From the NCBI GenBank assembly GCA_021775105.1, contig JAJFIJ010000194.1, positions 1 to 38,686 on the forward strand: a stretch of 38,686 bases of DNA, written 5' to 3'. The position numbers and the translations under genes were made by a program. A model generated the notes under the pieces. It was not told where the DNA came from and did no database searches. It worked only from the letters and a program-made list of their open reading frames with translations. This document shows, one piece after another, positions 1 through 38,686 of the stretch (position 1 is the stretch's first letter; every line of letters begins with the position of its first letter). Source of the stretch: Rhodospirillales bacterium (GTDB taxonomy: Bacteria > Pseudomonadota > Alphaproteobacteria > Rhodospirillales > Casp-alpha2).

Positions 1-59
1 GTTCATGACACGCCAAACTGGCTCGCCGACTGATCCACGACAACAGGCTTTCGGGCGAC

Positions 60-533
60 TTAACCCCGTTTCGCTGTCTGCACTGCATTCTCGAGCGCTG
101 ATAAAAATCGTGACCTGTCCTGCTTGCTGAACGCCGGACCGCCGCCCTTGATTTCACCGGTATCACGCAAATGACTCATAAGGTCACGCATGGCAACCGC
201 CATGCCGATACTGTCCTCGCTAAACGGTTTTCCGGTTGGCCCAAGCACCTGAGCACCTTTCTTTATACACCGTGATGCCAAGGGTATGTCCGATGTCGTT
301 GCGATATCTCCCGTCTTGATATGATCTGCGATCCAGTCGTCGGCAACATCAGGACCTTCCGGAACGACCACCCGGTTAATCAGCGGGTTATCCGCGAGAC
401 GCATATAACTGTTGGAAACCATATAAACGCGGAGGCGGTGGCGGGTCGCAACCCGCATCACCTCATCCTTGACCGGACAGGCGTCCGCATCGACGTAAAT
501 CTCCGGGCCAGCGATTTCAATTTTCTCGGTCAT
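60..533 (-). CDS. yaiI: YaiI/YqxD family protein (UPF0178, DUF188)
   Basis: 157-aa cytoplasmic protein of the UPF0178/DUF188 family, whose fold is PIN/NYN-nuclease-like; the cellular role is not established. The N-terminal motif YVDADACPVK (residues about 13-22) and the later EGPDVADDWI and TTSDIPLA segments carry the conserved acidic residues of the family. The C-terminal GGGPAFSKQDRSRF is also typical. The length matches the family norm of about 150 aa. It starts at ATG 533 and is divergent from the Crp/Fnr regulator; the intervening region contains a perfect FNR/DNR box 60 bp from this start, so this gene could also be under that control. The 59 bases beyond its stop show no recognisable gene. 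Confidence 0.9.
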   Translation of the reverse strand: MTEKIEIAGPEIYVDADACPVKDEVMRVATRHRLRVYMVSNSYMRLADNPLINRVVVPEGPDVADDWIADHIKTGDIATTSDIPLASRCIKKGAQVLGPTGKPFSEDSIGMAVAMRDLMSHLRDTGEIKGGGPAFSKQDRSRFLSALENAVQTAKRG

Positions 534-592
534 TCACATTTATTGCACCGTTGACGACAAATTCACCAGCCTGAATTCACCAAATTGGGCAC

Positions 593-606
593 TTGATTTA
601 AATCAA
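593..606. promoter_or_regulatory. Perfect FNR/DNR-type operator TTGATTTAAATCAA
   Basis: The 14-bp palindrome TTGAT-TTAA-ATCAA matches the Fnr/Anr/Dnr/FixK consensus at every half-site base. If it acts at the classical -41.5 position on the plus strand, transcription starts near 641, after the GTG at 625 and before the GTG at 715. This favours the downstream start for the regulator and suggests autoregulation or control by another Fnr-like protein. It could equally serve the divergent yaiI gene. Confidence 0.75.
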
Positions 607-714
607 CGAACGCTGAATGACGCTGTGTTACTTGATCTATGGTCCGGAATTTTCGCTGTCCATATTCAAGCGTGCGGATCCGGAAATTGTAGAAGAAGAA
701 ACGGCCATAAATCT

Positions 715-1389
715 GTGCTAAGCAGCAACGACCTCGAATTCATCAGGCGATCCGTCCTGTTTCAAGGCATTGATCCAACTGAAAAGGATCGGATGATTGA
801 ACGCTGCCATGTTCATAAAATGGATATCGACAATCCCTTGTTTCGGACCGGGCATGAGGTGTCTCGCGTCTATCTGGTTCTGGATGGCGTGATTGAACTC
901 TATCGCGGGGCTGAAGATGGCAAACATGCAATTCTCGGGCTTCGCGAAATTGGCGAAATCGCCGGAGCCAGTGCAGCGCTTGCCGGAATAAATCATTACA
1001 CGACCGGACAGCCCGTCGGCAGATGTCGCCTTCTGGAGGTTCCCCTTGACGTGTTCCATGAGCTGCTGGATCAGAACCCTGACCTTGCCCGCAAACTGAC
1101 CTCACGGCTGGCCGATAATCTGCAACTGATATCCGAGCATGTAGAACGGCTGCAACTGATGCAGACAACGGAACGTCTCGCATCCTATCTGCTGAGCATG
1201 CTGCCGAATAACGGCAGGTCAACGGAGTTCCTGTTGCCTTGTGACAAGGGCGTGATTGCAACGTACCTGGGCATGGAACGTGAAAGTTTTTCACGGTCTC
1301 TGAAGAAGCTGCGCTCGCTTGGCGTCATCAGCAAGGGGCGGCGCATTCAGATTTCGGATCCGGCAGCTCTGAAAAGTCTCTGTCAGTAA
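715..1389 (+). CDS. Crp/Fnr-family transcriptional regulator, DNR-like
   Basis: 224-aa regulator with a cyclic-nucleotide-binding-like N-terminal domain (about residues 15-125), a dimerisation helix (about 125-150) and a C-terminal winged HTH. The recognition helix ERESFSRSLKKL has the E-x-x-S-R pattern that in FNR-type proteins reads TTGAT half-sites, and a perfect TTGAT-N4-ATCAA box lies upstream. The FNR iron-sulfur cysteine cluster is absent, so it resembles the DNR branch (nitrogen-oxide-responsive regulators) rather than FNR; the effector is not visible from sequence. Only two in-frame starts are possible, GTG 625 and GTG 715. I prefer 715 because it gives the family length (about 225 aa), follows an AGAAGAAG purine run, and lies downstream of the start site predicted from the box. 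The PAS_5 gene follows after 89 bp. Confidence 0.85.
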   Translation: MLSSNDLEFIRRSVLFQGIDPTEKDRMIERCHVHKMDIDNPLFRTGHEVSRVYLVLDGVIELYRGAEDGKHAILGLREIGEIAGASAALAGINHYTTGQPVGRCRLLEVPLDVFHELLDQNPDLARKLTSRLADNLQLISEHVERLQLMQTTERLASYLLSMLPNNGRSTEFLLPCDKGVIATYLGMERESFSRSLKKLRSLGVISKGRRIQISDPAALKSLCQ

Positions 1390-1478
1390 CACCCGGTCCC
1401 CGCTCGTTCATCTTTCCTTCACAATAATTTGTTCTGATAGGCGTTGATCGCATACCTCCGAATAGCGACAATTACGTC

Positions 1479-2045
1479 ATGGTGGGAACAGTGATACAGT
1501 CACATGCAGACGAAGATTTCGGAGCCTCATACGTCGCTCAGGATCCGTACGCGTCAGATTCAGCGGAAATCAATCAATGCCTGTCCTATTGGGACGCGTT
1601 GCGTGGTGATCGTATGGCACCCGTCTGGAACGAATTTGACTGGCTTCAGTTTCCTGTGGAAATCATCCCCTATTGCGGCGTCGTTGATGTTGTCAGGGAC
1701 CCGCTGGATCTGATCTACAGATTCTGGGGAACTGCCCATGCGACCACGATGGCTCAAGAACTGACGGGAAAATCGATCCGCGAAATGAAACCCGAATCTG
1801 AAGGCCAATCCGTATTTGCCCAGTATATGGAAACCCTTGAGGCAAGACGTCCACAGATGTTCGTCAATACCATCCGCTCGGCGTCACTGGTGGCAGAAAT
1901 GAAGGAAATCTCGCTTCGCCTTCCATTTTCGAATACCGGGGAACAGGTTGATCAGATATTGGCTTTTTCAGATATGCGCCAAAGTTTGAAAGATCTGGAA
2001 ACAGCATTCTATGAAGCCACGAGTTCATCCGGTCAGGCGCAATGA
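1479..2045 (+). CDS. PAS_5-type PAS domain protein
   Basis: 188-aa soluble protein resembling the PAS_5 (PF07310) family common in Rhodospirillales: a conserved N-terminal CLSYWDALRGDRMAP segment (residues about 34-48), a core with DPLDLIYRFWGTAHA (about 75-89), ELTGKSIREMKPE, and a C-terminal strand before a short helical tail. There is no output domain, signal peptide or membrane segment. Such stand-alone PAS proteins presumably bind a small ligand or cofactor, but the ligand is unknown. It follows the Crp/Fnr gene in the same direction and may be co-regulated. The ATG at 1479 lacks a strong ribosome site; the in-frame GTG codons at 1482 and 1491 are alternatives. Confidence 0.75.
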   Translation: MVGTVIQSHADEDFGASYVAQDPYASDSAEINQCLSYWDALRGDRMAPVWNEFDWLQFPVEIIPYCGVVDVVRDPLDLIYRFWGTAHATTMAQELTGKSIREMKPESEGQSVFAQYMETLEARRPQMFVNTIRSASLVAEMKEISLRLPFSNTGEQVDQILAFSDMRQSLKDLETAFYEATSSSGQAQ

Positions 2046-2054
2046 CATGCTGTT

Positions 2055-2960
2055 TTATGATACCACTTCCGGATCATCAGCCAGTTCCTTAACCAGCCAC
2101 TGGCGAAACCGGACCACACGTAGGTCAGAGTCCATGCCTTCAAGACAGGCCAGATACCACTGACCGTGTTGAGGTATTGAAATATCAAAGGGTTTTATCA
2201 GTCGCCCCGCCTTGAGGTCCTCGCGGGCGAACATGATGCTGGTCAGGGCAATTCCCTGGCCGCCCATTGCCGCCTCAAGCGCCAGAAGGAAACTGTCATA
2301 AGTCGCCCCCGGCGGCGGTACCCGTGCGCGCACCCCGGCCATTTCAAACCATCGGCTCCAGTCGTCAGGTGCGGGGTGAATATGCAGCAATGGATAACGA
2401 AGCAAATCTTCGGGCCGCTCAAGTCGACCGTGCTCATCAAGCAAAGAAGGACCGCACACCGGAAATACCTGCGAATCAAACAGATGGTGGTAATGAACCC
2501 CTGCTTCGTGATGATCGGCAATGACAATCCCGACATCCACATTACCCCGGTCAAAGGCCCAGTCCAGATAGGATGTATTCAGGCGGATGGGAATATCCGG
2601 GTTTTCCCGGCGAAAGCGCGGAAAACGCGGAATCAGCCAACGCAGCGCCATCGTCACATAGACCTGTACGGTCAATACATTCGGCTCATCAATACTCTTG
2701 ACCAGTTGGACCCCGCGCCCGATACGGTCAAACGCATCCTTGATGATTGGTGAAAATACCTCACCTGCGGGCGTCAACGTGACATTCCGTGGGCGACGCT
2801 CGAACAATTGCACATCAAGCGCCTGTTCCAGCGCGCGAACCTGATGGCTTATGGCAGAGTGAGTAACGCTAAGTTCATCTGCGGCCTGACGAAAACTGAG
2901 ATGCCGGGCTGCCGCCTCAAAGGCACGGAGAGCGTTCAGCGGGGGTAATCTGGGGTTCAA
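2055..2960 (-). CDS. LysR-family transcriptional regulator (GcvA-like)
   Basis: 301-aa LysR regulator. The N-terminal HTH opens with the typical LPPLNALRAFEAAARHLSF and continues with QAADELSVTHSAISHQV (residues about 5-65); the rest is the periplasmic-binding-like effector domain. The 'LPPLNALRAFEA' opening and 'RHLSFRQAADEL' are characteristic of the GcvA branch, often linked to one-carbon or amine metabolism. It starts at a TTG (2958-2960), preceded on the minus strand by GAGA. It is divergent from the MttB-like/DMGDH-like operon across a 114-bp region that contains a 26-bp inverted repeat, so it is most likely the local regulator of that operon. The effector is unknown; a methylated amine or its demethylation product is the obvious guess. 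Confidence 0.9.
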   Translation of the reverse strand: MNPRLPPLNALRAFEAAARHLSFRQAADELSVTHSAISHQVRALEQALDVQLFERRPRNVTLTPAGEVFSPIIKDAFDRIGRGVQLVKSIDEPNVLTVQVYVTMALRWLIPRFPRFRRENPDIPIRLNTSYLDWAFDRGNVDVGIVIADHHEAGVHYHHLFDSQVFPVCGPSLLDEHGRLERPEDLLRYPLLHIHPAPDDWSRWFEMAGVRARVPPPGATYDSFLLALEAAMGGQGIALTSIMFAREDLKAGRLIKPFDISIPQHGQWYLACLEGMDSDLRVVRFRQWLVKELADDPEVVS

Positions 2961-2980
2961 TGCAATCTCATTATTGGTTA

Positions 2981-3006
2981 GTTATTCTCAACTATGGATG
3001 AATAAC
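2981..3006. promoter_or_regulatory. Inverted repeat, probable LysR operator
   Basis: GTTATTC-N12-GAATAAC is a perfect 7-bp inverted repeat containing the T-N11-A type spacing expected of LysR sites. It is flanked by a further TGGTTA (2975-2980) and TAACCA (which ends at 3008). It sits between the LysR gene and the methyltransferase operon and ends 6 bp before a TTGTCA -35-like element. Confidence 0.55.
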
Positions 3007-3012
3007 CATCGT

Positions 3013-3042
3013 TTGTCACAGGCTATTTTTCAATCCAATACT
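3013..3042 (+). promoter_or_regulatory. Tentative promoter of the methyltransferase operon
   Basis: TTGTCA (3013-3018), an 18-bp spacer and AATACT (3037-3042). The boxes are imperfect, as expected for an activator-dependent promoter, and the LysR-type inverted repeat lies immediately upstream. The tentative placement rests on pattern only. Confidence 0.35.
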
Positions 3043-3074
3043 GCGGGTGGTGCAAGCGATCTGGAGGATTGGCG

Positions 3075-4637
3075 ATGACAGCTCTACGCAAGGCAGCCCG
3101 CAGAGGCGGACGCAATGCAAGGCACGAATTGCGTGCCGCCCCACTGGCCGATGACAAACGACCAATTCGACCGGGTATGACAGGCGGACGTTATGCGCCG
3201 CTGACAGAGTCAGATATGGATCGTATTAATGAGGCCATTCTGGAAAGTCTGGAAACCATCGGTTTTGCCGACGCTATCCCGTCCTGCGTCGAGCTGGTCA
3301 CCAAAGCAGGTGGTTCTGTAAATGATCAGGGGCGTTTGTTGTTTCCGCGCGGTCTGGTCAAGGACATGCTGGCGGTTGCCAGTCGGCGGTTTCCGATCTA
3401 CGCCCAGGACCCGAAACATGATCTGGAACCCTGGGACAAGAAGGTCTATTTCGGCACCGCTGGCGCCGCCGTACATATGATTGACATTGAAACGGGCGAA
3501 TACACAGACCCCGGCATTGCTGATCTTTATGATATCGCACGGCTGGTTGACCAACTCGACAACATTCACTTTTTCCAGCGCTCGGTCGTCGCACGCGACA
3601 TGGAAACATCGCGCGATCTTGACATCAACACGCTCTATGTCTGCGTTTCCGGCACGACCAAGCATGTTGGCACATCCTGGGTTAAACCGGAATATGTCGA
3701 AGAATCGCTGGAAATGCTTCACATGATTGCAGGAAGTGAAGAGGCCTGGCGCGCCCGGCCCTTCGTCAGCATGTCGAACTGTTTTGTCGTGCCCCCGTTC
3801 AAGTTTGCCGAAGATGCATGCCTCTGTCTGGAGGCTGCGGTAAAGGGTGGTATACCGATCCTGTTGCTGGCTGCCGGACAGGCGGGTGCCACAAGTCCCG
3901 CGGCTCTCGCCGGTGCGGTGATGCAGGAAATGGCCGAAGTCATTGCCGGTATTGTCTATATCAACCTGCTTAGCCCCGGACATCCGGCCATTGCCGGGCC
4001 CTGGCCGTTTGTTTCGGATTTGCGCACCGGCGCGATGAGTGGCGGCAGCGGCGAACAGGCACTTCTCAGTTCCGCCTGCGCGCAGATGTGCGCCTACTAT
4101 GACCTGCCGGGCGGGGTTTGCGCCGGTATGTCGGATTCCAAAATGGTCGATGCCCAGTCGGGTGCGGAAAAAGGCTATACCGAAGCCCTTGTCGGAAATT
4201 CCGGGGCCAATATGATCTACGAATCAGCTGGTATGCACGCCAGCCTGCTGGGCTGCTGCAAGGAAAGTTTCGTTATCGACAACGACACCATTGGCGGCGT
4301 GTTGCGTGCCGTCCGCGGCATTGAGGTCACCGATGAAACGCTTTCTGTCGAAGCCCTGCGTCAGGTTTGTGAACAGGGGCCGGGACATTTTCTTGGCCAT
4401 GACCAGACCATGGATCTTATGGAAACGGAATACGTTTACCCACTCGTCGGTGATCGCACCAGTCCCAAGGAGTGGGTCGAGCAGGGATCGCCCAGTTACA
4501 ACGGCCGCGCGCGGGAGAAAACCACGGAGATTCTGACAACACATTTCCCGGCTCATATTGACCCGGCGCTTGACGAATCCATTCGCGAGCGGTTCGATAT
4601 CAAATTGGACCGGGGCTATATGCTGGCGGGCAGCTAA
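3075..4637 (+). CDS. MttB-superfamily (COG5598) methyltransferase, non-pyrrolysine
   Basis: 520-aa protein of the trimethylamine methyltransferase superfamily. Characterised non-pyrrolysine members take a methyl group from quaternary amines (glycine betaine, proline betaine, carnitine) and pass it to a corrinoid protein. Family segments seen include the N-terminal RPGMTGGRYAPLTESD, the central YFGTAGAAVHMIDIETGEY, and GNSGANMIYESAGMHASLLG near residue 380. There is no in-frame amber codon, so pyrrolysine is not used. ATG 3075 is chosen over the TTG six bases upstream because GGAGG (3063-3067) is ideally spaced from it. It is 15 bp upstream of a flavin/folate dehydrogenase-like gene, evidently one operon. 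No corrinoid protein or RamA-like activator is encoded in the window, so the methyl acceptor is uncertain; the substrate is inferred to be a quaternary amine. Confidence 0.88.
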   Translation: MTALRKAARRGGRNARHELRAAPLADDKRPIRPGMTGGRYAPLTESDMDRINEAILESLETIGFADAIPSCVELVTKAGGSVNDQGRLLFPRGLVKDMLAVASRRFPIYAQDPKHDLEPWDKKVYFGTAGAAVHMIDIETGEYTDPGIADLYDIARLVDQLDNIHFFQRSVVARDMETSRDLDINTLYVCVSGTTKHVGTSWVKPEYVEESLEMLHMIAGSEEAWRARPFVSMSNCFVVPPFKFAEDACLCLEAAVKGGIPILLLAAGQAGATSPAALAGAVMQEMAEVIAGIVYINLLSPGHPAIAGPWPFVSDLRTGAMSGGSGEQALLSSACAQMCAYYDLPGGVCAGMSDSKMVDAQSGAEKGYTEALVGNSGANMIYESAGMHASLLGCCKESFVIDNDTIGGVLRAVRGIEVTDETLSVEALRQVCEQGPGHFLGHDQTMDLMETEYVYPLVGDRTSPKEWVEQGSPSYNGRAREKTTEILTTHFPAHIDPALDESIRERFDIKLDRGYMLAGS

Positions 4638-4652
4638 CGGAGAGACATTATC

Positions 4653-7085
4653 ATGAGATCAAACGCACGCGTTGTTATCATTGGCGGCGGAATGATGGGG
4701 GCCGGGCTGCTTTACCATCTGGCAGAGGAAGGCTGGACGGACAGTATGCTCATCGAAAAAGGTGAGCTGACATCCGGTTCAACTTGGCATGCTGCGGGTC
4801 AGTGCCCGAGTGTCGCTGGCAGCTACAATCTCGCCAAAATCCACAACTATGGCGTCGATCTCTATCCAAAACTGGAAGGCATCACTGGACAGTACGTCAG
4901 CTGGCACGGCTGTGGCGGCATTCGTCTGGCCTATACCGATGAAGAGGTCGACTGGTTCCGCCATGTCAACGGCACGCGGGATTTGATTGGCTTTGATGTT
5001 GAGGTCATCGGCCCCAACGAGATCAAGAATCTTGTACCTTACCTAGATGTCACCGACGTGAAAGCCGGTGCCTATACCAAAAACGACGGACATATCGACC
5101 CGGCTGGCGGCTGCAACGCACTGGCCGCCGGGGCCAGGCAGATGGGGGCCGAAATCGTCCGCCATACCCGCGTCACCGACGTCAAAGCCCTGCCGTCCGG
5201 TGAATGGGAAGTGGTCACCGAAAACGGCAATGTGGTCTGCGAACACGTGGTCAATGCAGCAGGCTGTTATGCGCGGAAAGTAGCTCAGTGGGTCGGCGCG
5301 GATGTGCCGATCACCAACATGCTGCACCAGTACTTTGTTACTGAGCCGATCAAGGAGTTTCTGGAAACCGATAAAGAAATGCCGGTGATTCGCGATCCGT
5401 CAGCGTCGGCCTATTACCGTCAGGAACAGAAATCCGGGTTGATCGGGATATACGAAACCGCCCCCGAATGGGCGGAAGAGGCCTGGGCATCGGAAGGCGG
5501 CGCGCCGCAATGGGAATCGGAAAACGAACTGTTCGATGGCAGTTTCGATAAATCCATGACTCATCTGGAACAGGTTCTGGCCCGTGTGCCGATCTGGGCA
5601 GAATCGGGCATCAAACGCATTGTCCACGGTGCCATCCCGCATACCCCGGATGCCAACCCGTTACTCGGTCCGACGGCGGGGCTGAAAAATTTCTGGATGT
5701 GCAACGGCGCCTCGATCGGTATCGCGCAGGGGGCCGGGGCCGGAAAATACCTCGCCCAGTGGATGGTGCATGGTGCCGCCGACATTAATATGGCCGAGTT
5801 CGACCCGCGCCGGTTTGGCGACTGGACAACCGAAGATTACGTTCGCGAAAAATCGTTCGAAGATTATAACCGCATGTATGCCTGCCCGCTACCGGGGGAA
5901 GAACTCGACACCGGTCGTCCCAAGCGGACGACGCCGCTTTACGGAAAACTCAAATCGAAAGGCTGCGTTTACACCGCCGCATTCGGCTGGGAGCGCCCGA
6001 AATGGTTCTCGCCTGATGGCCGCGAAGAACACTACGCCTACCGGCGCAACAATGTCTTCGACGTAGTTGCCGAAGAATGCCGGGCGGTGCGTGAACGGGT
6101 TGGTATTCTTGACCTTTCCAGCTTCGCCAAGTTTGAGGTTAGCGGCAATGATGCGGAGACTTTCCTTAACCGCATCACCGCCAACCGCATGCCGAAACGC
6201 GATGGCGGAATTGTGCTTACGCATATTCTTAACGATCAGGGCCGGATCGAGAACGAATTCACCGTCACCCGCCTGGCGGAAAATCACTTCTACCTGTTGT
6301 CCGGTGCGGCCTGCGAACTGCGCGATTTCGATTTCCTCAACCAGCGCCAGCTTGCGGGCGAACAGGTCGAAGTCCGAAACGTCACCGATGACTACGGCGT
6401 TCTCGTTCTCGCCGGACCGAAGTCCCGCGACACACTCAGCGGACTGACGGAAAGTTCGCTTGATAACGACGACTTCAAATGGTTGAACGCCCGGACCATC
6501 GACATCGCCGGGATTTCGCTGCGTGCGCTCCGCATCAACTACGTCGGTGAACTGGGCTGGGAGCTGCATGTGCCGATGGACAGGCTGGCTGATGTCTACG
6601 ATGCCGTCTGGGCGGCGGGCGAAACCCATGGCATTGCCGACTATGGCGTCTATGCGGTCAACAGCCTGCGCATGGAAAAGGCCTACAAGGGTTTTGCCGT
6701 CGAGCTAACCAACGAGATCACCATGATCGAAGCCGACATGGAACGGTTCGTCAATTTCAACAAGGATGACTTCACGGGAAAAGCAGCCCTGCTGACGCGC
6801 CAGTCCGAAGAGCTTGAGATGAAACTCGTCTACTGCGAAGTTGATGCCGACGACACCGATGTTCGCGGCGGTGAATGCGTCTACGATCAGGGCCGCGCCA
6901 TCGGCATCTCGACATCCGGCGGTTACGGGCACGCCACCCAGAAAAGCCTCGCCTTCGCCTACGTCGAACCGGCGTTCGCTGACGCCGGGTCGACGTTCGA
7001 TATCGAAATCCTTGGCGTCCTCAGAAAGGCAACAGTCCTCGCTGAACCGGTGTGGGATGCGGGGAATGAGCGGATGCGGGGGTAG
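4653..7085 (+). CDS. FAD-dependent DMGDH/sarcosine-dehydrogenase-like protein with GcvT domains
   Basis: 810-aa two-part enzyme. The N-terminal half is a DAO-type flavoprotein: the dinucleotide motif VVIIGGGMMGAGLLYHL lies at residues about 7-23, followed by GSTWHAAGQ, whose His corresponds to the covalent-flavin His of dimethylglycine dehydrogenase. The C-terminal half (about 430-800) is the FAO_M/GcvT aminomethyltransferase-like module that binds tetrahydrofolate and captures the released one-carbon unit; GELGWELHVP and YGVYAVNSLRMEKAYKG are typical. The usual length is about 800-860 aa. The ribosome site CGGAGAG (4638-4644) lies 8 bases from the ATG. It is co-transcribed with the MttB-like methyltransferase, suggesting stepwise demethylation such as betaine to dimethylglycine to sarcosine with transfer to folate. 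Exact substrate unproven. Confidence 0.9.
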   Translation: MRSNARVVIIGGGMMGAGLLYHLAEEGWTDSMLIEKGELTSGSTWHAAGQCPSVAGSYNLAKIHNYGVDLYPKLEGITGQYVSWHGCGGIRLAYTDEEVDWFRHVNGTRDLIGFDVEVIGPNEIKNLVPYLDVTDVKAGAYTKNDGHIDPAGGCNALAAGARQMGAEIVRHTRVTDVKALPSGEWEVVTENGNVVCEHVVNAAGCYARKVAQWVGADVPITNMLHQYFVTEPIKEFLETDKEMPVIRDPSASAYYRQEQKSGLIGIYETAPEWAEEAWASEGGAPQWESENELFDGSFDKSMTHLEQVLARVPIWAESGIKRIVHGAIPHTPDANPLLGPTAGLKNFWMCNGASIGIAQGAGAGKYLAQWMVHGAADINMAEFDPRRFGDWTTEDYVREKSFEDYNRMYACPLPGEELDTGRPKRTTPLYGKLKSKGCVYTAAFGWERPKWFSPDGREEHYAYRRNNVFDVVAEECRAVRERVGILDLSSFAKFEVSGNDAETFLNRITANRMPKRDGGIVLTHILNDQGRIENEFTVTRLAENHFYLLSGAACELRDFDFLNQRQLAGEQVEVRNVTDDYGVLVLAGPKSRDTLSGLTESSLDNDDFKWLNARTIDIAGISLRALRINYVGELGWELHVPMDRLADVYDAVWAAGETHGIADYGVYAVNSLRMEKAYKGFAVELTNEITMIEADMERFVNFNKDDFTGKAALLTRQSEELEMKLVYCEVDADDTDVRGGECVYDQGRAIGISTSGGYGHATQKSLAFAYVEPAFADAGSTFDIEILGVLRKATVLAEPVWDAGNERMRG

Positions 7086-7156
7086 TCGGGTTCCTGTTTC
7101 CATATAATAGCTGATCGTCTTCGAAATTCCGTTAATATGATTTTGGGGCGTGTTTA

Positions 7157-7840
7157 TCATGCGTCAGCTTCAAGTTTTGAAGCCACGGATACCGCCAATT
7201 CTAATTTATCATTCAAGATTTCATTTAACTTTCCCAATACATTCCATGCTGCTTGTTCATCCTGAATACACCTTTCATTTATCGACAAAATTAGGCTATT
7301 GAGCTCAACCATTTTCGGCCGAACATACATTGCTTGTTCTTGCGAAAGTCGTATTTCTCCAACCATCCCATCCATGTTGGCAGGAAGCATCGCAAGAAGG
7401 GAGATTCGACTGTTTGAAAAGGTTCGGAATAATTCAATGGTACTATTATGTATAACATCAAATGATGAAAGGTCGTTGAATAGATCATCGTCTTTTAGCG
7501 CTAACAGCATTGCCATTTCATCAGTAGAAAAATGAATGCTTTCAGCAAGATTCGCAACCGGCAACGTAACTTGCCATGGTTCCCATTCTGCATATTCTTC
7601 TTCTTGTAATTTCCCTAAGCATTCAGTCATATGAATTTGCATGTGCTTAATTGTAGTATGGATGCGTACCATCTTAAATAAGAGCGCATAACCCAATGCC
7701 ATTTTTCTTTCTTTCGAATCCTTTTCACGATTTTCTGATGAAGCCCTCAATGCTTTTAGTTGTATATAGTAAGCCATTATACCGCCAGCGATGGCACCAA
7801 TCACAGCGCCCACAATGGCAGCCCAAAACTCATTTGGCAT
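7157..7840 (-). CDS. Orphan membrane-anchored helical protein in AT-rich DNA
   Basis: 227-aa protein that I do not recognise. The start ATG 7838-7840 is well supported by GGAGT nine bases upstream; a longer frame exists but is not needed. Residues about 4-26 form one hydrophobic, glycine-rich segment (AAIVGAVIGAIAGGIMAYYI), probably an N-terminal membrane anchor. A charged KALRASSENREKDSKERK helix and a largely helical soluble region follow, which should be cytoplasmic by the positive-inside rule. Base composition is markedly more AT-rich than the flanking operons and codon use differs (many ATT, AAT, TTT codons), suggesting recent acquisition. It is immediately adjacent, in the opposite direction, to a toxin-antitoxin pair. 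A defence or accessory function is conceivable but nothing in the sequence demonstrates it. Confidence 0.7.
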   Translation of the reverse strand: MPNEFWAAIVGAVIGAIAGGIMAYYIQLKALRASSENREKDSKERKMALGYALLFKMVRIHTTIKHMQIHMTECLGKLQEEEYAEWEPWQVTLPVANLAESIHFSTDEMAMLLALKDDDLFNDLSSFDVIHNSTIELFRTFSNSRISLLAMLPANMDGMVGEIRLSQEQAMYVRPKMVELNSLILSINERCIQDEQAAWNVLGKLNEILNDKLELAVSVASKLEADA

Positions 7841-8097
7841 ATTTACTCCTTTTACAAACCCGCTTTCCCACAGGTCACTAATAATTCTATACCTTTTCAG
7901 CCAATAACATATCTCACGCTGAAAATTAATTCGCAAAAAACGAGAGATAATAACATCAAAACAATACATACGGCACATGCGGCATAAGAAAATGGATGAT
8001 CAGAACTGAATTTGCTTCAAATTTTCTGGAGCAATACCCTTGCTAAATAGCACCATTTTGACGTACAATTTGTTTTGATAAAAGCAGGATCAAAAAC

Positions 8098-8385
8098 ATG
8101 ACAGCAGCATCAGTTTCAAAAAACCAGCGCGTCAACCTGCGCCTTGACGCTGCCGCCAAGGATGCGATTGAGCGGGCCGCGTCATTTGAAGGAAAAACGG
8201 TCAGCAAATTCATTCTGGCCAGTGCGCTGGCCTCTGCTGAACAGACGATCCACGCGCATGAAACCATGGCGCTGGACAAACGGGATTCCGAGGTGTTTTT
8301 TGCGGCCCTCTCCCGACCCGTCAAATTCAATGCCAAACTGCTATCGGCTTTTACAGAGCACGGTCAGCGTGTAATCCCTGAATGA
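8098..8385 (+). CDS. DUF1778 antitoxin, TacA-like
   Basis: 95-aa antitoxin of the DUF1778/TacA family. The N-terminal ribbon-helix-helix (KNQRVNLRLDAAAKDAIERAA, in part, residues about 6-45) should bind operator DNA; the C-terminal helix around residues 50-90 (SEVFFAALSRPVKFNAKLL) is the part that wraps and blocks the acetyltransferase toxin. AGGA lies upstream of the ATG. The stop overlaps the toxin start by 4 bases (ATGA at 8382-8385), the usual translational coupling. Autoregulation with the toxin is expected from the family; I found no convincing palindromic operator in the 110 bp upstream. Confidence 0.92.
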   Translation: MTAASVSKNQRVNLRLDAAAKDAIERAASFEGKTVSKFILASALASAEQTIHAHETMALDKRDSEVFFAALSRPVKFNAKLLSAFTEHGQRVIPE

Positions 8386-8882
8386 ACGAACAGCCGACAT
8401 TGATTATTGAGCCGCTTGGCAAACAGCACAACCGGGCGGCTTTTTCCTGTGGCATAGACGACCTCAATACCTACTTCCAGCGTCAGGCGTCCCAGGACAT
8501 CAGAAGGCGGATCGCGCGGGTATTTGTTGTCCGCCCGGAAAGTGACGATCAAACCGTGCTTGGCTATTACACCCTGAGCGCTCTATCAATCGACCTTTCG
8601 GCTTTGCCGCCTGGCCTTGCCAAAAAACTGCCCAGACACCCGGTTCCCGCCGCCCTGATCGGACGACTGGCCGTGAACTTAGAATGTCAGGGTACAGGCA
8701 TCGGCCGCATTCTTCTTGCCGATGCCCTTAAACGCACACTCGCCGTTGGCGATGAGATCGCCATCCATGCGATGGTCGTCGACGCTCTGAATGCCGAAGC
8801 CGAAGCCTTTTATCTGGGTTTCGGATTTGCCAAACTGGGGTCCGATACAAATCGTCTGTTTTTGCCCCTGAAATCGATCTGA
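8382..8882 (+). CDS. GNAT-family toxin, TacT-like
   Basis: 166-aa GNAT acetyltransferase toxin. Characterised TacT-type toxins acetylate the amino group of aminoacyl-tRNA and stop translation. Family marks: N-terminal EPLGKQHNRAAFSCGIDDLNTYF (in part, residues about 8-30), QASQDIRRRIARVFV, and the acetyl-CoA loop around QGTGIGRILLADAL (about 105-118). The C-terminal AEAFYLGFGFAKL contains the conserved Tyr/Phe pair preceding the end strand. The length is standard. It is the second gene of the pair and overlaps the antitoxin by 4 bases. The locus borders AT-rich DNA, consistent with a mobile accessory module, although the two genes themselves have host-like composition. Confidence 0.92.
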   Translation: MNEQPTLIIEPLGKQHNRAAFSCGIDDLNTYFQRQASQDIRRRIARVFVVRPESDDQTVLGYYTLSALSIDLSALPPGLAKKLPRHPVPAALIGRLAVNLECQGTGIGRILLADALKRTLAVGDEIAIHAMVVDALNAEAEAFYLGFGFAKLGSDTNRLFLPLKSI

Positions 8883-8956
8883 CTCTTTCAGCAACGAAAT
8901 TAACTTCTCCGCCAAAATCCCCTTTCGTTCTTCCCAATCCGCGCTACCCTGTTTGA

Positions 8957-11263
8957 ATGGTTGAGCGTGAGCACATAAAACCGCGCAGCCGGGGGGTGCG
9001 GTGGGTTCTGATAACGATTGTCAGCTTGCTGGTGATTGTTGTCGGGGCGGGCGCGGTTGCCGTGCAACAGCGACTGGTGCTTGCCGACTGGGTCATCGGC
9101 GAAGCCGCGCGGCACTTCGGGTTTGACGAAGTCCGCTATAAATTGTCCCGCCTGGAAATTGATGGCGCGACGGTCCGGGATATTTCGCTCGGCCCTGAAC
9201 TCCGGCTCGGAGTTGTTGATGTTGGTTATTCGCTTTCCCGTCTTATGGAGGGGCGGATTGACAGGATCACGGTATCGGACGGTGACATCGACATCAGCAC
9301 TCCCGATGACGGCGCTATCGGCAAAATCAGGGCCCTCTCACAATCCGGGGCCGACACCAGGTCCCCTGCGCCACCTCTCGTTCTGCCCGACATCACCGTT
9401 CAGAACGTCAAGATTCACGGAACCATTGATAGCGCAACGCTGGCGGTTGAAATCGATGCTGATCTGAAGCCCGACCTGTCCGGCGCGTTTTCGCTGGCTG
9501 GCACCGCGTCTTATCGGCTCCCGAACCGTTTGATGAGCGTGAAAAATCTCACGATCAACGGACAACTGGCAAGCGGCGGCACATCCGGCGACCTGACCCT
9601 GAAAAATGCAACCCTTACCGACCAAAGCGCGGTTAACTGGTTCCCGCCCCTGCGCGTTTCCGGCAAGGGGCGGTATGCCAACTCAAACGTGACCTTTTCA
9701 ATTCTTGCCGCCGACCTGAAGAACCGGCTTTCAACAACCGTGGTGGGGGATGCCGAACTAACAGCCCGTTCGGCAACGGCGAAGATCACCATCCCGAATG
9801 TCTCGTTTTCAACCGATGGCCTGCAGCCCGGTGACCTTTCGCCGCTGGCGCGTCTGCCGATCCCCGTTAAGGGCACGATCAGCGGCTCCGCAACACTTTC
9901 ATGGCAGAATGATCGACCGGCGGTTAAGGCCGATATTCGGTTGAGTGGCGGCGGTGTGACAGTTGATAAATCATCCCTGAAAGGCATGCAGGCGCGGATT
10001 ACGGCTCAATGGCCGACCGCTGATAATCGGGCGCGGATTGCCGTTCATGTCCCCCACGCGGTGGCCCGTCACGAAGGCATGCCGTTTCGTATCAGATCGA
10101 CAGCGGCTACGGCCATGATCGATCCGGCGACGGAGAAAATTCAGTTTTCGCTACCCATTCTGCAGTTCAGCCACATGGCAGCCACGCCCCTGTTTGCCCC
10201 GCTGCGTCTCAGAGGCAGGGGCGACCTGACAGGCGGGCGTCTCGGATTCAACCTGTCGGCATTCCTTGACGTCCCCGCGCTATCCCAGAATCTGGTAAAC
10301 GTCACCGGGCAGCACCGGCTGGACGATGGCAGCGGTCGGGCGAGCGTTAAAATACCCGAACTGAATTTCGCCCCCGGTGTACTGGAACCCGCTGATATCG
10401 CATCGGCATTGGCCCTGCTTCAGAAAGTGACGGGACAGGTTTCCGGGCAATCCGACCTGTCGTGGTCACCGTCCGGTTACTCAGCTTCCGGACGGCTCAG
10501 GTTATCCGATCTGGCGTTGGCGACAGATACCCTTTCGGTCAGGGGAATTACCACCGATTTGCAGCTGTCCAGTCTGCTGCCGCCAAGAACTGCATCACCG
10601 CAAACGGTCAAGGCGGCACGCATCTCAAGCGGTGTCGTACTGGAAAACCCGCACATTACATTCTCCATCGCCGACGCTTCGAAGGACGCCCCCCCGGTCG
10701 TGATTATTCACAAAATCGCCGCAGAATTCATCGGCGGCAATATTTCGATAAGTGAATTACGCGCAGATCCGGAGGCAACGACGCATCGGTTCACCCTTGA
10801 TCTGGACAATCTGGACCTTCAACAGGTGTTCGCGCTTGTTGAACTGGAAGGGGTGTCAGGGACAGGGAAACTGAGCGGTAAAATTCCGTTGTCGATTACC
10901 GGCGACGACGTGGTGATCTCGGATGGGCAGCTTACAAGTAGCGCTCCGGGTATCCTGCGGTTCCGCTCTGCCAAGGCCCGTCAGGCACTGGCCGGAGGCG
11001 GCGAGCAGGTTGACCTGCTGCTGCGTGTGCTTGATGATTTTCACTACAACAGGCTTTCCTTGAAAATTGGCCGGAAAAGTTCCGGCGCCGCGCATCTGGG
11101 GCTTCATCTCGGCGGCCATAATCCTGCCATAAAGGACGGGCATGCTTTTAACCTGAACATCAATTTACAGGGAAACGTTGATCGTTTGCTTGCCACTGTT
11201 CTGGAGGGCTATCGCTTGTCGGACCGCGCCATACGCGCTACCGTCGGGGCCGGACAGAAATGA
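8957..11263 (+). CDS. ydbH: YdbH-family AsmA-like intermembrane lipid transport protein
   Basis: 768-aa protein with one N-terminal membrane segment (residues about 14-37, WVLITIVSLLVIVVGAGAV) and a long beta-rich periplasmic body of repeating short strands, as in AsmA-like bridge proteins. In E. coli, YdbH, TamB and YhdP are partly redundant in moving phospholipid to the outer membrane, and YdbH works with the lipoprotein YnbE, with YdbL modulating the pair. The C-terminal region (about 550-768, including GGNISISELRADPEATTHRF) is the conserved YdbH domain. The genes that follow are ynbE-like and ydbL-like, which confirms the assignment. The ATG at 8957 has a poor ribosome site; no better in-frame start preserves the membrane segment. 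Confidence 0.9.
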   Translation: MVEREHIKPRSRGVRWVLITIVSLLVIVVGAGAVAVQQRLVLADWVIGEAARHFGFDEVRYKLSRLEIDGATVRDISLGPELRLGVVDVGYSLSRLMEGRIDRITVSDGDIDISTPDDGAIGKIRALSQSGADTRSPAPPLVLPDITVQNVKIHGTIDSATLAVEIDADLKPDLSGAFSLAGTASYRLPNRLMSVKNLTINGQLASGGTSGDLTLKNATLTDQSAVNWFPPLRVSGKGRYANSNVTFSILAADLKNRLSTTVVGDAELTARSATAKITIPNVSFSTDGLQPGDLSPLARLPIPVKGTISGSATLSWQNDRPAVKADIRLSGGGVTVDKSSLKGMQARITAQWPTADNRARIAVHVPHAVARHEGMPFRIRSTAATAMIDPATEKIQFSLPILQFSHMAATPLFAPLRLRGRGDLTGGRLGFNLSAFLDVPALSQNLVNVTGQHRLDDGSGRASVKIPELNFAPGVLEPADIASALALLQKVTGQVSGQSDLSWSPSGYSASGRLRLSDLALATDTLSVRGITTDLQLSSLLPPRTASPQTVKAARISSGVVLENPHITFSIADASKDAPPVVIIHKIAAEFIGGNISISELRADPEATTHRFTLDLDNLDLQQVFALVELEGVSGTGKLSGKIPLSITGDDVVISDGQLTSSAPGILRFRSAKARQALAGGGEQVDLLLRVLDDFHYNRLSLKIGRKSSGAAHLGLHLGGHNPAIKDGHAFNLNINLQGNVDRLLATVLEGYRLSDRAIRATVGAGQK

Positions 11264-11288
11264 CAGACTGAAATGAACGGGAGGCCAC

Positions 11289-11489
11289 GTGAACTCAATT
11301 CGCCCCCTCTTATCGGGATTTATGGTGACCGTGCTGCTCGGCATCGGTGGCTGTTCGCCAACCGTCAAGGTCGAGGCACCGTCTGAACCCATCACCATCA
11401 ATCTCAACATCAAGCTGGATGCCGATGTGCGTCTCAAGCTGGAAAAATCCGCTGATAGCGATATCACGGAAAATCCGGAGGTCTTCTGA
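11289..11489 (+). CDS. ynbE: YnbE-family outer-membrane lipoprotein
   Basis: 66-aa lipoprotein precursor. The signal sequence ends at LLGIGGC, giving a lipidated Cys at residue 22, after which the short mature chain SPTVKVEAPSEPITINLNIK forms the beta strand expected to complete the YdbH bridge at the outer membrane. The second residue after Cys is Pro, not Asp, consistent with outer-membrane sorting. GTG start with GGGAGG at 11279-11284. It lies 25 bp after ydbH and 2 bp before ydbL: a standard three-gene operon. Confidence 0.9.
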   Translation: MNSIRPLLSGFMVTVLLGIGGCSPTVKVEAPSEPITINLNIKLDADVRLKLEKSADSDITENPEVF

Positions 11490-11491
11490 CG

Positions 11492-11854
11492 ATGACACAA
11501 ATACACTCCCCCCTCCTGTCACGTCGCAAATTTGCCGGTCGCCTTTTCGCTGCCATTCTGCTTGGCGGCATGCTTGGCCTGTCCGCTCCGGCAAACGCCC
11601 AGTCCCTGAACAGTCTGAAAGCATCCGGCAAGGTTGGCGAAGCCTATGACGGTTATGCCCGGGCACGGGACGGCTCGGTTCAGGGAACAGTCAACACCGT
11701 CAATGCCAAACGCCGCGCGATCTATAACAAGCGCGCCGGAGAACAGGGCATATCAGCCGAACAGGTCGGTCGGGTCTATGCCGCCCAGATCATTGCAAAG
11801 GCACCCGGCGGCACCTGGATTCTGATGGAAAACGGAAGCTGGCGGCAAAAATAG
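11492..11854 (+). CDS. ydbL: YdbL-family periplasmic protein (DUF1318) with Tat-like signal
   Basis: 120-aa exported protein of the DUF1318/YdbL family. YdbL has been described as a chaperone-like modulator of YdbH-YnbE interaction. The signal peptide ends near SAPANA-QSL (about residue 36), and the mature domain contains the family hallmarks GEAYDGYARARDGS, VNAKRRAIYNKRA and AAQIIAKAPGGTWI. The n-region contains SRRKFAGRL, a good twin-arginine pattern, which would mean folded export by Tat rather than Sec; E. coli YdbL is not known to need Tat, so this is a point to check. It is the last gene of the ydbH operon. Confidence 0.88.
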   Translation: MTQIHSPLLSRRKFAGRLFAAILLGGMLGLSAPANAQSLNSLKASGKVGEAYDGYARARDGSVQGTVNTVNAKRRAIYNKRAGEQGISAEQVGRVYAAQIIAKAPGGTWILMENGSWRQK

Positions 11855-11947
11855 ATAAACTGTTCAGGTTGTTTTCAGGGAAATCGCCGATGCTGTCGAC
11901 ATTAGATCGATAGAGTCGACGTCCATCTCTTGAGACAGGTTACCCGT

Positions 11948-12475
11948 ATGTTATCTTACCGTTTTTCTGGAACCCGGCTGTTGAGTAGAATTCGCCCGAC
12001 CCTGCTTATGCTGTTTGTTGTTTCCGGGTTGCTGGCGATTTTCGACAGCTCAACAGCCAAGGCCCAGACCCCTGTATCCATTGTCTGGAAAACCAAAATG
12101 AAATTTGGTGACGTCGCCAGTGATGTCGATGTGGCGGGCTCGGTTATTATTGACGCGGTTGCCAACAGCCGCTCGGTTACCGGTGGCGCCGTTGATTTTG
12201 GGGGTGTCTGGAAACGCGGAAAATTCCAGCTTCTGGGCGACAGCAAAGCTTATGTTATCGTCACTTTGCCGTCTTCAATTGTTTTGCAAAATGGTAGCGG
12301 AGCCTTTTCAATCACGGTCAATAATATTCATATGAATTTGACCAACCCCATTCGATTATCAAAGCAGGGGAAAAAGACGATCTATATTGGCGGAACGGTC
12401 GTCGTTACGGTCAATCAGAAAAACAAGACCTATAACGATATCGGCACCCTGACGATAGACGCCGATTATCTGTAA
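11948..12475 (+). CDS. DUF4402 surface protein (pilin-like subunit 1)
   Basis: 175-aa exported protein. The signal peptide ends at STAKA-QTPVS (about residue 38). The mature chain is beta-rich with the DUF4402 layout: an N-terminal strand, a central GKFQLLGDSKAYVIVTLPSS, and a C-terminal IYIGGTVVVTVNQKNKTYND followed by the terminal strand TLTIDADYL. DUF4402 domains resemble fimbrial subunits of chaperone-usher systems. ATG 11948 is preferred over the TTG 18 bases upstream because AGACAGG lies 8 bases before it. It converges on the PapD-like chaperone gene across a bidirectional terminator and is transcribed opposite to the other two subunits, so it has its own promoter. It is probably a minor or alternative subunit. 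Confidence 0.75.
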   Translation: MLSYRFSGTRLLSRIRPTLLMLFVVSGLLAIFDSSTAKAQTPVSIVWKTKMKFGDVASDVDVAGSVIIDAVANSRSVTGGAVDFGGVWKRGKFQLLGDSKAYVIVTLPSSIVLQNGSGAFSITVNNIHMNLTNPIRLSKQGKKTIYIGGTVVVTVNQKNKTYNDIGTLTIDADYL

Positions 12476-12482
12476 ACATAAA

Positions 12483-12513
12483 AAAACGGCTGACGTCATC
12501 CGTCAGCCGTTTT
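12483..12513. terminator. Bidirectional intrinsic terminator
   Basis: Perfect 13-bp stem AAAACGGCTGACG / CGTCAGCCGTTTT with a 5-base loop, with A-rich and T-rich flanks on both sides. It lies between the convergent DUF4402 gene (stop 12475) and the chaperone gene (stop 12535) and should end both transcripts. Confidence 0.92.
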
Positions 12514-12534
12514 AATTCGTCAAATCATCCGAAT

Positions 12535-13425
12535 TTACGGTATCGAAAGCTCCGTCTTGGCCATCAGCTTACCGCCAGCATCGGCGATTGTGCTGTAGGT
12601 CAGGTTCAGTTTCCCGCCCTTGAGCGTCACCCCGTCCGGAACGCGAAGCTGCATTTCAACGGTGCGGAAAGAATTAGGCGCATATAATGCAAGACGATTG
12701 ATCTGACCAATGATCACACCTTCATCACTTCCCGAATTATAAGTCGCAACAAGATCACCGAACGACGAGCGGTTACCTTCCCGGTTGATTTTGAATTTCA
12801 GTAAAGGCGGTTTGTTCGCTTCCCTGGCCGCTTCAATCTTCAGGTCAGACATAGCGATCTTAAGTTCTGTTTTTCCGTGGCGGACGATAACCGGAATGCT
12901 GATGCCGTAAATGGGGACCAGACGAATTGCGATATCTGTATCATTGGCGGTTTGTTCGACACTTTGTCCGGCGTCATCGGGAACCCCGCGAAACAAGAGG
13001 TGAGAACGGTATTCGCCGTCTGCCAGGCCTTTCGGTTTGCGCAGCAAAACCCGTACAGCCTGCGCCGCCCCCGGTTTAAGTGTCACTTGACGCGGCGAGT
13101 AGCGAACCAGCTTGCCAGCAAAATTCTGACCGGGGTCGGGTTTATCAATTTCCAGAACCCCGCCGTCATCTTTCATCCGCATGTTGGTCACTGAAATTCG
13201 GTAAGTTGCCGTTGCTGATCCGCGGTTGAGGAGAGTCAGTTGCGTTGTCCGTTCGCGGCCTTCAAAAACCACCCGCGTCGGTGCAACAACCAGATCGCCT
13301 GCCCCCTGCGCCAAGGCGGAACTCTGGATAACAGCAGTGCTTCCCAGCACGGTCAGCAGTCCGGCAATAAATACACGCCCAACTCCATCCCGAACGTGCG
13401 TGTAGACATATTGTACTAATTCCAT
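12535..13425 (-). CDS. PapD-like periplasmic pilus chaperone
   Basis: 296-aa periplasmic chaperone. A signal peptide (residues about 15-40, ending near SSALAQ) precedes an N-terminal immunoglobulin-like domain with the pilus-chaperone pattern: LVVAPTRVVFEGRERTTQL, NRGSATATYRISV, then VRYSPRQVTLKPGAAQAVR and GEYRSHLLFRGVPD. Such chaperones complete the fold of fibre subunits in the periplasm and hand them to the usher. The length is somewhat above the classical 230-250 aa. It lies downstream of the two minus-strand DUF4402 genes and opposite the usher-like gene, completing a subunit, chaperone and usher set. The start ATG 13423-13425 is supported by a GGGCAGAG purine stretch. Confidence 0.85.
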   Translation of the reverse strand: MELVQYVYTHVRDGVGRVFIAGLLTVLGSTAVIQSSALAQGAGDLVVAPTRVVFEGRERTTQLTLLNRGSATATYRISVTNMRMKDDGGVLEIDKPDPGQNFAGKLVRYSPRQVTLKPGAAQAVRVLLRKPKGLADGEYRSHLLFRGVPDDAGQSVEQTANDTDIAIRLVPIYGISIPVIVRHGKTELKIAMSDLKIEAAREANKPPLLKFKINREGNRSSFGDLVATYNSGSDEGVIIGQINRLALYAPNSFRTVEMQLRVPDGVTLKGGKLNLTYSTIADAGGKLMAKTELSIP

Positions 13426-13528
13426 GATCTCTGCCCTAATACTTTGCTATATTGTGCCCTATCTTACGGGCTAATATGATTCCCGACAACAGCATTTAGC
13501 CATTTCTTTGTTTTACCGCTACAACATT

Positions 13529-14557
13529 TCATTCATAGGAAATGGTAATATTGACAAAGGGGCTGTTGGTGACAACTGGCCCCCCGGATCCGGTGCCACC
13601 CGAGGATGCGGCGCTTCCGCTATCTGCACCCCCGCCTGCTTCGCCAGAGGTGCCTGCCCCGGTCGCGCTGGTGGTCCCACTGGTATTTCCTGCCGCCGAA
13701 CCGCCCTGCTGCGCCGGTGTCGCCGTGCCGATATTGAATACAGCGCTTCCGGAACTGCCGAGCGACGGCGTCCCCCCGGCATCATGCAGGAAAGACTGAA
13801 TATTTACACTGGTTTGTCCGGACGTAAAACTGGTCGGGCCGGGCAATGAGATACCGTAAGCCTGATTTGGCGCTCCGGAAACCGCAACAGCCGAACCGGT
13901 TCCCAGCACGGCACGCGCAGACTGGCCGCGTCCGGAAAACCTGGCGGCAACCTGCTGCGCGGTGGCCGGACCGGTCGTTGGGCCGGTGGTGGTTGTCGTC
14001 GTTGTGGTCGTCGTTGTCGTTGTCGCGGGTGAAGATAGCGGCCGGAAGGTAGATGTAATCGGCGCTTCAATGGCATCACCCGTCGCTGTGGTAATAGCAC
14101 CATCACCGTTGGCATCGCCGGTAGTCTCAACGATGGCGGCGACAACAGGTGTGGTAACGGTTGCCGCGACACCCGTTATCGTCAAATAAATAAATTTTTC
14201 CGTGGTCGTGCCGATTTCCCGCACGCGCAGGGTGACATATTCGGTTTCACCCGGCACCAAGGCGGCAAGTTCAGCATCCAGAGTAAATGTGAAGGTACCA
14301 TTGCCATTATCAACGGCGCTGCCTTTTGTCGGTCCTTCCAGAAATTCATATGAAATTGTCGTTGTTGTGGTTTCGGAATCAAAGAAAATATCAACAGACG
14401 CAAAATCGCTGTCGATAACGTCGACACCGCCAACACCACCAACACTGTTATACAGCGTTACAGACGCCGTGCCCGATGTTTGTCCCGCCAGCACCGGCCA
14501 CGACAGCATCACCACGAGTGCCAGTCCCACAAAAACCGGAAGGTGACGCATTAGCAT
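13529..14557 (-). CDS. Large mosaic DUF4402-type surface subunit, possible tip adhesin
   Basis: 342-aa exported protein. ATG 14557 is chosen because it begins the signal peptide (MLMRHLPVFVGLALVVMLSW, cleaved near PVLA-GQ) and has AGGAA upstream; a longer GTG frame adds 11 unlikely residues. The N-terminal module (about 24-130) looks like a cadherin-type beta domain. A DANGDGAI calcium-loop-like motif follows, then an unbroken run of 12 Thr (about 188-199). The C-terminal half has DUF4402 features (GSAVAVSGAPNQAYGISLPG; final strand FVNITISYE), but its last strand is separated from the rest by a Gly/Ser/Ala-rich insert of about 50 residues. It lies between the small pilin gene and the chaperone gene on the same strand. 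Two-domain architecture is what a tip adhesin would have; binding target unknown. Confidence 0.75.
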   Translation of the reverse strand: MLMRHLPVFVGLALVVMLSWPVLAGQTSGTASVTLYNSVGGVGGVDVIDSDFASVDIFFDSETTTTTISYEFLEGPTKGSAVDNGNGTFTFTLDAELAALVPGETEYVTLRVREIGTTTEKFIYLTITGVAATVTTPVVAAIVETTGDANGDGAITTATGDAIEAPITSTFRPLSSPATTTTTTTTTTTTTGPTTGPATAQQVAARFSGRGQSARAVLGTGSAVAVSGAPNQAYGISLPGPTSFTSGQTSVNIQSFLHDAGGTPSLGSSGSAVFNIGTATPAQQGGSAAGNTSGTTSATGAGTSGEAGGGADSGSAASSGGTGSGGPVVTNSPFVNITISYE

Positions 14558-14686
14558 CGAAAAGGGTTCCTTTGCCCGGCAGCAGAACACGCACTGCCCG
14601 ACTCCATTATGCCAAAAAGAAAATCCGGCGGAAAGCCTGCTACACGCGGGCCATCGCCGGATTATCCAAAATCAGAGGTCGAATTG

Positions 14687-14720
14687 ATTTTCATCTCCCC
14701 AATTCAAAGGAGATGAAAAT
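14687..14720. terminator. 12-bp inverted repeat after the small pilin gene
   Basis: ATTTTCATCTCC / GGAGATGAAAAT form a perfect 12-bp stem with a 10-base loop. It begins 10 bp beyond the stop of the 169-aa pilin gene on the minus strand and precedes the mosaic subunit gene. It could terminate most pilin transcripts, or protect the 3' end, making the small subunit more abundant than the genes downstream. Confidence 0.6.
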
Positions 14721-14729
14721 ACATACACC

Positions 14730-15239
14730 TTACGGGTAAACGACGTCGACCGTATAGGTTCCGCTGTAGGTGCCGCCGCCGTGGTTAGCGGGGATGGCGA
14801 GCGAACCACCAACGGTGACGGTAGCGTCTCCAGTACCGTCCAATGCCGCTGGAGACGTCTCATCAAGGGTCAGCTGCAAGTCAGCCCCCGTGCCGCCGGT
14901 CAACGCAATTGGCGATCCCGGCAATGAAACAGTGATGTTGGCCAAAGGTTCACCGGTGACGGCGGCGGTTCCCAAAGAGGTCGCACCAGCCAAGGCAACG
15001 ACACCGCCGGTGAAGGAAATTGCCGCACCACTGGACGGCAATACGGCCGTTCCGGCTGAACCACCCGGGGAAAGTGTCCCGAAATTCAATAGTGTACCTG
15101 CGGCAACGGAGACTGGCTTTTTGATAATAACCGAAGCGGTACCGGTGCCTTGAGCGGCCTGAGCGCCAGCGGAGATAAGACCCGCGCCAATAATTCCTGC
15201 CGCAGCGACCAACAATTTTCTCGAAAAAAGCAATTTCAT
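14730..15239 (-). CDS. DUF4402 major pilin-like subunit
   Basis: 169-aa exported protein. The signal peptide (LLVAAAGIIGAGLISAGAQA) is cut near residue 28, giving a mature chain AQGTGTASVIIKKPVSVAAG of about 141 residues that is rich in Gly, Thr, Ala and Val and has no Cys. The DUF4402 pattern is complete: LNFGTLSPGG, GGVVALAG, VTGEPLANITVSLPG, VTVGGSLAIPAN and the terminal TYSGTYTVDVVYP. Size, composition and first position in the minus-strand cluster suggest the major structural subunit. Its start has GAAAGGT upstream. The usher-like gene is divergent, with 263 bp between the two, so a shared regulatory region is likely. A hairpin directly downstream may boost its dosage over the following genes. 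Confidence 0.82.
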   Translation of the reverse strand: MKLLFSRKLLVAAAGIIGAGLISAGAQAAQGTGTASVIIKKPVSVAAGTLLNFGTLSPGGSAGTAVLPSSGAAISFTGGVVALAGATSLGTAAVTGEPLANITVSLPGSPIALTGGTGADLQLTLDETSPAALDGTGDATVTVGGSLAIPANHGGGTYSGTYTVDVVYP

Positions 15240-15502
15240 AATACTGACCTTTCTTTACGCCGGGACACCAATCCATCCCGTTTCAAATTCTTTGATGTGG
15301 TTCCTCAAGAGCCGAATGCAATTCGAGATGCACCAATCATGTTTACGGAACCTAAGCATCGAACCTGACAGTTTCCTGACGGGTTAAATTTTTTTTCCAC
15401 CCCGCGCAAAATTTCACTAACTCAATGAAATAATTGGGTTTTAACAGAAATTTAAGATGCGAAATGAGATAGTACGGTCGCGATATTGTTAGTTGTAGAA
15501 TA

Positions 15503-18500
15503 TTGGGATTCTGTGCCTTGCGAATCAGATATGCACACAATACGGTTCGGCTGGTTGCCGATCGTGGTCGGGAGGAGTTTGGTTCCGCCTGGCCGAAGTG
15601 TGCGTATTTCAATCTGCCTGACCCAGGCCTTTCGCATGTAATCAGGATACTGGCATCGGGCCTTGTCATCAGCACTCTTGTCCTGCCATTCAGTTCCGCT
15701 GAGGCGGTCAGTGTTTCCATACCCCTGCCCCCGCAAGAGATTGCCGCCATCGATATTAACGTGGACAATCTGATGATCCTGCAAATGGAGCTTGGCGATT
15801 ATATGCTGACGGACGCCATCGAAGGGTATCTGAATGAGGGAAGCCTGTTACTTCCGTTAAGTGAATTCGTCGAGGTTCTCGATTTTGCAATTGGCGTCAG
15901 CCCCGGCACCGGAACAGCGAGCGGCTGGTACATCCGGGAAAACCAGCTCTTCTCCGTTGATATTAATTCGGGAGAAGTGGTTTTGGCGGGGAAGAAATCA
16001 CGTTTCGATCCGGCCCTCGTCGCACTGTTTGAAGATGATATCTATATCGATGTCCGTCTGCTGGCAAAATGGTTCCCCGTCGATATCCGGTTTGACTTGC
16101 CCAACCTGCTGATCAAGATCAAATCCCGTGAACCCCTGCCGATTGAAGTTCGACTGAAACGGGACGAGAGGCGAAAATTAACACTCGCCCAGCGCAATCG
16201 GGAGGAAGTGAAATTTCCTGAAATCCCCCAACCTTATCAGATTATAAGCTGGCCCTCGTCGCATTCCAGTATGGAATTCTCCCTTCACAGCAGCGATACG
16301 GGGAATGTCCGGGGGTTTCGCCAGACGACGTTCTGGACCGCCGACGTCGGCAAATTGACCGCAGACCTTTTCCTCAATGCCGACGATCAGGCGATTATCC
16401 CGCAGGCCCGGTTGACCCTGGGCAAGAAGGACCAGAAAGGAGAATTGCTGGGGGCGGCAAAAGCGACTGAGTTTGCATTTGGCGACATTTCCACTCCCCA
16501 GTTTACATCAATCTCCAGTACCAGTCTGGGGCGTGGAGTTGAAATATCAAATTTCCCGCTGGACGACCCGACAGAATTCGACCGCATCACACTGGATGGT
16601 GATCTGCCTGCCGGATTTGAAGTCGAACTTTACCGGAACGAAGTGCTGCTTGATTTCCGGACCTCCAGAGCCGATGGCCGTTACATCTTTGAAGACGTGC
16701 CGCTATTGTTTGGCGTTAATGTATTACGTCTCTCGTTTTTTGGCCCGCAAGGTCAATCCCGCGACGAGATCCGCCAGATCAGGGTTGGCCCCGACCAGAT
16801 AAAACCCGGCAAACACAGATACCGGTTTGCTGCCAATCAGCAGGAAACGCAAACCCTGATCGGCAAGATCGATAGCCCGTCAGATGAAGACGTACAGGGC
16901 AAGTTGCGGTTCTTCAGCGAATACCAGACCGGCATCACGCGCAACCTTTCGATTGCCGCCAAACTGGCCTCCATACCGATGACAGGTGGTCATAATTACT
17001 TTGCCTCCCTGAGTAGCCGAACCGCAATCGGAAACGTTTATGGCCGCTTTGATGTGATCCGCAACCTGAGCGAAGGGTGGGCCGTGACGACAGCCGCACA
17101 AACGGCGATTGGCGGGATCACCATGATTGCCCAGCATGATCGGTTGTATGATTTTGTCAGTGAAGTTTATGACGCCTCCGATGACCCTATCGAACATGAC
17201 AGCAACGTCCGTCTTGAAGGTGTTCTCGACGTCGGCAGTGCAATCCGCGTTCCGTTCAGTCTGACCGGCGCACACGATCAATCGCGTTCCGGTGACACGA
17301 CCACAAGCCTCAGCAATCGCCTGTCGACGGCAATCAGTTCGGCAACGATCTCCAATACATTGACACGCACACTGACCAAGGATGAAGAGACCGGCAAGAC
17401 GGTGACAACGGACGGCACGTTTCTGGTCGGTGGGCAGTTAAAACAGGTGCGGTTACGCGGGCAGTTAAGTTATGGTGTCGAACCGACAATGGATCTGTCA
17501 ACCAGTTCGCTGTCGGCGGACTGGAAACTGTCAAACGATTTCAGTGCGTCAGCCGGCATCAATATCGATTTATCGGAAGACGGGGCCACCACATTTACGA
17601 CCGGCGTCAACTCGACCTATGAACTGGCCTCTGTCGGGATCAACGCCGACTATGATACGACCAACAACTTCAACGCGCGCCTGACACTGTCATTCTCTTC
17701 AGCCCGCGACCCGCGTGATAATTCACTGATCGTCAGCTCCAACAACCTGGCCGAATCAGGGGCACTTTCCGTCCGCGTCTTTCTTGATTCGAATACAAAC
17801 GGTGTGTTTGATGACGAGGACACGCCGCTTGAAGGTGTGCGCTTCAATGCCGGGCAAACCAGTTTCAAGCAACGGACAAACAAACACGGGCTCGCCTATG
17901 TCAGTGGACTCAACACCTACAAGACGATCAATTTTTCTGTTGATAAGGGATCGCTTGAAGATCCCTTCTGGGTAGCCGTCCCCGAGGGTGTATCTGTCTC
18001 GCTGCGGCCGGGTGTGCCGGGGCGGGTTGATTTCCCGATCATCACCACCGGCGAAATCGACGGCACCATTTATAGACGTTCCGGCGAATGGGCGCGTGAG
18101 GTCCGTGATGTTGTCGTACAACTGGTCAACAAGGATGGCGAGGTTGTCAAACAGGTCCAGTCTTCATTTGATGGTTTCTACCTGATGGATTTCATAACGC
18201 CAGGCGAATACACGCTTCGCGTTAATCCCGATCAGCTCAAGCGCCTCAAAATCGCCAGGACTGAAGAGCACAAGGTAATAATCGAAGGCGATGGCACAAT
18301 TCTCAACGGTGTCGATTTCATTCTTGAAGCCGACCGTCAGGAACGGACGTTCCGCCTGCGCCTGATCTCATACAAGACCCGTGAGGAAGGTTTGGCGGAA
18401 TGGCAGCGCCTGAAAACGGATTTCCCGGAACAGTTCAAGGACCTGAAACCAATGATACAGCTGAATGATCAGGGTGGCGATGTCGGTGTGGTTTACGATC

Positions 18501-18610
18501 TTCATGCCGGACCGTTCAAGACACGGGACGATGCCAAGCGGCTGTGTATCACTGTACGCACCAAACGCGGTGAAATCTGGTGCAACCCGATGACCATACA
18601 TGCCCGCTAA
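15503..18610 (+). CDS. Usher-like outer-membrane protein with SdrD-type domains and C-terminal SPOR-like domain
   Basis: 1035 codons from the TTG at 15503; the true start is uncertain. A hydrophobic signal (IRILASGLVISTLVLPFSSA) lies only at residues about 48-68, with no ATG before it in this frame; TTG 15518 is another option. Residues about 85-215 form an N-terminal module. A beta-sandwich of usher middle-domain type follows (LPAGFEVELYRNEVLLDF, GRYIFEDVPLLFGVNVLRLS, FFGPQGQSRDEIR), and then many amphipathic strands to about 750, as in an outer-membrane barrel. Two carboxypeptidase-regulatory/SdrD-like domains come next (FLDSNTNGVFDDEDTPLEGV near 760; EIDGTIYRR near 850). The last 88 residues resemble a SPOR domain (FRLRLISYKTREEGLAEW, YDLHAGPFKTRDDAKRL). 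It should export the DUF4402 subunits. Fusion of an usher to a peptidoglycan-binding-type domain is unusual. Confidence 0.75.
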   Translation: MGFCALRIRYAHNTVRLVADRGREEFGSAWPKCAYFNLPDPGLSHVIRILASGLVISTLVLPFSSAEAVSVSIPLPPQEIAAIDINVDNLMILQMELGDYMLTDAIEGYLNEGSLLLPLSEFVEVLDFAIGVSPGTGTASGWYIRENQLFSVDINSGEVVLAGKKSRFDPALVALFEDDIYIDVRLLAKWFPVDIRFDLPNLLIKIKSREPLPIEVRLKRDERRKLTLAQRNREEVKFPEIPQPYQIISWPSSHSSMEFSLHSSDTGNVRGFRQTTFWTADVGKLTADLFLNADDQAIIPQARLTLGKKDQKGELLGAAKATEFAFGDISTPQFTSISSTSLGRGVEISNFPLDDPTEFDRITLDGDLPAGFEVELYRNEVLLDFRTSRADGRYIFEDVPLLFGVNVLRLSFFGPQGQSRDEIRQIRVGPDQIKPGKHRYRFAANQQETQTLIGKIDSPSDEDVQGKLRFFSEYQTGITRNLSIAAKLASIPMTGGHNYFASLSSRTAIGNVYGRFDVIRNLSEGWAVTTAAQTAIGGITMIAQHDRLYDFVSEVYDASDDPIEHDSNVRLEGVLDVGSAIRVPFSLTGAHDQSRSGDTTTSLSNRLSTAISSATISNTLTRTLTKDEETGKTVTTDGTFLVGGQLKQVRLRGQLSYGVEPTMDLSTSSLSADWKLSNDFSASAGINIDLSEDGATTFTTGVNSTYELASVGINADYDTTNNFNARLTLSFSSARDPRDNSLIVSSNNLAESGALSVRVFLDSNTNGVFDDEDTPLEGVRFNAGQTSFKQRTNKHGLAYVSGLNTYKTINFSVDKGSLEDPFWVAVPEGVSVSLRPGVPGRVDFPIITTGEIDGTIYRRSGEWAREVRDVVVQLVNKDGEVVKQVQSSFDGFYLMDFITPGEYTLRVNPDQLKRLKIARTEEHKVIIEGDGTILNGVDFILEADRQERTFRLRLISYKTREEGLAEWQRLKTDFPEQFKDLKPMIQLNDQGGDVGVVYDLHAGPFKTRDDAKRLCITVRTKRGEIWCNPMTIHAR

Positions 18611-18611
18611 A

Positions 18612-18655
18612 ACAAATCCCGAGCGAATAACGTCATTCGCGACGACGCATTTGTG
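18612..18655. repeat. 44-bp dispersed palindromic element, copy 1 (likely terminator)
   Basis: 41 of 44 bases match 28422-28465. The core stem GCGAAT / ATTCGC is nested in an outer ACAAAT / ATTTGT stem. It lies between convergent genes (usher-like stop 18610, CoA-transferase stop 18663), the same setting as copy 2, so a bidirectional terminator or REP-like element is likely. Confidence 0.75.
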
Positions 18656-18662
18656 GTTCGCA

Positions 18663-19850
18663 TCAAAGAATTTCGCGGTTTTTCAGGTCTTCAATTTCGG
18701 CTGCGGAAAACCCGAATTCCTGCAGCACCTCATCGGTATGTTCACCCCGTTCCGGGGTCGGGATACCGGTCCGGGGTTTGTAGCGGCTCAGGTTGACCGC
18801 CTGGCCAACCAGATTCATGTCGCCGAGCTCGGGGTGTGTAACGGGGTGTTCCATCCCCAGATGCCTGACCTGCGGATCAGCGAACATCTCATCAATGGCA
18901 TAGATCGGTCCGCAGGGCACACCGATACCTGATAACAGGTCGATCCACTCGGCAGAGGTGCGGGTTAACGTCACCGCCTCAATTGACGCATTGACCGCAT
19001 CGCGGTTTTTCGAACGCAGCTCTCCTGTAGCAAAATCAGGATTGTCTTTCATGCCCGGTGCATCAAGGGCGTCACACAGCCTGATCCAGATGGCGTCCCC
19101 CGTGGCGGCGATATTGATGTAGCCGTCGCTGGTTTTGAACACACCGGTCGGAATACTGGTCGGATGATTGTTCCCGGCCTGCGGCGCGACCTCTCCCTTG
19201 ACCAGCCAGCGCGCTGCCTGAAAATCCAGCATCGCAATCTGCGACTGCAACAACGATGTCTGCACCCATTGCCCTTGACCGGATTTTTCACGTTCCAGCA
19301 AGGCAACAAAAATGCCCATCGCGCAATACATGCCCGCCGTCAGGTCGGCAATGGGGATGCCCGCCCGCACCGGCCCCTGCCCCGGCAATCCGGTGACCGA
19401 CATGACCCCGCCCATACCCTGGGCGATCTGGTCGAACCCCGGCCGACGCGCATAAGGTCCGTCCTGTCCGAAGCCCGAAATGCTGGCGAGAATAATTTTC
19501 GGATTAACCGCTTTCAGCGATTCGTAATCAATGCCAAGGCGGTCTTTAACGTCGGGGCGAAAATTTTCGACAACCACGTCCGCCTGTTTGACCATCCGCA
19601 TCAGCGCGGCAATTCCGTCCGGGTCTTTCATGTTCAGCGTCATACCGCGCTTGTTGCGGTGAATGTTCTGGAAATCCGGACCGGACCGTGCCCCACCCAT
19701 GCCCTTCGACGGGTCAATCGCTTCGGGGGCCTCAATCTTGATGACGTTGGCCCCCCAGTCAGCCAATTGGCGAACCGCCGTCGGACCGGACCGCACGCGG
19801 GTCAGGTCAAGCACGGTAAAATGAGAGAGCGGTCCCTGATAATCAGACAT
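18663..19850 (-). CDS. CaiB/BaiF family (class III) CoA-transferase
   Basis: 395-aa CoA-transferase family III enzyme, which moves CoA between carboxylic acids through an aspartyl-CoA intermediate. Conserved features: LSHFTVLDLTRVRSGPTAVR at the N-terminus, ADWGANVIKIEAPEAID, NKRGMTLNMKDPDG, VVENFRPDVKDRLG, and the IPIADLTAGMYCAMG segment with the expected catalytic Asp. The C-terminal GVPCGPIYAIDEMFADPQV is also typical. It starts at ATG 19848-19850; the upstream extension in frame lacks support. A TGTATACA palindrome lies 25 bp upstream, and further upstream is copy A of the 108-bp CRP-site/small-RNA element. No dedicated pathway genes are adjacent, so the acid substrate cannot be stated. 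Confidence 0.9.
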   Translation of the reverse strand: MSDYQGPLSHFTVLDLTRVRSGPTAVRQLADWGANVIKIEAPEAIDPSKGMGGARSGPDFQNIHRNKRGMTLNMKDPDGIAALMRMVKQADVVVENFRPDVKDRLGIDYESLKAVNPKIILASISGFGQDGPYARRPGFDQIAQGMGGVMSVTGLPGQGPVRAGIPIADLTAGMYCAMGIFVALLEREKSGQGQWVQTSLLQSQIAMLDFQAARWLVKGEVAPQAGNNHPTSIPTGVFKTSDGYINIAATGDAIWIRLCDALDAPGMKDNPDFATGELRSKNRDAVNASIEAVTLTRTSAEWIDLLSGIGVPCGPIYAIDEMFADPQVRHLGMEHPVTHPELGDMNLVGQAVNLSRYKPRTGIPTPERGEHTDEVLQEFGFSAAEIEDLKNREIL

Positions 19851-19874
19851 GGCAAAGTTCCCGAACAAGCAAAA

Positions 19875-19882
19875 TGTATACA
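19875..19882. promoter_or_regulatory. TGTATACA palindrome, possible GntR-type operator
   Basis: A self-complementary TGTATACA within ATTGTATACA (minus strand) lies 25 bp upstream of the CoA-transferase start. The same ATTGTATACA occurs upstream of the EamA gene at 32223. GntR-family regulators commonly use such TTGTATACAA-like operators; no GntR gene is in the window. Confidence 0.35.
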
Positions 19883-19987
19883 ATCGGAGGAGCCTATCAC
19901 GAGACCTTCACGCCGACAATTGGCCGGGCAGGCACATCACTGTGGATAATATAGTCTGGAATACCAAACTGAAGACCGTCTGCGGGC

Positions 19988-20043
19988 AAAAAAATACCGG
20001 GCCGCCAGTTCGGGGCCCGGTGAAGGAGAAAGTGTGAATATCA
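19988..20043 (-). ncRNA. Predicted small RNA, copy A, with intrinsic terminator
   Basis: About 56 nt predicted from promoter spacing to the end of a 7-T run. The leader carries TTTCTCCTTCACC, complementary to a Shine-Dalgarno sequence, followed by a perfect terminator stem ACCGGGCC / GGCCCGGT (loop 10) and TATTTTTTT. It belongs to a 108-bp element (19985-20092) found three times with no length change. It lies between the PAS-HD-GYP gene (stop 20139) and the CoA-transferase gene (start 19850). It may be a trans-acting RNA or an attenuated leader of the CoA-transferase gene; it could also terminate the upstream HD-GYP transcript. Confidence 0.6.
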
Positions 20044-20049
20044 AGGATC

Positions 20050-20092
20050 AATATAGCGATCACCGTATGCGCTGACAGTGATGGAGGTCACA
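20050..20092 (-). promoter_or_regulatory. CRP-like site and promoter of small RNA copy A
   Basis: Read on the minus strand: operator TGTGA-CCTCCA-TCACT (palindrome 20078-20091, centre -41.5 from the predicted start), -35 CTGTCA (20078-20073), 17-bp spacer, -10 TATATT (20055-20050). The spacer and operator centre differ from copies B and C while the boxes are identical, which argues for selection on the promoter itself. Confidence 0.65.
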
Positions 20093-20138
20093 TGGGGAGA
20101 ATTAAAATTATCGCAGCGGTTTGACGGTGAGACGCCGC

Positions 20139-21149
20139 TCAGGCGGCTGCCCCGAATTCCTTACCGGCCAATTGCCCGCTGGCCACCAGATCTCTCGCCG
20201 CACTTAGTGCACCTTCATGAAACTTGTGGGCGTTCTCATTCATGATCGTGATGGCCTCCTCAAACGTATTGCTTTTGCGATACGGCCGGACCCCGGCAAT
20301 GGCCTCAAGGTTGTCAGCGACACAGACAATGGCGGCTTCCAGGGGGATGTCATTTTCCTTTAACCCGGACGGATACCCCGACCCGTCCCGGTGTTCGTGA
20401 TGATGCTTGACAATATTCATCACAACATCGCCGTATCCAACATCGGCGAGAATATCAAATCCAATTTCAGGGTGGCGTCTGACAAACGCCCATTCGTGCT
20501 CGTCCAGCTTGCCGGGTTTGGTCAGAATTTCAATTGGCACGGCAACCTTGCCGATATCGTGCATTCCCGCCCCAAGACCGATCAGTTCCACCATATCCCA
20601 GCCCAGCTGAAGGGTTTTTGAAATCTCCATGGAAATGAACGCCGTCCGGGACATGTGGTTTTGCGTATAGGGGTCGCGCTGCTCAATCGCACGTCCGAGC
20701 GCCGCCGAGGTCTTGCGGTACAGACTGGCTTCAAGGCGTTGGTGATTTTCAAGCGGAGTCCTGTCGATAAATTCGGCCAACCGGTATGTCTCACCATCTA
20801 TAATGAACAGGCGCGGCGATACCATCACATCTTTCTCTGCACCGGATTTGCTAAGCAGACGCAAGGCATATCTTTCCGGCACATCCGATCCGAATTGCCA
20901 GCGCAACAGATCATGGTCTTCGGCAATCGACAGATCAAATGCGCTCATGCCATATAATTCATCCCGGTCGTAGCCGATCAGATCAATGAATTCATTATTT
21001 GCAGCGATGACCGCACCGTCCCGGGTGACGGCAAAGGCCCCCATAATGAAGGGCAGGCAATTCGCCACACACTCGATACCGCCGCAGTCAAATACATGCT
21101 TGAGAAATTTGTCAAATTCCTGATGAAAGCTGTGAATCAGATCGGTCAT
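20139..21149 (-). CDS. PAS-HD-GYP protein, probable c-di-GMP phosphodiesterase
   Basis: 336-aa cytoplasmic signalling protein. A PAS domain occupies about residues 30-130 (AVTRDGAVIAANNEFIDLIG is its first strand-helix), followed by an HD-GYP domain (about 145-325). Motifs of a metal-binding HD-GYP enzyme are present: GAGMHDIGKVAVP, RRHPEIGFDIL, HHHEHRDGSGYPSGL (the GYP signature) and VADNLEAIAGVRPYR. This class hydrolyses c-di-GMP to GMP or pGpG, lowering biofilm and adhesin output. There are no membrane segments. ATG 21149 has GAGG seven bases upstream. Copies B (upstream) and A (downstream) of the 108-bp element flank it, so its expression may respond to the same CRP-like signal. Its PAS input is unidentified. 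Confidence 0.9.
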   Translation of the reverse strand: MTDLIHSFHQEFDKFLKHVFDCGGIECVANCLPFIMGAFAVTRDGAVIAANNEFIDLIGYDRDELYGMSAFDLSIAEDHDLLRWQFGSDVPERYALRLLSKSGAEKDVMVSPRLFIIDGETYRLAEFIDRTPLENHQRLEASLYRKTSAALGRAIEQRDPYTQNHMSRTAFISMEISKTLQLGWDMVELIGLGAGMHDIGKVAVPIEILTKPGKLDEHEWAFVRRHPEIGFDILADVGYGDVVMNIVKHHHEHRDGSGYPSGLKENDIPLEAAIVCVADNLEAIAGVRPYRKSNTFEEAITIMNENAHKFHEGALSAARDLVASGQLAGKEFGAAA

Positions 21150-21456
21150 GCTTGAACCTCATTATTGCCTGACGCCGCCAACTTACTCTGATCGAGCAAC
21201 ATTTGCCCCTGCCAGACCGGGTTACCCCCCCCTGATTTCTCTATCGCAGCCTTCCTATTATTATTAAATTTTTTTCAACCATAACTTACTGACACCATGC
21301 TGTCTTGATAAATATTATAAATAGTTGTTTTTTAATTTATCAGATCAATTTTAAACGACATACACATTCACTCTGTCGATCAAACTGACCGCAGATTTCC
21401 CTGGCTCACCGGGCGAATAACCTGATCCGAATGCGATCGAGGTTTGCTTGCGCGCA
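21150..21456. other. Intergenic region upstream of the PAS-HD-GYP gene
   Basis: About 300 bases without a credible gene. The middle (about 21250-21360) is strongly AT-rich with several TTTTTT runs and would suit a promoter for the PAS-HD-GYP gene; I could not place a convincing -35/-10 pair. The far end abuts copy B of the 108-bp element. Confidence 0.5.
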
Positions 21457-21459
21457 GGC

Positions 21460-21515
21460 AAAAAAATACCGGGCCGCCAATTCGGGGCCCGGTGAAGGAG
21501 GGATTGTGAATATCA
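21460..21515 (-). ncRNA. Predicted small RNA, copy B, with intrinsic terminator
   Basis: About 56 nt, same organisation as copy A: a leader with ATCCCTCCTTCACC (anti-Shine-Dalgarno), a perfect terminator stem ACCGGGCC / GGCCCGGT (21468-21475 with 21486-21493), then seven Ts. Part of the 108-bp element at 21457-21564. It lies between the EamA gene (stop 21602) and the PAS-HD-GYP gene (start 21149), about 310 bp from the latter. Confidence 0.6.
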
Positions 21516-21521
21516 AGGATG

Positions 21522-21564
21522 AATATAGCTAACCCTCCACGTTCTGACAGTGACGGCGATCACA
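21522..21564 (-). promoter_or_regulatory. CRP-like site and promoter of small RNA copy B
   Basis: Read on the minus strand: operator TGTGA-TCGCCG-TCACT (palindrome 21550-21563), -35 CTGTCA (21550-21545), 17-bp spacer, -10 TATATT (21527-21522). The operator centre is at -41.5, the standard class II activator position. Confidence 0.65.
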
Positions 21565-21601
21565 GAGCCCCGAATTTAATTGGAAAAGTCACGTGTCGGT
21601 G

Positions 21602-22555
21602 TCATTGGGGTTTTTCTGCGGTCTCGGGCCGCGGGCCGATACGGAAATAACCGGCTGCGGTAATCCGGCTGCGGGTGCGCAGGACGGGTGTGTTTTCCGA
21701 CGTATTCTGTCGGCTTTCCCGAACAACAATATAGACCCCGCTGGCGATGATGACCCCGACCCCCATGAGTGTTTGCAGGTCTGCAGTTTCGCCGAAAAAC
21801 AATGCCCCATAGGCCAGCGCCCAGAGAATTTGTGAATACTGCATTGGTGCAACCACAGCGGCTTCACCGGATTTATAGGCGGCGATCATGCAGACCATTG
21901 CCACAAATGCCAACACCGCCAATGCCGCTACGGCGCCAAGATCACCGACCTCCATCGGTTTGTAAAAAAACGGCATCAGCGCTCCCATGATCAGGAAATT
22001 CGCCAGCAAGGGAAACAGCAGCAGAACAACGTCACGTTCTTCGCGACCAATCCGGCGCACAATAATGGACGCCAGCGCTGAACAGAATGCGCCCGCGAGC
22101 GCCGCATAATGGCCGAGCGTCAAAGGCGTGGAATCAGGGCGCAACACGATCAGAACCCCGATCAGGCCGACTGCCACCGCGCCGCCACGATGCAGGCCAA
22201 CCCGTTCGCCAAGCACCGGGATCGACAACAGGGTGATAATCAGCGGCACGGTAAAAAGCATGGCATAGGTCTGGGTCAGGGGCAGAACTGAAAATGCGTA
22301 AAAATTGCTGGCGGTGGAGATCACCAGCGCAAGGGTCCGGAGCGCTACCCACCACGGATGACGCGGGTGCAGGTTCGCCGCGCTCGGGTCACTGACCAGC
22401 TTGATGGAAACCAGCGGGAACCCGAACAGGACGGTGAAAAATACGATCTGAAACGGCGTATAGGTGGCACCCAGATATTTCACCAGCACGTCATGAGTGG
22501 CAAAAATACCGAAGGCCAGAAGACCCAGCAGCGCACCTTTGGTATTGGGATTCAT
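21602..22555 (-). CDS. EamA-family (DMT superfamily) transporter 1
   Basis: 317-aa inner-membrane protein with about ten hydrophobic segments arranged as two EamA repeats, the drug/metabolite exporter fold. The N-terminal segment GALLGLLAFGIFATHDVLVK and the end of the second repeat (GEAAVVAPMQYSQILWALAY, FGETADLQTLMGVGVIIASG) are typical. A charged cytoplasmic tail of about 35 residues follows the last membrane helix. ATG 22553-22555 starts just before the first helix; an in-frame extension of 44 residues to 22687 is unsupported. The substrate cannot be deduced. It sits between copies C (upstream) and B (downstream) of the 108-bp element, and it resembles the third EamA gene of this window more than the second. 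Confidence 0.88.
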   Translation of the reverse strand: MNPNTKGALLGLLAFGIFATHDVLVKYLGATYTPFQIVFFTVLFGFPLVSIKLVSDPSAANLHPRHPWWVALRTLALVISTASNFYAFSVLPLTQTYAMLFTVPLIITLLSIPVLGERVGLHRGGAVAVGLIGVLIVLRPDSTPLTLGHYAALAGAFCSALASIIVRRIGREERDVVLLLFPLLANFLIMGALMPFFYKPMEVGDLGAVAALAVLAFVAMVCMIAAYKSGEAAVVAPMQYSQILWALAYGALFFGETADLQTLMGVGVIIASGVYIVVRESRQNTSENTPVLRTRSRITAAGYFRIGPRPETAEKPQ

Positions 22556-22715
22556 AAACCAACCCGTCCCGGTTCCAGTTGACGATGCCGGATAAGATAC
22601 AAACCCGGCGGACAGGGCAAGTGTCCCGGCCATGCTATTTTTACAGGCCTGCCTCACACCTGCCAAGCCCGCCCGGTTGGCGCACACTGCGAAAGCATCC
22701 CGCTGACCTCACGGC

Positions 22716-22771
22716 AAAAAAATACCGGGCCGCCAGTTAGGGACCCGGTGAAGGAGAGAGTGTGAATATCA
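22716..22771 (-). ncRNA. Predicted small RNA, copy C, with weakened terminator stem
   Basis: About 56 nt, same organisation as copies A and B: a leader with CTCTCTCCTTCACC, then the hairpin and seven Ts. In this copy the stem is interrupted: ACCGGG / CCCGGT pairs, the seventh pair is mismatched (C opposite A) and the eighth is restored. Part of the 108-bp element at 22713-22820, upstream of the EamA gene that starts at 22555. The gene on its other side is transcribed away from it, so here the hairpin is not needed as a terminator for any upstream gene. Confidence 0.55.
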
Positions 22772-22777
22772 AGGATG

Positions 22778-22820
22778 AATATAGGTAACCCTCCACATTC
22801 TGACAGTGACGGCGATCACA
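22778..22820 (-). promoter_or_regulatory. CRP-like site and promoter of small RNA copy C
   Basis: Read on the minus strand: operator TGTGA-TCGCCG-TCACT (palindrome 22806-22819), -35 CTGTCA (22806-22801), 17-bp spacer, -10 TATATT (22783-22778), operator centre at -41.5. Identical boxes to copies A and B. Confidence 0.65.
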
Positions 22821-23005
22821 TGTGGAACTAAAATTTTATAAGTGGTATCAGTTCCCGCTTTGTAGGCCGCAGGAATTACGCGGTCCGCTCAGCCAACCCG
22901 ACGAGGTTTGTCCGTTGTCTGTATTCACAGCAAGATACGGGTGGCCCGTTTGGCCCTATCAAACTAGGTTTCGTCTGAATGAAGACGCGATCAAAGGAAA
23001 CCAAT

Positions 23006-23938
23006 ATGGAAGATGCTAAAACAATGGACGGACAGGACTGGAGCCTGTTGATCTTGCTGTCGGTTCTCTGGGGGGGGGCCTATTTCTTTGCGGGCGTCGC
23101 TGTCAAGGAATTGCCGCCGCTAACTGTCGTGCTGGTCCGGGTATGTCTGGCGGCAATCGCCTTGTTGCCACTATTGTGGTATTTAGGTCATTCGTTGCCG
23201 AAATCCTTTTCCGGCTGGTTTCCCTACATCGGCATGGGCCTTTTGAATAATGTCCTTCCATTCGGGTTCATATTTGCCGGACAAACGCAGATTACTGTTG
23301 GCCTGTCCTCTATCATCAATGCCATGACACCGTTGTTCACCGTTATTGTCATGGCCAGTTTCAGGGAGGAACGCCTGACGGCCTACCGGATCATCGGCGT
23401 GCTTCTCGGCGTCACTGGTGTCGCTGTGTTGCGCGGATTTGATGGTCCTATAGACGGCAATCAGACGCTTGGAATAGGCTTGTGTCTGGCGGGCGCACTC
23501 AGTTACGGATTTGCCGCTCTTTGGGGACGCAGGTTCCTCGTTGGTGTTGCGCCTGTGAAGTCCGCGACATGCCAGTTAATTTGTTCAACCCTGATCATGG
23601 CCGTGGTGGTATCCATCATTGACCGGCCATGGACGCTCGCTCCACCAAGTCAGGATACGGTGCTGGCGCTGGTGGCGCTTGCCGTTTTTGGAACGGCGCT
23701 TTCCTACATTATCTTTTTCAGAATTCTGGTTCGCGCAGGTGCCAGCAACGTCATGCTGGTGACCCTGCTGATACCGGTCACCGCACTGGCCTTGGGTAAT
23801 GTTTTTCTGGGCGAACCTATCCACGCGAAAGAAGTTATAGGTGCCATCATTATCGGTGCCGGGCTTTTATTCATCGATGGCCGTTTGATCAATCGTTTCA
23901 TTGGCCTGTTCAGGTCGAACCGCAAAACCAGAGTGTAG
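23006..23938 (+). CDS. EamA-family (DMT superfamily) transporter 2
   Basis: 310-aa inner-membrane protein with ten predicted membrane segments in two EamA halves (LLILLSVLWGGAYFFAGVAV at the start; ASNVMLVTLLIPVTALALGN and GAIIIGAGLLFIDGRLI near the end). Membrane segment 1 carries the common WGG motif of amino-acid/metabolite exporters. ATG 23006 is preferred over the ATG at 22979 because AGGAAA lies seven bases upstream. The RCC1-like gene starts 5 bp after its stop, so the two are probably co-transcribed. It is divergent from the first EamA gene across about 450 bp that contains copy C of the 108-bp element; the rest of that gap shows no gene. Substrate unknown. Confidence 0.88.
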   Translation: MEDAKTMDGQDWSLLILLSVLWGGAYFFAGVAVKELPPLTVVLVRVCLAAIALLPLLWYLGHSLPKSFSGWFPYIGMGLLNNVLPFGFIFAGQTQITVGLSSIINAMTPLFTVIVMASFREERLTAYRIIGVLLGVTGVAVLRGFDGPIDGNQTLGIGLCLAGALSYGFAALWGRRFLVGVAPVKSATCQLICSTLIMAVVVSIIDRPWTLAPPSQDTVLALVALAVFGTALSYIIFFRILVRAGASNVMLVTLLIPVTALALGNVFLGEPIHAKEVIGAIIIGAGLLFIDGRLINRFIGLFRSNRKTRV

Positions 23939-23943
23939 CTGAT

Positions 23944-24897
23944 ATGCGGAATGCCAAACTCCAGTTCCCCGTCGCAATACTGTCAGTCATTTTACTGAAT
24001 CTCTTGACTAATGCGCCAACCCTCGCCGATAGCACGTCGCCGCGCCTAGCCGCGTATTATGACCTGAAAATGCTGGTGTGTGGTCAGACGGCTTTTCAAT
24101 GGAAGGGTGATGATCGCCCATTGCCGGTGGCGGACGATGTCATACAGGTCGGTGTCGGGCGAGACGCCAGCTATGTATTGACGACATCCGGCCACCTGCT
24201 GACCTGGAGCGAAAGTCCAGAGGAAAAAACGGAAATCCTTGATCGGGTTGCATGGTTTGTCGCCGGTCGTAGCGGGGTATTCGCGGCGCGCAAGGACAAT
24301 ACTTTTGATTATATTGCCCGTACTGAGCGTTTATTCGGCGCAAGCGAGATAACACCCCCGATAAAGATTGGCGCTTCAGTCATAGCTGCCAGTATTGGAG
24401 ACAGCGCCGATTATTTCATAAAGGACAACAACACGCTTTTTGTCAAAGGCCGCGCTCATCGTGGGCAATATGGCGATGGAAAATTAAAATCTTCGACTTC
24501 GTTTATACCGGTAGCGAACAATGTCGTCGCCATCAAGGCCCACACGGGTCACGCTATTTTACTGACGCAGGATGGATCGGTTCTCGGCACCGGTGGAAAT
24601 ATTTATGGTCCCCTTGGACGACACGGCATTGGCGACAAAGCGATCTTGTGGGGTGAGGTGTTTACCAATGCTGTCGCAATCGCCACAGGGTCCAGCCACA
24701 GTCTGGCGTTACGCCCGGATAGGTCATTATGGCAGTGGGGACGTGATATCGGTCTGGAGCCAGAAAAGATTATGGACGGCGTGGCGGCGGCGGCCGCCGA
24801 CCAGAGTAGCAGCCTGGCGCTCCTGAATGATAACTCGCTTTGGCAATGGCAGCGCGGCGAACAGCCAAAAAAACATTTTCAATGCCCATTAAATTGA
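23944..24897 (+). CDS. Secreted RCC1-repeat-like protein
   Basis: 317-aa exported protein. The signal peptide ends near APTLADS (about residue 29). The mature chain has degenerate RCC1/BLIP-II-type repeats: GRDASYVLTTSGHLLTW, GDSADYFIKDNNTLFVKGRA, GHAILLTQDGSVLGTGGN, GSSHSLALRPDRSLWQWGRD, QSSSLALLNDNSLWQW. These should build a beta-propeller, a protein-binding scaffold. Two Cys residues, one near residue 46 and one three residues before the C-terminus, could close the propeller by a disulfide. The partner is unknown. It starts 5 bp after the EamA 2 stop, an unexpected operon partner. No catalytic motif is visible. Confidence 0.75.
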   Translation: MRNAKLQFPVAILSVILLNLLTNAPTLADSTSPRLAAYYDLKMLVCGQTAFQWKGDDRPLPVADDVIQVGVGRDASYVLTTSGHLLTWSESPEEKTEILDRVAWFVAGRSGVFAARKDNTFDYIARTERLFGASEITPPIKIGASVIAASIGDSADYFIKDNNTLFVKGRAHRGQYGDGKLKSSTSFIPVANNVVAIKAHTGHAILLTQDGSVLGTGGNIYGPLGRHGIGDKAILWGEVFTNAVAIATGSSHSLALRPDRSLWQWGRDIGLEPEKIMDGVAAAAADQSSSLALLNDNSLWQWQRGEQPKKHFQCPLN

Positions 24898-25334
24898 ATA
24901 ATTCCTGAAAAGGGCTCATGTCTATTCAGTATATTTTTTGAAAAATATTGCTTTTTTTCCTATTTTAGTATATATTTCTGTTTCTGATTTGCCACCAAGG
25001 CTGTAAAGGTGGTTGCCTTTCGGGGCATGCATATTTGCCATTTTGAAGATTGATTTACTGACCGGTGTTATTGCTGGCGGTGAAATGTTTGATGCGGCGC
25101 TATCTGTCGGCTCGAACTATGCCTCATTTAAATTCCCAACATTTACCCCCACAGTGTTGGGGTTTTTAGGGACTGAAGTGGGGAATATGGGGGTTTTTGC
25201 ATACCATATTATTTTTAAATTTTTAAGAATGGCTAAATTCCGGGCTTTTTAGTTCCGGTTTTTCGGACCTCCGCGAAAATGTGGGGGTTTGTGGGGGATT
25301 ATGGGGGTAAATGACTGTAAGCCTTTGAAAAGGC
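24898..25334. other. AT-rich gene-free gap with G-tract array
   Basis: No credible gene; an open frame at 25013-25252 has no family features. The first part (24900-25000) is very AT-rich. The second holds a cluster of G-tract motifs: TTTACCCCCACA at 25142-25153, GGGG/GGGGG at 25180-25193, and TGTGGGGG-like units at 25280-25287, 25290-25297 and 25301-25307, the last three GGGGG tracts spaced exactly 10 bp apart. The CCCCA/TGGGG hairpin followed by TTTTT (25147-25167) could also act as a terminator. Such TGTGGGGGTA-type iterons resemble those I associate with P4-type integrase attachment regions, but no integrase is present. Confidence 0.4.
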
Positions 25335-25832
25335 TCAATTCCCTTTCCGCCATGTCCACGGCGGAACGACGGTCCATTTCCACATGCCGCGTTTGGCTTT
25401 GCGGGATCTGGATTCAAGTTGGTGGAAGTCGTCAGATGACCTGGGCGAGGCGAAGGCCCAGCCGGTATAGATCATCTGGCGGCTGAGATCGAAACCTTGC
25501 GGATCAAGACAACGGGCAATCATGATGCCGTCCGGGTCCGGTCCCAGAGGCTCGCAGGCAACACTTTTGACCCCGGCGGTCAGGTCCATCAGGCCGGTGG
25601 CGGCAATATGCCCGCAGTCATGCAGGCGCTTTGGCCCTTTGCACATCTGACCCATTTGCGGCGCATCAATGCCGTAAAGCCGGAACGTCTTTGTCCCGAC
25701 GGTCAGGATGTCGCCTTCCAGCACGACGGGCTTTCCGACGACAGGTCTGCGCCCTTCGGCCATCAAACCGGACGATGAAAATGCCAGTCCGACCCCCAAT
25801 ACGAAATTTAAAATCCGGGTTCTGTTTTTCAT
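25335..25832 (-). CDS. Exported staphylococcal-nuclease-like (SNase) domain protein
   Basis: 165-aa protein with a signal peptide (residues about 6-25, ending near GLMAEG) and a thermonuclease/SNase OB-fold: VLEGDILTVGTKTFRLYGIDAPQ (in part) at about 38-60, CGHIAATGLMDLTAG, then a TGWAFASPRSSDDFHQLE helix and AKRGMWK at the end. The first catalytic Arg is plausible in TFRLYGID and a second in IARCLD, but the glutamate between them is not obvious, so activity is uncertain. Alphaproteobacterial genomes carry many such short exported SNase homologues of unknown role. It is divergent from the TPP enzyme with 148 bp between starts. Confidence 0.85.
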   Translation of the reverse strand: MKNRTRILNFVLGVGLAFSSSGLMAEGRRPVVGKPVVLEGDILTVGTKTFRLYGIDAPQMGQMCKGPKRLHDCGHIAATGLMDLTAGVKSVACEPLGPDPDGIMIARCLDPQGFDLSRQMIYTGWAFASPRSSDDFHQLESRSRKAKRGMWKWTVVPPWTWRKGN

Positions 25833-25903
25833 ACCTGCACCCTACCCCGGCAGGGCCGCCGGGTTAAGCACCTCGCGACCGGCTCACGGTGAATTGAAAG
25901 CAC

Positions 25904-25932
25904 CTGACAAGTCGGTGCGGAGATTGTATAGG
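25904..25932 (+). promoter_or_regulatory. Probable sigma-70 promoter of the TPP enzyme gene
   Basis: CTGACA (25904-25909), a 17-bp spacer and TATAGG (25927-25932), about 50 bp before the ATG. Both boxes are close to consensus with optimal spacing. Confidence 0.5.
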
Positions 25933-25980
25933 CATACGGTATCCGCACCTGCCAACCCCATGCCAATACAAGAGGCCATT

Positions 25981-27654
25981 ATGAACAGCAGTGACACACG
26001 AACCGGCGCCGAACTTCTTGTCGATGCGCTTTCCGTCAATAATGTCGATATGGCCTTTGGTGTGCCGGGGGAAAGTTATCTGGCAGTGCTGGATGCGCTT
26101 TATGCGTCGAACGAGATCGACATGATTACCTGTCGTCAGGAAGGCGGGGCGGCGATGATGGCCGATGCCTACGGCAAGCTGACCGGACGCCCGGGGATCT
26201 GTTTTGTTACCCGTGCACCGGGCGCAACCAATGCCAGCGCCGGGGTGCATATCGCTTATCAGGACTCTACGCCGATGATCCTGTTCATCGGTCAGGTGGC
26301 GCGCTCAATGATGGACCGCGAAGCCTTTCAGGAAGTCGATTACCGGCGGATGTTTGGCGAGATGAGCAAATGGACGGCGCAGATTGATGATCCGGCGCGG
26401 ATGCAGGAATATATCAGCCACGCCTTTCATGTCGCCATGTCCGGGCGTCCGGGACCGGTTGTATTGGCATTGCCGGAAGACATGCTGCGCGAACGCGCCA
26501 ATCCGATGGAAATAGTGACCGCTGCGAAAATCGAAGCCCATCCGGGACCTGACGACATGGCCCGCTTCAGGGACCTGCTGGCCACTGCCGAACGACCGTT
26601 GGCGATTTTGGGTGGCAGCGGCTGGAACGAACAGGCCTGCACGGACTTCAGAAATTTTGCCGAAGCCAACCACCTGCCCGTCGCCTGCGCCTTTCGCTAT
26701 CAGCATCTGTTCAACAACACGCACGATCTTTATGTCGGCGACGTCGGCATCGGCATCAACCCGGAACTCGGGCAACTGGTGGCGGACTCAGATATGATCC
26801 TTGCCCTCGGCCCACGGCTTGGTGAAATGACCACCGGCGGCTATTCGATGTTCGATATCCCGACACCCAAACAGAAGCTGGTTCATGTTCATTCCGGTGC
26901 CGAGGAACTTGGCCGGGTTTATCAGCCGACGCTGGCGATCAACGCCGGACCGGCGGCGTTTGCCAGGGTGCTCGCCGACATGGACGCCGTGCACAGCGCT
27001 TCTCAGGAACGCGCCGACAAGGCACGGTCGAGTTACCTGAAATGGACGGAACCCACCAACACGCCGGGTGACGTCAATCTGTCGGAGATCATGGTCTGGC
27101 TGCGCGACAACCTGCCGGCTGATTCAATCGTTACCAATGGCGCTGGCAACTACTCCGCCTGGCTACACCGGTTTTACCGGTATCGCGGGTTCGGAACCGG
27201 GCTGGCCCCGACCAGCGGCTCGATGGGCTACGGCACGCCCGCCGCCGTTGCCGCCAAGCGGGTTTACCCGGACCGCACCGTCGTCGCCTTTGCCGGTGAC
27301 GGCTGTTACCTGATGCACGGGCAGGAGTTGGCAACCGCCGTTCAGTTTGATATTCGCCTCATAATTATCGTTGTTAACAACGGCATGTACGGCACCATTC
27401 GCATGCATCAGGAACGGGAGTATCCGGGCCGGGTTATGGCGACGGACCTGAAGAACCCGGACTTCGCTGCTCTCGCCAAAGCTTATGGAGCGCACGGCGA
27501 AACGGTCGAACGGACGGAAGATTTTGCCGATGCTTTCCGGCGTGCTGTCGAAGCCGGCAAACCGGCGCTGATCGAACTTCGCACCGACGCCGATGCGATC
27601 ACGCCGTCAACGACCCTGAGCGCTATTCGTGAAGCGGCTCAGGCAAAGGCCTGA
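25981..27654 (+). CDS. Thiamine-pyrophosphate-dependent enzyme, acetolactate-synthase-like
   Basis: 557-aa TPP enzyme of the acetolactate synthase/benzoylformate decarboxylase family. The N-terminal PYR domain has FGVPGESYLAVLDALY and the activating Glu in TCRQEGGAAMMADAYG; the middle domain spans about 190-330; the C-terminal PP domain has SGSMGYGTPAAVAAK and the TPP/Mg motif GDGCYLMHGQEL...NNGMYG. It is not associated with a small regulatory subunit or ilvC, so it is probably not the biosynthetic synthase; an oxoacid decarboxylase, ligase or lyase of unknown substrate is more likely. ATG 25981 has AGAGG upstream and begins where homologues usually start; an ATG at 25960 is in frame too. Its 3' end overlaps the convergent HIT gene by 16 bases. 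Confidence 0.87.
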   Translation: MNSSDTRTGAELLVDALSVNNVDMAFGVPGESYLAVLDALYASNEIDMITCRQEGGAAMMADAYGKLTGRPGICFVTRAPGATNASAGVHIAYQDSTPMILFIGQVARSMMDREAFQEVDYRRMFGEMSKWTAQIDDPARMQEYISHAFHVAMSGRPGPVVLALPEDMLRERANPMEIVTAAKIEAHPGPDDMARFRDLLATAERPLAILGGSGWNEQACTDFRNFAEANHLPVACAFRYQHLFNNTHDLYVGDVGIGINPELGQLVADSDMILALGPRLGEMTTGGYSMFDIPTPKQKLVHVHSGAEELGRVYQPTLAINAGPAAFARVLADMDAVHSASQERADKARSSYLKWTEPTNTPGDVNLSEIMVWLRDNLPADSIVTNGAGNYSAWLHRFYRYRGFGTGLAPTSGSMGYGTPAAVAAKRVYPDRTVVAFAGDGCYLMHGQELATAVQFDIRLIIIVVNNGMYGTIRMHQEREYPGRVMATDLKNPDFAALAKAYGAHGETVERTEDFADAFRRAVEAGKPALIELRTDADAITPSTTLSAIREAAQAKA

Positions 27655-28052
27655 GCAAACTCGACCCTGATTTTGTCGAGTGTCTTCGCCAGTTCATCTG
27701 CTTCGTAGGGTCGCGGCGGATGCACGCCCCAGACCGGACCGGGCCAGGCATCATCACCTGTGAAGCGCCCGATCACATGGATATGAAGCTGCGGCACCAT
27801 GTTGCCAAGCGCCGCGACATTGGTCTTGTCGGTTTCGAACAGACGTTCAACCCCTTCGGAAGCCCTGGACATTTCCAGCATCACTTGCGCCTGATCGGCA
27901 GTGTCCAGATTATGAATATCGCGGACATCGGCCACCCGGGGCACCAGTATCAACCACGGATAGCGGTTGTCATTGGTCAGCAATACGGATGACAACGGCC
28001 AGTCGAGAACGAACGCCGTGTCCTTTTCCAGTCTTTCATGTAAGACAAACAT
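27639..28052 (-). CDS. HIT-domain nucleotide hydrolase/transferase
   Basis: 137-aa HIT-family protein. The histidine-triad segment is VPQLHIHVIGRF (about residues 90-101): the first His of the triad is Gln, as in a subgroup of bacterial diadenosine-tetraphosphate-hydrolase-like proteins, while the catalytic central pair HIH is kept. Upstream elements LDWPLSSVLLTNDNRYPWL and LVPRVADVRDIHNL are typical. GAGG five bases before ATG 28052 decides the start; a 15-residue extension is unlikely. It converges on the TPP enzyme gene (16-bp overlap) and is divergent from the DUF1491 gene 29 bp away. It likely cleaves dinucleoside polyphosphates or related adenylates. Confidence 0.88.
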   Translation of the reverse strand: MFVLHERLEKDTAFVLDWPLSSVLLTNDNRYPWLILVPRVADVRDIHNLDTADQAQVMLEMSRASEGVERLFETDKTNVAALGNMVPQLHIHVIGRFTGDDAWPGPVWGVHPPRPYEADELAKTLDKIRVEFAQAFA

Positions 28053-28081
28053 ATAAACCTCAAATAGTGATACGCACATAA

Positions 28082-28420
28082 ATGGCCGAAGCCGCACTAA
28101 AAGCAGAGATTTGGGTCAAAGCCCAGATCAGATTATGCGATCTGCAATCCGTACCCTGCGTCGTTGTGCGCAAGGGAGACCCGGACGCAGGCAGCATCCT
28201 GCTCAAACTCAACAGATTGAGTGAAGGTGTCGAAGTGTTCAGTCAGGTCCGCACCGCCGATGGGGTCCGGGCATGGATGCGCGCATCGGGCGACGAGCCG
28301 GTCGAGGAAAGCAAGGCTGACGACTACATCGCCAAGCAACTGAATTTTGATCCCGATATCTGGGTCCTCGAAATCGAGGACCCGGGATACCGGTATAGGA
28401 TCGAAGGAAAGATTATCTAG
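28082..28420 (+). CDS. DUF1491 family protein
   Basis: 112-aa cytoplasmic protein of the DUF1491 family, widespread in Alphaproteobacteria and of unknown function. Family features: KAEIWVKAQIRLCDLQSVPC near the N-terminus, VVVRKGDPDAGSILLKLNR, a RTADGVRAWMRASG strand-turn, and the C-terminal QLNFDPDIWVLEIEDPGYRY. There is no signal or membrane segment. The ribosome site is weak. It is followed directly by copy 2 of the 44-bp repeat and the convergent parvulin gene. Confidence 0.88.
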   Translation: MAEAALKAEIWVKAQIRLCDLQSVPCVVVRKGDPDAGSILLKLNRLSEGVEVFSQVRTADGVRAWMRASGDEPVEESKADDYIAKQLNFDPDIWVLEIEDPGYRYRIEGKII

Positions 28421-28421
28421 C

Positions 28422-28465
28422 ACAAACCCCGAGCGAATAACGCCATTCGCGACGACGAATTTGTG
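28422..28465. repeat. 44-bp dispersed palindromic element, copy 2 (likely terminator)
   Basis: 41 of 44 bases are identical to 18612-18655. The GCGAAT / ATTCGC core is conserved; the outer stem here is CACAAA / TTTGTG. It starts 2 bases after the DUF1491 stop (28420) and ends 15 bases before the convergent parvulin stop (28481), the same arrangement as copy 1. Confidence 0.75.
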
Positions 28466-28480
28466 ACCGGACTATATGCG

Positions 28481-28780
28481 TTACGCCGTGCGGTGAATCA
28501 GGTGATAGCCGAACTGGGTCTCGACGACATCGCTGATCGCATCTTCGTCAAGTTCGAACGCGGCCTTGTCGAATTCAGGAACCATCATACCCGGGCTGAA
28601 GGGTCCGAGGTCACCACCACTGCGACCGGACGGGCAGTCAGAATGTTCTTTGGCAAGGTCGGCAAATGATTCGCCGCCAGTGATTTTTTCCTTGATGTCG
28701 TTGATAGCGACAAGGGCATCTTCCTTGGATTTGCCATCGGTTGCCACCAGAATGTGGGAAGCCTGAATTTCGTCGGTCAT
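28481..28780 (-). CDS. Small parvulin-type peptidyl-prolyl isomerase
   Basis: 99-aa stand-alone parvulin (PpiC-like rotamase) without signal peptide, thus probably cytoplasmic. The fold is complete: QASHILVATDGKSKEDAL, ITGGESFADLAKEHSDCPSG, SGGDLGPFSPGMMVPEFDKA, VETQFGYHLIHRTA. The residues usual at the active site (His near 8, Cys in HSDCPSG, Phe/His in the last motif) are present. ATG 28780 gives the standard length of the single-domain class (about 92-100 aa) and has GAGAGACACC upstream; longer frames are artefacts. It catalyses cis-trans isomerisation of Xaa-Pro bonds during folding. Confidence 0.9.
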   Translation of the reverse strand: MTDEIQASHILVATDGKSKEDALVAINDIKEKITGGESFADLAKEHSDCPSGRSGGDLGPFSPGMMVPEFDKAAFELDEDAISDVVETQFGYHLIHRTA

Positions 28781-29175
28781 GGTATCGGTGTCTCTCAAGT
28801 ATATCGAAGTGGCCCGGTGCCCCTCGTTTTGGCGGTTAAACCAGCCGCCTCTCCAATACGCAAGCTGAAAAGAGGCGTCGTTAATTCCCGGTCCCGGAAA
28901 ATTTCCACCATTCTGCGAATCATTCTGACGGGTTTCTTCGACGGCTTTCACATTAAGCCGCTTTTAACGGCTTCATGCTAACCCTATCGACCTGAGCCCG
29001 TTAAACCGCTAAAGCTTTGTAACAACTTATTTTTGTCTCGTGCCGGATGACGCTGGACGGGCCGAAACACCGGGATTTGTGAAAACCGGTATCACGACAG
29101 CCTCGCGGGAGTATAATTCGGAGCGTGGGATTTGAGCAGGGTCAGGATACAGATGTCATCTAGAGACTTCTTCAC
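28781..29175. other. Intergenic region between the parvulin and Sel1 genes
   Basis: About 395 bases with no credible gene. Features: a TATACT element (minus strand) just upstream of the parvulin start; three alternating complementary blocks CGGCTT (28942-28947), AAGCCG (28955-28960) and CGGCTT (28968-28973), which can form two mutually exclusive hairpins; and a perfect TATAAT at 29112-29117 as a possible -10 for the Sel1 gene, without a good -35. Confidence 0.4.
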
Positions 29176-30213
29176 ATGAAGCGCGTCTTTTTACTGATTT
29201 CAGCGTTGGTGCTGTTGGTTATAATTGGTGCTGCGGGCGCTGCATTTGTCATGTCTGACAGTGATCTCGAAGAAGCGCTCAAATCAGTGCCCGGAGCGGA
29301 TGCGCATTCCGCCAAAGTTGTCGATGCCAAACACGGCATCTCATCCGGCATCGCCAACTGGTTTGATGACCAACTTTACTTTGTTAAATCCACATGGCGT
29401 GACGTTACGGGATACAAGCCCGGAAATCGCACACCTCGCGTGGTTATCGAACTGGAACCGGTTCGCGGTCAGATCAACAAATCGAAACCTCCCGCCACCC
29501 CCGCCACAACGCCGCCTGAGCCGACAGCTCCTGTGCCGATGAAATTGACACCACCGCCACCTGCGGTCCCAGTCTCTGAAGACGCGGATACGTCCGGGAT
29601 GACGCCGGAGAAAATGGAGCCGGTAAAAGCAGAACCGGCCACAGTCCCTGAACTTGCTGATACTTCATCCACAGCAGCAGGCGAGGCCGCCGCCAAACAG
29701 GTTGCCCCGGAAAAAGCAGTCGAACCGAAACCCGAACCTGTCAAAAAGGTCGCCGAGGTCGCAGCCATGACCCCGAAGGCCAAACCCGCACCGCCCCCAG
29801 CCGCCCCCAAAACCGACGATGGCGCTACAGCTCACAAAAAGGGGTTGTCCTTTTACAAGGGCGTAGGTGAGGCCAAGAATTTCAAGACCGCCCGAAAATG
29901 GTTTGAAGAAGCGGCGAAAAAAGGACACGCCGCCGCCCAGTACAACCTCGGCATCATGTCCTATCTGGGACAGGGAACCGAGCAGGATTATTTGCGCGCA
30001 TCGGAATGGTTTCGCATGGCCGCCGAGCAGGATCACGCCCTCGCCCAGTATAATCTCGGGTTCCTTTATTATGGCGGCAAGGGTGTTGAAAAAGACGACC
30101 TTCAAGCCTTCATGTGGATTGACCGCGCGGCGGGCCTGGGCGATGAAAAAGCGATCAAGGCCAGAGATACCCTGACAAAAATCCTGCCCAAGGAAATCTT
30201 CAAGAAAAAGTAG
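29176..30213 (+). CDS. Membrane-anchored Sel1-repeat protein with Pro/Ala-rich linker
   Basis: 345-aa protein. An N-terminal membrane segment (residues about 4-24, LLISALVLLVIIGAAGAAFV) is followed by a globular stretch to about 95 (ANWFDDQLYFVKSTWRDVTG) and a long Pro/Ala/Glu/Lys-rich linker (about 98-215). Sel1 repeats then run from about 218 (KKGLSFYKGVGEAKNFKTAR; AAAQYNLGIMSYLGQGTEQD; ALAQYNLGFLYYGGKGVEKD). The linker is long enough to cross much of the periplasm. Sel1 repeats are alpha-solenoid scaffolds that bind protein partners, often in envelope or signalling assemblies. The outer-membrane barrel gene 124 bp downstream has a similar linker, hinting at a shared layer of action. Partner unknown. 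Confidence 0.82.
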   Translation: MKRVFLLISALVLLVIIGAAGAAFVMSDSDLEEALKSVPGADAHSAKVVDAKHGISSGIANWFDDQLYFVKSTWRDVTGYKPGNRTPRVVIELEPVRGQINKSKPPATPATTPPEPTAPVPMKLTPPPPAVPVSEDADTSGMTPEKMEPVKAEPATVPELADTSSTAAGEAAAKQVAPEKAVEPKPEPVKKVAEVAAMTPKAKPAPPPAAPKTDDGATAHKKGLSFYKGVGEAKNFKTARKWFEEAAKKGHAAAQYNLGIMSYLGQGTEQDYLRASEWFRMAAEQDHALAQYNLGFLYYGGKGVEKDDLQAFMWIDRAAGLGDEKAIKARDTLTKILPKEIFKKK

Positions 30214-30337
30214 ACGAAGCCGCCTTCACCTACATCATATAGAAAATTCCACGATTGCTTAACGCAATGTTTACCATAACTGGGTAATTTCCTCGCGTGT
30301 ACCTGAGGGTCGATTCGACTCTGTTGACTGGGAAATT

Positions 30338-31321
30338 ATGACGATGAATATGACGTTTCGGGCCACCGTTCTGGGTGCAGCGGGATTTGCGATACTAGGA
30401 ATTTCAACGCCAGCACTGGCGACAGAATACATTTTCAATGGCGCGATCCTGACCACCATTCCGGGCCACGCGATCGAGATTATTGAAGTTGCCGGTGCCG
30501 AAGAAGCCGGCAAGGCGACGAAAGAACAACTCCGCCGGGCTGGCACGGAAATGGTCCCCGACGAAAACCTGAAAAAATCATCCGCCAGTCCGCAACCGAT
30601 CAAGACGGCAACCGAGATCAAGAAACCGGAACCCCAACCTGTTCCGCAGCCGCAGACCGTCGTCCCTGAACAAGCTGCCCCCGAACCTGCCCCTGTCGTG
30701 GAGTCCGCACCTGAGCCAGCTCCAGCCGCAATGGAAAAACCAGCCGAGATGGCCCAGTTCATTTCCGGTCCTTATCTGCGGGTTGACGTTGGTTACGGAT
30801 TTGCCACGGGTTCTGATGGCACGCAGTCGGCTGGCGGACTGACCAATGGCTCGGTTGATAACATGGCCCTGATTGGTGGCGGTATCGGATACCGCATCAA
30901 TCAGAATTTCCGCAGTGACGTGACTTTCAGTTATCGCCCTGACGCTGAGGTATCGGCAACCACATCAGCAGGCAATACAACCGCGACCGAAGTCAACGGG
31001 CTCAGCCTGATGGTCAACGGATATTGGGATATCGCCAAGCTGGATATGTTCACGCCCTATGTCGGCGCCGGTATTGGTTACGCACGGCTCAGCACACCGA
31101 CCCAAACCACAACTGGCGGCATCGCCAACGAAGGGGGGGCAACATCAGACAATCTTGCCTGGGCATTGATGCTTGGTGGAACGTATGAATTGAACAGTGA
31201 GGCCGCAGTTGACGTCGGTTACCGGTTCATCAATCTTGGTGAATTCAAACAGGCGACCAGCACGACTTATGATGATCTGATGGTTCATGAAGCACGAGCC
31301 GGGCTCCGCTATTCGTTCTGA
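30338..31321 (+). CDS. Outer-membrane beta-barrel protein (OmpA/OmpW-like porin family) with Pro-rich linker
   Basis: 327-aa outer-membrane protein. The signal peptide ends at STPALA-TEY (about residue 28). A short N-terminal module (to about 75) is followed by a Pro/Glu/Ala/Val-rich linker (about 80-140) and an eight-strand-type barrel from SGPYLRVDVGYGFATGSDG to the C-terminus, with alternating strands such as GGGIGYRINQNFRSDVTFSY, TPYVGAGIGYARLS and AAVDVGYRFINLGEF. The last residues RAGLRYSF end in Phe, the BAM recognition signature. An N-terminal linker before the barrel is uncommon and suggests a periplasmic interaction part. It overlaps the convergent EamA gene by 13 bases. Confidence 0.85.
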   Translation: MTMNMTFRATVLGAAGFAILGISTPALATEYIFNGAILTTIPGHAIEIIEVAGAEEAGKATKEQLRRAGTEMVPDENLKKSSASPQPIKTATEIKKPEPQPVPQPQTVVPEQAAPEPAPVVESAPEPAPAAMEKPAEMAQFISGPYLRVDVGYGFATGSDGTQSAGGLTNGSVDNMALIGGGIGYRINQNFRSDVTFSYRPDAEVSATTSAGNTTATEVNGLSLMVNGYWDIAKLDMFTPYVGAGIGYARLSTPTQTTTGGIANEGGATSDNLAWALMLGGTYELNSEAAVDVGYRFINLGEFKQATSTTYDDLMVHEARAGLRYSF

Positions 31322-32223
31322 TTAACCATCGAGCGGAGGCGGTGAAGTTCAGTTTCCCGCCTCAAAATATAAAGCCCGCTCATCACCAGTATAGCCACAC
31401 CGAGCATGGTCCAGCGATCCGGCAGATCGCCCCAGACAATATACCCCAACCCTGCCGCCCAGATGATACTTGAGTATTTGAACGGTGTGACCAGGGCAGC
31501 TTCGGCGTATCGGAAGGTTTCTATCAGCACATAGTGGGCTGTACCGATCAGCACGCCACCCAGGGCAAACAACCCGATATCCGTTGTTTTGACCGGCTGC
31601 CAGTCAGAAAACAGGACGCTCGACAGCCCGGCCAAAACCACAGCACTTGTGGTCAAGGTGAGGGTTGCCGCTGCAGTGTCCTGAAAGGCCAATCGTCGGG
31701 TCAGAATGTCACGAAGTGCGCCGGTAAAACTGGCACAGATTGGGAACAATGCGGCCCACTGAACCGCATCGCCTGTCGGTCGGATAATCACCAGTACACC
31801 CATAAATCCGACGAACACCGCCGCCCAGCGACGCCAGCCAACCTGCTCACCCAGCAACCAGGGAGCCAGCGCTGTCACAAACAGGGGACCGGCAAAACTG
31901 ATGGCAATGGCATCGGCGATGGGCAGATAAAACAATCCGGTGACAAACAGGAACGTGCCACAGACGACAAGCCCGGCCCTTAACGCCTGCCCTTTTACAT
32001 TGCTGATCCTGAGCGCATCCAAACCACCAGCCCGCCAGACAAAAAAGGCGATGGGGATGTAAACAAAAACACCCCTGAGACACATCAGCTGGCCAACCGG
32101 ATAACTTCCGCTCAACCATTTCAATACGGTATCATTAGCCGTCAGTAACGCACTTCCAATCAGCATATAAAGAATGCCCCGAAAGGGTGCAGAGGACGAC
32201 AGCAATGGATTTGGCGAAGACAT
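31309..32223 (-). CDS. EamA-family (DMT superfamily) transporter 3
   Basis: 304-aa inner-membrane protein with ten membrane segments in two EamA halves (RGILYMLIGSALLTANDTVL at the first; TPFKYSSIIWAAGLGYIVWG and MLGVAILVMSGLYILRRETE near the end). It resembles the EamA 1 protein of this window in the first helix pattern (D-x-V-L/V-K) and in the P-F/M-x-Y-S motif of the second half, so the two may be paralogues. ATG 32221-32223 starts before the first helix; a 14-residue extension is possible. A TTGTATACAA palindrome lies 55 bp upstream. The substrate is unknown. It overlaps the convergent barrel gene at its 3' end. Confidence 0.87.
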   Translation of the reverse strand: MSSPNPLLSSSAPFRGILYMLIGSALLTANDTVLKWLSGSYPVGQLMCLRGVFVYIPIAFFVWRAGGLDALRISNVKGQALRAGLVVCGTFLFVTGLFYLPIADAIAISFAGPLFVTALAPWLLGEQVGWRRWAAVFVGFMGVLVIIRPTGDAVQWAALFPICASFTGALRDILTRRLAFQDTAAATLTLTTSAVVLAGLSSVLFSDWQPVKTTDIGLFALGGVLIGTAHYVLIETFRYAEAALVTPFKYSSIIWAAGLGYIVWGDLPDRWTMLGVAILVMSGLYILRRETELHRLRSMVNQNE

Positions 32224-32277
32224 AAAGGTATTGGCCTGACGGAAATGAGCAGTCTCGAACAGCAAGGAAACGTCAAA

Positions 32278-32287
32278 TTGTATACAA
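32278..32287. promoter_or_regulatory. TTGTATACAA palindrome, possible GntR-type operator
   Basis: Perfect 10-bp palindrome in the region between the divergent EamA 3 and maeB genes, 55 bp before the EamA start. It shares ATTGTATACA with the site upstream of the CoA-transferase gene. Confidence 0.35.
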
Positions 32288-32442
32288 AAACAAGCACCTT
32301 CCCATTTGGTTTGTCACACTACTACGTCGGACTTTAAAAAAATCGCTAAATACCCTCAGGAATCTGCCTGGACAAGAAAACCTGTTGCCCTTGGACGCAT
32401 AACATATCACCCTTTCCTCAGGCATTAAAAAACGAGGCTCAC

Positions 32443-34737
32443 ATGACTGACGACGCGCTCAAGGAAATGGCTCTGGACTACCATCGTTACCCGGTTCCCG
32501 GGAAACTGGAAATCAGGGCAACCAAACCCCTTATGAACCAGCGCGATCTGGCGCTGGCTTATTCCCCCGGTGTCGCCGCCGCCTGCGAAGCCATTGAGCA
32601 AGACCCAAGTGAAGCCGCCAACATGACAGCCCGACAAAATCTCGTTGGCGTCATCACCAACGGGACGGCCGTACTTGGCCTTGGCAGCATCGGTGCGCTG
32701 GCATCCAAACCGGTAATGGAGGGCAAGGCCGTCCTGTTCAAGAAATTTGCCGGCATAAATGTGTTCGACATTGAACTGGACGAAATGGACCCCGACAAAA
32801 TCGTCGACATAGTCTGCGCTCTTGAGCCGACTTTCGGGGCCATCAATCTGGAAGATATTAAGGCGCCGGAATGCTTTATCGTTGAGCAGAAATGCCGCGA
32901 ACGTATGAACATTCCGGTCTTTCATGACGATCAGCACGGCACGGCGATCGTCGCCGGAGCCGCGATCCTTAATGGCATGCGTGTTGTTGGTAAAAATCTG
33001 GAAGATATCAAACTGGTTTCCACCGGTGGCGGTGCCGCCGGTATCGCGTGCCTCAACCTGTTGCTGAGCATGGGCGTAAAACGTGAAAACGTCACGCTGG
33101 TTGACCATATCGGTGTTATCTACAAAGGCCGCACGGAAGAAATGCACGCGCAAAAAGAAGCCTACGCACAGGATACCGACGGGCGCACGCTGGGTGATGT
33201 AATCGATGGTGCCGACGTATTTCTGGGATTGTCCGCACCCGGTATCCTGACCGAGGACATGGTTCGCAGAATGTCAGACAAACCGTTCATTCTGGCATTG
33301 GCAAACCCGGTCCCGGAAATCCTTCCGGAAGACGCCAAACGCGCAAACCCCAATGCTATTATCGCCACCGGACGGTCCGATTATCCCAATCAGGTCAACA
33401 ACGTACTGTGTTTCCCGTTTATTTTCAGAGGCGCACTTGATGTCGGGGCGACGACCATCAATGAAGAAATGAAAATTGCCACGGTCAAGGCCATTGCCGA
33501 TCTGGCAATGGCAGAAAGTTCGGAAATCGTTGCCAATGCCTACAAAGGCGAAGATCTGAACTTTGGTGCCGATTACCTGATCCCGAAACCCTTTGATCTC
33601 CGCCTGATTGTTGAAATCGCTCCCGCAGTCGCCAAGGCAGCCATGGATTCCGGCGTCGCCACCAAACCGATCGAGGACTTCGATGCGTATCGCGAACGCC
33701 TTGGGCGTTTTGTCTTCCGCTCGGGTATGTTGATGAAACCGGTGTTTGACCGCGCCCGGCAGATCCCCAAACGTCTGGTCTTTGCTGAAGGCGAAGACGA
33801 ACGGGTGCTCAGGGCCGTTCAGGTCCTTGTTGATGATGGCCTTGCCAAACCGATCCTCGTCGGTCGACCTGATGTGATCGCCAACCGCGTGGAGAAACTG
33901 GGTTTGCGGATTTTGCAGGACAGGGATTTCAGCCTGACCAACCCGGAAAGCGACCCACGCTATGAGGATTACTGGCGCGGTTATCATGATGTCATGGAGC
34001 GTCGTGGGGTTTCGCCTGATCTGGCCAAAACGATTATCCGCACAAACACCACGGCCATCGCCGCGATGATGCTGCACCGGGGCGAAGCCGACGCCATGAT
34101 TTGCGGCACTTACGGGCATTACCCATGGCACCTCAAGCATGTCATCGACATCATCGGACCCGCAGATGGCGTGCAGGATACATCGGCAATGAGCACGGTA
34201 ATCATGAGCCGCGGCACATTCTTCCTGTGCGACACCCATGTTACCCATGATCCTTCCGTCGATGAGATCGTCGAGATGACGTTACTCAGTGCCGAAGCCG
34301 TAAGACGGTTCGGTGAAACACCGAAAGTTGCCCTTCTGTCACATTCAAATTTTGGCTCCAGAGAGACATCAACCGCAAAAAAAATGCGCGAAGCCACCAA
34401 ACGGCTTCGCGCACTTGCCCCTGATCTGGAAGTCGAGGGTGAAATGCAAGCCGACGCAGCGCTGGATGAAACCATCCGCAAGAACGCATTTCCGAATTCA
34501 TGCCTGAGCGGTCAGGCCAATCTGCTGATTTTCCCTAATGTCGAAGCAGCAAATACGGCTTTCAATCTGCTGATTTCGATTGGCGGGGGATTGCCGGTTG
34601 GGCCGATGCTGGTCGGTGGTGCCAAACCTGCGCATATCCTGACACCATCCGTAACGGCGCGGGGCATTGTCAACATGAGCGCATTGGCCGTCGTCGATGC
34701 CCAGTCAAGAGAGGGTAATGCGCCAAAACTGCTGTAA
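32443..34737 (+). CDS. maeB: NADP-dependent malic enzyme with C-terminal phosphotransacetylase domain
   Basis: 764-aa MaeB-type enzyme: oxidative decarboxylation of malate to pyruvate, yielding NADPH. The malic half covers residues about 1-430 ([40 protein letters not shown], the nucleotide-binding [14 protein letters not shown], and [20 protein letters not shown]). The C-terminal third (about 440-760; [60 protein letters not shown]) resembles phosphotransacetylase and in characterised fusions is regulatory or structural rather than catalytic. The length is exactly that of the alphaproteobacterial fusions. GAGG upstream of ATG 32443. Monocistronic by position. Confidence 0.97.
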
Positions 34738-34960
34738 ATTGAAACAAGGCGTGCTGGCGGAGAGGAAAATCCTGCCTGGTCTTCCTGCAGAACGGCCCAA
34801 AAAGCGAGCCCAGCTTAACTCACCTGATATGGCGTGTGACGAATGACCGACGCACCTCACGTGACGATTGTAGCGTCGCCGCCATTAACCATGTGGCCAC
34901 CCGCTTAAACGGCGACAGCCAGAACTCAACAAAGATGCTAACTATTTGATAATGAGGCAG

Positions 34961-35146
34961 CTAATCAAGTTCATCAAAGTCCAGAATGGAAAAGTCCAGC
35001 GTCAGGTCTTCGGCCAGTCTGTTAACCACTCTGTAACCCGCATCGTAATAGTCTTCTCCTAGCCGAGTGGACACTTTCGGCTGATTTTCAAATTCCGAAG
35101 CCAGCAAGGCTTCAAAATTTTCTACGTGGTCGAAATTTACATGCAT
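34961..35146 (-). CDS. Small acidic protein next to type I secretion genes
   Basis: 61-aa protein I do not recognise. ATG 35146 is preferred because GGAG lies eight bases upstream; a GTG nine bases further up would be too close to it. The sequence is strongly acidic (NFDHVENFEALLASEFENQP at the start, ILDFDELD at the end) with a central basic patch (YRVVNRLAED). There is no signal or membrane segment. It is divergent from the TolC-like gene; the real starts lie about 340 bp apart. It could be a secretion-linked regulator or chaperone for the large surface protein, but only proximity suggests this. Confidence 0.5.
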   Translation of the reverse strand: MHVNFDHVENFEALLASEFENQPKVSTRLGEDYYDAGYRVVNRLAEDLTLDFSILDFDELD

Positions 35147-35482
35147 TGTACTCACTCCGGTTCATCTTCATTTGACCAGAAACCAAATTCGGTTCGTCAA
35201 TCTGGCCTCAACAATATCAAAGCAATGTTCGTGCCAATTTCCGGCAAGCCACATTTCCAAACCAGTCCAACGCGTTTCAATCCCAGACCAACACCTGACC
35301 CAAATGATTACGCACATTTCGTCCACAAGATTTGTGCGGATATGCAAGATATAGTGGACAATGCTGGGAGAATCGGGCAAATATTGACTAAATATATGTG
35401 TGGTTTCCTGCCGCTAGTTCTATTAAGCTGCAGAAATTCGCGGTTTTGGGGTTTGAGCAAGGTAGAAAAGAGCCTATTCGAG
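35147..35482. other. Long leader region before the TolC-like gene
   Basis: An open frame in phase with the TolC-like gene runs through this stretch, but its translation has no family features, is rich in His, Pro and Cys, and would put the signal peptide about 120 residues inside the protein. I therefore treat it as a non-coding 5' region or spurious extension. No clear promoter or structured RNA recognised. Confidence 0.4.
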
Positions 35483-36784
35483 GTGGGAAATTTAGTCCGC
35501 AACCTGGTAATATCGATCCTGGCGCTAACCGTCCTTGGATCGACATCTTTTGACGTGCGCAGTGAAACCCTGAAGGAATCACTTCAAACGCTCGTCAAAA
35601 CCCATAAACGTGTCCTTGCGGCAACCGCCAACTACAATAAATCCAAGGAAGATGCAGAAGCGGCTTGGAAAGACTGGCACCCCAATGCGTCGGCGACAGC
35701 CAATATCGGTCGCGAATCCCGAAACAAACCTTCGGGTTCCGATAGCACAAGCCTGATACCGCGCAACCTTGAGTTCACCCTGACTCAGAAGGTCTGGGAC
35801 TTTGGTGCCACGAACGCCGCCATCCGCAGTGCAAAACTTGCGTCGGACAAGTCCTTTCTTGAGTTATCTGGAACGATACAGGGGATTGTGCTGGAAGGTG
35901 TTCAGGCGCATTTGAATATTATACGCACCCATAAACTGCTGGAATTCGCTGAAAGTTCCGCCGCCAACATCAAACGTCAGGCCGAACTGGAAGACGCCCG
36001 CGTTCAACGCGGCTCCGGCCTGTCGACCGACGTCCTGCAGGCCAAGACCCAGTTGGCGGGGGCAGAATCACGGGTCATTCAGGCACGCGGCGCCTTGCGT
36101 AAAGCTCTAAACCGCTATCGCGCGGTGTTCGGGTATGTCCCTGACGACCCCGGAAAACTTGCCGAGCCTCGTCTGCCGCTGGAGTTGCTGCCAACTTCTG
36201 TCGGTGATGCCGTAAATGAAGCCCTGAAAGGCAATATCTCGCTTGCCAGTACGAGGATGGATTCTTTCATCGCCCGCGAAACGACCCGAAACACCCGGGC
36301 TTCGCAGTTTTTCCCGACAATTGAGGCGTCTGCCGAAGCGAACTACGTCGACGATAATGCCGGTACCGTCGGCACACAGGAAGAACGTCTGATCAAGCTG
36401 GAAGCAACCTATGATTTTAGTCTGGGTCTGACCGCAATTAATACGCTCCGCGCGGCAAAGCAGGACTATGTGTCTAGGGTCAACACCTATGCCGAAGCCA
36501 AACAGCTGGTTGCCGAACGCCTGCAAAATGCCTGGGATGATCTGGAAACCGCTCAAGCCAGCGCAGGGCTGAAGCATAATCAGGCCAACATTGCTGCTGA
36601 ATTTCTTGAACTGGCGCGGCGCGAACGCCAGTTAGGGAACCGCTCACTGATTGATGTTCTGGCTGGAGAAACCGCACTGATCAATGCTTCCAGTGAAGCC
36701 GCTTCAGCCGATACGGATGTGGCAATCGCAATTTACACATTGCTGTCGACACTCGGCAAACTTGAAGCCGACGTTTTCGACTAA
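35483..36784 (+). CDS. TolC-family outer-membrane efflux/secretion protein
   Basis: 433-aa TolC-type protein. GTG 35483 is chosen because it places a signal peptide (NLVRNLVISILALTVLGSTS) at the N-terminus and has GAAAAGAG upstream; TTG 35453 is an alternative. The mature part has the two outer-membrane efflux repeats: a first coiled arm ETLKESLQTLVKTHKRVLAA, the strand pair NLEFTLTQKVWDFGATNAAI, then GSGLSTDVLQAKTQLAGAES; the second repeat has FFPTIEASAEANYVDD and RQLGNRSLIDVLAGETALIN. The pattern 'VWDFGATNAAI' and 'GSGLSTDVLQAKTQL' is seen in TolC partners of type I secretion of large adhesins (LapE/AggA branch). It is followed on the same strand, 220 bp on, by a giant surface-protein gene, its likely cargo. 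The inner-membrane ABC and adaptor genes are not in the window. Confidence 0.85.
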   Translation: MGNLVRNLVISILALTVLGSTSFDVRSETLKESLQTLVKTHKRVLAATANYNKSKEDAEAAWKDWHPNASATANIGRESRNKPSGSDSTSLIPRNLEFTLTQKVWDFGATNAAIRSAKLASDKSFLELSGTIQGIVLEGVQAHLNIIRTHKLLEFAESSAANIKRQAELEDARVQRGSGLSTDVLQAKTQLAGAESRVIQARGALRKALNRYRAVFGYVPDDPGKLAEPRLPLELLPTSVGDAVNEALKGNISLASTRMDSFIARETTRNTRASQFFPTIEASAEANYVDDNAGTVGTQEERLIKLEATYDFSLGLTAINTLRAAKQDYVSRVNTYAEAKQLVAERLQNAWDDLETAQASAGLKHNQANIAAEFLELARRERQLGNRSLIDVLAGETALINASSEAASADTDVAIAIYTLLSTLGKLEADVFD

Positions 36785-36820
36785 GCGTGCTTTCGGGAAG
36801 TGTTTTGGAAAAACTCAACC

Positions 36821-36864
36821 TGTGACGTCCGTCATAGCGGTTGCTACGCTGTTTTAACTATAAT
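36821..36864 (+). promoter_or_regulatory. CRP-like site and TATAAT box upstream of the FecR-domain surface-protein gene
   Basis: TGTGA-CGTCCG-TCATA (36821-36836) matches the CRP half-sites in 9 of 10 positions and is followed by a perfect TATAAT (36859-36864). The operator centre would be at -42.5 from the predicted start at about 36871, and no good -35 box is present, as in activator-dependent class II promoters. The half-sites resemble those of the three small-RNA promoters in this window. Confidence 0.45.
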
Positions 36865-36876
36865 GGCCTAATACGA

Positions 36877-36893
36877 TCAGGCCGGAAGCCTGA
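36877..36893. other. Short hairpin in the leader of the FecR-domain gene
   Basis: TCAGGC / GCCTGA with a 5-base loop, just after the predicted transcription start at about 36871, so it would form the very 5' end of the mRNA. It might stabilise the transcript; no known riboswitch consensus fits the leader. Confidence 0.35.
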
Positions 36894-37004
36894 ATAAGCC
36901 CGTTAACATCAGATTCGACGGTGGATTATGGTTAGAATGACAATTTTCGTATCAACAGTTCCGAAACCCTCCCCGAGCAAACACATGGGCAAGGGAATGG
37001 CGCA

Positions 37005-38686
37005 ATGAATGCCGTAATCCCCCTTCCCAAAGAAATGCAGGGCACGCCGGATAGCAGTGATTTCCCCGAGACTTCAGACGTTGCCGATACCGGCATCGCT
37101 GTCGCCGTTCCTGGTGAAGCAATTACCGTTTCCGATGGCGCATGGTTTCTGCGTGCCGAATATGAGCGGGCCGGACCCGACCTGCATTTGACCGGCCCGG
37201 AAGGTCAGCAGCTCGTCATCCGGGATTATTTCAATCAGGTTCCGCCGCCGGACCTGATGACAGCCGATGGTGTCATCCTGAAAGGCAACGTTGCCACGCA
37301 ACTGGCTGGACCGATCGCGCCAGCGCAGTTTGCCCAAGCCGCGCCGGGCAGTGCCAGTGAACCTATTGGCCGGGTCGAGACCGCCGCCGGGCAGGTTCAG
37401 GCGACACGTACCGACGGCACGCAGGTTACCCTTAATCAGGGCGACAATATTTTCGCCGGTGACATTCTTGAAACCGGGACTGACGGCACCGTCGGCATTG
37501 TCTTCGCCGACGAATCTACCTTCTCGCTGGGCGAAGATGGCCGCATGACGCTGGACGAAATGATTTATGATCCGGGAAGTCAGGAAGGATCGATGTCGGT
37601 CAACCTGCTTCAGGGGGCTTTCACCTTCGTTTCCGGCCAGATTGCCAAAACCGATGTCGACGCTATGAACATCATCACCCCGACCACCACCATCGGCATT
37701 CGCGGTACTGCGGGTGGCGGACATATCGACCTGGAAGGCGTTACCACCGCAGCTCTGCTGCCGGAAATTGGCTTTATTGGTGAGATGACACTTTTCAATG
37801 CTGCCGGATCGCAAACCATCAACCAGCCCGGACAGGCGATAAACATCGCCAGCGCCAACAGCCCGCCGTCTCCCCCCTTTATCCTGACACCACAACAGAT
37901 GGGCCAGACATTTGGCTCAGCTCTGAGCGCCCTGCCCAATGCTGATGCATTCATCCAGAACGACATCATTCAAGGGGCCAACGAAGGTCGTCAACAGCAG
38001 GCAGAAGCCGAGCAGGCGGCCGCCGACGCCGAAGCGCAACAGGCGGAAGCGGAAACCAAAACTGCTGAAGCTGCAGCCGCTGCGGAAGCCGCACAAGCGG
38101 AAGCGGAAGCCGCGCAAGCTGCAGCAGAACTGGCCGCCGCCGCAGCGCAGGCCGATGGCGCAACGGAAGCCGAAATCGCCGCCGCCGAGGCGGCTGCCGA
38201 ACTGGCCGCTGAAGCCAATGCTGCCGCCGCTGCTGCGGAAGCAGCTATCGCCGAAGCCGAAGCCGAGCTTGCCGCCGCAGTCGCTGAACTGGCTGTAGCG
38301 CAGGCATCCGTACTGGAGACCAGCGCAGGCGGTGCGGTTGCAGCAGCGGCTATTGAGGCCGGTATCGATGTGCCGGGTGTATCGGAAATCAACGATGCGC
38401 GTGCCGCAGTTCAGGAAGCCCAAGCTGCTGCAGCAGAGGCGCAAGCTGAGGCGGAAGTCGCGCAGGCGGAGGCGGAGGCACAGATTGCGGAAGCACAGGC
38501 TGCTGCTGAAGAAGCTCTAACCGAAGCCGAGGCTCTGGCCGCCGAAGCACAAGCAGTTGAGGCGGAAGCCCTGGCAGAGGCCGTGGCCAATGCCGAAGCC
38601 GAGTTTCAGGCCCAGATCGAAGCAGAAATTCAGGCCCAGATCGAGGCCCAGATCGAAGCAGAAATTCAGGCCCAGATCGAAGCTGA
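37005..38686 (+). CDS. FecR-domain giant surface protein, N-terminal part (runs off the window)
   Basis: 560 codons are visible and the frame is still open at the last base, so only the N-terminal part is here. There is no Sec signal, consistent with C-terminal-signal type I export. A FecR-like beta domain lies at about residues 123-240 (VETAAGQVQATRTDGTQVTL; GDNIFAGDILETGTDGTVGI; the hallmark IITPTTTIGIRGTAGG). From about residue 325 the chain becomes almost pure Ala, Glu, Gln (AEAEQAAADAEAQQAEAE), a long predicted helix or coiled coil, ending in near-exact repeats AQIEAEIQ. In relatives such FecR N-termini belong to very long cadherin/VCBS/RTX adhesins. GGGA lies upstream of ATG 37005. The TolC-like gene upstream is the likely exporter; a CRP-like site lies in the promoter. 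Confidence 0.85.
   Translation, partial: MNAVIPLPKEMQGTPDSSDFPETSDVADTGIAVAVPGEAITVSDGAWFLRAEYERAGPDLHLTGPEGQQLVIRDYFNQVPPPDLMTADGVILKGNVATQLAGPIAPAQFAQAAPGSASEPIGRVETAAGQVQATRTDGTQVTLNQGDNIFAGDILETGTDGTVGIVFADESTFSLGEDGRMTLDEMIYDPGSQEGSMSVNLLQGAFTFVSGQIAKTDVDAMNIITPTTTIGIRGTAGGGHIDLEGVTTAALLPEIGFIGEMTLFNAAGSQTINQPGQAINIASANSPPSPPFILTPQQMGQTFGSALSALPNADAFIQNDIIQGANEGRQQQAEAEQAAADAEAQQAEAETKTAEAAAAAEAAQAEAEAAQAAAELAAAAAQADGATEAEIAAAEAAAELAAEANAAAAAAEAAIAEAEAELAAAVAELAVAQASVLETSAGGAVAAAAIEAGIDVPGVSEINDARAAVQEAQAAAAEAQAEAEVAQAEAEAQIAEAQAAAEEALTEAEALAAEAQAVEAEALAEAVANAEAEFQAQIEAEIQAQIEAQIEAEIQAQIEA
38608..38684 (+). repeat. Near-perfect in-frame 12/24-bp repeats
   Basis: Blocks such as CAGGCCCAGATCGAAGCAG and GAAATT alternate in multiples of 12 bases, encoding (A/I)QAQIEAEI units. 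Identity at the nucleotide level indicates recent expansion and predicts length variation between strains or assembly errors here. Confidence 0.8.

Follow-up and report, generated by a model that had tools for sequence, protein, structure and literature searches.

Riboregulation under the control of CRP is well described in the gamma-proteobacteria; for the Alphaproteobacteria, we found no described case in the open-licence literature. In enterobacteria, the CRP-dependent small RNA CyaR (RyeE) pairs at Shine-Dalgarno (SD) sequences, such as that of ompX (PMC11795201). The alphaproteobacterial alphaR8 RNAs (SuhB/MmgR, SisA-D; RF00519) occur as sibling copies with an unpaired anti-SD stretch before the terminator; the promoters of the siblings in Caulobacter share no motif, and why sibling sRNAs are retained is, according to the same paper, not understood in every instance (PMC12559287). 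The alphar14 or cuckoo RNAs direct an anti-SD motif against ABC-transporter and other mRNAs and have three hairpins, each with CCUCCUCCC, and their member NfeR1 is regulated by LsrB and NtrC (PMC10746234).

The window, by which we mean the whole analysed stretch of 38,686 nucleotides, contains three copies of an element whose predicted RNA may be compared with all of these systems. It seems to resemble CyaR in anatomy, that is, in predicted CRP-dependent transcription, SD pairing and an intrinsic terminator, with Hfq dependence known for CyaR; no homology to CyaR was detected in any Rfam scan, and the RNA here is about 56 nt long, has one hairpin and three siblings and comes from another bacterial class. 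The sibling copies and the unpaired anti-SD stretch before the terminator recall alphaR8, whereas the copies in the window all share a CRP-type operator. Identity with the cuckoo RNAs was rejected, since CCUCCUCCC is absent, the single hairpin is the terminator, the anti-SD stretch is CUCUCCUUC and there is no Rfam match. From what can be read in the sequence, namely the unit and its conservation, the geometry of operator and -10 box, the covariation of the terminator, the synteny and the presence of CRP and Hfq genes, we consider it likely (probability about 0.8) that the elements are free-standing small RNA genes activated by CRP in the class II manner, whose products would act in trans on SD sequences as Hfq-type RNAs, with copy A as the ancestral gene and copies B and C as duplicates.

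A sequence-only reading of the window had described a 108-bp element occurring three times in the same orientation without length change, and a repeat finder returned three co-oriented, ungapped copies with identical bounds (Table 1). The copies share 84-94% identity over 108 bp, with 7 mismatches between B and C, 17 between A and B and 18 between A and C. No further copy exists in the 5-Mb assembly of the own genome (90% complete, 389 contigs). The minus-strand boxes of that reading are present in all three copies, including TGTGA-N6-TCACT, CTGTCA and TATATT at a spacing of 17, CTCCTTC, a GC hairpin and seven Ts. Its claim that the functional boxes of copy A are unchanged also holds, as the 21 positions that vary between copies all fall outside the operator arms, -35 and -10, which together make up 20 bases (P about 0.008 if the changes were random).

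Table 1. Coordinates of the three copies, their predicted parts and the neighbouring gene in the window
Feature	Position	Strand	Basis
Copy A, putative sRNA unit; upstream of CoA-transferase gene	19985..20092	-	repeat search; synteny with relatives
Copy A, CRP-type operator TGTGACCTCCATCACT	20077..20092	-	site scan, alignment with relatives
Copy A, -10 hexamer TATATT	20050..20055	-	sequence
Copy A, predicted transcript, about 56 nt	19988..20043	-	predicted from -10 box and terminator; GATATTCAC and what follows conserved
Copy A, anti-Shine-Dalgarno CTCCTTC	20022..20028	-	column conservation
Copy A, predicted intrinsic terminator	19988..20021	-	folding, covariation
Copy B, putative sRNA unit	21457..21564	-	repeat search
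Copy B, CRP-type operator TGTGATCGCCGTCACT	21549..21564	-	site scan
Copy B, -10 hexamer TATATT	21522..21527	-	sequence
Copy B, predicted transcript, about 56 nt	21460..21515	-	inferred; anti-SD 21494-21500
Copy C, putative sRNA unit	22713..22820	-	repeat search
Copy C, CRP-type operator TGTGATCGCCGTCACT	22805..22820	-	site scan
Copy C, -10 hexamer TATATT	22778..22783	-	sequence
Copy C, predicted transcript, about 56 nt	22716..22771	-	inferred; anti-SD 22750-22756
CoA-transferase family III gene	18663..19883	-	Pfam PF02515, 395.7 bits; conserved downstream neighbour in relatives

In a direct DNA search for relatives of the element, five further genomes of the GTDB family to which the own genome belongs had one match each. 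A first covariance model (R1), made from 188-nt flanked copies, had poor structure and was left unused. The model R2 covers only the transcript, so the presence of the operator in its matches can be tested independently. R2 was searched against 316 other genomes of the order, and it turned out that 17 of them, all in the same GTDB family, contain one homologue each (E <= 1e-4). The operator is present in all 17 (8 or 9 of the 9 fixed bases kept), together with the -10 box and the spacing, where homologues lacking these boxes had been named beforehand as the outcome that would count against the proposal. Two weaker matches (G022, G028) also carry the operator. The single match in another family at the same threshold (G217) has no operator, and other R2 matches outside the family (G044, G309 etc.; E from 2e-5 to 0.009 with G217 included) were regarded as chance or terminator matches because the operator is absent wherever their sequence was read. 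A class-wide sample of 384 genomes gave one further match at E <= 0.01, which indicates that the recognisable family is mostly confined to this order. With the operator included in the model (R3), weaker relatives were found across the family and the order; since the operator is part of R3, its presence in these matches is no independent evidence. Among the named records with the core are marine or Rhodospirillales MAGs, for example MarineAlpha3_Bin3 and UBA4468. The element belongs to a predicted sRNA family, previously uncatalogued, whose carriers are uncultured Alphaproteobacteria of a marine-type group.

Perfect TGTGA-N6-TCAC sites occur in the window in the three copies and nowhere else, and in each copy the first -10 base follows the centre of the operator at a distance of 29 bp. 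This places the centre at about -41.5, as had been claimed, provided that transcription starts 7 nt past the -10 box, which is the predicted start. In the homologues, the distance from operator start to -10 start is 37 bp (36 in G006), and it is essentially constant at 37 bp across 23 elements. Conservation reaches 1.00 and 0.97 in the two operator arms, compared with 0.62 in the six central bases, 0.51 in the 21-bp spacer and 0.42-0.55 in the flanks. The -10 box varies in the family (TATATT, TATGGT, GATAAT, GATACT). All three copies of the window have the proposed -35 hexamer CTGTCA, but it is specific to this genome, and relatives have, for example, CTGCGC, CACAGC or CATCGT in its place. In a class II promoter the activator overlaps the -35 region, and the lack of conservation there is expected for such a promoter. 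The site thus appears to be of the class II CRP-activated type, TGTGA-N6-TCACA-like and centred near -41.5 of the predicted start.

Which regulator might bind these operators was considered among the CRP/FNR paralogues of the own genome, ten of which score above the Pfam cut-off. The CRP encoded at C180 has the recognition helix STTRETVARV, and in an alignment with E. coli CRP this helix lies opposite RETVGR. Its orthologues, with 60-65% identity, were found in most relatives checked, and the helix is identical wherever it was read (12 genomes). Besides, the pattern TGTGAN6TCACW occurs 150 times in 8 genomes against 24 for the reversed pattern, an excess of about six-fold with palindromic sites counted on both strands. 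We infer that the CRP of C180 acts at these operators. It is unlikely, though it deserves some weight, that the small RNA reading is right and the regulator is another paralogue, such as the protein encoded at 625-1389 of the window, which has RESFSR at the recognition helix. The number of paralogues in the genome speaks for this, as does the adenylate-cyclase-like gene that adjoins one of them; against it, the RETVAR helix of the C180 protein is invariant across the genera that carry the sRNA and is the nearest to the helix of E. coli CRP.

For the transcript itself, the start and the length of 56 nt proposed from the sequence fit the comparison well, as conservation across genera begins at GATATTCAC, about 1 base past the predicted start. 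In the alignment of homologues, the RNA consists of GATATTCAC, a linker of variable length, CTCTCCTTC and the terminator. The CTCCTTC stretch is at least 90% conserved at most columns and is unpaired in the folds. This 5' end, GATATTCAC, is nearly invariant, which the proposed anti-SD function of the sRNA leaves unaccounted for. The hairpin with its T-run is the sole conserved RNA structure inside the transcript, and in the three copies it folds 2.9-3.4 SD better than shuffles. In the alignment, 94.9% of the cells of the terminator stem are paired, compared with at most 56% in slid versions. Compensatory change was found in 11 doubly changed cells against 4.2 in shuffles (0 of 500 as high). 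Related sequences may beat shuffles without any structure, but the slid controls are far lower as well. For instance, an A-U pair of the stem is exchanged for G-C in 7 sequences, along with other paired changes. A small ORF on the opposite strand (SD, GTG and AAT ATC) was also considered and rejected, as its codons past ATC are unconserved and its spacing is variable.

The genes that follow the copies bear on the other half of the sequence-only reading, which had left open either a CRP-controlled sRNA family or a set of leaders. There is a small chance of each element being a 5' leader whose terminator is of the attenuator type, with CRP driving conditional read-through into the CoA-transferase, PAS-HD-GYP and EamA genes. 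A co-directional gene does follow every copy (PAS-HD-GYP for copy B and EamA for copy C), and after copy A, as after the RNA in nearly all relatives, the first gene or operon on the same strand is CoA-transferase family III, 100-450 nt downstream in many relatives. However, the genes after the three copies are unrelated, no conserved anti-terminator pairing is predicted, and an attenuator would have a co-directional gene directly downstream in all members, to which G006, G018 and G025 are exceptions. In these three genomes an amidohydrolase gene of convergent orientation runs up to the terminator and the distance from the RNA to the CoA-transferase gene is 1.8 kb, which makes a leader function for that gene very unlikely there, though the RNA is conserved. 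Together with the preserved operator, -10 box and spacing, the convergent genes argue for a CRP-controlled sRNA and against leaders; partial read-through may occur in other genomes. The covariation and the abutting convergent gene in three genomes point to an independent transcription unit that would end in an intrinsic terminator. The CoA-transferase neighbour is kept in relatives, so copy A presumably takes the ancestral site, and copies B and C would be later duplicates of it that arose in this lineage.

As for known sRNA families, Rfam at the gathering score gave no family for the element in the window, only the unrelated PYLIS_3. At E <= 10, a scan of the 3-kb region returned no CyaR and weak matches to Pseudomon-1/ErsA and suhB, which were rejected as explained by the terminator and the pyrimidine stretch. 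A slightly smaller chance than for leaders is given to the elements being a divergent branch of alphaR8. Copy B does match RF00519 over its full length, at a sub-threshold 20.6 bits (E = 0.39) against a cut-off of 41, and siblings and an anti-SD core, a 10-mer, are part of the description of alphaR8 (PMC12559287). But the core here is CUCUCCUUC and not UUUCCUCCCU, no conserved 5' hairpin corresponds to the weak one that precedes the alphaR8 core, and alphaR8 genes over or near the threshold (CUUGGAYGUUUCCUCCC) lie elsewhere in the same genomes, those displayed being without the operator. There is hardly any chance that a small repeat or mobile element (MITE-like or REP) mimics promoter and terminator, as the three copies dispersed over adjacent intergenic regions might suggest, given just three copies in 5 Mb, single copies at the orthologous position in relatives, 108 bp without terminal inverted repeats and a pattern of selection in the promoter boxes.

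To return to CRP-activated sRNA genes, candidate targets were sought through the SD sequence complementary to the core. An Hfq gene is present in 7 of 8 genomes, and the one without it is a 67% complete genome. In the own genome there are 20 occurrences of GAAGGAGA-N3-9-ATG, compared with 2 of the reversed control. Sites of GAAGGAGA that recur in 5 of the 6 compared genomes precede genes for a family-5 solute-binding protein (SBP_bac_5, Pfam PF00496), which keeps this SD across two genera, and for what we take, from recognition of their sequences, to be the flagellar hook protein FlgE and ribosomal protein S18. The strongest duplex in the own genome is that of the SBP_bac_5 gene with copy C (-24.9 kcal/mol), and the duplex of the solute-binding protein gene in G031 is weak (-11.7). 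The family-5 solute-binding protein of a peptide-type ABC transporter would thus be the best candidate target, as a lead and not as proof, because GAAGGAGA is itself near the SD consensus and a good ribosome site; its recurrence before orthologous genes may perhaps reflect ribosome binding only. The small RNA probably blocks ribosome binding on mRNAs of nutrient uptake.

The mechanism that we propose would run as follows. A CRP-type activator would bind TGTGA-N6-TCAC[T/A] near -41.5 of each copy and activate, in the class II manner, a weak promoter with a good -10 box and no conserved -35. The RNA of 50-56 nt, counted from the predicted start, would have the 5' end GAUAUUCAC, the unpaired CUCUCCUUC stretch and an intrinsic terminator that supplies a U-tail. 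With the help of Hfq, the CUCUCCUUC stretch would pair with the GAAGGAGA SD of the targets and block their translation, both the targets and the direction of the effect being predictions like the role of Hfq. The duplicates B and C could raise the dosage, or broaden the targets via small differences beside the seed. Operator, promoter and RNA are inherited as one unit across genera, and together with a CRP of invariant helix they offer a directly testable system, in which the tripling of sibling sRNAs in this lineage amounts to a natural experiment on their dosage.

What's more, the same kind of operator may drive other RNAs. The own genome's perfect CRP sites include one with a second anti-SD sRNA candidate of different sequence, on the minus strand of L337 and with a -10-like hexamer at the same 37 bp, and look-alikes of this type occur in G102 and G056. 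We would put even odds on a set of anti-SD sRNAs driven by CRP in the class II manner in this order, with at least two other kinds whose cores are CUCCCUUCCCU-AAGAGCAC and CUCCCUGUUAAACU-CGCCGG. If there is such a set, CRP would govern nutrient uptake through several small RNAs working in parallel, and the triplication in the window would be a change of dosage within that layer. A third candidate type was found in G006, G008, G020 and G080, and shows a weak resemblance to SorX/suhB.

Besides the main three-copy small RNA, the window's own genome carries a second CRP-type operator (L337), which has a -10-like CATTAT at 37 bp, as in the main sRNA, followed downstream on the same strand by CTCCCTTCCCTCAAGAGCAC and a strong terminator. 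Judged from this layout, the unit is a candidate for a further CRP-driven anti-SD sRNA, and resembling cores are present in L162 (G102) and L173 (G056).

An RNA of a third kind is a candidate at four loci (L174, L182, L183 and L184), in which TGTGA/AGTGA-N6-TCAC is followed by the core CTCCCTGTTAAACT(T)CGCCGG (CTCCCTGTCTAACTCGCCGG variant in L183) and then a terminator; some of them score weakly for SorX or suhB.

Diverged relatives in G079 (L121/L163) and related g6 genomes retain operator and terminator, while CTCCTTC is exchanged for CTTACCTGATCCACACCGGG, and that of G079 does not adjoin the CoA-transferase gene; these are possibly a paralogue carrying a different seed.

The window's CRP/FNR gene is one of about 10 paralogues. 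In the G031 MAG, the CRP orthologue (L322, G031:C28:47572-48267), candidate regulator of the main sRNA, is interrupted by two in-frame stops, which may be an assembly error, and despite them the main sRNA and its operator are intact.

Features located in the window and in contig C212 of its genome
Feature	Position	Strand
CRP/FNR-family regulator, recognition helix RESFSR	window 625-1389	+
MttB-like ORF containing PYLIS_3 match	window 3069-4637	
Rfam PYLIS_3 match, 46.6 bits	window 4128-4227	+
Second CRP-type operator (L337)	G000:C212, 3043-3058	minus

Since the MttB-like ORF is open throughout, it has no in-frame amber codon, and its product is probably an MttB homologue without pyrrolysine.
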